Below are positions 1 through 64,000 of a DNA stretch of 64,000 nt, in pieces. This stretch comes from Sulfuricaulis limicola (GTDB taxonomy: Bacteria; Pseudomonadota; Gammaproteobacteria; Acidiferrobacterales; Sulfurifustaceae). The number at the start of each line of letters is the position of its first letter. Position 1 is the stretch's first letter. The notes under the pieces were generated by a model. That model made no database searches. It was not told the origin of the DNA and saw only the letters and a list, made by a program, of their open reading frames with translations. The stretch covers positions 434,001 through 498,000 of the forward strand of contig NZ_AP014879.1 of assembly GCF_002355735.1 (NCBI RefSeq), given 5' to 3'. Position numbers and translations under genes: made by a program.

Positions 1-213
1 TTGCGCCACGATTCTTATCCCCCGCGAAGCCCCCGGCGTCATTTCGATGACGCCCTTGGCTTCGAGCGCGCGCAGATGGGATTCGGCGGCGTTGGGTGAT
101 TTGAAGCCGAGTGCCGCGCAGATGTCCGCGCGCGTCGGCGGCAGGCCGGATTTTTCGATGTGGCGGCGGATGAGGTCGAGGATTTCCTGCTGACGCCGGG
201 TGAGTTCGAGCAC
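1..213 (-). CDS. lexA: LexA repressor, N-terminal part (cut by window edge)
   Basis: SOS-response repressor. The 71 visible codons encode the winged-helix DNA-binding domain: an [12 protein letters not shown] start, LPPTRADI, and the recognition-helix stretch [12 protein letters not shown] followed by [15 protein letters not shown], which is diagnostic of LexA that binds CTGT-N8-ACAG. The autocleavage and Ser-Lys catalytic part lies beyond the window edge. The start is GTG at 213, only 8 bases after the integrase stop and on the same strand, with no strong Shine-Dalgarno, so translational coupling is likely. The only SOS box seen upstream is the one before the integrase, so this lexA is probably autoregulated as the second gene of an intI-lexA operon. 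Whether the genome holds another lexA cannot be seen here. Confidence 0.93.
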
Positions 214-221
214 GGGCTATC

Positions 222-1274
222 TCACATTCCGCCGGAATGGCCTGAAACAGAAACGCCCCAGGGGATGCGCAGCTCGCGCGCGTGAAATGGCAGTGACGTA
301 CCGGTTTGCGGTGCGTCGCTATCGAGCGGACTGAGGACAGCCCGTCCGCCACGATTCAGGACATGGGTATAGATCATGGTTGTCGAAACATTGTTGTGAC
401 CAAGCAATTCCTGCACGGTACGGATGTCATAACCGGACTGCAACAGATGGGTGGCGAACGAATGCCTGAGCGTATGCGGCGTCGCGGGCTTGTGAATCCC
501 GGCATCGCGCAAGGCCTGGCGCATGGCCCGCTGAACATTGGCCTCATGCGCATGCCAGCGCCGGGTGATGCCGCTTCTCGGGTCGAGCGATAACCTGCTG
601 GAGGGGAACACGTATTGCCACCCCCACTCGCGCCCGGCATTCGGATATTTGCGCGCCAGGGCAAAGGGCAGGTAGACGTCGCCGTAGCCTGCCCGGAGGT
701 CGGAATCGTGCAGCCGTTTCACCCGTGCCAGGTGGTGGGTGAGCGGCGCCACCAGCGAGGCGGGCAGCATCGTGACGCGGTCCTTGGCGCCCTTGCCCTC
801 GCGGATGACGATCTCGCCGCGGGCAAAATCCACGTCCTTCACGCGCAGGCGCAGGCACTCCATGATGCGCATGCCGGTTCCGTAAATGAGCCGGAGCATG
901 AGCCCCGGGGTTCCTTCAATGCGGGCAAGCAGGGCATTCACTTCCTCCCGTGTCAGCACCACCGGCAGGCGCTTGGACCGCCGGGCGGACTCGACGTTGT
1001 CGAGCCAGGGCAGGGTCTGTCCAAGCACTTCCTTGTAGAGAAACAGCAGAGCGCTCATGGCCTGATTCTGGGTGGAGGCGGAAACCCGATCGACGACTGC
1101 GAGGTGGGTCAGGAACTTTTCCAGCTCGTGTGCGCCCAGTTCCCGGGGGTGACGTTTGTCGTGGAAGTAGATAAACCGTCTGATCCAATGGATGTATGCT
1201 GATTCGGTGCGCAAGCTGTAGTGTTTACGCCGAATCCGGTCCCGCACCTGATCAAGCAATTTGGGTGGTTGCAT
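222..1274 (-). CDS. intI: Integron integrase (IntI-type tyrosine recombinase)
   Basis: Catalyses attI x attC and attC x attC recombination. About 350 residues. The N-terminal SAM-like domain starts [22 protein letters not shown], typical of IntI; the catalytic part carries the first Arg in [17 protein letters not shown], the [12 protein letters not shown] box, [15 protein letters not shown] with the nucleophile Tyr, and the IntI-specific insertion ([20 protein letters not shown]) absent from XerC/D. The open frame reaches 1307, but ATG 1274 has a strong GGAGGGG Shine-Dalgarno and matches the usual IntI N-terminus. The promoter overlaps an SOS box, so expression should rise on DNA damage. lexA follows 8 bases downstream. 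All key residues look intact, so the enzyme is probably functional. Confidence 0.95.
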
Positions 1275-1361
1275 GGTTCCCCTCCATGTCGGGTTTGTTA
1301 TTTTCAATATTTACGTACTAGAATGAACAAATAGCAATAAAAAGAGGCAGTTATGATAAAC

Positions 1362-1381
1362 TACTGTATAAATATACAGTA
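1362..1381. promoter_or_regulatory. LexA (SOS) box upstream of intI
   Basis: Core CTGTATAAATATACAG at 1364-1379, a perfect CTGT-N8-ACAG site, inside a longer symmetric element that extends two bases each side. It lies about 90 bases upstream of the integrase ATG and overlaps the predicted intI -10. It may also cover the plus-strand cassette promoter: a possible -10 TATTAT sits at 1380-1385, but no good -35 was found for it. Confidence 0.93.
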
Positions 1382-1398
1382 TTATGTCGTTTTGTAAA
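1371..1398 (-). promoter_or_regulatory. Predicted intI-lexA promoter
   Basis: On the minus strand, -35 TTTACA (1398-1393) and -10 TATATT (1376-1371) are separated by 16 bases. The -10 lies within the SOS box, the usual arrangement for LexA repression. Confidence 0.6.
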
Positions 1399-1430
1399 GC
1401 GACATTTAGGCCGTCTACTTTTAGTTGGGC
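1385..1430 (+). other. attI recombination site
   Basis: Core GTTGGGC at 1424-1430 marks the first cassette junction; its reverse complement GCCCAAC is the R'' of the first attC, as expected. An imperfect inverted repeat (TGTCGTTT ... AAGCGACA, 1385-1404) lies upstream. The left limit of attI is not defined by sequence alone. Confidence 0.8.
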
Positions 1431-1439
1431 ATAACCAGA

Positions 1440-1757
1440 ATGCAGCGAGAGAAACCCACCAAGCGTCTTCAGTTTCTTTTTGGCCTTGCGGCAGTTTGGC
1501 TTGTTGTGGCGGCCCTGCTCATCCTGCAACTGTGGCCCGACCTACCGAAAACCGATCTTGGGTGGTTTCTTCTAGTTGTAGTTGGTCCTCCCGCTTATGT
1601 CGCGGGTGAAGGGTTTTTTGGGTGGCTCTTCTCCGAGAAGCACGGCAAAGAAATCTCAACGAAACAGTTTTCGTGGCTGCGAGTAGCGCTCGCGTTTGTT
1701 GTGGTGGCGGTTGTCTTCGGTCTCAGTATTGTTGTTTCGTCTATCCTCAAACAATGA
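1440..1757 (+). CDS. Cassette 1: small membrane protein of unknown function
   Basis: A 105-residue protein in the first, attI-proximal cassette, so it should be the best expressed. It has three hydrophobic segments: about residues 10-30 (FLFGLAAVWLVVAALLILQL), 38-60 (LGWFLLVVVGPPAYVAGEG) and 82-102 (LRVALAFVVVAVVFGLSIVV), with a charged stretch FSEKHGKEISTKQFS between the last two. ATG 1440 is preferred over the TTG at 1425, which is part of the attI core itself. I do not recognise the family. It ends 8 bases before attC1. Confidence 0.75.
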   Translation: MQREKPTKRLQFLFGLAAVWLVVAALLILQLWPDLPKTDLGWFLLVVVGPPAYVAGEGFFGWLFSEKHGKEISTKQFSWLRVALAFVVVAVVFGLSIVVSSILKQ

Positions 1758-1765
1758 ACATTCAT

Positions 1766-1830
1766 GCCCAACAAGCGCTTCGAGGCGGACGCGCCATACA
1801 GCGGCGCGCCGCTCAAGCGCGGCGTTAGCC
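1766..1830 (+). other. attC site 1
   Basis: R'' GCCCAAC (1766-1772), R' GTTAGCC (1824-1830), with an imperfect GC-rich palindrome (AAGCGCTTCG ... CAAGCGCGG) between them. R'' mirrors the attI core GTTGGGC. Confidence 0.92.
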
Positions 1831-1847
1831 GCCAAAAATCCATTTAC

Positions 1848-1876
1848 TTGCGGTGTATGCATATAGTGCATATACT
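1848..1876 (+). promoter_or_regulatory. Predicted brnTA promoter with direct-repeat operator
   Basis: -35 TTGCGG (1848-1853), 17-base spacer, -10 TATACT (1871-1876). Two direct repeats TGCATATA (1858-1865 and 1867-1874), nine bases apart, fill the spacer and overlap the -10, a plausible site for autorepression by the antitoxin. It gives cassette 2 its own promoter, as is common for cassette-borne toxin-antitoxin pairs. Confidence 0.55.
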
Positions 1877-1882
1877 GAATCA

Positions 1883-2149
1883 GTGCGCTTCCAATACGAT
1901 CCTGCAAAAGCCGTAAGTAATCTGAGAAAGCACGGGGTTTCCTTTGCGGACGCCGAAGGTGTGTTTTATGACCCGCTGGCGATCCATCGGCTGGAACCGG
2001 ACTCCATTGATGAAGAACGGTTTGTTGCAGTTGGTATGGGCAGCGCTGGAGAAATCCTGGTTGTTATCTACACACTTCGTGACGAGGAAATCCGAATCAT
2101 ATCGGCTCGTCATGCCACGCGACATGAGGTGAAAAGCTATGAGAACTGA
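1883..2149 (+). CDS. brnT: Cassette 2: BrnT-family toxin (RNase)
   Basis: Toxin of a type II toxin-antitoxin pair; BrnT proteins fold like RelE and act as ribonucleases. The 88-residue frame from GTG 1883 begins VRFQYDPAKAVSNLRKHGVSFADAEGVFYDP, the BrnT/DUF497 signature, and continues with ERFVAVGMGSAGEILVVIYTLRDEEIRIISARHATRHE, including the conserved R-I-I-S-A-R-x-A segment. The frame is open to GTG 1853, but 1883 matches the family start; it also falls near the expected transcription start, so the message could be leaderless. It overlaps brnA by 11 bases, indicating coupled translation. Confidence 0.88.
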   Translation: MRFQYDPAKAVSNLRKHGVSFADAEGVFYDPLAIHRLEPDSIDEERFVAVGMGSAGEILVVIYTLRDEEIRIISARHATRHEVKSYEN

Positions 2150-2435
2150 ATACGATTTTTCGAAAGGGAAACGAGGCGCTCTGATTCCTGCAAAGGGCAA
2201 GACTCGTATTACGATTTATATCAATGATTCCATACTGGATGAATTCCGGTCCCGTGCCGAACGTGCCGGTATTGGATATCAAACGATGATGAACGAAGCA
2301 TTGAAAGCCTTCTTGGAAAAGAACGAACAACCCGTCACTGCGGCCTTATTGCGTCAAATTATCCGAGAAGAGCTTCCAGAGAAATCGCGGCTAACACGTC
2401 GTTCCACCGGACGCGCAAAGACGGCGCGCCGGTGA
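2139..2435 (+). CDS. brnA: Cassette 2: BrnA-family antitoxin
   Basis: Partner of the toxin just upstream; BrnA proteins bind the toxin and repress the operon. The 98-residue product starts MRTEYDFSKGKRGALIPAKG, typical of BrnA-like antitoxins, followed by a ribbon-helix-helix-like segment (TRITIYINDSILDEFRSRAE ... GYQTMMNEALKAFLEK). The conserved part ends near LPEKSR; the last 15 or so residues (LTRRSTGRAKTARR) are read from the attC palindrome, because the stop lies inside attC2. Order toxin-antitoxin and overlap fit the brnTA operon. Confidence 0.85.
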   Translation: MRTEYDFSKGKRGALIPAKGKTRITIYINDSILDEFRSRAERAGIGYQTMMNEALKAFLEKNEQPVTAALLRQIIREELPEKSRLTRRSTGRAKTARR

Positions 2436-2449
2436 ACTCTGCGTTAGGC
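2389..2449 (+). other. attC site 2
   Basis: R'' GGCTAAC (2389-2395) mirrors GTTAGCC at 1824; R' GTTAGGC at 2443-2449. The antitoxin reading frame runs into this site and stops at 2433-2435. Confidence 0.9.
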
Positions 2450-2462
2450 TAACGAATGCAGA

Positions 2463-3080
2463 ATGCAAAAAATATGGCGAAAAATCTGGTTGCTTGTATT
2501 TGGAAGCCTCGTTCTATGTGGTTGCATGATCTATCGAGAGGATCGGGACTTCGCCATTGAATGGGGGAACGACTTAGCATTATGGAGATCGTCTAAAAAC
2601 TCCATTGATATGGGTGGGTTACATATCATGTTTGGCCCGGCTAGGGACGAAAGCCGGGGTGATATTTATGGCAGCCGGTTTCCTGTCGCTATATGTCCCG
2701 GGATCGCAACCCCATCGAAATATGTGAGCATCACTTTTTATGGAGCCGATGTGGATCTTATTATGTCAGGCAATCTTTATATAGCAGACTTGAAAAGTAT
2801 CAGTCCTTTGAAACGATTTGTTCCCTGGGAGAAATATGACGAATCCCTCGATCTCACTCGTAAGAACCTTCCGGTAACGGCAGACATTCCCGCAGCATAT
2901 TATCGTTGCTTTAACTTCGAGTTTGACGTGGAGTCACCGAGGTTTGATGAAACGTTTGAGCTAGTCATTAGAGGTGTCAAAGTCAATGACAGCCCCATCT
3001 CTATACCGACTGTTAAATTCAAAACAACGCCTTCTCGTATCAAAACCTGCGTTTGGCCAGAATGTTTTGTCTCGCATTAA
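2463..3080 (+). CDS. Cassette 3: predicted lipoprotein of unknown function
   Basis: A 205-residue protein with a lipoprotein signal: positive start (MQKIWRKIW), hydrophobic core (LLVFGSLVL) and a lipobox-like LCGC ending at about Cys21, so it is probably anchored in the inner or outer membrane facing the periplasm. The mature part is mixed alpha/beta with many aromatics and no motif I recognise. ATG 2463 lies 14 bases after the cassette junction with little room for a leader. The base composition is AT-rich against the host genes, which suggests transfer. It fills one large cassette alone. Confidence 0.75.
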   Translation: MQKIWRKIWLLVFGSLVLCGCMIYREDRDFAIEWGNDLALWRSSKNSIDMGGLHIMFGPARDESRGDIYGSRFPVAICPGIATPSKYVSITFYGADVDLIMSGNLYIADLKSISPLKRFVPWEKYDESLDLTRKNLPVTADIPAAYYRCFNFEFDVESPRFDETFELVIRGVKVNDSPISIPTVKFKTTPSRIKTCVWPECFVSH

Positions 3081-3104
3081 GCGAAAATGTGTGCTCATGA
3101 ATCA

Positions 3105-3185
3105 GCCTAACAACCGGTTCGAGATGGACCGGTTTACCCGGCGCAAGACGCCGGGTAAACCGGCCGCTCAACCGGAGCGTTAGGC
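3105..3185 (+). other. attC site 3
   Basis: R'' GCCTAAC (3105-3111) mirrors GTTAGGC at 2443; R' GTTAGGC at 3179-3185. The arms between them include a 10-base perfect inverted repeat (GGTTTACCCG / CGGGTAAACC). Confidence 0.92.
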
Positions 3186-3194
3186 GTAATAAAA

Positions 3195-3521
3195 ATGATG
3201 CCCTGCGACTACCGCTCAAAATGTGGCGACATCAAGAAATTTGACCTTGATGCAGTATTTGATTTGGTTGGTGGGTTCAGTCGAGTACGCGACGGTTGGT
3301 CCGCTCTCATCATTTTTGTTCCGAGCACAAGTGCCTTCGTTGAGCTTCGATCTTCTCCCCAAGACTATAGAGGCAACTCCGAGGAAGAAGCGGAAGAAGT
3401 TGATGAAAGTTATGTTCAAGAGTCTTTCGGGTTGTCACAGACTCAACTCACTGCGTTCAAAGCCAGTCCAAGAACATGGCAATTCATAGATCATCGGAAA
3501 ACCAGCCATGGTCACGCCTAA
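3195..3521 (+). CDS. Cassette 4: hypothetical acidic protein
   Basis: A 108-residue soluble protein without a signal peptide or membrane segment. The N-terminal half has beta-like stretches (WSALIIFVPSTSAFVEL), then a very acidic run NSEEEAEEVDESYVQESFG. I do not recognise a family. ATG 3195 lies 10 bases past the cassette junction and is followed at once by a second ATG; no strong Shine-Dalgarno is visible. The stop TAA overlaps the R'' of attC4 by design of the cassette. Single-gene cassette, no promoter seen. Confidence 0.65.
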   Translation: MMPCDYRSKCGDIKKFDLDAVFDLVGGFSRVRDGWSALIIFVPSTSAFVELRSSPQDYRGNSEEEAEEVDESYVQESFGLSQTQLTAFKASPRTWQFIDHRKTSHGHA

Positions 3522-3607
3522 CAACCGGCTCGTGCGGACGCCGGGGGACAGCGCGCCATGTTTCCTGATACTTTTGTGGCCGGCGCCGCACACCCGGACC
3601 GTTGGGC
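3516..3607 (+). other. attC site 4
   Basis: R'' GCCTAAC (3516-3522) mirrors GTTAGGC at 3179; R' GTTGGGC at 3601-3607. Arms CCGGCTCGTGCGGACGCC and GGCGCCGCACACCCGG pair imperfectly. Confidence 0.92.
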
Positions 3608-3626
3608 GCCAGAATAGGAGAGAGCA

Positions 3627-3887
3627 ATGGCAGCTAAGAGAGTAGTTTCGCCAGAAGAAATCGTTGCCGTCTTGAATAAGGCGCTTGCTGAATCAGCCGC
3701 ACTTGAAGGTGACTGTCGAGAATGTCAAGTACGTCGTGTCGGTCGCGTCACAGATGAAGAAGCGAGGCAGCTAGGTCGCAATTGGAATGTCGATATGGTG
3801 AATGGTGAGTGCGGCGGTGAGTGTTACGACGTGCTTGTTGATATTGCGCGTGAGGTGGGTGGAGCGCTCGATGCTTCTTGGTCATAA
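3627..3887 (+). CDS. Cassette 5: small cysteine-containing protein, unknown function
   Basis: An 86-residue soluble protein with a good Shine-Dalgarno (AGGAGAG, 8 bases before ATG 3627). Four cysteines come in two pairs, GDCRECQ (about residues 29-32) and GECGGECYD (about 62-66), a spacing that could hold a metal ion or form disulfides. An N-terminal helix (SPEEIVAVLNKALAESAALEG) precedes the first pair. I do not recognise the family. It is alone in its cassette and ends 6 bases before attC5. Confidence 0.72.
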   Translation: MAAKRVVSPEEIVAVLNKALAESAALEGDCRECQVRRVGRVTDEEARQLGRNWNVDMVNGECGGECYDVLVDIAREVGGALDASWS

Positions 3888-3893
3888 GCTTGC

Positions 3894-3980
3894 GCCCAAC
3901 AAGGCGCTTGAAGCGACGCCGGTAAGCTTTGCGGTTCCTTCACGCGGCATCAGCGGCGCGCTTCAGCTTTGTCGTTATGT
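3894..3980 (+). other. attC site 5
   Basis: R'' GCCCAAC (3894-3900) mirrors GTTGGGC at 3601; R' GTTATGT at 3974-3980. Long imperfect palindrome between them. Confidence 0.9.
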
Positions 3981-3990
3981 GCCCTAGATC

Positions 3991-4311
3991 ATGAAAACTT
4001 TTCGCTTCGTTCTGCCGCTATTGTGCGCGATGGCTCTTGTTGCAGTCTCAGTCGCGGGTGAAACGAAACACAATGTGAGCCCCAAAGACGGCTTGGTGCC
4101 AAATGCTGAAACGGCAATAAAGATCGCCGAGGCTGTTTGGTTACCGATCTACGGCGATGGGATTTTCAAAAAGAAACCATTTAAGGCACGTCTAGTTGGA
4201 GATGTTTGGGTAGTGGAAGGTACTCTTCCCTTGGAAATGGTTGGTGGAGTGCCGCTAGCTGAGATTTCAAAGAAAGACGGCAAAATCTTGCGAGTCAGTC
4301 ATGGCCAGTAG
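3991..4311 (+). CDS. Cassette 6: secreted NTF2-fold immunity-like protein
   Basis: A 106-residue protein with a signal peptide (KTFRFVLPLLCAMALVAVSVAG, cleavage near residue 23). The mature part has AETAIKIAEAVWLPIYGDGIF, KPFKARLVGDVWVVEGTLP, GGVPLAEISKKDGKILRVSHG, which I recognise as the NTF2-fold immunity protein family (Imm-NTF2-2 type). Members are predicted to neutralise polymorphic or contact-dependent toxins. No toxin gene is present in the array, so here it could be an orphan immunity gene protecting against neighbours; that is inference. ATG 3991 is 10 bases after the junction. Confidence 0.75.
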   Translation: MKTFRFVLPLLCAMALVAVSVAGETKHNVSPKDGLVPNAETAIKIAEAVWLPIYGDGIFKKKPFKARLVGDVWVVEGTLPLEMVGGVPLAEISKKDGKILRVSHGQ

Positions 4312-4313
4312 AC

Positions 4314-4404
4314 ACATAACAATTTTTTCGAGCCGACGCCGTGAAACGCCGCAGGCGCTTCACGGTTCTGTTCGTGCCCGGCGCGGCTCAAAAAGTCGTT
4401 AGGA
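4314..4404 (+). other. attC site 6
   Basis: R'' ACATAAC (4314-4320) mirrors the unusual GTTATGT at 3974; R' GTTAGGA at 4398-4404. Arms TTTTTCGAGCCG and CGGCTCAAAAAG pair well. Confidence 0.92.
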
Positions 4405-4413
4405 CGCACTGAC

Positions 4414-4839
4414 GTGCACAAGGCCTTAGTGTCCGCGACAGGAATCGTGATTGCCTTCGCTATTTCTTATGCAGTGCTTCTGCCGCCTCCTAGATCTGAC
4501 GGCATTTGTGAGCGCACTGGATTGCGCACGTCTGACGCAGAGTTCATCGAGACGGCTGTTTGGCACTACCACAGAGTGCTTGGAGTTGAGGGGAACGAGA
4601 AGGCGGTGTCACGGTACTTGCGCGACAATCCGGACTGCTGCAAGGTCTTTCGAGAGCGCACTCCGGAGGTTGAGGCGACTGACCGAAGCGCTTGGTGGGG
4701 GAGCGTTGTTGTCCGAATGCAGAGGGCTAAGCCTCAACCTGTCGAGGGCACCAACTTTCTTGGCAATGCGGTCTACGTCACAGTTGACAACTGTAGGAAC
4801 GGCAGCGAGCAACTGACTGAATACCTCACAGGAGGCTAG
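4414..4839 (+). CDS. Cassette 7: membrane-anchored hypothetical protein
   Basis: A 141-residue product from GTG 4414. One N-terminal hydrophobic segment (VSATGIVIAFAISYAVLLPPP) suggests a membrane anchor or uncleaved signal, with the remainder outside. Five cysteines (including a CC pair in NPDCCKVF) fit an exported, disulfide-containing protein. I do not recognise the fold. GTG is the first possible start after the junction; no clear Shine-Dalgarno is present. Single-gene cassette. Confidence 0.68.
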   Translation: MHKALVSATGIVIAFAISYAVLLPPPRSDGICERTGLRTSDAEFIETAVWHYHRVLGVEGNEKAVSRYLRDNPDCCKVFRERTPEVEATDRSAWWGSVVVRMQRAKPQPVEGTNFLGNAVYVTVDNCRNGSEQLTEYLTGG

Positions 4840-4856
4840 TTCCAAGTGCGGATGCG

Positions 4857-4919
4857 TCCTAACCCGTCATTCGAGAGAGACGCGCCAAAAGCGGCGCGCT
4901 CCTCAATTTAACGTTAGAT
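4857..4919 (+). other. attC site 7
   Basis: R'' TCCTAAC (4857-4863) mirrors GTTAGGA at 4398; R' GTTAGAT at 4913-4919. Short site with central palindrome GACGCGCC ... GGCGCGCT. Confidence 0.9.
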
Positions 4920-4933
4920 TGCATAAACTTAAA

Positions 4934-5308
4934 ATGCCTGAATATAACTGGCAGTACAACTTTGACGGTAACACAATTACTGTGGCGACCGATGATCCAC
5001 ATTGGAAAAACCATGCTTCGAAGCAAAGTTGGGCGCCATGCGAACATTTGAAGCCGGTACTTATTGCCTTCCTTGCCAAGGGCGTAATCATTGAAGGCGC
5101 GGGTGATGGTTGGAGTAAGGCAAAACTCGTGGTTGGTCTAAGTAAGGGGCTAAATCGGAGTGCAACAATAACGGAGGCAAAAAACCGAGGGTTAGGGTTC
5201 TTCGAAAACGACGCCTATCAGTACCCATCAACTTACGGTTTGTACTGCGAAGTATGCCAACATGGAATCGATTGGCCACAAGACCAATCGACGATCAATG
5301 CAATCTAA
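4934..5308 (+). CDS. Cassette 8: hypothetical protein
   Basis: A 124-residue soluble protein. The frame is open from TTG 4919, but ATG 4934 is the first sensible start after the cassette junction. It is rich in aromatics (EYNWQYNF, HWKNH, YQYPSTYGLYC) and has a C-terminal CEVCQHGIDW stretch whose CxxCxH could bind a metal. I do not recognise the family. The TAA stop lies within the R'' core of attC8, the tightest gene-attC junction of the array. Confidence 0.68.
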   Translation: MPEYNWQYNFDGNTITVATDDPHWKNHASKQSWAPCEHLKPVLIAFLAKGVIIEGAGDGWSKAKLVVGLSKGLNRSATITEAKNRGLGFFENDAYQYPSTYGLYCEVCQHGIDWPQDQSTINAI

Positions 5309-5369
5309 CCACCGCTTCCACGGGACGGCGTCGCTAACGCGCCGCCGCCCGTGAAGCGGGCCGTTAGCA
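5303..5369 (+). other. attC site 8
   Basis: R'' ATCTAAC (5303-5309) mirrors GTTAGAT at 4913; R' GTTAGCA at 5363-5369. Arms CACCGCTTCCACGGG and CCCGTGAAGCGGGCC pair almost fully. Confidence 0.93.
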
Positions 5370-5424
5370 GTCTGATTCCCGCACCGCGAAGCAACATCAA
5401 CGTCTAACCGGGAGGAGAACTTTC

Positions 5425-6288
5425 GTGGCCGAACAGCAACTCTCATTCGACGCAGCGAAGTACAAGAACGCGCAGCGAGAACAATGGAACAAGGACGGCG
5501 CGGCATGGCGCCGCTGGAATCCCACCCTGGATCGTTGGTATGGCGAAATGACCCGCCAGATGCTCGACCTGGCCCGGATTCAGCCGGGTCAGCGCATCCT
5601 GGACATCGCCGCCGGCGCGGGTGAACCGGCTGTCAGTGCCGCCAAACGAGTTGGCCCTGGCGGTTACGTGCTGGCGACCGACATCTCGGAAGGGATCGTT
5701 GAGCTTGCGCTCCAGGTCGCCCGTGAACATGGACTCGAGCAGATTGAGACCCGCGCCATGGATGGCGAGAAACTGGATCTCCCTGACGCTTCCTTTGATG
5801 CGGTGCTGTGTCGGCTGGGTCTGATGTATATGCCGCACCCCGTGACCGCGCTACGCGAGTGGCGCCGTGCTCTGAGAGCGGGCGGTCGGGTCGCCGTCGT
5901 TGTCTTTTCCACGCCCGATCGCAACAGTTGGGGTGCGGTGCCCGCTTCCATCATCCGCCGGCGCGCGCAACTCCCGCCCCCCGTCCCGGGCCAACCCGGA
6001 CCGTTCAGCCTTGGCGGCCCCGGAGCGCTTGAAGGCGTCTTCCGTCAAGCCGGATTTGCCAACCCCGAGGTTCGCGCTGTGCCGGTGCCCCATCGAATGG
6101 GTAGTGCCGCCGAATACGTGCAAGTCGCCCGGGAAGCCTTCGGTGCATTCAATGCCATGATGGCGCACCTGTCCCCTCAAGAACGCGAGTCCGTGTGGAA
6201 CGAAATAGAAGGCTCAATGCGTAGCTTCGAATCGCCGGGAGGATTCGAGGTACCGGGTGAGTGCCTTGTCGGTGCGGCCACGAAGTGA
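5425..6288 (+). CDS. Cassette 9: SAM-dependent class I methyltransferase
   Basis: A 287-residue methyltransferase of the UbiE/Methyltransf_11 type. SAM motif I is ILDIAAGAGEPAVSAA (about residues 53-68), motif II VLATDISEGIVELA, and post-motif DLPDASFDAVLCRLGLMYMPHP with HPVTALREWRRALRAGGRVAVVVF as motif III. The C-terminal part (GPFSLGGPGALEGVFRQAGF) resembles small-molecule methyltransferases. GTG 5425 has a strong GGGAGGAG Shine-Dalgarno. It is the largest cassette gene and, unlike its neighbours, as GC-rich as the host, so it may come from a related genome. The substrate cannot be told. Confidence 0.85.
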   Translation: MAEQQLSFDAAKYKNAQREQWNKDGAAWRRWNPTLDRWYGEMTRQMLDLARIQPGQRILDIAAGAGEPAVSAAKRVGPGGYVLATDISEGIVELALQVAREHGLEQIETRAMDGEKLDLPDASFDAVLCRLGLMYMPHPVTALREWRRALRAGGRVAVVVFSTPDRNSWGAVPASIIRRRAQLPPPVPGQPGPFSLGGPGALEGVFRQAGFANPEVRAVPVPHRMGSAAEYVQVAREAFGAFNAMMAHLSPQERESVWNEIEGSMRSFESPGGFEVPGECLVGAATK

Positions 6289-6300
6289 TCGTACGCAGAC

Positions 6301-6369
6301 TGCTAACCATCCGTTGCAGCCGACCCGTTCGGGCGAGGCTGCGCCCGCCTGCACGGACGGCTGAACTGA
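6301..6369 (+). other. attC site 9 (right core degenerate)
   Basis: R'' TGCTAAC (6301-6307) mirrors GTTAGCA at 5363. Arms CATCCGTTGCAG and CTGCACGGACGG pair. No good GTTRRRY follows the right arm; a shifted GTCAGAC at 6373-6379 is the nearest match. Confidence 0.7.
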
Positions 6370-6397
6370 CACGTCAGACCATGAATAAGTGATACGC

Positions 6398-6757
6398 ATG
6401 AAGAAAGACGCATGGTTTTATTTGGTAGCGGCCGCGAGTGGCGTTCTGACATGGGTCTTGGTGTCTGTTATTTCCGGGCGGGTAGAGGCATGGGATTCCG
6501 GCCTGTATTTCTCGGTTGGCATGCCGGTGGTCTGCATCGTGGCGCTGGTGCTGGGCTTCCTCGAGCCGCGGCGGGCGTGGCGCTGGGGTGTGGTTCCGCT
6601 GCTGGCCCAGTTTCTCTGGATGCTGTTGACCCAGGGCCCCGGCAATCTATTGCCGCTCGGTATCGTGGTGTTTGTCGTGCTGAGCCTGCCTTCCATCGTG
6701 GCGGCGCGGATTGGCGCGTTCGTCGCGGTCAGGCGGGCCAGGAGTGATGAAGCCTGA
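6398..6757 (+). CDS. Probable cassette 10: small polytopic membrane protein
   Basis: A 119-residue hydrophobic protein with four predicted membrane segments: about 7-27 (YLVAAASGVLTWVLVSVI), 36-55 (YFSVGMPVVCIVALVLGFL), 64-80 (GVVPLLAQFLWMLLT) and 86-108 (LLPLGIVVFVVLSLPSIVAA). Charged ends MKKD and RRARSDEA. No family recognised. ATG 6398 is the first good start after the damaged attC9. It is followed by a decayed attC, so it is probably an old, now immobile cassette fixed beside rlmI. Confidence 0.7.
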   Translation: MKKDAWFYLVAAASGVLTWVLVSVISGRVEAWDSGLYFSVGMPVVCIVALVLGFLEPRRAWRWGVVPLLAQFLWMLLTQGPGNLLPLGIVVFVVLSLPSIVAARIGAFVAVRRARSDEA

Positions 6758-6817
6758 TCATCGCTTTATTCAGGACGGCGCGAAGAAACGCGTCGCCGGT
6801 TAAAGCGGATGTTAACT
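6752..6817 (+). other. attC site 10 (decayed), end of the array
   Basis: Arms CATCGCTTTA (6759-6768) and TAAAGCGGATG (6801-6811) pair with one unpaired base, as in active attC sites, and R' GTTAACT is at 6811-6817. R'' is reduced to GCCTGAT. The R' core contains the reverse complement of the rlmI stop codon. Confidence 0.6.
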
Positions 6818-8011
6818 CGGCAGCAGCCTCACAAAAAACGCCTTGAGATAACCGGTTTCGGGAATCGCCGGATGCATCGGGTGATCCGGCCCCTGGTGGC
6901 CTTCCTCGATGATTTCCATGAAACGGTCGATATGTCGGCTGTTCTTGAGCAGGATGTCGCGCAGCTCATCGCGGTGCAGGTGATACGAGCAGGAGCAGGA
7001 CACCAGGACGCCGTCCTTCGACAATACCTGCATCGCCATCTGGTTCAGCCGTTGGTAGGCCTGGGTTCCTTCCTTGATGTCCTTCTTGCGCTTGATGAAG
7101 GCCGGCGGGTCGATCACCACCACGTCGAAGCGCTCGCGCGCGGCGCGCAGACGGCGCAGCATCTCGAAGGCATCCTCACGCTCGGCCGTGACTTTGGCGG
7201 CGACACCGTTCAACTCAGCGTTATGCTGGATGGCCTCGACCGCCTTGGGCGAGCTGTCCACGCAGGTGACGGATTCGGCGCCGGCCGCCGCGGCCTGCAC
7301 GCCCCAGGCGCCGAGATAGCTGAATACGTCCAGCACGCGCTGGCCTTTTATATAGTGGCGGAAGCGCGCGCGGTTCGGGCGCTGGTCGTAGAACCAGCCG
7401 GTTTTCTGGCCGGTCAGCAGCGGCACGGCGAATTTAACGCCGTTTTCCTCGAGCGTAATGGATTCCGGCGCTTCACCCAGCGCGGTTTCGACGTAGCTCG
7501 TCAATCCTTCCAGCTCGCGCGTGGAAGTGTCGTTGCGAAACAGGATGGCGCCGGGGCGGACGACCTTTTGCAGCGCCGCCACGATTTCGGTTTTCAGTTT
7601 TTCCATGCCGGCGGTGGTGATCTGCGCCACCAGGATATCGCCATAGCGGTCCACCACCAGTCCCGGCAGGCCGTCGCTGTCGCCGAAGGCGAGGCGGTAA
7701 TAGGGCGCGTCGAACAGTCTTTCCCGCAATGACAGGGCGATGTTGAGCCGGTGCGTGAGCAGCGATTGATCGAGGATATATTTCGGATCGCGCGACACCA
7801 GCCGCGCGCAAATGAGCGCGTGCGGGTTGACGTAGCCGGAGCCGATCACCTGCCCGCCGGCTGACTCGATCAGCACCGCCTGGCCCGGCTCGAATTGCGT
7901 GAGCGGCGTCAGCTTCGTGTCCACCTCGTTGCTGAACACCCAGACATGTCCGGCGCGCAGGCGACGGTCTTCGTTCTTGTTCAGGCGCAGCGAGGGGAGG
8001 ATGGCGGTCAT
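6812..8011 (-). CDS. rlmI: 23S rRNA (cytosine-C5) methyltransferase, RlmI family
   Basis: Methylates a cytosine of 23S rRNA (C1962 in E. coli). The 399 residues give the family layout: PUA domain (about 5-75, LRLNKNEDRRLRAGHVWVFSNEV), an EEHEE-like middle, then a Rossmann methyltransferase with RVLDVFSYLGAWGVQAAAAGA (motif I), VTCVDSSPKAVE, FDVVVIDPPAFIKRKKD (motif IV) and a catalytic-type VSCSCSYHL. Full length. It is convergent with the integron: its TAA stop sits inside the last attC core, so the end of the gene marks the array boundary. Nothing else was seen in the 160 bases upstream. Confidence 0.93.
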   Translation of the reverse strand: MTAILPSLRLNKNEDRRLRAGHVWVFSNEVDTKLTPLTQFEPGQAVLIESAGGQVIGSGYVNPHALICARLVSRDPKYILDQSLLTHRLNIALSLRERLFDAPYYRLAFGDSDGLPGLVVDRYGDILVAQITTAGMEKLKTEIVAALQKVVRPGAILFRNDTSTRELEGLTSYVETALGEAPESITLEENGVKFAVPLLTGQKTGWFYDQRPNRARFRHYIKGQRVLDVFSYLGAWGVQAAAAGAESVTCVDSSPKAVEAIQHNAELNGVAAKVTAEREDAFEMLRRLRAARERFDVVVIDPPAFIKRKKDIKEGTQAYQRLNQMAMQVLSKDGVLVSCSCSYHLHRDELRDILLKNSRHIDRFMEIIEEGHQGPDHPMHPAIPETGYLKAFFVRLLPS

Positions 8012-8172
8012 GGGACCGCGGAGCTTATGTGAAATGCGGGGAAATGGGAACCGTCAGCGACGCACGAAGCGCGGCAAACCCGTTGCCGCCAATGCCGCCA
8101 GGCGCGCCGAGACCGGAAAATAATCCGTGAATCGCAACTAATTCGCTTTCGTCAGGTCGTAGCGGGCAAGAT

Positions 8173-8607
8173 ATGTTCATTGCCTCCCTCTTTGCTGCCT
8201 TGCTGGTCATTCTGAGCACGTTCACGCATTATGAAGTGTTGAGGCTGTTATCCGCCTATGTACCGCGGATCAGGATACGGCCCCGGGCCAGGCTGCTGGC
8301 GGTTTTGTTTGGCACCTTCTCGGGCCACGTGTTGCAGATCGGTTATTACGCGCTGGCCTATTTCTATCTCCGGGACCATTTCGATCTGGGAACTTTCGGC
8401 GGCCAGTTTTCCGATCGTTTTCCCTCCTACTTGTATTTTTCGGCCGAGGCCTATACCTCGATCGGTTTGGGCGACATCTATCCTCTGGGACCGTTGCGCC
8501 TGATCACCGGAATTGAGGCGTTGAACGGCTTGTTGCTGATCGGCTGGTCGGCGTCATTCACCTACTTGACCATGCAAAAATTCTGGAAAATCAGCGAGCG
8601 GGATTAG
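8173..8607 (+). CDS. Two-TM ion channel-like protein
   Basis: A 144-residue membrane protein with the pore-loop layout of small potassium channels: TM1 at about residues 3-25, a further hydrophobic segment at 40-65, a pore helix and filter-like EAYTSIGLGDIYPLG (about 96-110), then a last TM (GIEALNGLLLIGWSASFTYLTM). The TSIGLGD filter differs from canonical TVGYGD, so selectivity is uncertain. There is no regulatory RCK domain. Members of this family are usually annotated as ion channel (Ion_trans_2) proteins. It stands alone, upstream of the DUF599 gene. Confidence 0.75.
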   Translation: MFIASLFAALLVILSTFTHYEVLRLLSAYVPRIRIRPRARLLAVLFGTFSGHVLQIGYYALAYFYLRDHFDLGTFGGQFSDRFPSYLYFSAEAYTSIGLGDIYPLGPLRLITGIEALNGLLLIGWSASFTYLTMQKFWKISERD

Positions 8608-8683
8608 GGCGCCGGACCGCCGGATTGCATACCAAGTCTTCCATGATTTTGCTATGATGCGCGCGCCTGTTCGGCAGGCGAGC

Positions 8684-9370
8684 ATGAATACCATTTCTGC
8701 GTTCATCCAAACCAACTGGCGTTACATCGTCGACATGACGGTGTTCGTGGTCTGCGTGCTGATTCTTGGCGGTTATCAGATGCGGCTGGTACGGCGCAGC
8801 CGCCAGAGCCCCACGCGCACGGTGTCGGGCATGAACGCGCTGGCGCGCACGGCCTGGGTCGAGCGCGTCATGCGCGAAGACCGGGACGTCATGGCGGTGC
8901 AGACGCTGCGCAACTCCACCATGGCCGCGACGCTCATGGCGTCCACGGCGGTGATTCTCATCCTCGGCATTCTCAACATGCTGGCCAACGCCGACAAGAT
9001 CGGCCCCGCGCTGCACGTGCTGAACCCGACCGGTTCGCACGAGCCCGGCATCTGGATCTTCAAGCTGATGCTGATCCTGGTGGATTTCTTCGTGGCGTTC
9101 TTCAGCTTCTCGCTCGCGGTGCGCGGCTACAACCACGTCGGTTTTCTGATCAACGTGCCCAAGGATACCGGCAATCACGGTGTTACGCCGGTCAAGGTGG
9201 CGTTGCATCTCAACCGCGCGTCGGCTTATTACGGCATCGGCATGCGCACTTATTATTTTTCCGTGCCGCTCGTTTTATGGCTGTTCGGCCCGGTGTGGAT
9301 GCTGATCGCGACCGTCGGCCTGCTCATGATCCTGAATCACCTTGATCACCTGCCGCAGCAGGAAGACTAG
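8684..9370 (+). CDS. DUF599 family membrane protein
   Basis: About 228 residues with four hydrophobic segments: about 13-33 (YIVDMTVFVVCVLILGGY), 82-100 (MAATLMASTAVILILGIL), 125-145 (KLMLILVDFFVAFFSFSLAV) and 190-215 (FSVPLVLWLFGPVWMLIATVG). MNALARTAWVERVMRE and AVQTLRNSTMAATL match the DUF599 pattern. No function is established. ATG 8684 is preferred over 8654 for its nearby AGGCGAG and better N-terminus. The TAG stop lies within the left arm of a long inverted repeat shared with the convergent gene. Confidence 0.8.
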   Translation: MNTISAFIQTNWRYIVDMTVFVVCVLILGGYQMRLVRRSRQSPTRTVSGMNALARTAWVERVMREDRDVMAVQTLRNSTMAATLMASTAVILILGILNMLANADKIGPALHVLNPTGSHEPGIWIFKLMLILVDFFVAFFSFSLAVRGYNHVGFLINVPKDTGNHGVTPVKVALHLNRASAYYGIGMRTYYFSVPLVLWLFGPVWMLIATVGLLMILNHLDHLPQQED

Positions 9371-9516
9371 AAGCCATCTCAAAACCTGCTGCGCGTCCGT
9401 GATCCGGGGTCGAGCGGTGCTCGGAATCCTCATGTACTGCCGCGTACACTCCGGTTCCTGCGCTCCGGTCTCCCCCGGCTGACGGCCGCTCGCGACGGTT
9501 TTGAGATGGCTTCTAG
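9367..9516. repeat. Inverted-repeat element between convergent genes
   Basis: A perfect 19-base inverted repeat, left arm 9367-9385 (CTAGAAGCCATCTCAAAAC) and right arm 9498-9516, encloses 112 bases with further internal symmetry. The stop codons of both convergent genes lie in the arms. It looks like a MITE- or REP-type dispersed element that may also act as a bidirectional terminator. Confidence 0.7.
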
Positions 9517-10397
9517 TTTTCCTCCGCACGCTGACGCCACTGCGCGGCGCGTTTCGCGTCCGGTTTTTCGCCCAGCAGGCCCTTCTCGTAGATATCCGCG
9601 AGGCTGCGCATCGCCGGTTTGTAGCCTTTTTCCGCCGCCCGGTTAAACCAGCGCAGCGCCTGTTCGGGATGCCGGCGCACGCCCCAGGCTCCCGTTTCAT
9701 AGCGAAGCGCGAGCTGATACTGCGCCTCGACGTCGCCCTGTTCCGCGCGATTCATCAATTGTTCGCGCGAGGCTTCGTAAACACCCATGGTGTCCTTGCC
9801 GACGTCGGCGAAGAAGTGCAGCAGCTTGATCGCGTCGGAGTGTCCCTGGGCCGCGGCGCGCGAAAGCCAATCCCGGCCGCGCTCGAGGTCTTGTGGTACG
9901 CCATGGCCCTGCTGATACATCTTGCCCAGCAGATACTGCGCCTGCGCCACGCCCTGGTCGGCGGCCTTGCCCAGCCAGCGCTCCGCTTCGCGGAAATCCT
10001 GCGCGGTGCCTTTCCCGTAGAAATACGCCTCGCCCAGCGCCAGCTGGGCCTGCGGCTGATTCTGTTCCGCGGCTTTCCGCCACCACGCCAGCGCCTGCTT
10101 CGGGTCGCGCGCGGTGCCTTCGCCCGCGGCATACATCTGTCCGAGCACGAGCTGGGAATAGGGCTGGCGTTCATGCGCCGATTTGTCGATCCAGTAGAAC
10201 GCCTTGCGCGCATCGCGCGGCACGCCGCGGCCTTCGCGATATATCAGTCCGAGCAGCAGTTGCGCCCCCTGGTTGCCGCGCTCCGCGGCGTTGGTGATGG
10301 TGGCGATTTCCGCGGAAGTTTCGGCCTGTGCGACGGGTACCATCGGCAGCAGCGTGATCAAAAGAGTGACGAGCGTGAAGCAAGAGCGTGGCGACAT
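9513..10397 (-). CDS. Secreted Sel1-repeat protein
   Basis: A 294-residue protein with a signal peptide (about 1-25, ending VPVAQA) and tandem Sel1-like TPR repeats of about 36 residues. Repeat signatures include AAERGNQGAQLLLGLIYREGRGVPRDARKA, AAEQNQPQAQLALGEAYFYGKGTAQDFREA and AADQGVAQAQYLLGKMYQQGHGVPQDLERG, six or seven units in all. Such repeats form a solenoid that binds other proteins; the partner is unknown. Start ATG 10397 has a good AAGGAA Shine-Dalgarno. It runs convergent to the DUF599 gene and shares its 3' inverted repeat. Confidence 0.88.
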   Translation of the reverse strand: MSPRSCFTLVTLLITLLPMVPVAQAETSAEIATITNAAERGNQGAQLLLGLIYREGRGVPRDARKAFYWIDKSAHERQPYSQLVLGQMYAAGEGTARDPKQALAWWRKAAEQNQPQAQLALGEAYFYGKGTAQDFREAERWLGKAADQGVAQAQYLLGKMYQQGHGVPQDLERGRDWLSRAAAQGHSDAIKLLHFFADVGKDTMGVYEASREQLMNRAEQGDVEAQYQLALRYETGAWGVRRHPEQALRWFNRAAEKGYKPAMRSLADIYEKGLLGEKPDAKRAAQWRQRAEEN

Positions 10398-10441
10398 GGG
10401 TTCCTTTCAGGGTTTGTCTGTATATCCGGATTCCGGAGGCG

Positions 10442-11638
10442 TTATTTTACCGGTTTGATCCCCAGCCATTGCCAGAAACCGATCGTGGCGAGGCAGGCCA
10501 GGCCGCTGGAAACGAGAAACGCGATTTTGACGCCGTAGAGGGACCAGAGCCCACCCAGCAACAGACCGGCGGGAATGGCGGCGGTTCCCACCAGCATGTG
10601 AAACCAGCCAAAGGCGGTGCCACGCTCGACCGGCGCGGCCAGGTCGCGCACCAATGCGCGCTCGGCGCCCTCGGTGAGCCCGAAATAGAATCCGAGTGCC
10701 AGGCTCCAGGCCCAGAGCATCAATGGCTGGGTCACGAAGGCGAGCGCGAACAGCGTGACGGCATAGACCATCCAGCCGGTCAGGATCAGCGGCCGGCGGC
10801 CGACGCGATCGGTGTGGCTGCCGGCCTGCTCGGCGATGGCGGCCTTGACGACGTGCATCGCCGCCCACAGCAGCAGCAGTTCCACCACCGGCATGCCCAA
10901 CTCATGGCCGCGCAGCAGCAGGAAGGTCTCGGGAATTTTTCCGAGCGTGAAAAACGCCAGTACCAGGAGATAGCGCCGTGAAACCGGACTCAGCCGGGTC
11001 CAGCGCAGCGGCGCCCGCTCGGCGGGCAGAACGACCGGACGCGGCGTTTCCCGGATGCCGAAGGCAAAGAGACCGACCGCCAGCAGGCCGGGAATGGCGG
11101 ACAGCGCAATCACGACGTCGAGACGCGCGTTGCCCCAGTAAACGATCGCCGCCGCGGCCAGCGCGCCGAGCACGGCGCCGGCATGATCAAGCGCGCGCGT
11201 GAAGCCGTAGGCGCGGCCGGCGATGCCGTCGTCGATGGCATCCGAGATCAGCGCGTCGCGCGGCGCGGTGCGCACGCCCTTGCCGATGCGGTCGGTGACG
11301 CGGATCGAGAGCACGGTGAGCCAGCTGCCGGAAATTCCGATGAAGGGACGTGCCAGGTTCGACAGCAGGTAGCCGAACACGACATAGGGTTTGCGGCGCC
11401 GCCCGTAGAGATCGGAATGCCGCCCGGCCCAGAGCTTGAGCAGGTTGGAGACGGTATCGGCCACGCCTTCGATCAGCCCCAGCGCCACCGGGCCGGCGGC
11501 CAGCGCGGTGGCGAGCAGCAGCGGAATCAGCGGCACCACCATTTCGCTGGCGAAGTCGTTGAGCAGACTGACCAGTCCGACGATGACGACGGTGCGCGGC
11601 AGTTTGCTGCGTCCCGATCCGGGCGTTGCGGGGATCAC
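10442..11638 (-). CDS. MFS transporter
   Basis: About 399 residues, 12 predicted membrane helices, major facilitator superfamily. The loop 2-3 motif appears as GRHSDLYGRRRKPYVVFGYL and its repeat later as GSHTDRVGRRPLILTGWM. VTDRIGKGVRTAPRDALISD is typical of a subgroup of uncharacterised MFS exporters. The frame is open up to 11905, but the extra N-terminal part reads through a terminator hairpin and non-coding leader, so a start near GTG 11638 is more likely; the exact start is uncertain because no Shine-Dalgarno stands out. It is divergent from a sigma54-type activator, which may control it. Substrate unknown. Confidence 0.85.
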   Translation of the reverse strand: MIPATPGSGRSKLPRTVVIVGLVSLLNDFASEMVVPLIPLLLATALAAGPVALGLIEGVADTVSNLLKLWAGRHSDLYGRRRKPYVVFGYLLSNLARPFIGISGSWLTVLSIRVTDRIGKGVRTAPRDALISDAIDDGIAGRAYGFTRALDHAGAVLGALAAAAIVYWGNARLDVVIALSAIPGLLAVGLFAFGIRETPRPVVLPAERAPLRWTRLSPVSRRYLLVLAFFTLGKIPETFLLLRGHELGMPVVELLLLWAAMHVVKAAIAEQAGSHTDRVGRRPLILTGWMVYAVTLFALAFVTQPLMLWAWSLALGFYFGLTEGAERALVRDLAAPVERGTAFGWFHMLVGTAAIPAGLLLGGLWSLYGVKIAFLVSSGLACLATIGFWQWLGIKPVK

Positions 11639-11713
11639 GATGGCGGGCTGGGCATGGTGGCGCGCCCACTTTAACGGACACCGGTCCGGCAGGCAAAACT
11701 GATACAGGGACGC

Positions 11714-11740
11714 AAAAAAAGGCGTGGTGCGCACCACGCC
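11714..11740 (-). terminator. Intrinsic terminator / attenuator in the MFS leader
   Basis: Perfect 20-base palindrome GGCGTGGTGCGCACCACGCC (11721-11740) followed on the minus strand by seven T (11720-11714). It lies between the intergenic region and the MFS start, so minus-strand transcripts must pass it to reach the gene. Confidence 0.75.
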
Positions 11741-11918
11741 CAATCCGTTGGAGGAGTTAACGGAAATCGCTGTACCAGTTTGCCGGTCATTGTATTTTTC
11801 CGGGAAAACGCTTCCCTGACTCAGGTCATTGACACGATGTCGCCATGACATGACATTGGCGTCATGATCAGCCAATTCGGCTGACAGTATGGCAGTGCGC
11901 GTCATTTATGGAGGAAGC

Positions 11919-13292
<1,374 letters not shown>

Positions 13293-13299
13293 ACATGGT

Positions 13300-13830
13300 T
13301 TATTTCCGGGGCAGCAGTTCGCGGATTTTTTTCAGCAGTTCCGGATCGTCCCATTCGCGTCCGCCCACGGCGCGATAGACGATCCTTCCCTGCGGGTCCA
13401 CGACGAAGCTCGTCGGCAGGGCGATGACGGGCCAGGCCTTGATGACCTGCGCGTCACGGTCCAGCAGGATCGGGAAGGTCAGCTCCACTCCGGTCGAGAA
13501 CGTGAAGCCGAAAATGGTGTCTTCGTCCTCGCCAACGTTGATGGCGAGCATTTCAAAATTTTCGCTCTTGAGTTGTGTCCAGGCGCGTTGCATCGAGGGC
13601 ATTTCGCGGCGGCACGGCGGGCACCAGGTGGCCCAGAAATTCACCAGCACCACCTTGCCGCGGCTCTCGGAGAGCCGACGCAGCTTGCCGTCGATATCCT
13701 TCAACGCGAAATCCGCTGCCGTCGGCCGGTCCGCGACGGGCGTCATGGTTTGCGCCGGCGCCGCGGCCAGCGCGGAATGCGCCAGCAGCGTCAGGGCAAA
13801 TACCAGGAACACACGAGCCACCATTGTCAT
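13300..13830 (-). CDS. TlpA/ResA-type thioredoxin-fold protein
   Basis: Periplasmic thiol-disulfide oxidoreductase, 176 residues. Signal peptide at about 1-22 (VARVFLVFALTLLAHSALA), then FALKDIDGKLRRLSESRGKVVLVNFWATWCPPCRREMP with the WCPPC active site, and a cis-Pro in IALPTSFVVDPQGRIVYRAVG. This is the TlpA-like AhpC/TSA-Redoxin family. ATG 13830 overlaps the TGA of the upstream gene (ATGA), so the two are translationally coupled and probably act together. The open frame reaches 14049, antisense-like and without codon support. Role may be reducing c-type cytochrome or other periplasmic thiols. Confidence 0.88.
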   Translation of the reverse strand: MTMVARVFLVFALTLLAHSALAAAPAQTMTPVADRPTAADFALKDIDGKLRRLSESRGKVVLVNFWATWCPPCRREMPSMQRAWTQLKSENFEMLAINVGEDEDTIFGFTFSTGVELTFPILLDRDAQVIKAWPVIALPTSFVVDPQGRIVYRAVGGREWDDPELLKKIRELLPRK

Positions 13831-14411
13831 GGGGATGTTTCCGCGGCGCAGCGCACGCCGGAGAGCATCACTTCGCGGCGCTTGTCCCCTTCGCTCCACA
13901 CGAAACGCAGATCGAAGCGGCTGCCAAGCGGCAGGGCGTAAGTGGTCATGCCCATGTTCCAGTCGCCGACCTCGTAGCGGTGTTGGGTGGGGTAAAGCGC
14001 GTAACGGAACGCCGTGCGCGCCGCCAGCGGAACGCCGCGTTGCCCCCACTCCTTCTGCCAGTCTGCCTCGAGTTTCAGCGGTCGTTCACCCCCGGCGCTG
14101 ACGCTGCGCCAGTCGGCGAGACTGAATTCAATCGTGCCCGGGGCGGAATCGTTGCGCAGAACGGTCTGGAAGACGCAAGCCCCGGTCGCGAGCCGCTCGA
14201 CCGAAGCGGCATCGAAACCGCGCGCCTGGTAGAACCCGCGCACCTGGTCCGGCAGGATCTGGGTCAGCCGCAGGCTGACGCCGTGCGCGGTGGTTTCCCA
14301 GGTTTCAATTCCGGTTTCCGGGTCGGTCGCATGCCGGGTTTCCGCTGCCAGTGCGGCGACGGCCGCGCAGAAGAGCAGGCAGGCAATGATTTTGCGCGCA
14401 GGCAGCAGCAT
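13827..14411 (-). CDS. Exported hypothetical protein coupled to the TlpA gene
   Basis: A 194-residue protein with a signal peptide (ACLLFCAAVAALAAET, cleavage near 23). The mature part is beta-rich with ATDPETGIETWETTAHGVSLRLTQILPDQVRGFYQARGF, FQTVLRNDSAPGTIEFSLADWR and YEVGDWNMGMTTYALPLGSRFDL. Two cysteines (GACVFQ and VRCAAE) could form a disulfide, a possible substrate for the TlpA protein encoded by the next, overlapping gene. I do not recognise a named family. A promoter region of about 170 bases separates it from the divergent liv operon. Confidence 0.75.
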   Translation of the reverse strand: MLLPARKIIACLLFCAAVAALAAETRHATDPETGIETWETTAHGVSLRLTQILPDQVRGFYQARGFDAASVERLATGACVFQTVLRNDSAPGTIEFSLADWRSVSAGGERPLKLEADWQKEWGQRGVPLAARTAFRYALYPTQHRYEVGDWNMGMTTYALPLGSRFDLRFVWSEGDKRREVMLSGVRCAAETSP

Positions 14412-14585
14412 GATGCGGCAGATTAAAACACGAACCCGTCACCCGATGTACGTCAGAGCGAGGAGGTACTGCGCCAAGGTTCCCGCCCCTTGCCGTGTAC
14501 GGTTTTTGTCGTGATTTGACTGTGGTATGGTAGCGACAAACAAGGTCCCCGCCGCACCCTGCGGCGTCTTAAGGAGGAGCACAAC

Positions 14586-15764
14586 ATGAAACATCGGCTA
14601 TCGCTGTTGGCAGTGTTTTCCGCTGTTTTGGCTTTGCTGGTTACCCCGGTTGTGACGCATGCCAAGGATATCGTGGTCGGCACCTCGGTGGCACTCACCG
14701 GCAAATACGCGCGCACCGGGCAGGAACAGCTGCAGGGCTTCCAGATGTGGGTCGATGAGGTCAACGCCCGCGGCGGGTTGCTCGGACAGAAAGTAAAACT
14801 GGTCCATTACGACGACGAGTCCAAGCCGGAGACCGGCGCCAGGCTTTATGAAAAACTCATCACCGACGACAAGGTCGACCTGCTGATCGGCCCGTATTCC
14901 TCGGATGTCACCATGGCCGCCAGCACCGTGGCCGAGAAGCACAACTTCCCCATGGTGTCGTCCGGCGCCTCGGCGAGCGAGATCTGGGAACGCGGTTACA
15001 AGAACACCTTCGGTCTGTACACGCTGGCCGAGCTCTATATGGACCAGATACTCGAGCTCGGCAAGGAAAAGGGGCTCAAGAAGATCGCCCTGATTTACGA
15101 GAACACGTCCTTCCCGCGCGGTGTCGCCGCTGGCGTCAAGACCAAGGCCAAGCAACTCGGCATGCAGATCGTGTTCGAGGAGGAATACGGCAAGGCCTCG
15201 ACCGATTTCTCCTCCATGATCATCAAGATCAAGTCCAAGAAGCCGGACATGGTGATTGGCGGTTCCTATCTGCCGGACTCCACCGCCTTCATGCGCCAGG
15301 CCAAGGAGAACCGCCTGTACGCCAAGATCTTTGCGTTCGCCGTGGGCCCCGGCCTGCCTGATTTCGGCACCAACCTCGGGCTGGATGCCGAAGGCGTCAT
15401 GGGAAACACCCAGTGGGAACCCACGCTCAAGCTTCCGGGTGCGCGTGAATTTTCCGCGAAGTACAAGGACAAGTACGGTCACGAGCCCGGCTACCACGCG
15501 GGCGGCGGCTACGGCGCGGGTTACGTGCTCGAAGCCGCGGTCAAGAAGGCCGGCAGCACGGACCGCGACAAGGTGCGCGAGGCGTTGTTCGCGCTCGACG
15601 TCGTCAATGCCTTCGGTCGCTTCAAGGTGGACGCGACCGGCAAGCAGATCGGCAAACCGGCCTACGCCGTGCAATGGCTTGGCGGCGAACGCCATATCGT
15701 TCTGCCGGCCGATGCCGCGACCGCCAAGGTGGCCTATCCGTTCAAGGACTGGGGCAAGCGCTGA
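14586..15764 (+). CDS. livK: Branched-chain amino acid-type ABC transporter, substrate-binding protein
   Basis: Periplasmic binding protein, 392 residues, first gene of a five-gene liv operon. Signal peptide at about 1-26 (ending PVVTHA). Peripla_BP_6 features: DIVVGTSVALTGKYARTGQE, VNARGGLLGQKVKLVHYDDES, LLIGPYSSDVTMAASTVAEK and the hinge-proximal YGAGYVLEAAVKKAGS. A strong AAGGAGGAG precedes ATG 14586. The ligand need not be leucine; related proteins bind amides, urea or aromatic acids. A 67-base gap separates it from livH. Confidence 0.9.
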   Translation: MKHRLSLLAVFSAVLALLVTPVVTHAKDIVVGTSVALTGKYARTGQEQLQGFQMWVDEVNARGGLLGQKVKLVHYDDESKPETGARLYEKLITDDKVDLLIGPYSSDVTMAASTVAEKHNFPMVSSGASASEIWERGYKNTFGLYTLAELYMDQILELGKEKGLKKIALIYENTSFPRGVAAGVKTKAKQLGMQIVFEEEYGKASTDFSSMIIKIKSKKPDMVIGGSYLPDSTAFMRQAKENRLYAKIFAFAVGPGLPDFGTNLGLDAEGVMGNTQWEPTLKLPGAREFSAKYKDKYGHEPGYHAGGGYGAGYVLEAAVKKAGSTDRDKVREALFALDVVNAFGRFKVDATGKQIGKPAYAVQWLGGERHIVLPADAATAKVAYPFKDWGKR

Positions 15765-15831
15765 AGGGATGATGCCCGCGGGTCAGGCGCCGACATGCTA
15801 AATCGCGACTGACCCGGCAAGGCATTTACCC

Positions 15832-16707
15832 TTGGAACTTCTCGAAGCCGACATCCTGCTGCAGCTGCTGGTGGGCGGACTGCTGGCAGGCGCGCTGTAT
15901 GCGCTGCTGGCCTGCGGGCTGAACCTGATCTTCGGGGTCATGCGCGTCATCAACCTGGCGCATGCCGAGCTGATGCTGATGGGCGCCTTCGGCGCCTACG
16001 TGCTGTTCAACATCTTCGGGCTGCACCCGCTGCTTTCCCTGCTGATCATCGTGCCGGTGATCTTCGTCATGGGTTACTATTTCCAGCGCGTGCTGATCGA
16101 GCGGGTGGTGGAGCGCCCCATGCTCACCTCGCTGCTTGCCACCTATGCCGTGTCGATCATCCTGATCAACATCGGCCTGCTGATCTTCAGCGCCGATTTC
16201 AAATCGGTGCCGGTGCTCCAGGGCTCGTTTCTGGTCGGCGATCTGGTGGTCTCGAAGCCGCGCTTCACGGCCGGCCTGATCTCGCTGGTGCTGACCGTGG
16301 CGGTGTATCAGTTTCTCGAGCGCACGCGCCTGGGCAAGGCCATCCGCGCGGTGTCGGAACACGCCCAGGTGGCCCAGATCTGTGGCATCGATGTGCGCCA
16401 GATCCGCATGCTGACCTTCGGCATGGCCGCGGCCATGGCCGCCGCCGCGGGCGTGATGCTTTCCGTCATCTACTCGTTCTGGCCCGGATCGGGCATTGAT
16501 TTCATCCAGAAGTGTTTTGCCATCATCATCATCGGCGGCATGGGCAATTTCGTCGGCGCGTTCTACGGCGGCATTCTGCTGGGCGTGGTCGAGGCCTTCG
16601 TCGGCGGATTTTTCTCGACCCAGTGGGCTGAGGCGGTGGCCTATCTGCTGCTGGTGACGGTGCTGCTGATAAGGCCGACCGGCCTCAAGGGGGTGGCGCG
16701 TGCCTGA
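15832..16707 (+). CDS. livH: Branched-chain amino acid ABC transporter permease LivH
   Basis: Inner-membrane permease of 291 residues with about eight helices. It opens LLQLLVGGLLAGALYALLACGLNLIFGVMRVINLAHAELMLMGAF, the LivH signature, and has the cytoplasmic coupling stretch RAVSEHAQVAQICGIDVRQIRMLTF. It ends in IIIIGGMGNFVGAFYGGILLGVVE. The start is TTG 15832, chosen because no ATG or GTG fits the family N-terminus. It overlaps livM by 8 bases. Confidence 0.9.
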   Translation: MELLEADILLQLLVGGLLAGALYALLACGLNLIFGVMRVINLAHAELMLMGAFGAYVLFNIFGLHPLLSLLIIVPVIFVMGYYFQRVLIERVVERPMLTSLLATYAVSIILINIGLLIFSADFKSVPVLQGSFLVGDLVVSKPRFTAGLISLVLTVAVYQFLERTRLGKAIRAVSEHAQVAQICGIDVRQIRMLTFGMAAAMAAAAGVMLSVIYSFWPGSGIDFIQKCFAIIIIGGMGNFVGAFYGGILLGVVEAFVGGFFSTQWAEAVAYLLLVTVLLIRPTGLKGVARA

Positions 16708-17656
16708 GGGCAGCCAGCGGCTGATCAGTTTCTGGGTGGGCACGGTGCTCACGGGTCTGGCCATATTGGCGCCGTTCGGCGTCAACGAGTACTACCAGTC
16801 GTTCCTGCTCCAGGTGTTCCTCGTGGTCGCGCTGGCGCAGGCCTGGAATCTGATTTCGGGCATGACCGGTTATGTTTCGTTCGGCCACGCGGCATTCTTC
16901 GGCGTCGGCGCCTATGCCGGCGCGTTGTTGCTCACCTGGGGATTTCCCTGGTGGGCGGCGATACTCCACGGCGCCGGCATCGCCGCGCTGCTGGCCGTTC
17001 CTCTGGGTTTCCTGACGCTGCGTCTGCGCGGCCCGTACTTTGCGATCGCCATGCTGGGGCTCAATGAAGTCGGGCGCATCGTCGCCACGCTGTGGGTGGA
17101 TGTCACGCGCGGCGGCACCGGGTTCACGCTGTCGCCGGCGCTGTTGCCGTCGCTCGACATGAAATATTTCTCGATGTTCGGGCTGGCGCTGGCGGCGACG
17201 CTGCTGGTGGCCTGGGTGCATCGCAGCCGCTTCGGGCTGGAACTGCGCGCCATCCGCGAGGACGAAGAGGCGGCGGAGATGGTGGGCGTCAACACCACGC
17301 GCAACAAGGTAACCGCCTTCGTGCTGTCGGCGCTGATCCCGGGCGCGGTCGGCGCGGTCTATGCCATGTACACCAGCTACATCAATCCGAGTTCGGCGTT
17401 CGACCACGCGCGCAACATCGAGATGATCGTGGTGGTGCTGTTCGGCGGCAGCGGCACGGTCTGGGGACCGATCATCGGCGCGGCCACGGTCATGGTGCTG
17501 CGCGAGATGCTGTGGGCGCAGTTCCCGGCGGCGCACCTCGCGGCGCTGGGCGTGCTGCTGCTGATCGTGGTGCTGTACCTGCCCGGCGGCCTGGTATCCA
17601 TCGTGCGTGAACGGCAGCAACGCCGTCCCGATGCGCGTCCCGGAGAGTCGCCATGA
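16700..17656 (+). CDS. livM: Branched-chain amino acid ABC transporter permease LivM
   Basis: Second permease, 318 residues with about nine helices. LivM markers: AWNLISGMTGYVSFGHAAFFGVGAY, LRLRGPYFAIAMLGLNEVGRI, the coupling loop LRAIREDEEAAEMVGVNTTRNKVTAFVLSA and FGGSGTVWGPIIGAATVMVLRE. GTG 16700 lies inside the 3' end of livH and the gene overlaps livG by 4 bases, indicating coupled translation through the operon. Confidence 0.9.
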   Translation: MPEGSQRLISFWVGTVLTGLAILAPFGVNEYYQSFLLQVFLVVALAQAWNLISGMTGYVSFGHAAFFGVGAYAGALLLTWGFPWWAAILHGAGIAALLAVPLGFLTLRLRGPYFAIAMLGLNEVGRIVATLWVDVTRGGTGFTLSPALLPSLDMKYFSMFGLALAATLLVAWVHRSRFGLELRAIREDEEAAEMVGVNTTRNKVTAFVLSALIPGAVGAVYAMYTSYINPSSAFDHARNIEMIVVVLFGGSGTVWGPIIGAATVMVLREMLWAQFPAAHLAALGVLLLIVVLYLPGGLVSIVRERQQRRPDARPGESP

Positions 17657-18399
17657 CCGAATCCGCCTGTTCCACCGACCACATCCTCTGCACCTGGGGG
17701 GTCGCGCGCGAGTTCGGCGGCGTGCAGGCGCTGCGCGGCGTCGATCTGCACGTGACGCGCGGCAGCATCACCGGCCTGATCGGACCTAATGGATCGGGCA
17801 AGACCACGCTGTTTCAGGTCATTTCCGGCATGGATCGGGGCGCCACCGGCAGCATCAGTTTCGACGGCGAGCCGATCCTGGGGCGGCGGCCGTCGCAAAT
17901 CTACCAGCGCGGACTGGCACGCACCTTCCAGCTTTCGCGCGTGTTCCCGGAGCTGACGGTGCTGGAGAACCTGGTCGTGGCCGGCAGCCGTCACGACCGC
18001 AGCGTCCGGGAACGCGCGCTCGGGCTGCTCGAGCGCGTGCGCCTGCGCGACTATGCCGGCGCGCGCGGAAAAAACCTGTCCTACGGCCAGCAGAAGCTGG
18101 TGGAATTCCTGCGCGTGCTGATGAGCGACCCGGCGCTGATCCTGCTCGACGAGCCGGCGGCCGGCGTCAATCCGACGCTGCGCCAGACATTGTGGGACAT
18201 GGTGCGGCACCTGAACGGTCTCGGCACGACCTTCCTCGTCATCGAGCACAACATGGAGGTCATCGCCGATCTTTGCTCCAGCGTCTACGTCCTGAGCGAG
18301 GGCGAGATCATCGCGCACGGCGACTTCGCCGCGATCCGCAACGATGAGCGGGTGCTGGAAGCGTATTTCGGCAAAAAACGCAAGCCGGCGACCGCATGA
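17653..18399 (+). CDS. livG: Branched-chain amino acid ABC transporter ATPase LivG
   Basis: Cytoplasmic ATPase, 248 residues. Walker A GPNGSGKTT, Q-loop region ARTFQLSRVFPELTVLENL, signature LSYGQQKLVEF (in place of LSGGQ, usual in LivG), Walker B LILLDEPAAGVNP and switch His in FLVIEHNMEVI. Slightly short for LivG but complete. It overlaps both neighbours by 4 bases (ATGA-type junctions). Confidence 0.92.
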   Translation: MTESACSTDHILCTWGVAREFGGVQALRGVDLHVTRGSITGLIGPNGSGKTTLFQVISGMDRGATGSISFDGEPILGRRPSQIYQRGLARTFQLSRVFPELTVLENLVVAGSRHDRSVRERALGLLERVRLRDYAGARGKNLSYGQQKLVEFLRVLMSDPALILLDEPAAGVNPTLRQTLWDMVRHLNGLGTTFLVIEHNMEVIADLCSSVYVLSEGEIIAHGDFAAIRNDERVLEAYFGKKRKPATA

Positions 18400-19115
18400 C
18401 CAAACCCTTGCTGTCGATTCGTGATCTGGGCGTCTCCTACGGGGCGGTGCAGGTCCTGTTCGGCGTCAGCATCGATGTCCACGCCGGCGAGATCGTGTCG
18501 ATCATCGGGCCCAACGGCGCCGGCAAGTCCACGGTCATCAAGGCGGTCATCGGCCTGGTGGAGGTGCAGCAGGGCAGCGTCGAGTTCGACGGACGCGACA
18601 CCACCAATTATCCGGCGCACGTCATTCCGTCGCTGGGCGTCACTTACGTGCCGCAGGGCCGTATCGTGTTTGCCCAGATGACCGTATCCGACAATCTCGA
18701 GATGGGCGCGTTCCTGCAGCGCGACGCGCGCAAACGCCGCGAAGCGGTGCAGGCGGTATTCGAGCAGTTTCCGCGGCTGTACGAGCGGCGCCACCAGCCG
18801 GCCGGCAAGCTCTCCGGCGGCGAGCAGCAGATGCTCGCCATCGGGCGCGCGCTCATGCTGAACCCGCGCCTGGTGATTCTCGACGAGCCCTCGCTCGGGC
18901 TTTCTCCCAAGTACGTCGACATCATTTTCGAGCAATTGCTCGCGCTCAAGCAGCAGGGCCGCACCCTGCTCATGGTGGAGCAGAACGCGGCGCGCGCGCT
19001 GGAGCTTTCCGACCGCGGTTACGCGCTCGAACTCGGCCACAACCGCTTCGCCGATACCGGCGCCAGGCTGCTGGCCAACGAGGACGTGCGCCGCATGTAC
19101 CTGGGCGGCGCCTGA
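18396..19115 (+). CDS. livF: Branched-chain amino acid ABC transporter ATPase LivF
   Basis: Second ATPase of the transporter, 239 residues. Walker [10 protein letters not shown], LivF marker [25 protein letters not shown], signature [16 protein letters not shown], Walker [14 protein letters not shown], and the switch region [12 protein letters not shown]. Its ATG overlaps the livG stop. Last gene of the liv operon; the next gene starts about 50 bases downstream and could be read through. Confidence 0.92.
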
Positions 19116-19164
19116 GCCTGCGGTGTCCGGGAATTTTGCGCCCGGCAGTCTCGTCATAAGAATC

Positions 19165-21174
19165 ATGTCTGTGCTCTCATTCGGAATTTCCCGCTCAGGG
19201 TTGCATGCGCGATTCTTCCCGGCGCGGTTTCCGCCGTGTCTGCGGGCTCTGGTGCTTGCGCTTGCTTTTCTGTGTCTGGCCGGCGCGGCGGACGCGGCCG
19301 TGAAGGGGCAAGGCGGCTGGCGCCTGGCGGAGACTTCCAGTCCCTATCTGCGCATGCACCGGGACAACCCGGTGGAATGGTATCCCTGGGGCGAGGAGGC
19401 CCTGTCCCGGGCCCGGGCGGAAAACAAGCCGCTGTTCATTTCCATCGGTTATTTCACCTGTCACTGGTGCCACGTGATGGAGCGTGAGTCATTCCGCAAC
19501 CCGGAGATCGCGCGCCTGCTGAACAGCGGGTTCATTTCCATCAAGGTGGACCGCGAGCAGCGTCCGGATCTCGATGCTGCCTACATGAGTTTCGTGGTCG
19601 CCACGCAGGGTTACGGCGGCTGGCCCATGACGATCCTGGCAACGCCGGACGGGACACCGTTCTTTGGCGGCACCTATTTCCCGCCGGACGATCGCGCAAA
19701 TGCCCCGGGACTGGCGCCGCTGTTGCGCAAGGCACGCGCCCTGTGGGACAAGGACCGCCGCCACGTCGTCGAGATGAGCCGGCAGGCCGCGCAACAGGTG
19801 AAACAGACTTTGGCCGCCACGCCCCTGGCCAAATTGACGAACGCGCCGGTCGAGCAGGCGCGCCGGCAGTTTCGCGCGCAGTTCGACCCGCATGACGGCG
19901 GCTTCGGGTTGGCGCCGAAATTTCCGCAGCCGGCGCAATTGTTGTTTTTGCTGCAGGACGACGACCGGCACAGCGCGGAGATGGCCCTGTACACGCTCGA
20001 CCGCATGGCCGCCGGCGGGATTCACGATCACATTGAAGGCGGTTTCCATCGCTACGCGACGGACGCCGCCTGGCGCGTGCCGCACTTCGAGAAGATGCTC
20101 TACGACCAGGCGCTGATCGCGCGCGCCTACCTCGCCGCCTTCCGCCGCACGGGAGACAGGAAATACGCCGGGGTGGCGCGCCAGACGCTGGACTTCGCCC
20201 TGGAAAACATGCGCGATGCCCGTGGCGGCTTCCACTCGGCGCTTGGCGCGGACAGCGCCGTCAGCCCGAAGCAACCGCAACAGACCGAAGAGGGGGCTTA
20301 CTACGTCTGGGAATGGAAATCCCTGCAGCAAGCCATCCCCGATCTTGCGCTGCGTCAATGGGCCATCGCCCGTTACGGGCTCAAGCGCGACGGCAATGTC
20401 ATCGAGGGCAGCCCGGCGGAGCTTTCAGAAAAGAACGTGCTTTATGCCGCCCGAAGCGAGAAAGAGCTGGCCGAACAGTTCGGCGAAAGCGCGGCGACCG
20501 TGCGCGCACGAATCGATGCCGTGAACCGTCTGTTGCGTTCCGCGCGCCGGACGCGACCGGCGTTGCCGCGCGACGACAAGATCGTGACGGCGTGGAATGC
20601 CTACATGGTGACGACGCTGGTGGAGGCAGGCCAGTTGCTGGAGGCGCCCCGCTACCGGCGCGCGGCGCAGGAAACGCTGCAATTCATTCTCGACAAATCA
20701 TACGATCAGAAGCGCAACGTCCTGTATCGCGACTGGCGTGAAGGCAAGCGCGGCGCCCGGGGTTTCGCCGAAGATTACGCCGCCATGGCCGAGGCCCTGC
20801 TGGCGCTGCATGGCCTGGATGGGAATCAGGTCTGGCTTGCCACGGCGCGCAAGTTGACCGACGCGCAGATCGCGAGGTTCTGGGATACCGCGGCCGGCGG
20901 CTTTTACGGCGCGAGCGCAGACGCCGGCTTGTGGCTGCGCGACAAGCCCGCTGCCGACCATGTGATCCCGTCCGCCAGCGCCATTTCCGTCGGCAACCTG
21001 CTGCGCCTGGGATGGCTGACCGGGGCCAGGGACTACGCGGAGAAGGCCGTCCGCACGGCGGCGTGGCAGGGTGGCGTGCTGCGGGAAACGCCCGAGTCGA
21101 TGCCTTATACCCTGATGCGCTGGCCCTTGCTGATGGCACAGGCCGGTGCGTCCGAAGGCCGCAAAAGCCCCTGA
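19165..21174 (+). CDS. SPATA20/YyaL-like protein with thioredoxin domain, apparently exported
   Basis: About 669 residues. The N-terminal thioredoxin-like DUF255 domain has [22 protein letters not shown], the [18 protein letters not shown] active-site CHWC, and [15 protein letters not shown] long (alpha/alpha)6 barrel follows, with [33 protein letters not shown] and [10 protein letters not shown]. Unusually, a hydrophobic signal-like segment ([19 protein letters not shown]) precedes the domain, whereas most family members are cytosolic. ATG 19165 is a guess; the frame is also open from GTG 19123. The function of the family is not established. Confidence 0.85.
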
Positions 21175-21360
21175 TTCGCCGGGATTTTCCCCTGGACCGG
21201 GATCGGTCCGTATCAGGCGCCCGCGCACGACCTGACCCTGACTGCTTTACCCGCTCGCCTCGCCGTATTTTGGTGCATCCCCGCCGGAAAACAGGGTTTT
21301 GCCGCGAGATTGGCACATCCTATGCACTTCCTGAGGGTACAGGTCATCAGGGAGATAACC

Positions 21361-21558
21361 ATGAAAACCCGGACAGGAAAACGGTCAAAAGTGCCCCGGC
21401 TGCGGGTGCTCCGCGGCGGCAAGCGAGCGGCGTCCACGGCCGAAAGTTTTTTCGAGAAGGACAGCGCCATCGTCTGTTATTACGGTGTGGCGGTGCAAGT
21501 CACCCTGGTCGACGGCCTGGAACTCGTCGAATTCGAATTTCTTCCCGACGCCGCCTGA
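21361..21558 (+). CDS. Small hypothetical protein
   Basis: A 65-residue protein with a good AGGGAGAT Shine-Dalgarno 6 bases before ATG 21361. A basic N-terminus (KTRTGKRSKVPRLRVLRGGKR) is followed by SFFEKDSAIVCYYGVAVQVTLVDGLELVEFEFLPDAA, which looks like two or three beta strands. I do not recognise a family. Translation signals and codon use make it likely real; the frame is open to 21310 but without a ribosome site there. Confidence 0.6.
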   Translation: MKTRTGKRSKVPRLRVLRGGKRAASTAESFFEKDSAIVCYYGVAVQVTLVDGLELVEFEFLPDAA

Positions 21559-21579
21559 GCGGAACTTGTCTGGAAATTC

Positions 21580-21700
21580 CTGAACCGCGGATTAACGCAG
21601 AAATTTTATTCTGATGAACGCAGATAGCACAAAAGCCCTGATGACTGATCGGCGTTTACCTCTTCATTATCCGTGTTCATCAGCGGTTGTGTTGTTTTAA
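21580..21700. repeat. Probable dispersed repeat
   Basis: Intergenic DNA with phrases such as GAACCGCGGATTAACGCAG, TGATGAACGCAGATAGCAC and ATCCGTGTTCATCAGCGGTT that resemble widely scattered 'CCGCGGATGAACACGGAT' repeats of proteobacterial genomes. Only one copy lies in this window, so the call rests on resemblance. Confidence 0.4.
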
Positions 21701-21704
21701 GCCA

Positions 21705-23771
21705 ATGTTCCGGCTCACACGCACCTATTCCATCGCGAGTTTTCTCGGCATCGTCCTGGTGACCATCGCTCTGGGGATGTTCTATCGCACGGTGGCGGTG
21801 GATGCGCTGATCGAGCATGAATCGCAGGCCAACGCCGCGCTCACCCAGTCGCTTTCCAACTCCCTGTGGCCCAGGTATGCGGACTTTGTCGCGCGGGCCG
21901 GCGGCATTCCGGTGCACGAGCTGGCATCACAACCGGAGATGGCCAGCCTGCACGAGGACGTACTCCAGAAGATCCGCGGTCTGCACGTGGTGAAGCTGAA
22001 GATATACGGGCTTTCCGGCCTGACGGTCTACTCGACGGAACCGAAGCAGATCGGCGAAAACAAGGCCGGGAACACCGGCTTTCAGAAGGCCAAAGCCGGA
22101 CGAGTCGAAAACGAACTGGTGTTCCGCGACCGGTTTTCCGCCACCGAGCAGATTATCGTGAATCGCAATCTGCTGTCGTCGTATATCCCGGTTCGCCGGA
22201 CGCCGAACGGGCCAATCGAAGGGGTTTTTGAAATCTATTCCGACGTGACGCCGCTGGTGGCGGACATCGAAAGCACGCAATACACGGTTCTGAGCGGAGT
22301 GATCTTTCTGCTGTTCCTGCTTTATCTTTTCCTGCTGATGATCGTGCGCCGCGCCGATCGCATCATCCGCTCGCACGAAAACGCGGAGCGCCGGGCGCAG
22401 GCGGAGCAGATGCATTACATGGCGTATCATGATCCGCTGACCGGCCTGCCGAACCGGGCCCTGTTCAAGGACCGGTTTCAGCACGCCATAACGATTGCCA
22501 ATCGCACACAGAAATCGCTGGGGGTCATGTTCATCGATATCGATCGCTTCAAGGCCATCAACGACAGCATGGGCCACGAGAGCGGGGACGCGGTGCTGAT
22601 CGAGGCCGCAAAGCGCATCCGCACCTGCCTGCGGGCCTCGGACACGGCCTGCCGCATCGGGGGCGATGAATTCACCGTGATCCTGGAACGGCTGCCCTCG
22701 AACGAACATGCCGCGCAGGTGGCCAACCGGCTGATCCAGAAATTCTCCGAACCGATGCAGGTCGGCAGCCGCGAAATCGTGGTCACCGCCAGCATCGGCA
22801 TTGCCGTCTACCCCGGCGCCACCCAGGACATCCAGCGGCTGCTGCGGGACGCCGACGCCGCTATGCACGCGGCCAAGGAATCCGGGCGCAACGGTTATGC
22901 CTTTTATACGCAGGAGATGGAGACGCGCGCCCAGGAAAGTCTCGAATACGAACTGGGGTTGCGCCAGGCCCTGCAGAACCGGGAATTTCTCGTTTATTAC
23001 CAGCCGCGCGTCAACACTGCCACTGGCACGGTGACCGGCGCGGAAGCGTTGCTGCGCTGGCAGCATCCCCGCCGCGGGCTGGTCATGCCGGAAAGTTTCA
23101 TCCCGCTGCTGGAGGACACCGGCCTGGTGATCCCGGTTGGCGAATGGATTCTGCAGCAGGCCTGCCAGCAGGGCCGGCGCTGGCAGGAGGCCGGTCACGA
23201 CTCGTTCGGCGTGTCCGTGAACCTCTCCATGAAACAGTTCCGTGCCGGCACGCTGCTGAACAGCGTGCGCCAGGCGCTCGATGAAAGCGGGCTGCCGCCG
23301 CGTTCGCTGGAGCTGGAAATCACCGAAACCGTGCTGGTGGACGACGCCGAGCAGGCGCTGGACCTGATGCGTGAGTTGAAGCAGATCGGCGTGACGCTCT
23401 CCATCGACGATTTCGGCACCGGTTATTCCTCGCTCAATTACCTGCGGCGGTTTCCCATCGACCTGCTCAAGATCGACGGCTCCTTCATCCGCGACGTCAC
23501 CCGCAACCGCGGCGACGCCGCCATTACCACCACCATCGCGGTCATGGCCAAGAGCCTGCGCCTCGGCATCCTCGCGGAAGGCGTCGAGACCCGCGAGCAG
23601 GCGCGCTTCCTCAAGACCATCGGCTGCCACGACATGCAGGGATTTCTGTTCGGCGGGCCGGTTCCGGCGGAGAACTTCGGGGCGCGGCTCGGCGAGATGG
23701 ACGTCCTCAAGCTGGCCGGCTTCGACCGGACCTCAGGCTCCAACGGTTCCGACAGACCGGCGCTGGCCTGA
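21705..23771 (+). CDS. Membrane GGDEF-EAL protein (c-di-GMP turnover)
   Basis: About 688 residues. TM1 (about 8-30), a periplasmic sensor region to about 195, TM2 (TVLSGVIFLLFLLYLFLLMIV), then GGDEF and EAL domains. The cyclase half keeps HDPLTGLPNRALF, FIDIDRFKAINDSMGHESGD and an intact IGGDEFTV active site. The EAL half keeps GAEALLRWQHP, ELEITETVL, SIDDFGTGYSSLNYLRRFPID, KIDGSFIRD and ILAEGVETREQ, the metal- and base-catalysis set. Both activities are therefore possible. An inhibitory RxxD site is not obvious. Start ATG 21705 chosen over 21687. Confidence 0.93.
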   Translation: MFRLTRTYSIASFLGIVLVTIALGMFYRTVAVDALIEHESQANAALTQSLSNSLWPRYADFVARAGGIPVHELASQPEMASLHEDVLQKIRGLHVVKLKIYGLSGLTVYSTEPKQIGENKAGNTGFQKAKAGRVENELVFRDRFSATEQIIVNRNLLSSYIPVRRTPNGPIEGVFEIYSDVTPLVADIESTQYTVLSGVIFLLFLLYLFLLMIVRRADRIIRSHENAERRAQAEQMHYMAYHDPLTGLPNRALFKDRFQHAITIANRTQKSLGVMFIDIDRFKAINDSMGHESGDAVLIEAAKRIRTCLRASDTACRIGGDEFTVILERLPSNEHAAQVANRLIQKFSEPMQVGSREIVVTASIGIAVYPGATQDIQRLLRDADAAMHAAKESGRNGYAFYTQEMETRAQESLEYELGLRQALQNREFLVYYQPRVNTATGTVTGAEALLRWQHPRRGLVMPESFIPLLEDTGLVIPVGEWILQQACQQGRRWQEAGHDSFGVSVNLSMKQFRAGTLLNSVRQALDESGLPPRSLELEITETVLVDDAEQALDLMRELKQIGVTLSIDDFGTGYSSLNYLRRFPIDLLKIDGSFIRDVTRNRGDAAITTTIAVMAKSLRLGILAEGVETREQARFLKTIGCHDMQGFLFGGPVPAENFGARLGEMDVLKLAGFDRTSGSNGSDRPALA

Positions 23772-23799
23772 TTCCGGCGTTCCCGGTATTTCCTAACCG

Positions 23800-24315
23800 T
23801 CAGCCCTCGTCGTCAAAGGGCGTATAGCGTACTTCCAGAACGGTGTAGATCGTTTGACCGCGCGGCAGCGCCACGGTCACATCGTCATCCACGGCCTTCT
23901 TGAGCAGGGCCCGCGCCAGCGGCGAGTCGATGCTCAGAAAGCCCTTGTTGATGTCGGATTCATCCGGCCCCACGATGCGGTATTCCGTCGTCTCGCCGGT
24001 TTCGCTCTCCAGCCGCACCCACGCGCCGAAATAGACGCGCGCGGTATCGGTCGGCGGCCGGTCCACGATCTTTAGCACATCGAGCCGCTTCTGCAAAAAA
24101 CGTATGCGCCGGTCGATCTCGCGCAATTGTTTCTTGCCGTAGATGTATTCGGCGTTCTCCGAACGGTCGCCCTGGGCCGCCGCCTCCGACACCGCCTGCG
24201 TCACCTGCGGCCGCTTCACGCGCCACAGATGGTCCAGCTCCTCGCGCAGACACTGCGCGCCCTGCGGCGTGATGTAGGCCGAACCCCTGGCCTGTGGAAG
24301 ACGGTTTCTGCCCAT
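23800..24315 (-). CDS. greB: Transcription elongation factor GreB
   Basis: Stimulates transcript cleavage by backtracked RNA polymerase. 171 residues, the GreB length. N-terminal coiled coil with the acidic tip VSEAAAQGDRSENAEYIYGKKQLREIDRRI, then the FKBP-like C-terminal domain with YRIVGPDESDINKGFLSIDSPLARALLKK and PRGQTIYTVLEVRY. The basic patch and YIYGKK favour GreB over GreA. It stands alone, convergent with the GGDEF-EAL gene. Confidence 0.95.
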   Translation of the reverse strand: MGRNRLPQARGSAYITPQGAQCLREELDHLWRVKRPQVTQAVSEAAAQGDRSENAEYIYGKKQLREIDRRIRFLQKRLDVLKIVDRPPTDTARVYFGAWVRLESETGETTEYRIVGPDESDINKGFLSIDSPLARALLKKAVDDDVTVALPRGQTIYTVLEVRYTPFDDEG

Positions 24316-24366
24316 GGCGTGGGATTATATCCGGCCACGGCGGCGGGATAGGTTAATATAGTTCAA

Positions 24367-24450
24367 TGTAGGTTGGGGTGAGGTGCAAAGCGCCGAACCC
24401 CAACGTAATCATTGACGTGTTGGGGTTCGCTATGCTCACCCCAACCTACA
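24367..24450. repeat. Palindromic dispersed repeat upstream of tusA
   Basis: Outer arms TGTAGGTTGGGGTGAG and CTCACCCCAACCTACA are perfect complements over 16 bases, and inner arms CGAACCCCAAC and GTTGGGGTTCG add 11 more. The 84-base element resembles REP/BIME-like repeats common between genes of beta- and gammaproteobacteria. Confidence 0.8.
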
Positions 24451-24482
24451 CATTGCTACAGAGCATTTCGAGGCAGGTTATT

Positions 24483-24722
24483 GTGAGCCAGGAAAAACCG
24501 GACCGGTCAGTGGACACCTCGGGCACCTGCTGCCCGGAGCCGCTCATACAGGCGCAACGCGCCATCAAGGCCATGCAGCCGGGCGAGGTGCTCGAGCTGG
24601 TTTGCACCGATATCGGCTCGCGCATGGACATCCCCGCCTGGTGCAACCGCACCGGTCACGAACTGCTGCGCATGGAAGAAGAAGGCAAGACCCTCCGCTA
24701 TTACGTGCGCAAGCGCCGCTAG
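24483..24722 (+). CDS. tusA: TusA-like sulfurtransferase
   Basis: Sulfur-carrier protein of 79 residues. VDTSGTCCPEPLIQAQRAIKAMQPGEVLELVCTDIGSRMDIPAWC matches TusA/SirA with the CPxP cysteine motif (here with an extra Cys before it) and RMDIPAWCNRTGHELL. TusA relays persulfide sulfur for tRNA thiolation or, in sulfur oxidisers, in dissimilatory sulfur transfer. GTG 24483 is the likely start; the frame is open further up, through the palindromic repeat. The TAG stop overlaps the cusA stop on the other strand in a shared CTAG. Confidence 0.88.
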   Translation: MSQEKPDRSVDTSGTCCPEPLIQAQRAIKAMQPGEVLELVCTDIGSRMDIPAWCNRTGHELLRMEEEGKTLRYYVRKRR

Positions 24723-27700
24723 TTCTGCTTCACGGCCTTTCCGACGCGCCAGGCCTGCCACAGGAAATAGGCGGCCGGAATCACGGCCAGCGTCAGCACC
24801 GCCACGCTCAGCATGCCGCCTACCATGGGGGCGGCGATGCGCTGCATGGCCTCCGAACCGGTGCCGTCGCTCCAGAGTATGGGCAACAGCGCCGCGATGA
24901 TCGCGACCTTGGTCATGGTCACGGGTCGCACGCGCAGCAGCGCGCCCTCGATGACGGCCTCGCGGACGTCACTGACCGACAGTTTCCGGCCCGCCGCGTG
25001 GCGCTCGGCCTCGCGCCGCTTGAGCGCCTGGTCGAGGTAGGCCAGCATCACCACGCCGATCTCCACCGCCACGCCGCCTAGCGCGATGAATCCGACCGCG
25101 ACCGCGACTGACAGGTTGTAGCCCAGGAAATACAGCAGCCAGAAACCGCCCACCAGCGCCAGCGGCAGGGTGGCGATCACGATCAGTACCTCCATGCCGT
25201 TGCGGAAATTGAGATAGAGCAACAGCAGGATAATGGCCAGCGTGAACGGGATGACGACCTCGAGGCGTTCGACGGCGCGCTGCATGTACTCGAACTGGCC
25301 GGTCCAGTGCAGCGAATAGCCCGGTGGCAGCTTCACTTTCTCCTGCACCGTGCGCCGGGCGTCGGCAACGTAGGAACCGATGTCGCGGTCGCGGATGTCG
25401 ATGTAGGTCCAGCCGGACAGGCGCGCGTTTTCGCTGCGGATCATGTCCGGGCCGTCCACGACCCGGACGTCCGCCACTTCCGACAGCGCGATCTGCAGGC
25501 CGCTCATGGTGATCAGCGGCAGCGCCTGCAGCCGGGGTATCGAGTCGCGAATGTCCTGCGGGTAGCGGAGGTTCACCGGGTAGCGTTCGCGCCCCTCGAT
25601 GGTGTCGGTGATTTTCATGCCGCCCACGGCGGTGGCCACGGTATCCTGGATGTCGGCGATGTTCATGCCGAAGCGCGCGGCGCGGTGGCGGTCGATGCGG
25701 ATGTCCACGTAGCGCGCCGCCGTGACGCGCTCGGAATAGACCGACACCGTGCCGGGCAGGTCGCGCAGCACGGATTCGATTTCCCGGCCGATGGTGTCGA
25801 TGGTGACCAGCGAAGGACCGGAAACCTTGACGCCGACGGGCGTGCGGATGCCGGTGGTGAGCATGTCGATGCGCGTCTTGATCGGCGGCAGCAAGGCATT
25901 CGACAGGCCCGGGAAATTGACGGCCGCCAGCATTTCCTCGGTGAGTTTCCGGGTCGTCATGCCCGGCCGCCATTCGGAACGCGGCTTCAGCTGGATCGTG
26001 GTTTCGAACATGGACAGCGGCGCCGGATCGGTCGCGGTTTCCGCACGGCCGCTTTTGCCGAATACGCTTTGCACCTCGGGAAAGGTCTTGAGTATGCGGT
26101 CGGTTTGCTGGAGGAGCTGCTGCGCCTTGCCGGAGGCCAGGCTGGGCAGGGTGGTGGGCATGTATAAAATATCGCCCTCATCCATGTCCGGCATGAACTC
26201 GGAGCCGAGCTGGGTCACCGGAACCACGCCCAGCACCACCAGAAACACCGCGCCCCACAGCACCAGCTTGGGCCGTGCCAGCACCCAGTCCAGCATCGGC
26301 CGGTAGGCACGGATCAGCCCGCGGTTGACCGGATTTTCCTGTTCGCCGCGGATATGGCCGCGGATGAAATAACCCATGAGCACCGGCACCAGCGTGATCG
26401 ACAGCGCCGCGGCGGCGGCCATGGCATAGGTCTTGGTGTAGGCCAGCGGCGCGAACAGCCGCCCTTCCTGGGCCTCGAGGGCGAACACCGGAATGAAGCT
26501 CAGGGCGATGATGAGCAGCGAATAAAACAGCGGCGCCCCGAGTTCCTCGGTCGCGGTGCGCACGATGTCCCAGCGGTTCGCGTCGGTCACCGGCTGCTTC
26601 TCCAGGTGCTTGTGCACGTTCTCGATCATGACGATGGCGGCGTCCACCATGGCGCCGATGGCGATGGCGATGCCGCCGAGCGACATGATGTTGGCGTTAA
26701 TGCCCTGATGTTTCATGATGATGAAGCTGACGAGAATGCCGATGGGCAGCGTGACCACGACCACCAGCGAGGAACGCAGGTGGAACAGGAACACCAGGCA
26801 CACGACGGCCACGACGATGAATTCCTCGATCAGCGTTCCGGTGAGGTTGTTGACGGCGTTCTTGATGACCGCCGAGCGGTCATAGGTCGGCACGATCTCC
26901 ACGCCTTCCGGCAGGCTGCCCTTGAGGGCCTCGATCCTGGCCTTGACGGCGTTGATCGTGGCCAGCGCGTTTTCGCCATGACGCATGACGATGATGCCGC
27001 CGGCCACTTCACCCTCGCCGTTCAGGTCGGCGATGCCGCGGCGCATCTCGGGGCCGAGACGGATCTCGGCGACGTCTTTGAGCTGGATCGGCGCGCCGCT
27101 GGAGGTCACGCCCAGCGGCACGGCGCGCAGCTCGCTTTTCGCCTGCAAATAGCCGCGCACGCGCACCATGTACTCGGCCTCGGCCATTTCGATGACCGAT
27201 CCGCCGGTTTCCTGGTTGGCCTTTTCAATGGCGCGCTGCAAATCCATGAGCGTGAGCCGGTAGGCGCGCAGCTTCACCGGGTCCACGATGACCTGGTACT
27301 GCTTCACCATGCCGCCCACGGTGGCGACCTCGGCCACGCCCGGGACCGTGCGCAGCTCGTACTTGAGAAACCAGTCCTGCAGCGTGCGCAGTTGCGCCAG
27401 ATCGTGCCTGCCGCTGCGATCGATCAGCGCGTATTCGTACACCCAGCCGACCCCGGTGGCGTCCGGGCCGAGCGCGGGGCTGGCCCCGCGCGGCAGTCGC
27501 GGCAGCACCTGGCTCAGGTACTCGAGCACGCGCGAGCGCGCCCAGTAAAGATCGGTGCCGTCCTTGAACAGCACGTAGACGAAGGATTCGCCGAACTGGG
27601 AAAAACCGCGCACGGTGGTGGCGCCCGGCACCGACAGCATGGCGGTGGTGAGCGGATAGGTCACCTGGTCTTCCACCACCTGCGGCGCCTGGCCGGGATA

Positions 27701-27856
27701 GCTGGTCTGGATGATGACTTGCACGTCGGAAAGATCGGGGATCGCATCCAGCGGCGTGCGCGCGATCGAGAAGATTCCCCAGGCGACCAGAAACGCGGTC
27801 AGCAACAGCACCAGGAAACGGTTACTGATGGACCAGCGGATGATATGGGCGATCAT
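24719..27856 (-). CDS. cusA: Copper/silver efflux RND pump CusA
   Basis: Inner-membrane RND transporter, 1045 residues, last gene of a cus operon. HME-RND markers: ARTPLDAIPDLSDVQVIIQT, GRHDLAQLRTLQDWFLKYELR, and the TM4 proton-relay stretch SLGGIAIAIGAMVDAAIVMIENVHKHLE. Metal-path methionines of E. coli CusA have counterparts in LYMPTTLP, APLSMFETTIQLKP, WRPGMT and KTRIDMLTTGI, so Cu(I)/Ag(I) is the likely substrate rather than divalent ions. A ribosome site (AAGGAGAACAGCC) precedes the ATG. It ends tail-to-tail with tusA. Confidence 0.93.
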   Translation of the reverse strand: MIAHIIRWSISNRFLVLLLTAFLVAWGIFSIARTPLDAIPDLSDVQVIIQTSYPGQAPQVVEDQVTYPLTTAMLSVPGATTVRGFSQFGESFVYVLFKDGTDLYWARSRVLEYLSQVLPRLPRGASPALGPDATGVGWVYEYALIDRSGRHDLAQLRTLQDWFLKYELRTVPGVAEVATVGGMVKQYQVIVDPVKLRAYRLTLMDLQRAIEKANQETGGSVIEMAEAEYMVRVRGYLQAKSELRAVPLGVTSSGAPIQLKDVAEIRLGPEMRRGIADLNGEGEVAGGIIVMRHGENALATINAVKARIEALKGSLPEGVEIVPTYDRSAVIKNAVNNLTGTLIEEFIVVAVVCLVFLFHLRSSLVVVVTLPIGILVSFIIMKHQGINANIMSLGGIAIAIGAMVDAAIVMIENVHKHLEKQPVTDANRWDIVRTATEELGAPLFYSLLIIALSFIPVFALEAQEGRLFAPLAYTKTYAMAAAAALSITLVPVLMGYFIRGHIRGEQENPVNRGLIRAYRPMLDWVLARPKLVLWGAVFLVVLGVVPVTQLGSEFMPDMDEGDILYMPTTLPSLASGKAQQLLQQTDRILKTFPEVQSVFGKSGRAETATDPAPLSMFETTIQLKPRSEWRPGMTTRKLTEEMLAAVNFPGLSNALLPPIKTRIDMLTTGIRTPVGVKVSGPSLVTIDTIGREIESVLRDLPGTVSVYSERVTAARYVDIRIDRHRAARFGMNIADIQDTVATAVGGMKITDTIEGRERYPVNLRYPQDIRDSIPRLQALPLITMSGLQIALSEVADVRVVDGPDMIRSENARLSGWTYIDIRDRDIGSYVADARRTVQEKVKLPPGYSLHWTGQFEYMQRAVERLEVVIPFTLAIILLLLYLNFRNGMEVLIVIATLPLALVGGFWLLYFLGYNLSVAVAVGFIALGGVAVEIGVVMLAYLDQALKRREAERHAAGRKLSVSDVREAVIEGALLRVRPVTMTKVAIIAALLPILWSDGTGSEAMQRIAAPMVGGMLSVAVLTLAVIPAAYFLWQAWRVGKAVKQN

Positions 27857-27868
27857 TGGCTGTTCTCC

Positions 27869-28750
27869 TTAATGGCCCGCGTGCGGATCGGCCGGTGCCG
27901 ACTCCATGCGCTGGAAGCTGGCGCGCACGCTGGCCTCGGAGTCGATCAGAAATTGCCCCGAAGTCACTACCGTGTCGCCTTCCTTGATGCCCTGGCGGAT
28001 TTCCACCCAGTCGCCGGATTCCTCGCCCGGGACGACTTCCGCTGGCTGGAACCGGCCGCCACCGAGCGCCAGCACCACCGCGGTGCGCGTGCCGGTGCGG
28101 ATCAGTGCCTCGCGCGGTACCATGAGTTTCTGGTCGCGCCGGGCCTTGTCCCGGATGACCACGTCGGCGTACATGTTGGGCCGCAGCGCCGCATCCGGAT
28201 TGATCACGCGAATGCGCGCCTTGAGCGAGCGCGTCCCGATGTCCACGTCGGAGCGCACGCTTTCCACGGTGCCGTTCCATTCACGGCCCGGAAAATCCGG
28301 GAAACTGATCACTGCGGGCGAACCGGCCTGCACCCAGGCGGCGTGCTCGAAACTGTCCACCAGCACCAGCAGGACTCCGCCTTCGCGAAACAGGTAGCCG
28401 TGCGCCGTGAGGCTGCGCGCCGCCCCGCCGCGCGTGACCTTGTGGGTGCGCACGCCGAAATTCTGGATGAACTCGGGACGGATCGTGACCACCGGCGAGC
28501 CGTCGCTGGCGCCGCCCTCGTCCGCGTACACCGGCACCAGGTCCATGTCCATGAACGGCGACGGGCCAGGTTTGTCGCTGCGATAGCCCGGCACCATGGG
28601 GTCGGTCCAGTAGAGCACCTTGCGTTCCGTCTTGGCTTCGCCGCCGGCGTCGGCGGGATTCTTGCCGGCATGGATAAAGTACCAGCCTGCGGCGATGCCC
28701 AGCACCAGGGCAACGCCGATGATCGCGGTGAGTTTGGTTTTCCGATTCAT
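27869..28750 (-). CDS. cusB: CusB-like periplasmic adaptor lacking the alpha-hairpin
   Basis: Membrane fusion protein of only 293 residues; CusB proteins usually have about 400 or more. An N-terminal TM/signal anchor (TKLTAIIGVALVLGIAAGWYF) leads to a heavy-metal-binding domain (YWTDPMVPGYRSDKPGPSPFMDMDLVPVY), then VTIRPEFIQNFGVRTHKVTRGGAARSLTAHGYLF. Where CusB has lipoyl halves and a long helical hairpin, the chain passes at once to the beta-barrel (SFEHAAWVQAGSPAVISFPDFPGREWNGTVES) and the membrane-proximal domain (GTRTAVVLALGGGRFQPAEVVPG). There is no frameshift. It overlaps cusC by 4 bases. Confidence 0.85.
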   Translation of the reverse strand: MNRKTKLTAIIGVALVLGIAAGWYFIHAGKNPADAGGEAKTERKVLYWTDPMVPGYRSDKPGPSPFMDMDLVPVYADEGGASDGSPVVTIRPEFIQNFGVRTHKVTRGGAARSLTAHGYLFREGGVLLVLVDSFEHAAWVQAGSPAVISFPDFPGREWNGTVESVRSDVDIGTRSLKARIRVINPDAALRPNMYADVVIRDKARRDQKLMVPREALIRTGTRTAVVLALGGGRFQPAEVVPGEESGDWVEIRQGIKEGDTVVTSGQFLIDSEASVRASFQRMESAPADPHAGH

Positions 28751-29994
28751 GACTGTGGTTCTCCGGTGAGATACAGAAGTTCCGCCTGCGCCTTGATCCG
28801 GTCCGCGCGCAGGCGCAGGTATTCCAGCTCGGTGTCGAGGGTTTTCATGATGGCCTCGCGGTACTCGGCCTGGTCGCGCGCGAACCCGGCCACGGTGACC
28901 TGGGACTCGCGGCGGGTGGCGGGAAGCAGTTCCTGCGCGAAGATTTTTTCGCGCTCGGTCAGCGCGTCGTACTCGGCGCGCATGGAGCTGTACATGACCT
29001 CGAGTTCGCGGCGTTTATCCTCGATTTCGTAATGCATGCCGGCTTCCATGGCCTGTTTTTCCGCCAGCCGCCGGTCCTGGCGTTTGTTGCGGAAGACGGG
29101 CATGTCGAGCGTCACCATGGCGGTCACCAGGTCCGGCCGCTCCATGCCGTTCGGCATCGGCCGGCGAAAGCCGTAGGAAAGATCGAGCATCCACGCCGGT
29201 TTGTATTCCTGGCGCGCCATGTCGACCTCGAGGCGCGCCTGTTCCAGCCCGTACTGGGCCGCGAGCCAGTCAGGGTGGCGGGTGGGATCGAAGGTTTCCG
29301 GCACCGCCGGCAGCGGCGGCAACTCGGCGGGCAGCGGCTGATACGCGGCCTCGCCCACCCAGCGCGCCAACTGCGCCTGCAGGCGTGCGGCCTGCGCCCG
29401 CAGCATCGGCTCGCGTTCGTGCAGGCGCGCCAGCGCCTGCCGCGACTTGAGCACGGATTGCTGCATTTCCTGTGCGGCACGATAGCGCGCCTCGGAGGCC
29501 TCCAGCTGTTTGCGCGCCAGGCGGCGCAGCTCCTCCAGCGTCTTCAGTGACTGTTGCTGGAAATAAAGCTCGATCCAGGTTTCGCGCACCTGGCGCAGCA
29601 GATTGCGCCGTTCCATGTCCACGCGCACTTGTTCACGCGAGAGTTCCTTCTCGGCGACCTGGCCCTTGAGCTTGAGCGTGCGGCCCGGCGGAAACGCCTG
29701 GCGGATGCCGACCATGGTCATGGTCATGTCTTCCTGGTCGAGCCGGTAGGAATCCGTCGGCACGTTGAGAAAGCCCAGCGTGAGTTGCGGATCGGGCAGC
29801 CGGCTCTGGTACACCGCGCGCTCGGCGGCGGCGTCGGCATTGGTGCGGTGATGCTGCAACCACGGCGCGTGTTCCAGCGCCAGGCGCTCGGCCTCGGCCA
29901 GGGTCAATTCGGGTCCGGCCAGGACGCTCGATACGGCGGCCAGCTGGATGATCAGAACTCCCGCGAGGCGGGATAAAACGGTGCGAATGAACAT
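28747..29994 (-). CDS. cusC: TolC-family outer membrane efflux protein of the cus operon
   Basis: Outer-membrane channel of the tripartite pump, 415 residues. Signal peptide at about 1-26 (ending SSVLA). Two long coiled-coil halves typical of OEP domains: LTLAEAERLALEHAPWLQHHRTNADAAAERA ... SRLPDPQLTLGFLNVP and HPDWLAAQYGLEQARLEVDMARQEYKPAWMLDLSYGFR. No lipobox, unlike E. coli CusC. It sits between a small Cys/His protein gene and cusB, in the usual C-B-A order. Confidence 0.88.
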   Translation of the reverse strand: MFIRTVLSRLAGVLIIQLAAVSSVLAGPELTLAEAERLALEHAPWLQHHRTNADAAAERAVYQSRLPDPQLTLGFLNVPTDSYRLDQEDMTMTMVGIRQAFPPGRTLKLKGQVAEKELSREQVRVDMERRNLLRQVRETWIELYFQQQSLKTLEELRRLARKQLEASEARYRAAQEMQQSVLKSRQALARLHEREPMLRAQAARLQAQLARWVGEAAYQPLPAELPPLPAVPETFDPTRHPDWLAAQYGLEQARLEVDMARQEYKPAWMLDLSYGFRRPMPNGMERPDLVTAMVTLDMPVFRNKRQDRRLAEKQAMEAGMHYEIEDKRRELEVMYSSMRAEYDALTEREKIFAQELLPATRRESQVTVAGFARDQAEYREAIMKTLDTELEYLRLRADRIKAQAELLYLTGEPQS

Positions 29995-30055
29995 AACTCT
30001 CTCCTTGCAGTCGTGAACAGAAAACGACGCGCGCCAACGCAGGCGCGGGAGAGAA

Positions 30056-30460
30056 CTACAAGATCAGCGTGAGGTGTTGAATGTGAAGCGGAGGGGCGTG
30101 GATGTCGGGAGCGAAGAAATCGGGCCGCGGCGACTGGCCGCTGTCCGCCAGCAGTACCGGAACCGGCAGGGTGACCAGCAATACCGGCGTCATGGCGAAA
30201 TCGCCGAAGCCGGCCGCGAGCGGCGTGCCGCTGTCGGGCAGCTGGCAGTTAATCATGGTTACCGGTCCGCATCCCGGCATGGCGGCATGTCCGGCGCCGC
30301 TATGCTTGGCGTGTTCCGGGCAATGGCTGGGAGCGGGGGTCGGGTCCGGCGTCTGCGCCATGACACAGGGGGCGCCGGCGGCGATCAGCCACAGCACTCC
30401 CGCCAGGGCCAGCGTGCCCCGCGCGAGGGTTTTCAGTTCGGTGCGAAACCAGTGCAGCAT
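30056..30460 (-). CDS. Small Cys/His/Met-containing exported protein, first gene of cus operon
   Basis: A 134-residue protein with an N-terminal hydrophobic segment (LARGTLALAGVLWLIAAGAPCVMA), then HCPEHAKHSGAGHAAMPGCGPVTMINCQLPDS, rich in His, Cys and Met, and a second hydrophobic part (FAMTPVLLVTLPVPVLLA). It precedes cusCBA on the same strand with a 60-base gap, so a role as a periplasmic or membrane metal-binding accessory is likely by context. I do not recognise a named family. The open frame extends to 31117 but that part is antisense to the MOSC gene; ATG 30460 is used. Confidence 0.72.
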   Translation of the reverse strand: MLHWFRTELKTLARGTLALAGVLWLIAAGAPCVMAQTPDPTPAPSHCPEHAKHSGAGHAAMPGCGPVTMINCQLPDSGTPLAAGFGDFAMTPVLLVTLPVPVLLADSGQSPRPDFFAPDIHAPPLHIQHLTLIL

Positions 30461-30547
30461 GGTTAACAGTTTAGCCTCAAGACGAATTGCGGTATACATG
30501 GACCGGTCAAATCCCGGATAAATCCCATTGTACGCGGGGACGAAGCA

Positions 30548-31183
30548 ATGAAATTGATATCCATCAATATCGGCCGACCCCGCCCGGTGCCCCACGAGGG
30601 CCGGGTGGTGAGCACCGGCATATTCAAGGAACCGGTGGCCGGGCCGGTGCTTTTGCGGCGCCTGAACCTGGACGGCGACGGCCAGGCCGACCTGCGCGTG
30701 CACGGGGGCACGGACAAGGCGGTCTACGCCTATCCCTTCGAGCATTATGCCTTCTGGGAGGCCGAGCTGGGGCGAAAGGATTTTGCCCACGGCCAGTTCG
30801 GAGAGAATTTCACCATTACCGGCTGGCTGGAAGATGCGGTTTGTATTGGCGATGAGTTCCAGATCGGCGCGGCACGGGTGCAGGTCACCCAGCCGCGCAC
30901 GCCCTGCTTCAAGCTCGGCATCCGCATGGGCGACGACCAATTCGTCGCGCGCTTCGCCGCGGCCAACCGCACTGGTTTTTATTTGCGCGTGTTGCAGGAG
31001 GGAAGGGTAAGCGCGGGCGATGCCATCGAGCGGGTCGTGCACGACGCCGGTTCCATGAGCGTGCGCGATGTGTTCCGGCTGCGGCATGGCCATGGCACGC
31101 GCGTGGAGTACGAGCACGCCGCGTGCCTGCAGGCGCTGTCACCGAGTTGGCGCGCGGTTTTTGAGAAGAGGCTGAAGGAATAA
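30548..31183 (+). CDS. yiiM: MOSC domain protein, YiiM-like
   Basis: A 211-residue MOSC protein. KLISINIGRPRPVPHEGRVVSTGIFKEPV, LDGDGQADLRVHGGTDKAVYAYPFEHYAFW and GQFGENFTITGW match YiiM, and the conserved cysteine lies in VTQPRTPCFKLGIRMGDD. The C-terminal YiiM 3-alpha region (GSMSVRDVFRLRHGHG) is present. Family members bind molybdenum cofactor; YiiM reduces N-hydroxylated compounds in E. coli. It is divergent from the cus operon, with about 90 bases between. Confidence 0.9.
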   Translation: MKLISINIGRPRPVPHEGRVVSTGIFKEPVAGPVLLRRLNLDGDGQADLRVHGGTDKAVYAYPFEHYAFWEAELGRKDFAHGQFGENFTITGWLEDAVCIGDEFQIGAARVQVTQPRTPCFKLGIRMGDDQFVARFAAANRTGFYLRVLQEGRVSAGDAIERVVHDAGSMSVRDVFRLRHGHGTRVEYEHAACLQALSPSWRAVFEKRLKE

Positions 31184-31184
31184 C

Positions 31185-31267
31185 TGTAGGGCGCAATAAG
31201 CGCAGCGCATTGCGCCGGATGGAGCTTACATTCGGCGCATTATGGCTGTCGCCTAATGCGCCCTACG
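31185..31267. repeat. Palindromic dispersed repeat (TGTAGGGCGCAATAAGCG type)
   Basis: Starts TGTAGGGCGCAATAAGCG and ends CGCCTAATGCGCCCTACG, with internal GCGCATTGCGCC and GGCGCATTA. This is a familiar repeat type between genes of many proteobacteria; it directly follows the yiiM stop codon. Confidence 0.75.
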
Positions 31268-31294
31268 GGCTACGCGTGCTGAGAAATCATGGAT

Positions 31295-31375
31295 CGTCAT
31301 TCCGGCGCAAGCCGGAATCCAGTTTATTAAGGTTTTAATTTAATATACTGGACACCGGCTTTCGCCGGTGTGACG
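31295..31375. repeat. Second dispersed repeat (CGTCATTCCGGC type)
   Basis: CGTCATTCCGGCGCAAGCCGGAATCCAG on the left and CTGGACACCGGCTTTCGCCGGTGTGACG on the right flank an AT-rich centre. Both ends form their own hairpins. It resembles a common intergenic repeat class and lies back-to-back with the previous one. Confidence 0.75.
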
Positions 31376-31380
31376 AACAA

Positions 31381-32790
31381 CTAAAAGGGCAGTGCAATAC
31401 CCGGCCGCACGGAAAGCATCAACTCGCGAAAACGCTTCTGAATCCGCTCCAGCGCGTCCTTGTTATCCCCCTCGAAACGCAACACCAGCACCGGCGTGGT
31501 GTTGGAGGCGCGCACCAGGCCGAAGCCGTCAGGAAAATCCACGCGCAGGCCGTCGATGGTCGTGACTTTGGCGTCCGGGAACTGCGCACGCTGCACCAGT
31601 TCCTTGATGACGGTGAAATGCTCGCCCTCGGCGAACTTGAGGTTCAATTCCGGCGTGTTCACCGTGTTGGGCAGGGAGGCGAAGATTGCCTGCGTCGGGC
31701 GGGTGTCGCGCGACAGCAGTTCCAGCAGGCGTGCGGCGGTGTAGAGGCCGTCGTCGAAGCCGTACCAGCGTTCCTTGAAAAAGATGTGACCACTCATTTC
31801 GCCAGCGAGCAGCGCGCCGGATTCCCGGAGCTTGGCCTTGATGAACGAATGCCCGGTTTTCCACATGGTGGGCTTGCCGCCGGCCTTGCGGATTTCGGCG
31901 TCGAGCGTGCGCGAGCATTTGACGTCGTAGATGATCTCGCCGCCCGGTTGGCGCGACAGCACATCGCGCGCGTACAGGATCATCTGACGATCGGCCCAGA
32001 TCACGTGGCCGTCGGGCGCAATCACGCCGAGGCGGTCGCCGTCGCCGTCGAAGGCCAGCCCCACGTCATAGCCGCCCTTTTTGATTTCAGCGATCAGGTC
32101 TTCGAGATTTTCCGGCTTGCTCGGATCGGGGTGGTGATTGGGAAAGGTGCCATCGATTTTGCAGAAGAGTTCGGTGACCTGGCAGCCGAGGCGCTTGAGC
32201 AATTGCGGCGCCATTTCACCGGCCACGCCGTTGCCGCAATCCACGGCCACGCGCATCGGGCGCGCCAGTTTGACGTCGCCGGCCACGCGGTCGATGTAGG
32301 CGGCGCGCACGTCGGCCTGCGAGACCGTTCCCTGGCCGGTGGCGATATTCTTATCGAGTATCCGGGCGCGCAGCTTCTGGATCAGGTCGCCCGAGAGCGT
32401 GACGCCGCCGATGACCATCTTGAGGCCGTTGTAGTCGGGCGGATTGTGGCTGCCGGTGACAGCCACGCCCGAGCCGGCGCCGAGATACTGGATGGCGAAA
32501 TACACCACCGGGGTCGGCACCATGCCGACGTCCACCACGTCGCAGCCGCTGCGGGCGATGCCGCGCGCCAGCGCCGCCGACAGTTCCGGGCCGGACAGAC
32601 GCCCGTCACGCCCGATGACGAAGCGCTTCTGGTTCTGAGCCAGCGCCTCGCTGCCCAGCGCCTGGCCGACCAGCTCCACGATGGCCGGCGTCAGTGTCTT
32701 GCCGACAATGCCGCGGATGTCGTAGGCCTTGAAGATTTCCGGGGGAAGGGCGTGAGTCGCCGCGACGGCGGCGGGATCGGACTTTGGCAT
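31381..32790 (-). CDS. algC: Phosphomannomutase/phosphoglucomutase (AlgC type)
   Basis: Interconverts hexose 6- and 1-phosphates for LPS or exopolysaccharide precursors; cytosolic, 469 residues. Phospho-Ser loop VTGSHNPPDYNGLK, metal-binding loop AFDGDGDRLGVI, sugar-binding GEMSGHIFFKERWYGFDDGLY and phosphate-binding RASNTTPVLVLRFEG are all present. The start MPKSDPAAV at 32790 fits the family better than the upstream in-frame ATG at 32877. It follows a diguanylate cyclase gene on the same strand with about 100 bases between. Confidence 0.93.
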   Translation of the reverse strand: MPKSDPAAVAATHALPPEIFKAYDIRGIVGKTLTPAIVELVGQALGSEALAQNQKRFVIGRDGRLSGPELSAALARGIARSGCDVVDVGMVPTPVVYFAIQYLGAGSGVAVTGSHNPPDYNGLKMVIGGVTLSGDLIQKLRARILDKNIATGQGTVSQADVRAAYIDRVAGDVKLARPMRVAVDCGNGVAGEMAPQLLKRLGCQVTELFCKIDGTFPNHHPDPSKPENLEDLIAEIKKGGYDVGLAFDGDGDRLGVIAPDGHVIWADRQMILYARDVLSRQPGGEIIYDVKCSRTLDAEIRKAGGKPTMWKTGHSFIKAKLRESGALLAGEMSGHIFFKERWYGFDDGLYTAARLLELLSRDTRPTQAIFASLPNTVNTPELNLKFAEGEHFTVIKELVQRAQFPDAKVTTIDGLRVDFPDGFGLVRASNTTPVLVLRFEGDNKDALERIQKRFRELMLSVRPGIALPF

Positions 32791-32885
32791 GGTTTGGTAT
32801 TCTGGATTGGATGCTTCGGCCGGGCAGTTTACCGCATCCATTCCTCTCAGGCGAGGCGAGCCCACGCGATGCAACAAAAGCCGCG

Positions 32886-34406
32886 TCAGCTGGACATGAT
32901 CTGCTTTTTCGCGGGCAGGCCGGCGACGGGGTCGTAGATTTTAGTGAGGTTGCGGCCGGCCTCTTTGGCCTGGAACAGCGCCTGGTCGGCGCGCCACAGC
33001 ACGTCATCCGGTTTGGCGTCCTTGTCATGCATGGCGCTCAGGCCGCCGGTCCAGCGTAGTTGGTGGATCACGCCCTTGGGCAGAGAGATTTCACGCGGCA
33101 ACTGCCGGCGCAGGCGTTCGGCAAAATTCCTGGCCTTGTCCAGCGAGGCATAGGTATAGATGATGCAGAATTCGTCGCCGCCGAGGCGAACCAGCACGTC
33201 GGTCTGGCGCACCACCTTGCGCAACGCGTTGGCGAAGCCGACGATGAGCGCGTCGCCGGCGTCGTGGCCGTGTTTGTCGTTGACCTGCTTGAAGTGATCC
33301 ATGTCGATGATCAACACGGACGAGGGGCCGTTGGATTTGGAGGCGTCGAACAGCTCCTTGAGCCGCGCCTCGAAATGGCGCCGGTTGCCAAGCTGCGAGA
33401 GGTGATCCATCAGCCCCATGTCCTTGAGTTTTTCCTTCTCCTTCATCAGCCTTTGCCCGCGGTCGCGCAGGTAATCGAAGATCTCGGAAAACTCCCGCAG
33501 CGCCATCGGATACTCCACGCGCACGCTGCCCTCGCGCAGATCGCGGAACATGCGAATCAGGGAATGGATGTCGTGACGCACCGCATGCAGGGTCCGGCTG
33601 TAGAGCCGGAACAGCACGACGAAAATGGCGACAAAGCCGGCAAGGATCACGGCAAGGTAATAAACCCGGTTGCCGGACAGGATCCGGAACGGCATCTCCG
33701 GCGACTGGTATATCAGCGTCCACTGGCCGAGTCCGAGCATGCTGGCCACGATGGTGGCATTGGCGCCGGAGACCTTTCCGGATGTCAGTACCGTTTGCGT
33801 CGCTCCTCCCGCCGCCTGCTGTTGCAGTTCCATGTAGGCGTTTTCCGGTCGCGACTGCTCGAGAATGGCCTGCAACGGCGCGCGCGTGAAACCCGCCAGC
33901 AGGTAACCGACCGGATTACGGCTCTCGTCCCGGACCGGCACTGCCAGGCCATAGTGCCTGGTGGGTGAGTCCACGGAATGAAATTCCGGAACCGCCGGTG
34001 CGTTCGTGCCGGCCATGCGCCGGACGTAGTCGAGACAAGCCTGGTCGAGTTCTTCGGTGGCGGAGAACGCGCCGAGGCTGTTGCGCGGCAACAGGTGGAC
34101 CGACGCGGCGCCGGCCAGCTGGGATTTGATCTCCTCCTGTTTGCGCGAACGCTCCAGCGGCGTGCCGCGCTGCAGCAACGTGGCGAGGCCGGGCTGCTGC
34201 GCGATTTTTTCCAGCGCTTCGCGCTGTTGCGCCACAAGTTCATTGATCCGCTTGCTGGCGTCGCCCGCGACCTGCGACGCGCGCTCGTGATACGACGCCT
34301 GCTGCACGTCGCGCAGGACGAGGAAGCCGGCATAGCCGATGGCGGCGAAGCACAGCAGCAGGATCAGAAACACCTGAAGATGAATGCGTGTCAGCGACCG
34401 GGCCAT
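32886..34406 (-). CDS. Membrane-bound diguanylate cyclase (GGDEF)
   Basis: A 506-residue protein. TM1 (about 10-32), a periplasmic sensor region to about 240 (double-CACHE-like by layout), TM2 (VYYLAVILAGFVAIFVVLF), a HAMP-like linker, a short coiled coil (RLMKEKEKLKDMGLMD) and a GGDEF domain with HLSQLGNRRHFEARL, IIDMDHFKQVNDKHGHDAGD and an intact LGGDEFCII. It should make c-di-GMP. No EAL domain. Proximity to algC suggests, but does not show, a link to polysaccharide control. Confidence 0.9.
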   Translation of the reverse strand: MARSLTRIHLQVFLILLLCFAAIGYAGFLVLRDVQQASYHERASQVAGDASKRINELVAQQREALEKIAQQPGLATLLQRGTPLERSRKQEEIKSQLAGAASVHLLPRNSLGAFSATEELDQACLDYVRRMAGTNAPAVPEFHSVDSPTRHYGLAVPVRDESRNPVGYLLAGFTRAPLQAILEQSRPENAYMELQQQAAGGATQTVLTSGKVSGANATIVASMLGLGQWTLIYQSPEMPFRILSGNRVYYLAVILAGFVAIFVVLFRLYSRTLHAVRHDIHSLIRMFRDLREGSVRVEYPMALREFSEIFDYLRDRGQRLMKEKEKLKDMGLMDHLSQLGNRRHFEARLKELFDASKSNGPSSVLIIDMDHFKQVNDKHGHDAGDALIVGFANALRKVVRQTDVLVRLGGDEFCIIYTYASLDKARNFAERLRRQLPREISLPKGVIHQLRWTGGLSAMHDKDAKPDDVLWRADQALFQAKEAGRNLTKIYDPVAGLPAKKQIMSS

Positions 34407-34570
34407 GGACGTTGCGGGCTTGTCGTTGCCGGTTCAAGCCGAAGCGGCGGGGGAAAACATTCCTGATTCATGACTATAAAGATAGGGGACGCCGGTGCCA
34501 GCGGCCAGTCGGGCGGTCCGGCGTCCGACCCGTGGTGATAAACCGCGGATGCGCGCGGTGGAAGACGGGA

Positions 34571-35026
34571 CTATTTCCGGCCGGAGTGGCCGAAACCGCC
34601 CGCACCGCGCCGGCTTTCCTCGAACTCCTGGACCACGCTGAATTGCGCCTGCACCACCGGCACGAACACCATCTGGGCGATGCGGTCACCGGGCTCGATG
34701 GTGAACGGCGCCTGGCCGCGGTTCCACACCGAAATGAATATCTGCCCCTGGTAATCCGAATCGATGAGTCCCACGAGATTCCCGAGCACGATGCCGTGCT
34801 TGTGTCCCAGCCCCGAGCGCGGCAGCAGCACCGCGGCGAGATTGGCCTCGCCGATGTGAATCGCGATCCCCGAGGGGATGAGGTGCGTCTCACCGGGCGC
34901 GATATGCAGGTGCTCATCAAGGCAGGCGTAAAGATCCATGCCCGCGGAGCCGTGCGTGGCGTAGTTCGGCAGCGGAAATTCCGCGCCGATGCGCTTGTCG
35001 AGGATTTTCACTTCCACTTTCCGCAT
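34571..35026 (-). CDS. dut: dUTP diphosphatase
   Basis: Hydrolyses dUTP to dUMP, limiting uracil in DNA. 151 residues. All five dUTPase motifs are seen: [45 protein letters not shown], and the Gly-rich C-terminal [11 protein letters not shown]. Its ATG shares a base with the coaBC stop (TGATG), so translation is coupled, the same order as in many gammaproteobacteria. Confidence 0.96.
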
Positions 35027-36255
35027 CAGGGTCTCCGTAACGTATGTACCTTGGCCGTGTGTTTGGCGCGGTATCTTGTGGCGATGTGGCGGATGAGCGC
35101 GCGCGCGAGCTTCGCCTTCGGCTGCATTGGCAGCTCGGTGACGGCCCCGGGCTCGACCAGCAGCAGGCTGTTTTCATCCGTCCCGAATCCGATATCCGCG
35201 CCCACGCGGTTGGCGGCGACCAGATCGAGCTTTTTGGCCTCCAGTTTCTGGCGCGCATGCTGTTCGAGATTTTCCGTTTCGGCCGCGAAACCGACGGTGA
35301 ACGGCGCTGGCTTGCGCGCCGCTACGCTGGCCAGGATGTCGGGGGTGCGCTCCAGTTCCAGCGTCATTTTTTCCAGCGTCTTTTTTATTTTCCCGTCTGC
35401 TGCCCGCACGGGACGGTAATCGGCGACCGCGGCCACGCCGATAAAAATATCGGCGTCGACGATATGGGTGTGCACGGCGTCGTGCATCTCCTGCGTGCTT
35501 TCCACGCGCAGCGTACGCACCCGCTCGGGGTCGGGCAGGGCGGTGGGACCGGAGATCAGTGTGACCTTCGCGCCGGCCTCCATGGCTGCTGTCGCGACGG
35601 CATAACCCATCTTGCCGGAGCTGCGATTGGTCAGCCCGCGTACCGGGTCGATGGCTTCCCAGGTGGGACCGGCGGTGACAACCACGGTGAGCCCGTCGAA
35701 CTCGCCGCTGGCGAACAGATCGGAAACCATCACCACCAGATCAGTTGGCTCCAGCATGCGGCCGGGTCCGACTTCACCGCAGGCCTGCGAGCCTTCCGCC
35801 GGCCCGAAAATCCTGACGCAATTTTTTTTGAGCGTCGCCAGGTTGGTCTGCGTCGCGGCATTGCTCCACATCTGCTGGTTCATGGCGGGTGCGATGGCCA
35901 CGGGCGATTCGGTCGCGAGGCAGACCGCGCTCAGGAGATCGTCGGCGCGGCCCTGCGCCAGGCGCGCCATGAAATTGGCGCTGGCCGGTGCCACCAGCAC
36001 CGCGTCGGCCCAGCGCGCGAGTTCGATGTGACCCATGCCCGCCTCGGCATCGGTGTCGAGGAGGTGCTGATAGACCGGATGGCCGCTCACCGCCTGAAGG
36101 GTTAAGGCTGTGATGAACTCCGCCGCCCCGGCGGTCAGGATGACGCGCACCTCGGCGCCGGCCTCGCGCAGGCGCCGCACCGTGTCGGCGCTTTTATACG
36201 CGGCGATGCCGCCGGTGACGCCGAGCAGGATGCGTTTATTAGTAAGTGTACTCAT
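35026..36255 (-). CDS. coaBC: Bifunctional phosphopantothenoylcysteine decarboxylase / synthetase
   Basis: Makes 4'-phosphopantetheine for coenzyme A in two steps. 409 residues. The CoaC flavoprotein half has [15 protein letters not shown], the active His in [31 protein letters not shown] and APAMNQQMW; the CoaB half has [30 protein letters not shown] and VAAVADYRP. Complete. It is divergent from radC with a very short shared promoter region. Confidence 0.96.
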
Positions 36256-36291
36256 ATGTTAAAGTGTACTTGCCCAAGGAGACGGGAACAA

Positions 36292-36996
36292 ATGGGGGCC
36301 AAAAAAACCAAAAAAAGCCCGATGGTCATCAGCCAATGGCCGGAACACGAGCGCCCGCGCGAAAAGCTGCTGCATCGCGGAGCGGGGGTGCTTTCGGATG
36401 CCGAACTGCTGGCCATTTTCATCCGCACCGGCGTGCCCGGCAAAACCGCCGTGGACGTGGCGCGCGAACTGCTCGGTCGCTATGGCGGCCTGCGTGAAAT
36501 GCTGGCCGCCAGCCCGGAGGAATTGTGCGAGACGCCGGGACTGGGCGAGGCCAAGTACGTGCAGCTGCAGGCGGGCCTGGAACTGGGCCGGCGCTTTCTG
36601 GCCGAGAAACTCAAGCGCGAGGTCACGCTGGGTTCGACCCGGGAGACCCGGGAATTCCTCCAGGCACAGTTGCGCGACCGCAAGAACGAGGTGTTCTGCG
36701 TCCTGTTTCTGGACAACCGCCACCGGGTGCTGGTCTTCGAGGAACTGTTTCAGGGCACCCTCAATGGCACGGCGGTCTATCCTCGGGAGATCGTGAAACG
36801 GGCGCTGCGGCACAACGCCGCCGCCGTGATCCTGGTCCACAACCACCCCTCGGGGGTGGCCGAGCCCAGCCGGGCGGACGAACTCCTGACCAACCGACTC
36901 AAGGAAGCGTTGTCCCTTGTGGATATCCGGTTGCTGGACCATTTGGTGGTGGGGGATGGCGAAACAGTGTCTTTCAGCGAGAGAGGTCTGATATAG
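36292..36996 (+). CDS. radC: RadC family (JAB/MPN domain) protein
   Basis: About 234 residues. N-terminal helix-hairpin-helix ([24 protein letters not shown] ... [16 protein letters not shown]) followed by a JAB1/MPN metalloprotease-like domain with the JAMM residues in [19 protein letters not shown]. Once linked to DNA repair, the role of RadC is unsettled. ATG 36292 has an AAGGAGAC site; the frame runs up to 36256. Gene order coaBC / radC / rpmB / rpmG is conserved in gammaproteobacteria. Confidence 0.94.
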
Positions 36997-37106
36997 GCAT
37001 TTCTGTTAAATCAGAGGGGTCCCTGGGCCCTACCATGCACCCGTCTTTTCTGATATAAATGCCGGCCTTTCCGGGGTTCCGGACGATTGTTTTAGGGAGA
37101 TTTTCG

Positions 37107-37343
37107 ATGTCGAGAGTATGCCAGGTGACGGGAAAACGCGTGCGCGTGGGCAATAACGTGTCCCATGCCAACAACAAGACCCGCCGCCGTTTTCTGCCGA
37201 ATCTGCAAAACCGCCGGCTGTGGGTGGAGAGCGAGAAACGCTGGATCACGCTGCGCCTGTCCAGCAACGGGCTGCGCACCATCGACAAGAAAGGCATAGA
37301 CACCGTGCTGGCCGAGATGCGCGCCCGCGGCGAGAAGGTATAA
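37107..37343 (+). CDS. rpmB: 50S ribosomal protein L28
   Basis: 78 residues beginning [34 protein letters not shown], which is L28. ATG 37107 has an AGGGAG Shine-Dalgarno. It is followed 4 bases later by rpmG, the usual operon. Confidence 0.97.
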
Positions 37344-37347
37344 CACC

Positions 37348-37515
37348 ATGGCAAAATCAGCACGTGAGAAGATCAAGCTGGTCTCCAGCGCCGGGACCGG
37401 TCATTACTACACCACGACCAAGAACAAGCGCACCACCCCGGACAAGCTCGAATTCAAGAAGTACGATCCGGTGGTCCGCAAGCACGTGGCCTACAAGGAA
37501 GCCAAGATCAAGTAG
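37348..37515 (+). CDS. rpmG: 50S ribosomal protein L33
   Basis: 55 residues: [40 protein letters not shown] is L33. It lacks the CxxC pairs, so it is the zinc-independent (C-minus) form. An intrinsic terminator lies 30 bases downstream. Confidence 0.97.
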
Positions 37516-37545
37516 TACGTTCCATGTCCGACCTGCCTTATCACC

Positions 37546-37575
37546 AAAGCCCGGCCCTGCCGGGCTTTGTTTTTT
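37546..37575 (+). terminator. Intrinsic terminator after rpmG
   Basis: Stem AAAGCCCGGC / GCCGGGCTTT with loop CCT, followed by GTTTTTT. Ends the rpmB-rpmG transcript. Confidence 0.9.
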
Positions 37576-37704
37576 CCGCTATCCTTATGGGAGGGCAGTA
37601 ACGGTATGACCCGTCCGGGGCGCGGCGGTGTCACTATGTACAAGCCCCGAATTTTCTGACATAAATACCGGCGGTAACGCACGAGGAGTTAGGGAAGGCA
37701 CGCT

Positions 37705-38304
37705 GTGTATGCATTGAATCAGCAAGTCTTGAGGACCGATGCCTCCGGGATGCCGCTCGAATGGATCGACTTCAAAGAGGCCGTCAGGGTCTATCACCTG
37801 GGTCAGGTGGCCTATACCTGCGGGGTGCCGCTGTACCAGATCCGCGGCGGCTACAACGCCATCTCCGGCAAGCGCTCCATCCTCGAAATCAACTCCATCA
37901 TCGCCACCCACGGTGACAGTCACGCGGTCCTGAAGGCGCGTGCGCATTACGTCCCGCCGCTCAACAACCAGACGCTGTTCGCCCGCGACGCGCACCTGTG
38001 CCTGTATTGCGGCGAGCAGTTTTCCTCCCGCGGCCTGTCGCGCGACCACGTCGTCCCGCTGAGCGTGGGCGGCAAGGACACCTGGAACAACGTCGTTACC
38101 GCCTGCAAGCGCTGCAACAACCACAAGGCCGGCCGCTCGCCGGAACAGGCCGGACTGGAACTGCTGGCGGTGCCGTTCACGCCGACCCATGCCGAATACA
38201 TTTACCTGCAGGGCAAGCGGATTCTGGCGGACCAGATGCAATTTCTGCTGGCGCACTTCCCGCGCCACAGCCCGCTGCACAAGCGCCTGGCCAGACCGGC
38301 CTGA
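37705..38304 (+). CDS. HNH endonuclease family protein
   Basis: A 199-residue protein with a zinc-binding HNH domain at about 105-150: CLYCGEQFSSRGLSRDHVVPLSVGGKDTWNNVVTACKRCNNHKAGR, i.e. CxxC ... DH ... N ... CxxC ... H. The N-terminal part (WIDFKEAVRVYHLGQVAYTCG ... GGYNAISGKRSILEINSIIATHG) is typical of a chromosomal family widespread in proteobacteria, not of a mobile intron enzyme. The function is not known; it may act on damaged or foreign DNA. GTG 37705 is the first start in frame. Confidence 0.88.
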   Translation: MYALNQQVLRTDASGMPLEWIDFKEAVRVYHLGQVAYTCGVPLYQIRGGYNAISGKRSILEINSIIATHGDSHAVLKARAHYVPPLNNQTLFARDAHLCLYCGEQFSSRGLSRDHVVPLSVGGKDTWNNVVTACKRCNNHKAGRSPEQAGLELLAVPFTPTHAEYIYLQGKRILADQMQFLLAHFPRHSPLHKRLARPA

Positions 38305-38327
38305 CCTGGGGATAAAATCATCGCCAA

Positions 38328-38360
38328 CAAAAAAGCCCGCAACGTGCGGGCTTTTTTGTT
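38328..38360. terminator. Bidirectional intrinsic terminator
   Basis: AAAAAAGCCCGC AACGT GCGGGCTTTTTT: a 12-base arm pair with A- and T-runs, serving both the HNH gene and the convergent desaturase gene. Confidence 0.9.
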
Positions 38361-38375
38361 GGTACAAGTGAGTTA

Positions 38376-39566
38376 TCAGGCCGGAGCCGGCGCCAGTGTA
38401 TAGGTGCGCAGTTTCTGCGAGAAATTACGCAGCGCCTCGATGCCGGTGGCCTCGGCCTCGCGGCACCATTCCTGCAGTGCCTGGATCAGGTGCTCCTGGG
38501 TCGTGGCGCGGCGGTTCCAGATGCCCACCAGCTTCTGCTTCATCGCGTATACCGTCTTGAGCCGGTCGTTGAGCTCCAGCGCCCGCAGCAGCAACTGGTG
38601 CCTGGGTTCATCCAGTTGCGCCGCTTCGCGCACCATCAGCCGGCGCGCACGCTTGAGCAGCGTCCACGATTCGCGGTCGGCGCGGCCGATCTTCTTCAGT
38701 TCCTCGCGATGCACGTTACGCATGACCTCGCGTGCGAATTGCGACATGACCAGGAAACGTCCCGTGATCACGGCCCGCACGGTGTCGAGATCGATGTGCT
38801 GCTTGGCGGAATCGCAGGTGAGCTCCGGCGGAATCTTCTTGACGCGCGCGAGCCCGACGGTCTGCATCAGCTTGATGTACAGCCAGCCGATGTCGAATTC
38901 CCACCACTTGGAGGAAAACTTGGCGGAACTCCCGAAGGTGTGATGATTGTTGTGCAGCTCCTCGCCGCCGATGAGAATGCCCCACGGGACGATGTTGGTG
39001 CTGGTGTCGGTGACTTCGTAATTGCGGTAGCCCCAGTAATGGCCAACGCCGTTGATGACGCCGGCGGCGAAGATCGGAATCCAGGCCATTTGCACCGCCC
39101 AGATCGTGATGCCGAGGGGGCCGAACAGCGCCAGGTCGATGATGAACATCAGGGCGATGCCCTTGCCGCTGTGACGCGTGTAAACATGGCGCTCCAGCCA
39201 GTCGTCCGGCGTGCCATGGCCGTACTTCTCCATGGTTTCGCCGTTCTCCGATTCCTTGCGATAGAGCTCCGCGCCCTGCCACATCACCTTGCGGATGCCG
39301 TACTGCCGCGGACTGTGCGGATCCTCCGGCGTTTCCACCTTGGCGTGGTGTTTGCGGTGGATGGCGGCCCATTCCCTGGTGACCATGCCGGTGGTGAGCC
39401 ACAGCCAGAAGCGGAAGAAGTGACTGACGACGGGATGCAGATCAAGCGCCCGATGGGCCTGGTGACGGTGCAGATAGAGGGTGACAGCGACGATCGTGAT
39501 GTGAGTCAGGACAAGTGCGGCGATGATGTATCCCCACCATGGGAGAGTAATCAATCCTTCGAGCAT
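38376..39566 (-). CDS. Membrane fatty acid (acyl-CoA) delta-9 desaturase with transposase-like tail
   Basis: Oxygen-dependent desaturase, 396 residues. Four TM helices and the histidine boxes HRHQAHRALDLHP, HRKHH and GGEELHNNHHTFG that hold the di-iron centre. The catalytic part ends near residue 260. The C-terminal 110 residues (WTLLKRARRLM ... LLLRALELNDRLKTVYAMKQKLVGIW ... LQEWCREAEATGIEALRNFSQKLRTY) read like the tail of ISL3-family transposases. Pseudomonas DesA-type enzymes have a similar overall length. Likely role: membrane fluidity under aerobic growth. Confidence 0.9.
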   Translation of the reverse strand: MLEGLITLPWWGYIIAALVLTHITIVAVTLYLHRHQAHRALDLHPVVSHFFRFWLWLTTGMVTREWAAIHRKHHAKVETPEDPHSPRQYGIRKVMWQGAELYRKESENGETMEKYGHGTPDDWLERHVYTRHSGKGIALMFIIDLALFGPLGITIWAVQMAWIPIFAAGVINGVGHYWGYRNYEVTDTSTNIVPWGILIGGEELHNNHHTFGSSAKFSSKWWEFDIGWLYIKLMQTVGLARVKKIPPELTCDSAKQHIDLDTVRAVITGRFLVMSQFAREVMRNVHREELKKIGRADRESWTLLKRARRLMVREAAQLDEPRHQLLLRALELNDRLKTVYAMKQKLVGIWNRRATTQEHLIQALQEWCREAEATGIEALRNFSQKLRTYTLAPAPA

Positions 39567-39681
39567 TCGTTAAAACCTCGTTTCATTAAGCGGTATGTTG
39601 TGCAAGTATACTCGAAACAGGCACTTTCCGCGCGTTATCGCGCGAAATAGCCGATAATCGCGCCCACAAACGAGAAAAATC

Positions 39682-40122
39682 ATGCCGGCACCGAAAACTC
39701 CCGCCTTGACCACGGATATCATCATCGAGCTCAGGGACCGTCCGGATGTCCCGATTGTGCTGATCCGGCGCAAGAACCCGCCGCATGGCTGGGCATTGCC
39801 CGGCGGTTTCGTGGATATCGGCGAAACCCTGGAACACGCCGCCGTGCGCGAGGCCGAGGAGGAAACGGCGCTGCGCGTGACGCTCAAGCTGTTGCTGGGA
39901 TGTTATTCCGATCCGGCCCGCGACCCGCGCGCACACACGGTCACGATGGCTTATGTCGCCGAAGCCGAAGGCGACCCGCGCGCGCAGGACGACGCCGCGG
40001 GTGTGGCGATATTCAGCCCGGAGGCTTTGCCGGCGCCGCTCGTTTTCGACCACGAGCGGATCCTGCGCGATTACCTGGCGTGGCGCCAGCGGGGAGTGGT
40101 GCCGCCCCCGGAAAATCCCTGA
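39682..40122 (+). CDS. NUDIX hydrolase
   Basis: 146 residues. The Nudix box is complete: GGFVDIGETLEHAAVREAEEETAL. RRKNPPHGWALPGGFVD resembles ADP-ribose or 8-oxo-dGTP type hydrolases; the substrate cannot be fixed. Its last 110 bases overlap, on the opposite strand, the C-terminal coding part of the mscS-like gene. Confidence 0.92.
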   Translation: MPAPKTPALTTDIIIELRDRPDVPIVLIRRKNPPHGWALPGGFVDIGETLEHAAVREAEEETALRVTLKLLLGCYSDPARDPRAHTVTMAYVAEAEGDPRAQDDAAGVAIFSPEALPAPLVFDHERILRDYLAWRQRGVVPPPENP

Positions 40123-41395
40123 TGTAGACTTCGCGTTGCGGGAACGGGAAGGTTATGCCCGCGGTTTTGAAATCTTTCCAGATCAGTTGTAACAGATCGG
40201 AGCGCACGTCGGCACCGCGTTCGGGGTCTTCGATCCACACCAGCAATTCCAGATTCACACCATTATCCCCGAAACCGGCCAGCACGGCGGCGGGCGCTGG
40301 ATCCTTCAGCACGCGATCATGTTCCAGCGCAATGCGCGTGAGGCGCCCGATGGCGTGGTCAGGATCGTCCTCATAGCTGATCTGCACGGGTAAGCGCAAA
40401 CGGATATGACGATCGCCCTCGTACGACCAGTTGGTGATATCGGAGGTCATGAGGTTTTCGTTGGGCACCAGGATGTCGAGGCCGTCGCGCGTGCGGATCA
40501 CGATGTGACGCGTGTGCAGCGCCCTGACCGTGCCGAAGGTGTTGCCGAAACTGATGACATCGCCCGGGCGGATCGAGCCCTCGAAGGCGAGAATGAAACC
40601 GCTGACGAAGTTGCTGACCACGCGCTGCAACCCGAGGCCGATGCCCACGCCGAGCGCGCCGCCGAACACGGCGAAGGCCGTGATGTCGATGCCCGCCGTC
40701 ACCATAGCGGCGAGCACGGCGAGTGTGAGCAGCAGGAACTTGATGAGTTTCGACAGCGCGATTTTCATGCCGTCTTCCAGCGTGCGGCTGCGTTCCACCC
40801 GGTTGCGGATCACATTGGCCAGCCACAACGCCACCAGCAGCAGGAAGGCGATGGACAGGGCGAAGCTCAGGACATTGAGCAGGGAAACGCGCACCGTGCC
40901 GAAGGTGAGCGCGTATTCATCCAGCAGTTGTTCGGCCCAGGGCAGCCAGCCGAGGATGTGCAGCGCCACCAGCGTCCAGATGGTCACCGTGAGCACGCCC
41001 TCCCAGGCCTTGAGCGGCCCGCCGGGGCTGAAGCTGTGGCGCAACACGAACACGCCCATGCGGATCAGCGCCAGCGCCCCGGCCAGGATCATGGCCGGCC
41101 GCAGCAGGTTGGTGTCCCAGCCGTGCCGGCGCAGGATGGCTCCCGCCGCCAGCAGCCACAACCACAGCAGCAGCGGCACCAGCGCCAGCGCCCCGGAGCG
41201 CACCGCGGTGCGGCTTACGCCCTCGATGACGCCGGGACGGATGAGGGATTGCAGGCGCGGCAGCAGCCAGTGGGCGATCAGCTTGGCGACCAGGAATCCG
41301 GCGAGAAAAACGCCGATCTGCAGCCAGGTGGAGGGCGAATTCAGGAAATCCCGGACAGCCTCGCTCGAGGGCAGGACAACAAGCAGTTCATCCAT
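40013..41395 (-). CDS. MscS-family mechanosensitive channel
   Basis: 460 residues. Five or six N-terminal helices, then the MscS core: pore helix VFGGALGVGIGLGLQRVVSNFVSGFILAFEGSIRPGDVI and the beta-domain VRALHTRHIVIRTRDGLDILVPNENLMTSDITNWSY. Releases solutes on osmotic downshock. The C-terminal extension (PFPQREVYIRDFPG followed by a Pro/Ala/Arg-rich tail GAAPLPAGATPGNRAGSARG) is encoded antisense to the end of the Nudix gene; the tail is low complexity and may have grown into that region. Confidence 0.9.
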   Translation of the reverse strand: MDELLVVLPSSEAVRDFLNSPSTWLQIGVFLAGFLVAKLIAHWLLPRLQSLIRPGVIEGVSRTAVRSGALALVPLLLWLWLLAAGAILRRHGWDTNLLRPAMILAGALALIRMGVFVLRHSFSPGGPLKAWEGVLTVTIWTLVALHILGWLPWAEQLLDEYALTFGTVRVSLLNVLSFALSIAFLLLVALWLANVIRNRVERSRTLEDGMKIALSKLIKFLLLTLAVLAAMVTAGIDITAFAVFGGALGVGIGLGLQRVVSNFVSGFILAFEGSIRPGDVISFGNTFGTVRALHTRHIVIRTRDGLDILVPNENLMTSDITNWSYEGDRHIRLRLPVQISYEDDPDHAIGRLTRIALEHDRVLKDPAPAAVLAGFGDNGVNLELLVWIEDPERGADVRSDLLQLIWKDFKTAGITFPFPQREVYIRDFPGAAPLPAGATPGNRAGSARGRKRAAPAKPPG

Positions 41396-41461
41396 GGATC
41401 ATGCCGGGCTCAGGCGCGGGGAGGGCGCCGGGTGGCGTCTAGAATAACGAGTCGCCGGAAC

Positions 41462-41490
41462 AAAAAAAAGCCCGCGATGCGTTGCGGGCC
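41462..41490 (-). terminator. Intrinsic terminator of the sigma-DsrE operon
   Basis: On the minus strand GCCCGCAACGCATCGCGGGC is followed by eight T. It lies about 25 bases after the dsrE-like stop codon at 41515. Confidence 0.88.
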
Positions 41491-41514
41491 GGAGGAGAGA
41501 GACGGTGTCAGGCG

Positions 41515-41961
41515 TCAGGGTTTTACGTAGGAGAAACCCTGGGACTGCAAGTAGGCGATCTCGGCCACGCCGCTCGGAACGATGTCCTGCTCGGTGGTAT
41601 CGTAGAGATCGGTTTTGTAGTTGATCTTCTTGGCCTTCAGGGTATTGGCGCAGACGTTGAAATGCACGCCCTGGCGCTTGAGGTTGGCCACCTTATCCTG
41701 CATGTCCGGGTCCTTGTTCGCCAGCTGCAGCAGGGCCAGCCCCGGGCCGTGCATGACCACCCGCAGGTCGATATTTTCCTTGCCCACGGCGTTGATGTGA
41801 TTCTGGATGTTGCCTAGGGCGGCCTTGAGCGTTTTTTCGTCATCCATGTTGATGTGGTAGGCGACCTTCTGTTTGCCATAGTTTTCCGCATAAGCCGCAC
41901 CCAGGCCGCCGAGACTGAGTACGGACATCAGCAACAAAGCCAGAAATTTTTTCATATGCAT
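41515..41961 (-). CDS. Periplasmic DsrE-family protein
   Basis: A 148-residue protein with a signal peptide (KKFLALLLMSVLSLGGLGAAYA, about 1-25) and a DsrE/DsrF-like domain: KVAYHINMDDEKTLKAALGNIQNHINAVG, DLRVVMHGPGLALLQ, LKRQGVHFNVCANTLKAKKI and a C-terminal PSGVAEIAYLQSQGFSYVKP. The single Cys in FNVCANTL is at the place used for sulfur transfer in the fold. Last gene of an operon with an ECF sigma factor and a DsrE-fused anti-sigma factor, 28 bases after the latter. Confidence 0.87.
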   Translation of the reverse strand: MHMKKFLALLLMSVLSLGGLGAAYAENYGKQKVAYHINMDDEKTLKAALGNIQNHINAVGKENIDLRVVMHGPGLALLQLANKDPDMQDKVANLKRQGVHFNVCANTLKAKKINYKTDLYDTTEQDIVPSGVAEIAYLQSQGFSYVKP

Positions 41962-41989
41962 TCTCCCGACGTAGATGGTTGTGAGTGAA

Positions 41990-42703
41990 CTAGACCTGGA
42001 TATAGGCCCATCCCTGGTTTTGGCGGCGCATGATCTGCGCCACGCCAGAGTCGATGATGACCACGCCCGGCAGCAGCTTAGCCTGCAGCCCGAGCTCCTG
42101 CTGGATGCGCTCGATGGTGTTCTGGCAGGCGACGAAGGTCAGGTTGTGGTATTCCTTCTGCATGCGCTGGATGCGATCGGCGTACGGCGAGATGCCGGCC
42201 ATCAGCAGGCTCAGCCCGCCGCCGTTGGTGATGACCTCGACGCGCGCCTTCTGGTTGGTCTGGCGGTAGAACTTCATCAGGTTCTCTACTTCGTCCAGCA
42301 CGGTTTTGAGGTGTTCCGGGCTGCCTTCGCTCACGTGGAACAGCACCTTGGCCGGATCTTCCGCCGCCGGGCTCGCCTGCGCGATGGCGGCATTGTCCGG
42401 CGCGCGCGACGCCGGGTTCAGGAACCAGCCGCCCAGACCGCCGACGACGAGCGCGAGCCCGGCGGCGATGGCGGTGGAGCACTTGCGTCCGGTGGCGACG
42501 GCGGACGTGCCACACGCGGGCGCGGGCACGTTGCGGTAGGCCAGTCCCACCAGGTCGCGCACCTTGCGCAGTTCGCACACCTGGCGATTGAGCGTCTCGT
42601 CGTCGCCGAGGCGCGCGTAGGCCTGCGCCTTCTCGTCCGGCGTCAGCTCGTCATCGACGAAGGCGTTGATGAATTCCTCAGAAAACTTCTGTTCCTTGTT
42701 CAT
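41990..42703 (-). CDS. Anti-sigma factor fused to a DsrE-like domain
   Basis: 237 residues. The N-terminal 60 residues (SEEFINAFVDDELTPDEKAQAYARLGDDETLNRQVCELRKVRDLV) look like an anti-sigma domain of the RseA/ZAS type. One TM helix follows (about 76-95, STAIAAGLALVVGGLGGWFL), then a linker and a DsrE-like domain (about 118-237): KVLFHVSEGSPEHLKTVLDEVENLM, ARVEVITNGGGLSLLMAG, NLTFVACQNTIERI and DSGVAQIMRRQNQGWAYIQV. So the periplasmic sensor domain has the same fold as the next gene's product. ATG 42703 overlaps the sigma stop (ATGA). Confidence 0.85.
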   Translation of the reverse strand: MNKEQKFSEEFINAFVDDELTPDEKAQAYARLGDDETLNRQVCELRKVRDLVGLAYRNVPAPACGTSAVATGRKCSTAIAAGLALVVGGLGGWFLNPASRAPDNAAIAQASPAAEDPAKVLFHVSEGSPEHLKTVLDEVENLMKFYRQTNQKARVEVITNGGGLSLLMAGISPYADRIQRMQKEYHNLTFVACQNTIERIQQELGLQAKLLPGVVIIDSGVAQIMRRQNQGWAYIQV

Positions 42704-43251
42704 TTGATTCTCCGGATTTTGGTTTCTTCCGCAGCGAGCTTCGGCGCCAGTTCGCCCAGCAGGTCCTTGAGGGCGTAACGCGCGCGGCACAGGCGGCTCA
42801 TGACGGTGCCGATCGGCACATTCAGGATCTGGGCCACTTCCAGATAGCTCAGTCCCTGGATGTCCACCAGCGTGACAACCTGGCGCTGTCCCTCTGCCAG
42901 CCGGGCGATGGCCGCCCTGACCTTGAGGACGATCTCCTGCTCGCTGCTCTCCTTCTCCGGGGTGGATTCATGCGTTAGTGTGTTTTCGTCTATTTCTTCC
43001 GCCGAACGCAGACGGCGGAAGTGATCGTGGTAACAATTCGCGAGGATGCTGTACAACCAGGCGTCGCCGGCGTTCGGATCGCGCAGCTGTCCCGACTTTT
43101 TCAGCGCCTTGGCCAGGGTTTCCTGCACCAGATCGTCCGCCAGCGCGGCGTTATGGGTCCAGGCGTAGGCGATGCGGTAAAGCCGCTGGCGATGCTGCTC
43201 CAGCTTCAGCCTGGCCTCGCGTGTGCGGCCCAGAAAATTAAAGACATCCAT
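42700..43251 (-). CDS. ECF (sigma-70 family) RNA polymerase sigma factor
   Basis: 183 residues with the two-domain ECF layout: region 2 (LEQHRQRLYRIAYAWTHNAALADDLVQETLAKALKK ... AWLYSILANCYHDHFRR) and region 4 (RLAEGQRQVVTLVDIQGLSYLEVAQILNVPIGTVMSRLCRARYAL). It directs transcription of a stress regulon and is presumably held by the overlapping anti-sigma factor. A bipartite GGAATAA / CGTC element upstream suggests autoregulation. Confidence 0.92.
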   Translation of the reverse strand: MDVFNFLGRTREARLKLEQHRQRLYRIAYAWTHNAALADDLVQETLAKALKKSGQLRDPNAGDAWLYSILANCYHDHFRRLRSAEEIDENTLTHESTPEKESSEQEIVLKVRAAIARLAEGQRQVVTLVDIQGLSYLEVAQILNVPIGTVMSRLCRARYALKDLLGELAPKLAAEETKIRRIK

Positions 43252-43290
43252 ATGTATAGTCAGGCTTGTGTTGAGGGCCGGGATATTATG

Positions 43291-43322
43291 TCTATTGACG
43301 AGAGGTTAGGGCGGTTTATTCC
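43291..43322 (-). promoter_or_regulatory. Candidate ECF-type promoter of the sigma operon
   Basis: On the minus strand GGAATAA (43322-43316) is followed after 15 bases by CGTC (43300-43297), about 45 bases before the sigma ATG. Bipartite GGAA...CGTC elements are typical of ECF-sigma autoregulated promoters. Not tested against other sites. Confidence 0.45.
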
Positions 43323-43357
43323 TTGGCGGCGGGAAAACCCGCCTGAAAACAGGTGAA

Positions 43358-44041
43358 TTAGCCGGTTTCCGGTACATTATGAGAGGCGGTTTCGGGGCGG
43401 GTCAGCCCCTGCTCCGGGCGCTCTTCCCCGTCCAATCGCACCCGTCCCCCCGCGACCGCCAGGCGCCCGGCCAGGAACCAGCCGATCGCCAGCGGGTAAA
43501 TCCGGTGTTCTTCCGCGAGCACGCGCTCGGCCAGGATGTCAGGCGTGTCGCCCGGCAATACCGGCACCGCCGCCTGGACGATGACCGGCCCGCCGTCAAC
43601 TTCGTGGGTGACGAAATGCACGCTGGCGCCATGAAATTTCGCGCCGCTTTGCAGCGCGCGGGCGTGGGTATCCAGCCCCGGAAACGCCGGCAACAGGGAA
43701 GGGTGGATGTTGATCAGGCGTCCGGCGTAATGATCGATGAAATTCGGGCCGAGGATGCGCATGAAGCCGGCCAGCACCACCAGCCGCGGTTGGCAGGCGT
43801 CGATGCGTTGTATCAGCGCCCGGTCGAACTGTTCGCGCGCGGGGAAATCACGATGACTGATCACGTGCACTGCAATGCCGGCGGTGCGCGCCCGCGCCAG
43901 CGCCGGGGCGCCGGGTTCGTTGCTGATGACGGCGCGGATCCCGGCCGGGAGGCGGCCGTCGCGTACGGCGTCGATGAGGGCCTGCAGGTTGCTGCCGCGG
44001 CCCGAGACCAGGACCACGATGCCGTCGCGGGTTTCGTTCAT
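43358..44041 (-). CDS. purN: Phosphoribosylglycinamide formyltransferase
   Basis: Third step of purine synthesis, formyl-THF dependent. 227 residues. VLVSGRGSNLQALID, catalytic region NIHPSLLPAFPGLDTHARALQ and the HFVTHEVDGGPVIVQAAVPV loop match PurN. A short Arg/Pro/Glu-rich tail extends past the usual end. purM lies upstream on the same strand, separated by a repeat-filled gap of 170 bases. Confidence 0.95.
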   Translation of the reverse strand: MNETRDGIVVLVSGRGSNLQALIDAVRDGRLPAGIRAVISNEPGAPALARARTAGIAVHVISHRDFPAREQFDRALIQRIDACQPRLVVLAGFMRILGPNFIDHYAGRLINIHPSLLPAFPGLDTHARALQSGAKFHGASVHFVTHEVDGGPVIVQAAVPVLPGDTPDILAERVLAEEHRIYPLAIGWFLAGRLAVAGGRVRLDGEERPEQGLTRPETASHNVPETG

Positions 44042-44054
44042 AAAAACCAGGTTC

Positions 44055-44165
44055 TGGAAAGAACGCGGAGTACGCAGAGGCGCAGAGAATTCAGAAGGCT
44101 GGTTTCCATGATTTAAAAACTTTGCGTCCTCCGCGCCTCTGCGACCTCTGCGGAATTTCCAGAGC
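44055..44165. repeat. Dispersed repeat between purM and purN
   Basis: AACGCGGAGTACGCAGAGGCGCAGAGA on the left and TTTGCGTCCTCCGCGCCTCTGCGACCTCTGCGG on the right form an inverted pair around an AT-rich centre. This CGCAGAGGCGCAGAG phrase is a common scattered repeat. A related phrase (AGAACGCGGAGCGCG) occurs again at 44190-44205. Confidence 0.65.
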
Positions 44166-44213
44166 GTCGTTGTGAGAAAAGTCTCTGAAAAGAACGCGGA
44201 GCGCGCCGTGCCC

Positions 44214-45257
44214 TTATTTAAGGATCACGACCTGATCTTCTCCCGGATGGGTCTCGATGTGGCCGATGATGGCGGCGGTCTCGCCGGCGGCGGCCAGCAG
44301 CTTGAGCGCCTTCTCGGCATCCGCCGCGTCCAGCGCCAGCACCATGCCCACGCCGCAATTGAAGGTGCGATACATCTCGAAGTCCTCGATGCCGCCCATC
44401 TCCTGCAGCCAGTCGAAGATGACGGGACGTTTCCAGGCGCGCGCGTCGATGACGGCGCGCACGCCCGCCGGCAGCACGCGCGGGACGTTGCCGGGCAGGC
44501 CGCCGCCGGTGATGTGCGCCGCGGCGTGCACCGGCAGTTCGCGCATCAATGCGAGCAGCGGCTTCACGTAAATGCGCGTCGGCGCCATCAGCACTTCTCC
44601 CAGCGGACGGCTGCCGAGGAGCTGGTCGAGTCTGACCTTGCGCACCTCGATGATCTTGCGGATGAGCGAGTAGCCGTTCGAGTGCGGGCCGCTGGAGGCG
44701 ATGCCGATGAGGGTGTCGTTGGCCTTGACCGCCGACCCGTCGATGATTTTCGATTTTTCCACCACGCCCACGGTGAAGCCGGCGAGATCGTAGTCGCCCT
44801 TGCCGTACATGCCCGGCATCTCCGCGGTTTCACCGCCGACGAGCGCGCAGCCGGCCTGGCGGCAGCCCTCGCCGATACCCCGGATCACCTGCTCGGCCAC
44901 GGCGTTGTCGAGCTTGCCGGTGGCGAAGTAGTCGAGGAAGAACATCGGCTCGGCGCCCTGCACAATGAGGTCGTTGACGCACATCGCCACCAGGTCGATG
45001 CCGATGGTATCGTGGTGTTTGAGCTCGATGGCGAGCTTGAGCTTGGTGCCGACGCCGTCGGTGCTCGAGACCAGCACCGGCTCGCGGTACTGGCCCGGCG
45101 GAATCTCGAACAGCGCGCCGAAACCGCCGACGCCCGCCAGCACACCGGGGCGCCGGGTCGCGCTCGCAATCGGACGGATGGCCTCGACCAGCGCATCGCC
45201 GGCGTCGATGTCCACGCCGGCATCGCGATAGCTGAGGGAAACGCGCTGTTTGCTCAC
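44214..45257 (-). CDS. purM: Phosphoribosylformylglycinamidine cyclo-ligase
   Basis: AIR synthetase, fifth step of purine synthesis. 347 residues. [65 protein letters not shown] and [16 protein letters not shown] match PurM. Complete, with the classical purM-purN order. Confidence 0.96.
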
Positions 45258-45440
45258 GTCGGGCTCCGGGAAGCGTCAGGGATGCGTATGGTAGGGCGTG
45301 GCGCTGCTGGCGTAAACCGCCCGCATGCCTCGCAAAATGCCCGGAAAAATGTGGCCCTGACCTGTGCGTCCTGCCATTATAATGGCGCCCGGCGATACCC
45401 GGCATGGCCCGGCCTCGACTCTGACAACACGAAAAAACCG

Positions 45441-46007
45441 ATGCTAAGCATCTCCCAACTGCCTAACCTGATTACGATTTCACGCATCGCCCTGGCGCCG
45501 GTGCTGATCCTGCTCCTGAAGGATGAGGAGTACGCCGCCTCGCTGGCGGTATTCGTCATCGCCGGCGTGTCCGACGGCCTCGATGGTTTCATCGCCAAGC
45601 GTTTCCATTGCGAGAGCCGTCTGGGCTCCATCCTCGACCCGATGGCCGACAAGACCCTGCTGGTGAGCAGCTACGTGATGCTCATGGTGCTGAACCATGT
45701 GCCGTTCTGGCTCATGCTGACGGTGGCGTTCCGCGACCTGCTGATCGTGGGCGGCTATCTGGTTTACACCTCCATGGTCGGGCCGGTGCAGATGCGCCCG
45801 AGCTGGTTGAGCAAGCTCAACACCTTCATGCAGATTGCGCTGGTTTTCGTGATTCTGGTGCAGCAGGCATTTCAGCTGATCTATCCGCTGGTGGTGGATG
45901 CGCTGATTTACGCGGTGTTGCTGACCACGGTGGCCAGTGGCGTGCACTATCTCTGGACCTGGCTGGTGATGAAGGAGCTCGAACCCGTGAAGCAACGCCA
46001 TGACTGA
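45441..46007 (+). CDS. CDP-alcohol phosphatidyltransferase (PgsA-like)
   Basis: A 188-residue membrane enzyme that swaps CMP on CDP-diacylglycerol for an alcohol phosphate. The CDP-OH-P motif is DGLDGFIAKRFHCESRLGSILDPMADK (DG-x2-A-K-x8-G-x3-D-x3-D; Lys replaces the usual Arg). It opens SISQLPNLITISRIALAPVLILLL, typical of PgsA-type proteins, and has about five helices. The frame is open far upstream but that part is antisense to purM; ATG 45441 is used. It overlaps the perM-like gene by 8 bases. Confidence 0.87.
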   Translation: MLSISQLPNLITISRIALAPVLILLLKDEEYAASLAVFVIAGVSDGLDGFIAKRFHCESRLGSILDPMADKTLLVSSYVMLMVLNHVPFWLMLTVAFRDLLIVGGYLVYTSMVGPVQMRPSWLSKLNTFMQIALVFVILVQQAFQLIYPLVVDALIYAVLLTTVASGVHYLWTWLVMKELEPVKQRHD

Positions 46008-47085
46008 TACCCGCCCGGTTTTTCAATTGGCCCTCATTGCCGCCGCTGCCTGGCTGGTTTACCTGCTGGCGCCGATCCTGACGCCGTTCCTGGTCAGCGG
46101 CCTGCTGGCCTATCTCGGCAATCCCGTGGTCAACCGCCTGGCGCGCTGGCACTTCCCGCGGCCGCTGGCGGTGGCGCTGGTGTTCCTGGTGTTCGTGCTG
46201 TTGCTGGCGCTGCTGCTGTTCTTGCTGATCCCGGCCATCCAGACCCAGGTGCGTTCCTTCATCACCAAGGTGCCGCTTTATTTCGACTGGCTGCAAAACA
46301 CCGCGCTGCCCTGGGTGCAGGCGATGCTCGGCGTCGAACTGAAGGTGAACGTGGCGGCGATCCGCGAGGCGATGCTCGGTCACTGGGGTGAGGTGGGCGA
46401 CTGGGTGACGGGCATTTTCCTTTATGTCGCCAAGTCCGGCTTGAACCTGGTCGGCTGGGTCGCCAGCGCCATGCTGGTGCCGGTGGTCACGTTTTACCTG
46501 TTGCTGGACTGGGACAAATTGCCGGCGCGCGTATTGGCCCTGTTGCCGCCGCCACAACACGTGAAGGCAACACTGCTCGCGCGCGAAACCGATGAAGTGC
46601 TGGGCAGTTTTCTGCGCGGGCAGCTGCTGGTGATGCTGTCGCTCGCCACGATTTACTCGGTGGGCCTGACGCTGGTCGGGCTCGATCTGGCGCTGCTCAT
46701 CGGCATCCTGACGGGGCTGTTGAGCTTCGTGCCCTATCTCGGCTTCATCACCGGCCTGCTGGCGGCGGTCATCGCGGCCTGGGTGCAATTCCATGACGTC
46801 ATGCTGTTGCTGGGCGTCGGCGCCGTGTTTCTCGTCGGACAGGTGCTGGAAAGTTTCTGGCTCACGCCCAAACTGGTGGGCAACCGCATCGGCCTGCATC
46901 CGGTAGCGGTGATCTTCGCCATCATGGCCGGCGGACAGCTGTTCGGCTTCACCGGCGTCCTGCTGGCGCTGCCGGCGGCGGCGGTGCTCAAGGTCTGGTT
47001 GCGGCACCTGCGCGAATTTTATTTCGGCGGCGCCGCGGACCGGCCGGTGCGCAAACGCCGCGCGCTGCGCCGCCCCCCGCCGTGA
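46000..47085 (+). CDS. perM: AI-2E family transporter (PerM-like permease)
   Basis: 361 residues with about eight helices. AI-2E_transport features include LAPILTPFLVSGLLAYLGNPVVNRLAR, FYLLLDWDKLPARVLALLP, ARETDEVLGSFLRGQLLVMLSLATIYSVGLTLVGL and FVPYLGFITGLLAAVIAA. Substrate not established. The gene order pgsA-like / perM / hda after divergent purMN is conserved in gammaproteobacteria. It overlaps hda by 4 bases. Confidence 0.9.
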   Translation: MTDTRPVFQLALIAAAAWLVYLLAPILTPFLVSGLLAYLGNPVVNRLARWHFPRPLAVALVFLVFVLLLALLLFLLIPAIQTQVRSFITKVPLYFDWLQNTALPWVQAMLGVELKVNVAAIREAMLGHWGEVGDWVTGIFLYVAKSGLNLVGWVASAMLVPVVTFYLLLDWDKLPARVLALLPPPQHVKATLLARETDEVLGSFLRGQLLVMLSLATIYSVGLTLVGLDLALLIGILTGLLSFVPYLGFITGLLAAVIAAWVQFHDVMLLLGVGAVFLVGQVLESFWLTPKLVGNRIGLHPVAVIFAIMAGGQLFGFTGVLLALPAAAVLKVWLRHLREFYFGGAADRPVRKRRALRRPPP

Positions 47086-47822
47086 GCCGGCAGCTCGCGC
47101 TCAACCTGCGCCTGAAAGACGCCTCGTCCTTCGGCAATTTCCTGGCCGGTCCCAACCGCGAGGCGCTGGAACAGCTGCGCGCCGCCGTGGTGCAGGCGGC
47201 GACGCAGGCAGCTACCAAACCGGCGATGATTTATCTGTGGGGCGCGGAAGGCGTGGGCAAGACCCATCTGTTGCAGGCCGCCTGCCGGCTGGCGCAGGAG
47301 CTCGGCATTGCGCCGGTGTATATTCCGCTGGCTGATGCCGCGCTGGGGCCGTCGCTGCTGGAAGGCCTCGAGGAAACGCCGCTGGTGTGTCTCGATGACG
47401 TCGAGCGTGTCGCCGGCCGCGCGGAGTGGGAGGCGGCGTTGTTCAGCCTGGTCGAGCGCCGGCGCAGTACCGGGGGCATGCTGGCGGTGGCTGCCTCCGC
47501 GCCACCCGATCGCCTCGGCCTGAAGCTGCCGGATCTCGCGAGCCGCCTCGCCTGGGGCACGACCTACGCCATGCAGCCGCTCAGCGACACGCAGAAACGG
47601 GAAGCCGTGCAGCTGTGCGCGCGGCACCGCGGTTTCGAGATGCCGGAGGACGTGGCGAGCTATATCCTCAGCCGCTATCCGCGCGATCTGCCTTCGCTGT
47701 TCGAACTGCTGGATCGTATCGACGAAGCCTCGCTCACCCGGCAGCGCCGTGTCACGATTCCCTTCCTGCGCGAACTCGAGGCCATGCGTTACGACCACGC
47801 CGGGATCGAAAACAAATCCTGA
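47082..47822 (+). CDS. hda: DnaA regulatory inactivator Hda
   Basis: DnaA-homologous AAA+ protein that, with the sliding clamp, promotes ATP hydrolysis by DnaA and prevents re-initiation. 246 residues. An N-terminal clamp-binding motif is plausible in MSRQLALNLRL (QLxLxL). Walker A is GAEGVGKTHLL, Walker B VCLDDVERV, sensor region LPDLASRLAWGTTYAMQPLSD. Start GTG 47082 within the end of perM. Confidence 0.92.
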   Translation: MSRQLALNLRLKDASSFGNFLAGPNREALEQLRAAVVQAATQAATKPAMIYLWGAEGVGKTHLLQAACRLAQELGIAPVYIPLADAALGPSLLEGLEETPLVCLDDVERVAGRAEWEAALFSLVERRRSTGGMLAVAASAPPDRLGLKLPDLASRLAWGTTYAMQPLSDTQKREAVQLCARHRGFEMPEDVASYILSRYPRDLPSLFELLDRIDEASLTRQRRVTIPFLRELEAMRYDHAGIENKS

Positions 47823-47919
47823 ACCGAGCCGATAGGTGGAAGTGCCGGCTGCCTCGCGCCATGGATAGCCCGCTGAAATCAGCCTGTTAGCGCTACCCGA
47901 CGTTTATTTGATCTGCGTC

Positions 47920-47973
47920 TTGGTATTTCCCGGCCGTGGCGTATAGTTTGTATATAAGAGTTTTCTTATATAC
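47920..47973 (+). promoter_or_regulatory. Promoter with inverted-repeat operator before the C_GCAxxG_C_C gene
   Basis: -35 TTGGTA (47920-47925), 16-base spacer, -10 TATAGT (47942-47947). Immediately downstream lies a perfect 10-base inverted repeat, GTATATAAGA (47950-47959) and TCTTATATAC (47964-47973), which covers the expected start of transcription and touches the ribosome site. A dimeric repressor site of the ArsR type is a natural reading; an RNA hairpin is the alternative. Confidence 0.65.
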
Positions 47974-47983
47974 GGAGGCGCCC

Positions 47984-48466
47984 ATGAATACCGGGGATAA
48001 ACAGGCACTCGCCGAGCAGGCCTATCAAAAAGCCCTGCGCTACGAACTGGACTACGGTTGCTGCCCGCAATGCGTGCTGGCGGTGATCCAGGAAACCGTC
48101 GGTATCGTCGATGACAACACCATCAAGGCCAGCCACGGGCTTTCCGGCGGCGGCGGGCTGATGGGACAGGGGGCCTGCGGCGCCCTGAGCGGCGGGCTCA
48201 TGGCCCTGAGCGCGAAATACGGCCGCGAGCGCCACAAGCTTGATGCCGGTCGCGGCATCAACAACTTCAGGAAAAGCAGGGAACTGGTGGAGCGGTTTCG
48301 CCAGGAGTTCGGCGGCGTCACCTGCGAAGAGCTGCAAAAGCAATTCACCGGCCGCACCTACGACATGTGGAACGCCGAGGAATACAAGGCCTTCGACCGC
48401 GCGCGCGGCACCCAGTGCGCCCACGCCACCGCCACGGTTACCAGGTGGCTGGTGGAGATGCTGTGA
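47984..48466 (+). CDS. C_GCAxxG_C_C family protein (putative redox protein)
   Basis: 160 residues with the family's spaced cysteines: YGCCPQCVLAVIQE, GLMGQGACGALSGGLMAL (the GCAxxG element), GGVTCEELQ and RGTQCAHATATVTRWL. Such proteins are thought to handle electrons or metal clusters and often sit beside sulfur or metal genes; no reaction is established. ATG 47984 has an ACGGAGG site. A strong operator-like repeat precedes it, so expression is probably switched by a specific signal. Confidence 0.85.
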   Translation: MNTGDKQALAEQAYQKALRYELDYGCCPQCVLAVIQETVGIVDDNTIKASHGLSGGGGLMGQGACGALSGGLMALSAKYGRERHKLDAGRGINNFRKSRELVERFRQEFGGVTCEELQKQFTGRTYDMWNAEEYKAFDRARGTQCAHATATVTRWLVEML

Positions 48467-48506
48467 TATTCGTTCCGGAATGACGAATAAATCTTCTGAG
48501 GTTCTT

Positions 48507-48854
48507 TTAAATAATTTTCAGAATATTCTTCGGCGGCCTCCCGAGCGCGGCCTTGTTGTCAGCGACAACGATCGGCCGCTCCATCAGCCGCGGATATTTG
48601 ATCATGGCGCGGATGATCTCGGCATCGGTGACATCCGGTTTGTCGAGCTTCGCCTGTTTGTATTCCTCTTCCTTGGTGCGCAGCAGTTCACGCGGTGATA
48701 TACCGAGCAGTTTGAGCAGGTGCTTGAGTTCCGCCTCCGTTGGCGGTGTGACCAGATATTCGACGATCCTGGGTCTGATGCCGCGTTCCTCCAGCAGTGC
48801 CAGCGTTTGGCGCGATTTGGTGCAGCGGGGGTTGTGGTAGATGGTGACAGTCAT
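48507..48854 (-). CDS. arsC: ArsC-family arsenate reductase (glutaredoxin type)
   Basis: 115 residues. TIYHNPRCTKSRQTLALLEERGI holds the catalytic Cys, and RELLRTKEEEYKQ and YPRLMERPIVVADNKAALGRPP carry the arginines that bind arsenate in ArsC. Reduces arsenate to arsenite with glutathione/glutaredoxin. No arsenite pump or arsR is adjacent, so it may be a lone gene or act on another oxyanion. The upstream in-frame ATG (48944) is rejected; MTVTIYHN at 48854 is the family start. Confidence 0.88.
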   Translation of the reverse strand: MTVTIYHNPRCTKSRQTLALLEERGIRPRIVEYLVTPPTEAELKHLLKLLGISPRELLRTKEEEYKQAKLDKPDVTDAEIIRAMIKYPRLMERPIVVADNKAALGRPPKNILKII

Positions 48855-48950
48855 CGGGCCTCCGGACTCGGTATGATTAGCCCCTGATTTTGACCGCCGG
48901 GCGCCGCCGCCGGCAAGTGCCAGTGATGCAAATTCGGTTAACATAAGGAC

Positions 48951-49811
48951 ATGAACTTTCTCCGGACACTGGAGAAGCTGTTGCGCCGGGTGGTGCAGCG
49001 CTTTCGCGAGGACCGCTGCACGCGCGTGGCCGGAGCGCTGTCATTCACCACGCTGCTGGCGCTGGTGCCGCTGACGGCGGTCACGTTTGCGGTGCTTTCC
49101 GGCTTCGAGATCTTCGGTTCGTGGATGGCGCTGGTGCAGGAATTCATCTACGGCAATTTCGTCCCGGCCGCGGGCGAGGCGGTCAGCCGCTACCTGCAGA
49201 AGTTCGCCGCCAACACCGGCAGGCTCACCGCCTGGGGCCTGTTGCTGCTGTTCCTGACCTCGCTCACGCTCATGGCCACGATCGAGCGCGTGTTCAACGA
49301 CATCTGGCATGTGTCGCAGACCCGCAAGCGCCTGCATCGTTACCTGGCCTATGCCGCGGTGCTGGTGATCGGGCCGGTGCTGATGGGCATCAGCCTGTGG
49401 TCCACCTCGCAGCTGGTTTCGCTGCCGCTGTTCGCGCGCCAGGCGACTCTCGGCGGGCTGAAAGTTTTTCTGCTGGCGGTGTCGCCGGTGGTGTTCGAGT
49501 GGCTGGCGTTCTGGGCGCTGTATGTCGTGGTGCCGAATTACCGTGTGCGGCTGCGCCACGGCCTGATCGGCAGCCTGTTCACCGTAATTGTGTTCGAGAT
49601 CGCCAAGCGCATGTTTGCGTTTTTCGTGGTGAATTTTTCCGTTTACAAGACCATCTACGGGGCGGTGGCGGCGCTGCCAGTGTTCCTGATCTGGATTTAC
49701 CTGTCGTGGACCATCATTCTGGCGGGGGCGGTGCTGACGGCGACCCTGCCCGAGTGGCGCCGCCCGCAGGCGGTGCGCCGGTGGCGGCGCCGGCGCTCGG
49801 ACGAGGCGTAA
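48951..49811 (+). CDS. yihY: YihY/BrkB family inner membrane protein
   Basis: 286 residues with six helices. FREDRCTRVAGALSFTTLLALVPLTAVTFAVLSGF, IERVFNDIWHV and YKTIYGAVAALPVFLIWIYLSWTIILAGAVLTATLPEW are typical of the YihY family (formerly annotated ribonuclease BN, wrongly). Function unknown. ATG 48951 follows an AAGGA site. Confidence 0.92.
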   Translation: MNFLRTLEKLLRRVVQRFREDRCTRVAGALSFTTLLALVPLTAVTFAVLSGFEIFGSWMALVQEFIYGNFVPAAGEAVSRYLQKFAANTGRLTAWGLLLLFLTSLTLMATIERVFNDIWHVSQTRKRLHRYLAYAAVLVIGPVLMGISLWSTSQLVSLPLFARQATLGGLKVFLLAVSPVVFEWLAFWALYVVVPNYRVRLRHGLIGSLFTVIVFEIAKRMFAFFVVNFSVYKTIYGAVAALPVFLIWIYLSWTIILAGAVLTATLPEWRRPQAVRRWRRRRSDEA

Positions 49812-49812
49812 G

Positions 49813-51438
49813 TCAGGTATTCAGGATATCGAAACTGAACTGCTCGAATGAGTGACTGGCCTCGATGAGCCGGGTGGGCGCGACGTGGTACAGGCGGCAA
49901 CCGTTGTCCATGAACACCCCAGTGTCAGGCTTGAACACCCCGCGGTGGGTGACGAGGGTTTGCGGCTGTTTGAGTGGTTTGATTTCCGGCAGCAGCAGCG
50001 CCGGCAGAAAATCGCTCTCCTTCCCGTCCGCAGTCACGGTCTTGATCACCACCGGATCGGCGCTGGGGGCGAGGTGCTGGATGCCGATCTCGATGTTCGA
50101 AGTGCCGGTGCTGCGGACCCAGCGGATGACGCCCACGCTCCACGGGCTGCCTTCCCCCGGTGTGCGCGTGATCAGGAGATCGCCGACCTGGATGTGCAGC
50201 TGGATCAGGCCGGCTTTGGAAAGCGACAGCCCGCCGGCGCTCTCGTCGTGCACGTCCCAGGTGGATAATTCCCGTCCGGGGATCTGGATATCCTTGTGTC
50301 TGATGCTCTCGGACGCGAGCTGGGTGCGTTGCGGCACCGGGCCCACGAAGGTCGAGCTGACGACGAATTTTTTTCCGCCATTGATCCAGTAATTGATCCG
50401 GTCCATGCCGATGGCGATTTCCACCTGGCGGTCGGTTGCCTGGCTGCGGCGGAAGGACCGTTGCGGGTTCACGCCCCAGGCACTGACCAGCCGCCGCAGC
50501 AGGTCCTGACCGCATTCCCGGAAAAAATTTTCCCGCAATCCCTCGGCTGGCGGCATATCGCCATTGGCAAGTTGCGTCAGATGCAGGTGCGCCTGGCGCG
50601 CCAGCTCGATCGTGTTCAGGATGTGATATCGCTGCGGGTCCTCCGGCACGGTGCCGGCGGTGTAGGCGATACCGGCATGGTCGTTGTCCCGGTCGATGAG
50701 GAACTGGCAGGTGGGATGATAGGCGCTGGTGGCCGCGGTCAGTTGCGCCAGCGGCGCCCAGCGGTCGAGATAATGGTGCGTCCAATCCACCATGCGCGGC
50801 GGCAGATGGTAAGGATCGCTGAAGTCGAGCAGCAACGCCTGCTTGTAGGCATGGCTCACGCTGCATGTTGGCAGCGTCTTGTTGAAGGCATCCTCGACGC
50901 CGGTTTCGCCGAGCCCCAGATTCTCCGCGTGCATGTACAGCGCGTGGATTTCCTTCCAGGTCCCCTGTGGACAGGGTGAATAGGTCTGGTAGGAAACCGC
51001 GAGCGCGCCGGTCAGACAGCGGATCGCGCGTTGGATGGCCAGCGCCTGGAGCGCTGGCTCGTGCGCGCCGGGCGCGGACGACAGGCCGAGCACGATGCGC
51101 TTGTAGCCGTTCGCGAGTTCCAGCTGGAACTGGCGGTTCTGTTCGGCCACGCTCTTGTGCTTCTCGGAAAGCGGCAGCGGCAGGCCGATGTATTGCTTGG
51201 TGAATTCCAGCGCCAGTTGGCTGACCGGATAGCGAAACAGCTCCAGCAGTTCCAGCCGCAGTTTGGGATCGTAATCGACGCGGTTGTGCAACGAGAGCGT
51301 GGTGAACAGCCGGCGGCCGGTCTCGGCGACGTTCAGCAGCGGCAGCTCGTCGAGCCACTTCCTGAGCTTGTGCGGCTGCAATTCGATTTCGCCGGCGCTG
51401 CGCTCGGCCAGGTTCGGTACGGCCAGGGTCAGGGACAT
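49813..51438 (-). CDS. Large protein with C-terminal PilZ-like domain
   Basis: 541 residues, soluble, no signal. The first 330 residues are helical (AETGRRLFTTLSLHNRVDYDPKLRLELLELFRYPVSQLALEF; ENLGLGETGVEDAFNKTLPTCSVSHAYKQALLLDFSDPYHLPP) and I do not recognise a named domain. Residues about 430-500 (STWDVHDESAGGLSLSKAGLIQLHIQVGDLLITRTPGE ... WSVGVIRWVRSTGTSNIEIGIQHLAP) look like PilZ, with DxSxxG, but the RxxxR c-di-GMP arm is not clear. The open frame reaches 51936, antisense to the next gene; MSLTLAVPN at 51438 is chosen. Confidence 0.72.
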   Translation of the reverse strand: MSLTLAVPNLAERSAGEIELQPHKLRKWLDELPLLNVAETGRRLFTTLSLHNRVDYDPKLRLELLELFRYPVSQLALEFTKQYIGLPLPLSEKHKSVAEQNRQFQLELANGYKRIVLGLSSAPGAHEPALQALAIQRAIRCLTGALAVSYQTYSPCPQGTWKEIHALYMHAENLGLGETGVEDAFNKTLPTCSVSHAYKQALLLDFSDPYHLPPRMVDWTHHYLDRWAPLAQLTAATSAYHPTCQFLIDRDNDHAGIAYTAGTVPEDPQRYHILNTIELARQAHLHLTQLANGDMPPAEGLRENFFRECGQDLLRRLVSAWGVNPQRSFRRSQATDRQVEIAIGMDRINYWINGGKKFVVSSTFVGPVPQRTQLASESIRHKDIQIPGRELSTWDVHDESAGGLSLSKAGLIQLHIQVGDLLITRTPGEGSPWSVGVIRWVRSTGTSNIEIGIQHLAPSADPVVIKTVTADGKESDFLPALLLPEIKPLKQPQTLVTHRGVFKPDTGVFMDNGCRLYHVAPTRLIEASHSFEQFSFDILNT

Positions 51439-51536
51439 GCGGCGTCGAAATGGCGTGGGGTTGGCATCTACCCCGAAGTGTAGACGCCGTCCCGGTGGCG
51501 CACCATTTCGGCACCGTGGCCGGAATGCCGGGTTTT

Positions 51537-52943
51537 TTAGCGGCGCGGAGGGGTGATATTGCCGTCGATGGCGGCGCGCTCGACCAGGCGGTCGAAATCG
51601 GCGGTGCTCATCAGCCCCTTCTCCGCGACGATGTCGCGCACCGGCCGTCCGCTGCGTTCGGATTCCTTGGCCACCTCGGCGGCGGCGGCATAACCGATGG
51701 AGGTGTTGAGCAGGGTGGCCAGCCCCACGCTGGTGTGCGCCAGCTCGCGGCAGCGTTTGCGGTCCACCTTGAGGCCGTGCAGGCCTTTCACGGTCGCGGC
51801 GTTGATGGCTTGCGTGAGCCAATCCATGGCGTCGAACAGCGCCGAGCCCAGCGCCGGCATCATGACGTTCAGCTCCAGTTGTCCCGCCTGGGTCATCATG
51901 GCGATGGCGTGATCCTGTCCGAGCACCTGATAGCACACCTGGTTCAGCATCTCGAACATCACCGGGTTGACCTTGCCCGGCATGATCGAGGAACCCGGCT
52001 GCACCGCCGGCAGTTCGATTTCGGCAAAGCCGGTGCGCGGGCCGGAGGCGAGCAGGCGCATGTCGTTGCTGATGCGTGTCAATTCCAGCGCGAGCGCGCG
52101 GATGGCGCCGGACAGTTGTTGCAGGTCGTGCATGGATTGCATCTGCGCCGCGAGATCATCGGCGGCGCGGACCGGATCGCCGGTCAGGCGCGCCAGTTCC
52201 CCGGCGATATGCACGGCGTAGCCGGGAACGGTGTTGAGCCCGGTGCCGGCGGCGGAGCCGCCGAGTCCGGTTTCGCACAGCAGCGGAATGGTCGCGCGCA
52301 ATTGATGCGCGCTGCGGCGCAGGATCCAGGCATAGGCGCCGAACTCGCGCCCGAGCGTGGTCGGCACGGCGTCTTGCAGATGCGTGCGCCCGCTCTTGAC
52401 GGTGCCGGCTTCGTTGCGCGCGATGGCCTCGTATTCGTCGGCCATGCGATTGACGGCCTCCAGCAGGCGCGGCATCTTGGCCAGCGCCGCCAGGCGAATC
52501 GCCGTCGGGATGGTGTCATTGGTGCTTTGCCCCATGTTCACGTGATCATTGGGGTTGACCGGTTTGTATTCGCCCTGCTTGCCGCCGAGCGCGACGTTCG
52601 CCAGGTTGGCAATCACCTCGTTGGTGTTCATGTTGTGCGAGGTGCCGGCGCCGGCCTGGAAACGGTCCACCACGAACTCCGCTTGGTATTGGCCGGCGAT
52701 GATGGCGTCGGCGGCCTCGACGATGGCTTGGGCCAGGCGCGGTTCCAGCGCCCCGGCCGACTGGTTGACCGCCGCCGCCGCACGCTTGATGCGGGCATGC
52801 GCGATAATGAAGTCGGCATCGGGCTGGCGCCCGGAAATCGGGAAGTTTTCCACTGCCCGCGCCGTCTGTATGCCATACCAGGCGTCGTGCGGGACCGGGT
52901 ATTCACCCAGTGTGTCTTTTTCGGTGCGGAATTTTTGGCTCAT
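51537..52943 (-). CDS. Aspartate ammonia-lyase / class II fumarase superfamily enzyme
   Basis: About 468 residues of the fumarase/aspartase superfamily. The signature GSSIMPGKVNPV is intact, as are AGTSHNMNTNEVIAN and THLQDAVPTTLGREF. The N-terminus (EKDTLGEYPVPHDAWYGIQTARAVENFPISG) and AGQLELNVMMPA favour aspartase over fumarase C, but the two are hard to separate by eye. Reaction: L-aspartate to fumarate plus ammonia, or fumarate hydration. ATG 52943 (MSQKF) is preferred to 52955. Confidence 0.85.
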   Translation of the reverse strand: MSQKFRTEKDTLGEYPVPHDAWYGIQTARAVENFPISGRQPDADFIIAHARIKRAAAAVNQSAGALEPRLAQAIVEAADAIIAGQYQAEFVVDRFQAGAGTSHNMNTNEVIANLANVALGGKQGEYKPVNPNDHVNMGQSTNDTIPTAIRLAALAKMPRLLEAVNRMADEYEAIARNEAGTVKSGRTHLQDAVPTTLGREFGAYAWILRRSAHQLRATIPLLCETGLGGSAAGTGLNTVPGYAVHIAGELARLTGDPVRAADDLAAQMQSMHDLQQLSGAIRALALELTRISNDMRLLASGPRTGFAEIELPAVQPGSSIMPGKVNPVMFEMLNQVCYQVLGQDHAIAMMTQAGQLELNVMMPALGSALFDAMDWLTQAINAATVKGLHGLKVDRKRCRELAHTSVGLATLLNTSIGYAAAAEVAKESERSGRPVRDIVAEKGLMSTADFDRLVERAAIDGNITPPRR

Positions 52944-53042
52944 GGCGCACTCCAATTAGTAGCCGGATTATAGGGTTGGCGTCGCCGGAATGCATCCGAA
53001 GCGGTTTATCTATATATGATGTCGTATCAAGAGGAGGCTAAC

Positions 53043-53543
53043 GTGTTTCAGCGTATCAGCAGGTGGTTGGTCGTGGCGTTATTGGCAGCCCCGGCGCTGG
53101 TGCTGGCGACCGGTCCGGACATCAAGCTCCAGGACGTCGAGGGCAAGGAGCACAACGTCAATGAATACATCGGCCAGGGAAAATGGACTGTCGTGGCGGT
53201 CTGGTCCGCCGACTGCCCGATCTGCCGGCGCGATATCTATCATATGACCTTCTTTTACGATGAGCATCGGAAGAAAAATGCCACCGTGCTGGGCTTGTCC
53301 GTGGACGGTATCGGCAACCGGGACAAGGCCAAAGGGTTTATCGAGGCCCAGAGCCTGAATTTTCCGAACCTCATCGGCGAGCCGGAGGACGCCAGCCGCC
53401 TGAGCGGCGCCATGTTCATTGGCACGCCGACTTATTATTTCTTTTCCCCGGAGGGCAAGTTCATGACCCAGCGCATCGGACCGGTGACGCAGCAGCAGGC
53501 GGAGCAGATCCTCCTCGACCTCGAAAAGCAGAAAAAGCTCTAA
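53043..53543 (+). CDS. Periplasmic thioredoxin-like (TlpA/AhpC-TSA) protein
   Basis: About 166 residues. Signal peptide (WLVVALLAAPALVLA, about 7-21), then DIKLQDVEGKEHNVNEYIGQGKWTVVAVWSADCPICRRDIYHM with a CPIC active site in the thioredoxin position, a cis-Pro in IGTPTYYFFSPEGKFM. GTG 53043 has a near-perfect GAGGAGG site; the upstream ATG 53016 does not. A second TlpA-like gene lies at 13300. Role: disulfide chemistry in the periplasm. Confidence 0.85.
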   Translation: MFQRISRWLVVALLAAPALVLATGPDIKLQDVEGKEHNVNEYIGQGKWTVVAVWSADCPICRRDIYHMTFFYDEHRKKNATVLGLSVDGIGNRDKAKGFIEAQSLNFPNLIGEPEDASRLSGAMFIGTPTYYFFSPEGKFMTQRIGPVTQQQAEQILLDLEKQKKL

Positions 53544-53551
53544 AAATAGTT

Positions 53552-53636
53552 TTTACCGCCAAGACGCCAAGAACGCCAAGATTTCTTGTTTATTCGAAGT
53601 TTTTTCTTGGCGTTCTTGGCGTTCTTGGCGGTTTAA
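53552..53636. repeat. Palindromic repeat with CGCCAAGA direct repeats
   Basis: ACCGCCAAGACGCCAAGAACGCCAAGA on the left is mirrored by TCTTGGCGTTCTTGGCGTTCTTGGCGGT on the right around an AT-rich loop; each arm is itself a tandem repeat. It probably folds as a long hairpin and may end the thioredoxin-like gene transcript. Confidence 0.8.
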
Positions 53637-53646
53637 AATAATCAAC

Positions 53647-53919
53647 ATGGCTCATTGCCGGCATTTTCTGGTCTCCGGACAGGTGCAGGGCGTGTTCTTC
53701 CGCGCGTCCGCGGAATCCACCGCGCGCCAGCTCGGCCTTACCGGATGGGTGCGCAACCTGCGCGACGGGCGCGTTGAGCTGGTTGCGTGCGGCGAGGAAG
53801 CACCACTTGATGAACTGGAGCGGTGGTTGTGGCAGGGTCCGCCGCGGGCGCGCGTGACGGAGGTGAAGGTGCAGGAAACCGTGGCGCAGCCGTTCGACGG
53901 GTTTTTCGTGCGCGGCTGA
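53647..53919 (+). CDS. acyP: Acylphosphatase
   Basis: 90 residues. CRHFLVSGQVQGVFFRASAESTARQLGLTGWVRNLRDGRVELVACG holds the catalytic Arg in VQGVFFRA and the Asn in GWVRNLRDG. Hydrolyses acyl phosphates. Starts 10 bases after the palindromic repeat. Confidence 0.94.
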   Translation: MAHCRHFLVSGQVQGVFFRASAESTARQLGLTGWVRNLRDGRVELVACGEEAPLDELERWLWQGPPRARVTEVKVQETVAQPFDGFFVRG

Positions 53920-53921
53920 TA

Positions 53922-54515
53922 TTACTGCGGGTACCAGCGGGTCTTGTAGGCCTTGTCCACCTTGAAGGAATACTTGCTCTCGCGCGTGCCGTTGTAGCGT
54001 TTGAGCGCCGCGTGCAGATTGCCTTTTTCCTTCTGTAAATAATATTTCAGGATGGTGCAGCCGAAGCGCAGGTTGGTCTGGATGCGGAACAGGCTGTCGC
54101 CGGGCCGGCCGATCTCCTTGAGCCAGAACGGCATGACCTGCATCAGCCCGCGCGCGCCGGCCACGGAGATCGCGTACTGGCTGAAATTGCTCTCCACCTC
54201 GATCACCGCCAGCACCAGTTCCGGCGGCAGGTCGGCGCGGCGTGCTTCGTAGTGCACGTTCTTGAGCAGCTCGATACGGAATGCCGGATCCGGCACGCGT
54301 CTTTCCAGCCGCTGCGACATGTCGGCGAGCCAGACCTCGCCGTCGAAACGGTCATGGAAACTGTCGGTCTCGAGCGCTGCCTGTTTCACCAGCACGCGCA
54401 ACTCCGGGTCGATCACTTCCGGCGTGGTGCGCGAGGCCTGAGCAATGCCGGTGAGAAAGAAACCGGCAATGAGCGTGGCGGCAAACAAGCTTAAGACTGT
54501 TTTACAGGATTTCAT
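53922..54515 (-). CDS. Lytic transglycosylase (SLT domain)
   Basis: 197 residues, signal peptide (VLSLFAATLIAGFFLTGIAQA, about 6-27). SLT core: LPPELVLAVIEVESNFSQYAISVAGARGLMQVMPFWLKEIG with the catalytic Glu in EVESNF, and LRFGCTILKYYLQKEKGNLHAALKRYNGT. Cleaves peptidoglycan glycan strands in the periplasm. Convergent with acyP, 2 bases apart. Confidence 0.92.
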   Translation of the reverse strand: MKSCKTVLSLFAATLIAGFFLTGIAQASRTTPEVIDPELRVLVKQAALETDSFHDRFDGEVWLADMSQRLERRVPDPAFRIELLKNVHYEARRADLPPELVLAVIEVESNFSQYAISVAGARGLMQVMPFWLKEIGRPGDSLFRIQTNLRFGCTILKYYLQKEKGNLHAALKRYNGTRESKYSFKVDKAYKTRWYPQ

Positions 54516-54658
54516 GCCGATGGTTTAACGGGCTAGGCCAAGAATGGACAATCCCTCGAGTGAAGGCGATCATGTTGCCTCTTGGGGAATTATAGGCGCT
54601 TAAATCCCGCCGCCGCGACCCCATTCAGACGAAACCGGCACCAGACAAACGATCCATC

Positions 54659-56866
54659 ATGGTCAAGCCCACGCCCCTGACGACAACCGACGACACGCTC
54701 CGGACAAGCGGCGTGGAGGATTGGCTCGCCGCCATTGCTGCCAGTCGCCCCGCGCCGGAACAGGAAATCCTGCGCCGGGCCGTGGTGCTGGCGTCGCGGG
54801 CGCACGCGGGCCAGCAGCGCGCCTCGGGCGAGCCCTATGTCCGGCATTCGCTGGCGGTGGCCAGAATACTCGCCGATCTCGGGCTCGATCACGAGACGCT
54901 GGCGGCGGCGATCCTGCACGACGTGGTGGAGGACGGCGGCATCGCGCTCGATGACCTGAAAAACGAATTCGGCGCGTCCATCGCCGGCCTTGTCGACGGC
55001 GTGACCCGCATGAAGGTGATCCAGGAATTCCAGCCCGAGACCGCCGGTTCACGCCGCGAGCATGCCCAGGCCGAGAGCCTGCGCAAGATGCTGCTGGCCA
55101 TGGCCGAGGACGTGCGCGTGGTATTCATCAAGCTCGCCGACCGGCTGCACAACATGCGCACGCTGTCGGCCTTGCCGGAGGAAAAACAGAAGCGCATCGC
55201 GCGCGAGACCATGGATATCTTCGCGCCGCTGGCCAACCGTCTCGGCATCTGGCAGATGAAGTGGGAGCTCGAGGACCTGGCGTTTCGTTATCTCGAACCC
55301 GCGACCTACCGGCAGACCGCCGACTTCATCGCCGAACGCCGCGAGGACCGCGAGGCCTACATCGCCGGTTTCGTCGAGACCTTGTCACAGGAACTGTCCC
55401 GTTCCGGGGTCCAGGCCGAGGTCACGGGCCGGCCGAAACATATCTACAGCATCTGGCGCAAGATGCAAAGAAAGGCGAAGCACTTCGAGCAGATCTACGA
55501 CGTGCGCGCGGTGCGCGTGCTGGTCGACAACATTCGCGATTGCTACGCCGCGCTCGGCGTGGTGCATACCTTGTGGCAGCACATCCCCGGCGAATTCGAC
55601 GATTACATCGCCACGCCCAAGGAAAATGACTACCGCTCGATTCACACCGCCGTGATCGGCCCGCAGGGCAGGACGGTGGAGGTGCAGATACGCACGCACG
55701 AGATGCACCAGCAGTCGGAACTGGGGGTGGCCGCCCACTGGCGTTACAAGGAAGGCGCGCACACCGACAGCGGTTACGATGCCAAGATCGCCTGGCTGCG
55801 CAGCCTGCTGGAATGGAAGGACGAGGTCGCCAGCGCCAGCGATTTCGTGGACCAGTTCAAGTCCGAGGTGTTCAGCGAACGCGTGTACGTGTTCACGCCC
55901 AAGGGCAAGATCGTGGACCTGCCGGCCGGCAGCACGCCGCTCGATTTCGCTTACGACATCCACACCAGTGTCGGGCACCGTTGTCGCGGCGCCAAGGTGA
56001 ACGGCCAGATGGTGCCGCTGACGCACGCGCTCACGACCGGCGACCGCGTTGAGGTGTTGACCGTCAAGGACGGCGGGCCGTCGCGCGACTGGCTGTCGCC
56101 GCACCTGGGTTACCTGCACACCTCCAAGGCGCGTTCGCGGGTGAACCACTGGTTTCGCGAGCAGAACTACGACGCCAGCGTCGCCGCCGGCCGCGCCGTG
56201 CTGGAGCGTGAGTTTCATCGCCTCGGCATCGGCGACGTCAAGTTCGAGAAGCTGGCGCAACGCTTCGAATTCCAGAAGGCCGATGATTTCCTGGAGGCCG
56301 CCGGCCGCGGCGACATCAAGCCGGCGCACATCATGAATGCCTTGCAGGAAATGCTGGGGCAGGACTTGCGCGCGCCGCCGCCGGCGATCGCGCCGCGCGC
56401 GCCGGGCGCGCCCAAGCCCTCGGGGGTCACGATCCAGGGCATCGGCAATCTGCTGACGCGCATGGCGAAGTGCTGCAACCCGCTCCCGGGCGATCCGATC
56501 GTGGGTTTCATCACCCGCGGGCAGGGCGTGACCATTCACCGCCGCGATTGCGCCAATGCGCTGCGCCACCACGACGAGCATAATGAGAGACTGATCGAGG
56601 TCAGCTGGGGCACGCAGGCTGGTGCGGCCTATCCGGTCGAGGTCGAGGTGACGGCCCATGACCGCAGCGGACTGCTGCGCGACATCACGTCACTGCTGGC
56701 GAACGAGAAGATCAACGTGCTCGGTGTTCGCACCCTCACCGACAGGCAGCAGGTGGCGCACATGACCTTCACGCTCGAAATCCCCGACATCGAGACGCTG
56801 TCGCGCATCCTCGCGCTGCTGGACCAGATTCCGAATGTAACCGGGGTACGCCGGCGCGCCAGCTGA
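54659..56866 (+). CDS. relA: RelA-type (p)ppGpp synthetase with intact HD hydrolase motif
   Basis: 735 residues: HD domain (about 40-200), synthetase (about 230-360), TGS (about 400-460), helical/zinc-finger region and ACT (about 660-735). The synthetase reads HIYSIWRKMQRK ... YDVRAVRVLV ... GEFDDYIATPKENDYRSIHTAV, with EFDD as in RelA (SpoT has RxKD). Unlike E. coli RelA, the HD domain keeps YVRHSLAVA, ILHDVVEDGG and IKLADRLHNMRT, so hydrolase activity may persist. TGS VYVFTPKGKIVDLPAGSTPLDFAYDIHT, ACT VTAHDRSGLLRDITSLLANEKINVLGV. Start ATG 54659 fits; the ribosome site is weak. Confidence 0.93.
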   Translation: MVKPTPLTTTDDTLRTSGVEDWLAAIAASRPAPEQEILRRAVVLASRAHAGQQRASGEPYVRHSLAVARILADLGLDHETLAAAILHDVVEDGGIALDDLKNEFGASIAGLVDGVTRMKVIQEFQPETAGSRREHAQAESLRKMLLAMAEDVRVVFIKLADRLHNMRTLSALPEEKQKRIARETMDIFAPLANRLGIWQMKWELEDLAFRYLEPATYRQTADFIAERREDREAYIAGFVETLSQELSRSGVQAEVTGRPKHIYSIWRKMQRKAKHFEQIYDVRAVRVLVDNIRDCYAALGVVHTLWQHIPGEFDDYIATPKENDYRSIHTAVIGPQGRTVEVQIRTHEMHQQSELGVAAHWRYKEGAHTDSGYDAKIAWLRSLLEWKDEVASASDFVDQFKSEVFSERVYVFTPKGKIVDLPAGSTPLDFAYDIHTSVGHRCRGAKVNGQMVPLTHALTTGDRVEVLTVKDGGPSRDWLSPHLGYLHTSKARSRVNHWFREQNYDASVAAGRAVLEREFHRLGIGDVKFEKLAQRFEFQKADDFLEAAGRGDIKPAHIMNALQEMLGQDLRAPPPAIAPRAPGAPKPSGVTIQGIGNLLTRMAKCCNPLPGDPIVGFITRGQGVTIHRRDCANALRHHDEHNERLIEVSWGTQAGAAYPVEVEVTAHDRSGLLRDITSLLANEKINVLGVRTLTDRQQVAHMTFTLEIPDIETLSRILALLDQIPNVTGVRRRAS

Positions 56867-56901
56867 CTATGGCGCCCGATGTCGCGGGCGAGGAGTGCCG
56901 G

Positions 56902-57102
56902 CTAGAGCTTGAGCACTTCGACCAGGATGGTCTTGGCGATGAAGCCGACGAAACCCAGGCCGAGCGCCAGAAACAATACGAAGTAGCCGTACTTGCCGGC
57001 CTGTGACTCGCGTCCCATTTTCCAGATGATGAGCAGCATCCACGCGATCAGGCCGCCGATGCCGATGATGAGTGACCAGGATTCGAACTGCTCGATGGAC
57101 AT
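56902..57102 (-). CDS. DUF2788 small membrane protein
   Basis: 66 residues with two membrane helices (WSLIIGIGGLIAWMLLIIW and YGYFVLFLALGLGFVGFIAKTILVEVL) joined by KMGRESQAGKYG. This is the DUF2788 pattern, common in beta- and gammaproteobacteria. Function unknown. Preferred over the overlapping longer frame, which lacks the hydrophobic pattern. Confidence 0.85.
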   Translation of the reverse strand: MSIEQFESWSLIIGIGGLIAWMLLIIWKMGRESQAGKYGYFVLFLALGLGFVGFIAKTILVEVLKL

Positions 57103-57194
57103 GTGGCGCGTTCCCGTTCAAAAAACGGCGCGCATCATACACAGGACCGGGATGTCCGGCAAATGACCGGCGTCAAGGACCGGCGCGGCGAGCG

Positions 57195-58916
57195 TCAGGA
57201 TTTGATGGTCTGGTGCAGCATGCCGATGACATCTCCGAGCGGCAGCTCGCGCGGCTGTTTGTCGCGCCGGCCCTTGTATTCGGCCACGCCTTTCGCCAGC
57301 CCCTTGTCGCCGATCACGATACGATGGGGGATGCCGATGAGGTCCATGTCGGCGAAAATGACGCCGGGGCGCTCGTCGCGGTCATCGAGCAGCACGTCGA
57401 AACCGGCGTGCACCAGCTCGCCGTAGAGTTTGTCCATCGTTTCGCGAACCTTCTCCGATTTTCCATAGCCGATCGGCACCAACGCGATCTGGAACGGGGC
57501 GATGGCGTCGGGCCAGAGGATGCCGTTGTCGTCGTGATTCTGCTCGATGGCGGCCGCGACCACGCGCGAGACGCCGATGCCATAGCAACCCATGGGCATG
57601 ATCACGGATTGACCGGCCTCGTCGAGCACGGTCGCCTGCATGGCCTCGCTGTACTTGGTGCCGAGCTGGAAGATGTGACCGACCTCGATGCCGCGGCGTA
57701 TCGAGAGCGTGCCGCCGCACTCGCCCTTGCCGGAATCGGGGCAGGGATCGCCTTCGACCACCTTGCGCAGGTCGGCCACCACCGGTTCGGCCGCGTCGCG
57801 CCCCCAATTGACGTTAACAAGGTGCTTGCCGTTGACGTTGGCGCCGCAGACAAAATCGGCCAGGCGCACGGCGGATTCGTCGGCGATGACGGTGATCTTC
57901 AGGCCCACCGGCCCGATCGAACCGGGCTCGCAGCCGGCGGCCAGTTCCACTTCGCCGGGCGTGACGAACATCAATGGTTTCGCCACCTGCGGCAGTTTCG
58001 CCACCTTGATCTCGTTCAGCTCGTGATCGCCGCGCAGCACCAGCGCGATGACGCCGCCGGTGCCCTTGACCAGCAGCGTCTTGACTGTCTGTTTCGGATC
58101 GATCTTCAGGAACCTGCTGACCTGCTCGATGGTATGTTGCCCCGGCGTGTCCGCGGTTTGCATCGGTTGGCCCGGCGCCGGGCGTTTGCCGAGCGGCGGC
58201 AGGGCCTGCGCCATTTCCACGTTGGCGGCGTATTCGCATTTCGAGCAGATGGCGATGGCGTCCTCGCCGGAATCGGCCAGCACGTGAAATTCATGCGAAT
58301 GACTGCCGCCGATGGCGCCGGTGTCGGCCGCCACCGGGCGGAATTCCAGCCCCACGCGCTGGAATATGCGCGAATAGGTCGCGTGCATGACCTGGTAAGT
58401 TTCCCCGAGCGAGGCCTCGCTGGCATGGAATGAATAGGCGTCCTTCATGAGGAATTCGCGCGCCCGCATCACGCCGAAGCGCGGGCGGATCTCGTCGCGG
58501 AATTTCATCTGGATCTGGTAGAAATTCGCCGGCAGCTGGCGGTAGCTCTTGATTTCGCGCCGGATGAGGTCGGTGATGACCTCCTCGTGCGTTGGCCCGA
58601 AGCAGAAATCGCGCTTGTGCCGGTCGGTCAGGCGCAGCAGCTCGGGCCCGTACTGGTCCCAGCGCCCGGATTCCTGCCACAGCTCCGCCGGCTGCACCGC
58701 CGGCATCAGCACTTCCTGCGCGCCGGCACGGTTCATTTCCTCGCGTACTATTTTTTCCACCTTGCGCAGCACCCGCAGGCCGAGCGGCAGCCAGCTGTAG
58801 ATGCCGGCGGCGAGCTTGCGGATCATGCCCGCGCGCAGCATCAGCTGGTGGCTGACGGTTTCGGCCTCGGCCGGGGTTTCGCGGACGGTGGAGAGCAGGA
58901 AGCGGGAAACACGCAT
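57195..58916 (-). CDS. proS: Prolyl-tRNA synthetase
   Basis: Class II synthetase with the bacterial insertion domain, 573 residues. RQVS-type N-terminus ([46 protein letters not shown]), motif 2 [28 protein letters not shown], the editing domain (about 220-400), motif 3 [18 protein letters not shown] and an anticodon-binding domain at the end. Complete. Confidence 0.96.
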
Positions 58917-59019
58917 GGATCGTTATTCTCGTGGATCGGGATCGGAAACGGGAGTGGAGTATAAGTCAGGACCGCGGCGCGCCAAAGCACCGCGCCGGGC
59001 AAGGCGATTCGGCCATACC

Positions 59020-59508
59020 TTATTTGATGTTCAGCGCCTCTTTCACGATCCCGTCGAGCAGGTTTTCAATTTCCCGGATCGAGGCGCGCGAAGCCTCGGA
59101 GCCAGCTGGCAGAGGTCGGCGATAGCCGACATACACCGTTTTCGGGTCCTGCGGCAGGGTGAAATAAACGATGATATAGGGACAGAAGACGATGTTGGCG
59201 GGATCGGCCTCCATGGTGCGGCGTGAAATGGTGGCCGAGCAGAATTGCATGGAGCCGGCGTTACCGTAAATCGGTGTGGTGGCGCCAAGGTCCTTGCCGG
59301 TGCGTTCGAGCATGGCGCCGATGTGCGAGGTGTGGTCGATCACCAGCCCGCGGCCGGTGATGGCGATCTCGATGTCTTCCTTGACGGTGTCGAAATCCCG
59401 TTTGACGGTGTAAAGCCTGAGATGGTCCGCCCCGGCAGGGCCGGCCGGCACCGTTGCACACGCCAGCAGGCCGAACGAAAACACGAACAACATGATTATA
59501 CGGGTCAT
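59020..59508 (-). CDS. DUF302-like lipoprotein
   Basis: 162 residues. A lipoprotein signal (IIMLFVFSFGLLAC, lipobox LLAC) precedes a DUF302-like domain: DFDTVKEDIEIAITGRGLVIDHTSHIGAMLERTG, CSATISRRTMEADPANIVFCPYIIVYFTLP and PDPK-type C-terminal EIENLLDGIVKEALNI. DUF302 proteins are periplasmic and of unknown role, often near sulfur or cytochrome genes. The longer in-frame start at 59736 is antisense to the next gene and is rejected; ATG 59508 has a GGAG site. Confidence 0.82.
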   Translation of the reverse strand: MTRIIMLFVFSFGLLACATVPAGPAGADHLRLYTVKRDFDTVKEDIEIAITGRGLVIDHTSHIGAMLERTGKDLGATTPIYGNAGSMQFCSATISRRTMEADPANIVFCPYIIVYFTLPQDPKTVYVGYRRPLPAGSEASRASIREIENLLDGIVKEALNIK

Positions 59509-59623
59509 GGAATCTCCGGAATGTCTTGCATCGCGTCGGCCCAGTATATCGCAGGCACAAAATTCTTCCCCCGCCCGACCGGCGAGGGAAGAGAGACGCC
59601 ACTGCTTGGAGATTAATTCCGGA

Positions 59624-60067
59624 TCAATAACGGCGTCCGTTGCCCATGCCCGGTCCCATGCCGCCGCCACCGGGTCCCATGCCGGGGCCCATGCCCTTGC
59701 CCGGACCCATGCCGCGTCCGCGGGCTGGCGGTTCATCCGGCAGGGTCACGCCCTTTTCCTTGGCGCGGACCTTCATCTGCTCGTGATGTTCCTTGCGGAT
59801 CTGTTCGCGCTCCTGCTCGGTTTTCGCCGCGCGCATGCGTTCGCGATACGCGTTGCGCTCTTCCTGGGTCATGAGCTGCGATCCATAGACCTGGTCCTGG
59901 TCGCGGGTGCGCAGGCGATCCTGGTCGCGCGTCTGGTCCGGTGTCTGCAAACGGTCCTGATCGCGCAGGCGGTCGCGATCCTGGTCCTGGTCCGCGGCGT
60001 ATGCCACGGTTCCGAAAGCCGGGAGCATGGCCGCGAGCAGGGCGGCATATAGTAATTTACGTTTCAT
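59624..60067 (-). CDS. Low-complexity exported protein (DQDRLR and GPGMG repeats)
   Basis: 147 residues. Signal peptide (YAALLAAMLPAFGTVAYAA, about 6-25), then a DQDRDRLRDQDRLQTPDQTR-type repeat region, a charged helical centre (MTQEERNAYRERMRAAKTEQEREQIRKEHHEQMKVRAKEKGVTLPDEPP) and a Gly/Met/Pro tail of GPGMG and GPGKGMG units. The centre resembles small periplasmic proteins found in sulfur-oxidising and other proteobacteria. The Met-rich tail could bind metals. ATG 60067 with an AAGGAGAAC site; the frame extends to 60772 only as a shadow of the ROK gene. Confidence 0.75.
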   Translation of the reverse strand: MKRKLLYAALLAAMLPAFGTVAYAADQDQDRDRLRDQDRLQTPDQTRDQDRLRTRDQDQVYGSQLMTQEERNAYRERMRAAKTEQEREQIRKEHHEQMKVRAKEKGVTLPDEPPARGRGMGPGKGMGPGMGPGGGGMGPGMGNGRRY

Positions 60068-60278
60068 GACAGTTCTCCTTAACAATTGAATTGGACGGAT
60101 TTTCCCGATCCTCGCAATTGAAATTACCCTCATTCGTTTCGGAATACCATGACGGGTATCAAATATCGCGCAAGTACCGAGGATACCGGTAATAACGCCT
60201 GAGCGCCCCCGCGGTGCACCGTCGCCTTGCGGTTTATTGCCGCACACCCGTGGTTTTCCGGTTACGTCTGTCGCGCGT

Positions 60279-61175
60279 TCAGGCTTCCTGCGGGGCCCAG
60301 AGCTGGGCCGCGCCGCGCACGCCGGAGCTGTCACCGTGGACATGCGGCAGGATTGGCGTGCGCAGTTCGTCATTGAACACGTGACGCGCGACGCGCTCGC
60401 GTCCATGGGTGTAGAGACCGGCGATGTTCGACATGCCGCCGCCGAGCACGATCGCATCCGGATCGAGAATATTGATGACGACCGACAGCGCCTTGCCGAA
60501 ACGGTAGAAGTAGCGCTGCAGGGCGGCTTCGGCCCGGGTATTGCCATGTTCGGCCAGGGCCGCGATGTCTTTTGCCGCGAGCGTGGCATCGCCACCGTGC
60601 TTTTGCCAATCCTGCACCAGCCCGGGGCCGGAAAGGAAGGTCTCGACGCAGCCGCGCTTGCCGCAGTAACAGGGCGGGCCGTCGGCTTCGAGCACGTTGT
60701 GTCCCCATTCGCCGGCGATGTGCTGCGGGCCTTCGTGCAGTTTTCCGTGAAACACAATGCCGCCGCCGACACCGGTGCCGAGGATCACCCCGAACACCGT
60801 GCCATATCCCTTTCCCGCCCCGTCGAGCGCCTCGGACAGGGCGAAGCAGTTGGCGTCGTTGGCGATGCGGATCGGGCGGTCGAGGATTTTTTCAAGATCG
60901 GTCTTGATTGGCTTGCCGTTGAGACAGACGGTGTTGGAGTTCTTGAGGCAACCGGTACGCGCAGAAATCGCACCCGGGGTGCCGATGCCCACGCGACAGG
61001 CCTGTCCGGTTTTTTTCTCGAGGTCGCGTACCAGCGTGTAAATGTTCTGCAGGATGGCGTCGTAGCCGTCGTTCTGCGGCGTCGGCAGGCGTTCGCGCAA
61101 CAGGATCCGGCCGGCCTCGTCCATCACGATGCCTTCGGTTTTGGTGCCGCCCAGATCGATGCCAATTCTTAACAT
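60279..61175 (-). CDS. ROK-family sugar kinase (fructokinase/glucokinase type)
   Basis: 298 residues. ATP site RIGIDLGGTKTEGIVMDEAG, ROK sugar site IANDANCFALSEALDGAGKGYGTVFGVILGTGVGGG, the zinc-binding GHNVLEADGPPCYCGKRGCVETFLSGPGL (C-x-C-x4-C with His) and the C-terminal DAIVLGGGMSNI. Close to E. coli Mak (fructokinase). Phosphorylates a hexose; the exact sugar is not fixed by sequence. Confidence 0.92.
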   Translation of the reverse strand: MLRIGIDLGGTKTEGIVMDEAGRILLRERLPTPQNDGYDAILQNIYTLVRDLEKKTGQACRVGIGTPGAISARTGCLKNSNTVCLNGKPIKTDLEKILDRPIRIANDANCFALSEALDGAGKGYGTVFGVILGTGVGGGIVFHGKLHEGPQHIAGEWGHNVLEADGPPCYCGKRGCVETFLSGPGLVQDWQKHGGDATLAAKDIAALAEHGNTRAEAALQRYFYRFGKALSVVINILDPDAIVLGGGMSNIAGLYTHGRERVARHVFNDELRTPILPHVHGDSSGVRGAAQLWAPQEA

Positions 61176-61266
61176 AGATTTTCACTAATTCCCCCTCTCG
61201 CGCCTGAGCGGGAGAGGGTAAGGGGAGAGGGCGCAACGCAGCAAGGATTGGTTTCGCCTGGACAGC

Positions 61267-61968
61267 TTATTTCAGTCCCTGTGACCACCGGTCGTAAATC
61301 TTGTCGGCCAGTCCCTGCAGACGCGCAACGCGCGTGTCGAGGTCGGCCGTCATCGTCTGTGGATTCTGAACCGTGGCACATACCGGGGCCAGTTCACCGG
61401 CGCCCACGCGCGCCCATTCGCGCACCATGTCGCCGGTCATCTCGATGTGACACTGGAACGCCAGCGTCTTGCCGATGACGAAGGCCTGATTGGGACAATC
61501 GCGCGAGGCCAGGATGCGCGTCGCGCCCGGCGGGATCGAGAAGGTTTCGCCGTGCCAGTGGAACACCTCGAATTCGGGCGGCAAACCATTGAGCCAATCC
61601 TGCGCCATGGCGTTGTCGACGCGCGTGACCGGAAGCCAGCCGATTTCCTTCACCGGGTTGCGGGTGATCGCGCCGCCCAGCGCCTTGCTGATCAGTTGCC
61701 CGCCCAGGCAATGACCCAGTACCGGCATATCCGCCGCGACCGCTTGGCGAATCAAATCAGTGACTTTTGGAATCCAGGACAATGAGTCATTGACGCTCAT
61801 GGGCCCGCCCATGAGCACGATCCCCGGAACCCCGTCTATGCTTGTGGGGACGGGATCGTTGCGGTCGATACGGACCAGACGCCAGGGCAGACGCCGGCGG
61901 CCGAGATAATCGGCCAGGTAACCCGGCCCTTCATGCGGTGCGTGCCGGAAAATCAGGATTTCCTGCAT
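61267..61968 (-). CDS. Class I glutamine amidotransferase (GMP synthase-like)
   Basis: 233 residues. GATase fold with the nucleophile in VLGHCLGGQLISKALGG, the oxyanion segment GIVLMGGPMSVND, and the His-Glu pair in AFQCHIEMTGDMVREW. No synthetase domain is attached. Such stand-alone proteins are annotated GMP-synthase-like amidotransferases; the acceptor is unknown. It is 91 bases upstream of the ROK gene on the same strand, so the two may form an operon. Confidence 0.9.
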   Translation of the reverse strand: MQEILIFRHAPHEGPGYLADYLGRRRLPWRLVRIDRNDPVPTSIDGVPGIVLMGGPMSVNDSLSWIPKVTDLIRQAVAADMPVLGHCLGGQLISKALGGAITRNPVKEIGWLPVTRVDNAMAQDWLNGLPPEFEVFHWHGETFSIPPGATRILASRDCPNQAFVIGKTLAFQCHIEMTGDMVREWARVGAGELAPVCATVQNPQTMTADLDTRVARLQGLADKIYDRWSQGLK

Positions 61969-62004
61969 GCGGCGATTGTATAGTCAGCATTGAATTTAAG
62001 AAAT

Positions 62005-62664
62005 ATGACCATGCGTTTTCCGGTGCTCGGCGTAATGCTCTGTTCCAGTCTGCTGTTGGCGTCGAATACCGCCGCAGCAGTGGAGAGTATTTCCCTGCAG
62101 GCCCTGTTCAAGGACAAGGCGATCGTCGTCGTGGACGGCGCGCGCCGGGTCTTGCGAAGCGGCGAGGAAAGCCCGGAGGGCGTCAAGCTGCTGGCCACCG
62201 ACACGCAGGAGGAAAAGGCCGAGATCGAGATCGGCGGCAAGCGCGAGGTGTTGAAGCTGGGCGTGGTGATTGCCGGTTTCGCCTCCCAGGGCAGGGGCAA
62301 CGTGACGCTTTATCCCGATCGCGGCGGACACTTTTTCGTTGATGGGCTGGTGAACGGAACCAGTGTCCGCTTCATGGTGGATACCGGCGCCACCGTGATT
62401 GCGATGAACAGCGTCGTCGCCAATCGTATCGGGATCGATTACCGCAAGACTGGTCAGCCCGGGATGGCCAGTACACCCGCCGGTTACGTGCAGACCTATA
62501 ACGTTACGCTAGGCAGCGTGCAGGTAGGGGGCATCACGCTGCATAACGTCGCAGGAAGTGTCATCGAGGGAAACCACCCACGCGAAGCCCTGCTCGGCAT
62601 GTCCTTCCTCGGCCATCTCGACATGAAGCGGGATAACGAAAAAATGGAGTTGAGCGAGCGCTGA
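62005..62664 (+). CDS. Retropepsin-like aspartic protease (clan AA), exported
   Basis: About 219 residues. Signal peptide (VLGVMLCSSLLLASNTAAA, about 6-26), an N-terminal domain, then a retropepsin-like region: GLVNGTSVRFMVDTGATVIAMNSVVANRIGIDY with the catalytic DTGA, and EGNHPREALLGMSFLGHLDMK as the closing flap/strand. This is the TIGR02281-type family of periplasmic single-domain aspartic proteases. Substrate unknown. ATG 62005 chosen; TTG 61990 is also in frame. Confidence 0.88.
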   Translation: MTMRFPVLGVMLCSSLLLASNTAAAVESISLQALFKDKAIVVVDGARRVLRSGEESPEGVKLLATDTQEEKAEIEIGGKREVLKLGVVIAGFASQGRGNVTLYPDRGGHFFVDGLVNGTSVRFMVDTGATVIAMNSVVANRIGIDYRKTGQPGMASTPAGYVQTYNVTLGSVQVGGITLHNVAGSVIEGNHPREALLGMSFLGHLDMKRDNEKMELSER

Positions 62665-62667
62665 GGC

Positions 62668-63387
62668 TCAGAAGCGGAAGCCGAGCTTGGCGTTATAGGA
62701 AGCGGCGTCACCGGTTTTGTCGGCTTCGAGCGCGAGATTGATCAGGCCCAGATTGACATTGCCGCCGACAAAATATTTCCCCTGGGTAAATTCCTCCTTG
62801 CTGACGTTCGTGACGCCCACCGGTTCGGATACCGTCCACACCCGCCCCACGCCGGCGTACGGTGTGAAAATGGCAAAGCCCTTGGAGACGAGCAGCTCCA
62901 GGCCCCGGGTGTGAAAATCGAGCTGATCCACGCCCGACAGTTTTGTATAAGTGCCGCGCAGACCGAGCGCCGGCGTGAGGGCGCCGCCCTTGATGATGGC
63001 GTAGCGCAGCTCGGCACCCCAGAGCTGGATGTTGCTGCCCGGAACCGAGGTGTAGAAGGCCCCGATATCAAAGCCGAGCGGCAGCCCTTTGTGCAGATGC
63101 AGTTTGGGGACGTACAGCGTGTCGGGCGCGGTGCTGGAGCTGGCGCGGTCCCAGGCGTCGCGGTTTTCCAGCTGCGTGGCCGTGACCTCTACGCCGAGAT
63201 CGAAACCGGTCAGGCCGAGCGGCGTGGCCGGGATCACGGCCTTGTAGCTCAGTGCCGCACCGAGGTCTTCCGACAGCCGGCGGAAGTCCGCCTGGATCAG
63301 CTGGTTGATCTGGTCGATGTTATCGGCCGCGTTGGCGGACGGGATGGCGAGCAGAAAGACGGCGAGCGATGCCAGCGTGCGTTTCAT
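62668..63387 (-). CDS. Predicted outer membrane beta-barrel protein
   Basis: 239 residues with a signal peptide (TLASLAVFLLAIPSANA, about 3-20) and alternating amphipathic strands, e.g. FDLGVEVTATQLEN, DIGAFYTSVPGSNIQLWGAELRYAI, ALGLRGTYTKLSG, FTPYAGVGRVWT, KYFVGGNVNLGLINLALEADKTG. It ends in a C-terminal Phe (YNAKLGFRF), the BAM recognition feature. An OmpW/TtgA-like small barrel by layout; I cannot name the family. Convergent with the aspartic protease gene, 3 bases apart. Confidence 0.78.
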   Translation of the reverse strand: MKRTLASLAVFLLAIPSANAADNIDQINQLIQADFRRLSEDLGAALSYKAVIPATPLGLTGFDLGVEVTATQLENRDAWDRASSSTAPDTLYVPKLHLHKGLPLGFDIGAFYTSVPGSNIQLWGAELRYAIIKGGALTPALGLRGTYTKLSGVDQLDFHTRGLELLVSKGFAIFTPYAGVGRVWTVSEPVGVTNVSKEEFTQGKYFVGGNVNLGLINLALEADKTGDAASYNAKLGFRF

Positions 63388-63524
63388 TTCATATTCTCCA
63401 TGGTTTCCATTCCAGGCCGGCCGGACGCGGCGGCCCCAATGGTTTTATCGTACGAGTAAATGCGGTATGGAGCCCTACCGCCCGTCCGCCCGAAACCGGC
63501 GTGTAGCAGCGTGCATGACATGAA

Positions 63525-64000
63525 TCACGGCGGTGGAAAGATTTTGTCGGGATTCAGGATTCCCCGCGGATCGAACTGGCGCTTGATCGCGCGCATCAGG
63601 TCCAGCGTCACCGGGTCGATGGCGCGATTGATGTAATCCCGTTTGGCCACCCCGATGCCGTGTTCGCCGGAGAGCGTGCCCCCGAGCGCCAGCACCAGGT
63701 CGAATACTTTCGACACACAGGGCAGGGCGTTGCGCTCCTGTTGCGGGTCCTGCGTGTCGTACAGCAGGTTCACGTGGATGTTGCCGTTGCCGGCATGCCC
63801 GAAATTGACGATCGGGATACCGTACTCGCGCGAGAGCTTTTCCAGCCCGTCAATGAGCTCCGGGATGCGCGACACCGGAACCACCACGTCCTCGTTCAGC
63901 TTGTTCGGCGCGATGTTGCGCAGCGCCGGCGACAGCGCCTTGCGCGTGGCCCACAGCGCCGTAGCCTCGTCTTTGGTCTTTGCCGCCGCCAGGTTTAACA
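63525..64000 (-). CDS. FAD-linked oxidase C-terminal part (D-lactate/glycolate dehydrogenase type), cut by window edge
   Basis: About 158 codons, the 3' end of the gene; the FAD-binding N-terminus lies beyond 64000. The visible part is the FAD-oxidase_C domain: ATALWATRKALSPALRNIAPNKLNEDVVVPVSRIPELI, IVNFGHAGNGNIHVNLLYD (metal/substrate His residues), GGTLSGEHGIGVAKRDYI and IKRQFDPRGILNPDKIFP. This matches GlcD/Dld-type 2-hydroxyacid dehydrogenases. Confidence 0.9.
   Translation of the reverse strand, partial: LNLAAAKTKDEATALWATRKALSPALRNIAPNKLNEDVVVPVSRIPELIDGLEKLSREYGIPIVNFGHAGNGNIHVNLLYDTQDPQQERNALPCVSKVFDLVLALGGTLSGEHGIGVAKRDYINRAIDPVTLDLMRAIKRQFDPRGILNPDKIFPPP

Follow-up and report, generated by a model that had tools for sequence, protein, structure and literature searches.

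An ECF sigma factor operon with a DsrE-fold anti-sigma factor and its predicted link to sulfur-oxidation genes in Sulfuricaulis limicola and relatives

The sensing of extracellular sulfur by sulfur oxidizers has been called poorly understood (PMC11582611), and several described systems resemble parts of the locus presented here. In the epsilonproteobacterium Arcobacter butzleri, the ECF factor sigma2 and its anti-sigma factor (AB1044/AB1045) have been shown experimentally to activate soxXYZAB-CD, but DsrE proteins are not mentioned in that work, and the sensor and the promoter are left undefined (PMC3445524). The ECF26 factors RpoE1 and RpoE4 of Sinorhizobium meliloti and RpoE of Starkeya novella likewise form autoregulated ECF/anti-sigma pairs that respond to inorganic sulfur; however, their signal is sulfite, their target is sulfite oxidase (PMC3511301, PMC6527743), and no DsrE domain has been reported for their COG5662-type anti-sigma factors. 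In Hyphomicrobium denitrificans, SoxR and sHdrR, together with SoxT1A and SoxT1B, place sox genes and a YeeE/TsuA-like importer under the control of sulfane sulfur (PMC10451225, PMC11582611, PMC12423496), yet these regulators are cytoplasmic ArsR-type repressors that need sulfur import, whereas S. limicola is predicted to sense in the periplasm, through a domain linked to a sigma factor. Among DsrE-family proteins, DsrE3A of Metallosphaera cuprina binds thiosulfonate at a cysteine but is a sulfur carrier to TusA with no regulatory role described (PMC4175335). MTH1491 and ST0148 (PDB 1l1s and 2pd2) have the same fold and cysteine position as the S. limicola proteins described below, but they are stand-alone proteins of unknown function without an anti-sigma fusion. 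While ECF control of sox is known already, an anti-sigma factor fused to a DsrE domain is apparently unreported, none having been found in the open-licence literature searched (subscription literature was outside the scope).

S. limicola HA5T is a thiosulfate-oxidizing member of the Acidiferrobacterales with a published genome of 2,864,672 bp (PMC5024460), represented here by one contig. The window, that is, the whole analysed stretch of 64,000 nucleotides (NZ_AP014879.1, positions 434,001 to 498,000), contains what an earlier note had proposed to be an autoregulated operon of an ECF sigma factor, an anti-sigma factor with a periplasmic DsrE-like domain and a free DsrE partner, closed by a terminator. 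Both the architecture and the terminator held, and the three-gene operon, encoding an ECF sigma factor, a single-pass anti-sigma factor with a DsrE fold and a DsrE protein with a signal peptide, is real. Its features, in window coordinates, are:

43297..43322, minus strand: ECF-type autoregulatory promoter GGAATAA-N15-CGTC, GGAATAAACCGCCCTAACCTCTCGTC, conserved upstream of the sigma gene
42700..43251, minus strand: ECF sigma factor, 183 aa (Sigma70_r2 3.7e-14, Sigma70_r4_2 2e-16)
41990..42703, minus strand: anti-sigma factor, 237 aa, ATG at 42703 (AlphaFold/Foldseek; TM segment, C43 and C193)
41515..41961, minus strand: free secreted DsrE-family protein, 148 aa, Cys104 (PF02635 6e-9, 36.5 bits against a cut-off of 22.7)
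41469..41490, minus strand: intrinsic terminator ending the operon (stem plus T run)

The sigma stop and the anti-sigma start share an ATGA overlap. The terminator consists of a GC-rich 7-bp stem with an 8-nt loop (41490-41469) and a T run, and this stretch folded alone is ordinary compared with shuffles (z -1.4).

The sigma factor meets the criteria for group 4 (ECF) factors in having only regions 2 and 4 (Pfam PF04542 at residues 18-82 and PF08281 at 110-161 of 183, with regions 1 and 3 absent), an adjoining co-oriented anti-sigma gene and an ECF-type autoregulatory promoter. Its orthologues, 55-91% identical, are encoded directly upstream of the anti-sigma gene at the loci examined. Plasmid-borne ECF26-type relatives are 36-39% identical to it, and the predicted targets are Sox rather than sulfite-oxidase genes.

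The anti-sigma factor comprises a helical N-terminal domain (residues 1-60), a transmembrane segment at about 77-95, a linker and a DsrE-fold domain at 117-237, where AlphaFold confidence is mostly above 90. The fold is established by the agreement of several approaches. With Foldseek, the domain matches MTH1491 (1l1s) with an E-value of 2e-9 and a TM-score of 0.91 on the target, and the DsrE subunit of DsrEFH (2hy5_A) with 2e-4 and 0.64; in searches against the PDB it reaches MTH1491 at 1.3e-10 as a single sequence (phmmer) and at 6.1e-17 as a profile; and it matches the neighbouring free DsrE protein in BLASTP at 1e-9. Pfam alone was rejected as a test of the fold, as it would miss this domain: the single sequence gives no Pfam DsrE hit and does not meet the PF02635 gathering score, and 16 of 26 homologues match Pfam DsrE at E-values up to 0.1. 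Failure of the C-terminal domain to fold as DsrE had been named beforehand as an outcome that would refute the proposal, and the domain passed this test. The N-terminal domain is predicted with moderate confidence to form helices at 9-16, 22-32 and 36-57, and PDB and Pfam profile searches with it reached no known anti-sigma domain. The zf-HC2 motif HxxxCxxC is absent, the corresponding residues being N39-x3-C43-x2-R46 with only the cysteine at 43 kept, and zf-HC2 scores below its cut-off.

The transmembrane segment carries lysine or arginine on its N-terminal side in all 32 anti-sigma homologues, and the DsrE domain is therefore assigned to the periplasm. Cys193 and Cys43 are invariant among 26 aligned anti-sigma factors, with a wider set of 32 in agreement, and Cys193, like Cys104 of the free partner, aligns with the cysteines of 1l1s and 2pd2. 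The earlier claims of a periplasmic DsrE domain and of a cysteine at the conserved position thus both stand. It should be noted that a conserved sulfur-carrying cysteine is shown by position only, and that reactivity and sulfurtransferase activity are inferred.

The free DsrE protein is modelled with a pLDDT of 89.8, matches 1l1s in Foldseek, carries what was judged by eye to be a Sec-type signal peptide, and retains Cys104 in at least 90% of homologues. Its gene lies behind the anti-sigma gene in 17 of 30 operons; about a dozen operons, from relatives of one family, lack it, and it is therefore not essential to the switch. An alternative would be that the anti-sigma DsrE domain is itself unreactive and serves to dock the free DsrE protein or SoxYZ, with the partner acting as the sensor. 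In favour of this, the partner is a co-transcribed relative in those 17 operons and in a more distant genome (L294) is encoded divergently, with its own back-to-back ECF site, and DsrE-fold proteins such as DsrEFH and TusBCD form oligomers according to their PDB titles. However, Cys193 is invariant even where the operon lacks the partner, and in one operon (L040) the partner has lost its cysteine while the anti-sigma factor keeps Cys193. The docking explanation cannot be dismissed, but the balance of evidence leans against it. As a separate observation, several relatives of one family have a strong ECF-type site (score 22.5; L165:2999-3026, minus strand, and L159:2580-2607, plus strand) some 100 bp ahead of a gene pair for a DUF302 protein and a free DsrE protein; the site points away from the pair and runs antisense to the final part of a phosphomannomutase gene.

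The operon is carried by 48 of 57 sampled genomes of the order, as found with the anti-sigma protein as query, a search that the earlier note had suggested. In a sample of 399 genomes from the phylum, full-length proteins that include the anti-sigma part were confined to two other families of the class, and the remaining hits were DsrE domains lacking it. Of the 31 operons inspected, virtually all have the promoter element ahead of their sigma gene. Its usual form is GGAATAA-N15-CGTC; one operon has an N14 spacing and one the variant GGAATAT. This conservation indicates more than a chance match, and the proposed autoregulation held to the extent of a conserved self-promoter, which in the genome of the window is one of four exact N15 matches.

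The same element is also overrepresented elsewhere in operon-bearing genomes. The exact pattern occurs at 163 sites in the 48 genomes, about 115 of them non-self, against 30 expected from shifted spacers (120 sites over N17-N20), while the nine operon-less genomes of the order contain 12 sites against 10 expected by the same measure. The Poisson p of 3e-32 for the excess ignores the relatedness of the genomes and means only that it is large. The reversed pattern proved to be depleted in its own right (3 versus 33, in a looser search) and was discarded as a control in favour of shifted spacers. The sulfur-gene sites described below might in principle be owned by another ECF sigma factor, with the operon as merely one member of its regulon, and ECF promoters of different groups can indeed look alike. 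Against this, the sites track the presence of the operon across genomes, and GGAAT-N17-CGTC is missing from the promoters of all other ECF genes in the window's genome, one of which is of the RpoE-RseA-RseB type. Ownership by an unrelated ECF factor was rejected on the basis of this co-occurrence, and the possibility is considered very unlikely.

The regulon was assembled from pattern searches and from individual genome stretches. Since many of the 33 matches to the looser GGAATN17CGTC in the window's genome are certainly due to chance, only sites supported by both a trained promoter model and gene context were counted. In that genome the predicted sites are:

2289673: before soxX, score 17.0
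2292271: before soxB, score 14.4
2299798: before the importer gene adjoining dsrEFH, score 24.7
1543074: before YeiH, score 23.9
1342753 (G000:C1; L054:6752): before cytochrome c', score 19.1, exact N15, 73 bp upstream

The soxB and soxX sites of this genome are degenerate beyond GGAATA. No downstream ORF of another species clusters with the cytochrome c' gene. The TusA gene divergent from the importer has a GGATT variant of the promoter, with a score of 13.3 (L053:9841-9868, plus strand; L265:5044-5071, minus strand), which is conserved in two species, that of the window and G006.

Across relatives, a single fixed rule assigned to each site the first ORF lying within 260 bp, and the ORFs were named by NCBIfam and Pfam. 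Of 93 unique non-self sites, 79 had such an ORF, as did 31 of 40 shifted-spacer control sites. The 79 ORFs include 12 TsuA-like importers, 7 SoxY, 6 YeiH, 5 SoxB, 3 SoxX, 2 DsrE and 2 thioredoxin-like proteins; the 31 control ORFs include one YeiH and are otherwise unrelated singletons. About half of the non-self sites lie upstream of unrelated or uncertain ORFs. When a weight matrix built from 18 divergent sigma promoters and nothing else was applied (threshold at least 9.5), a site was found upstream of soxB in 38 of 41 operon-bearing cases (28/29 and 10/12) and in none of five operon-less genomes. Both misses in the set of 12 carry the same element at N14, none of three second soxB copies has an upstream site, and 12 of 560 control windows reach the score. 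The importer is preceded by a site in 20 of 28 cases with the operon and in none of three without it. The link from the operon to sulfur genes as its targets is strong on comparative grounds, without expression data. The genome-wide promoter search proposed in the earlier note thus returned, across the order, sites before soxXYZA, soxB, TsuA/SoxT-like importers, YeiH and free DsrE genes. The suspected connection to sulfur gains independent support, because the promoter precedes sulfur genes and is not enriched in operon-less relatives; the role of the DsrE domain as the sensor and the identity of the sulfur species remain inferred. In two species of the genus (L102, L112), an exact promoter match precedes an IMP dehydrogenase gene by about 41 bp.

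A further explanation is that the anti-sigma factor responds to periplasmic thiols or to envelope stress in general, with sulfur genes only incidentally in the regulon. DsbD-like, thioredoxin-like and outer-membrane proteins are indeed encoded downstream of some sites, but Sox and sulfur-transport genes are the prevailing class at the non-self sites and the DsbD type also occurs once among the controls, which leaves this reading with very little support. It is also conceivable that the sigma factor controls sulfur genes but answers to sulfite, as do RpoE4 and the Starkeya RpoE, or to some other toxic intermediate of sulfur metabolism, and that the system serves detoxification. This is consistent with the sulfite response of the ECF26 factors and their control of sulfite oxidases (PMC3511301, PMC6527743), and with YeiH, annotated as a putative sulfate/sulfite exporter, being among the predicted targets. 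However, those targets are thiosulfate-oxidation and sulfur-import genes and not sulfite oxidases, sorAB is attributed to the relative Sulfurifustis alone in the published genome analysis (PMC5024460), and a DsrE domain is unreported for ECF26 anti-sigma factors, and a sulfite signal therefore appears unlikely.

The best reading of the operon is likely that of a periplasmic sulfur sensor controlling thiosulfate oxidation, although the signal and the cysteine chemistry are inferred and no expression or biochemical data are available. In the resting state, the sigma factor would be kept at the membrane by the helical domain that its anti-sigma factor has in the cytoplasm, as inferred from such pairs generally, while the periplasmic DsrE domain would present Cys193 at the position of the conserved cysteine of MTH1491-type proteins. 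Reduced sulfur in the periplasm would then load Cys193, for example as a persulfide or S-thiosulfonate, either directly or with the free DsrE protein or a Sox carrier as intermediary, and the anti-sigma factor would change shape or be cleaved, freeing the sigma factor. The freed sigma factor is predicted to transcribe its own operon and, via GGAAT-N17-CGTC promoters assigned by comparison and not by experiment, soxXYZA, soxB, the TsuA/SoxT-like importer, YeiH and cytochrome c', and in some relatives also free DsrE genes. The co-produced free DsrE protein may deliver the signal or damp it. In this scheme the direction of signalling, the membrane sequestration, the release, the cysteine chemistry and the identity of the signal are all inferred.

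Thiosulfate, tetrathionate, polysulfide or sulfite are possible signals. The M. cuprina DsrE3A forms a Cys-S-thiosulfonate with tetrathionate and not with thiosulfate, sulfide, polysulfide or sulfite (PMC4175335), which suggests that thiosulfate itself may not be the ligand and that tetrathionate or a species bound to a Sox carrier is as plausible as free thiosulfate. A bolder version, in which the anti-sigma factor is a signal receiver of a new class, detects sulfane sulfur or thionates outside the cell when its periplasmic DsrE cysteine is covalently modified, with soluble DsrE as the carrier of the signal, and acts as the master regulator of Sox thiosulfate oxidation across this chemolithotrophic order, could equally well prove right or wrong. 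The sensor reading predicts a direct route from a periplasmic sulfur-handling domain across the membrane to a sigma factor and on to the Sox enzymes and a sulfur importer, and as a cysteine, a promoter and target genes are named, the question of sulfur sensing becomes directly testable.

Second copies of the anti-sigma-DsrE protein, about 25-33% identical, were encountered in several relatives (G031:C3:14698, G031:C88:327, G035:C16:34492, G035:C5:44378, G041:C93:4576 and G020:C33:39508), and a wider family of such switches may possibly exist.
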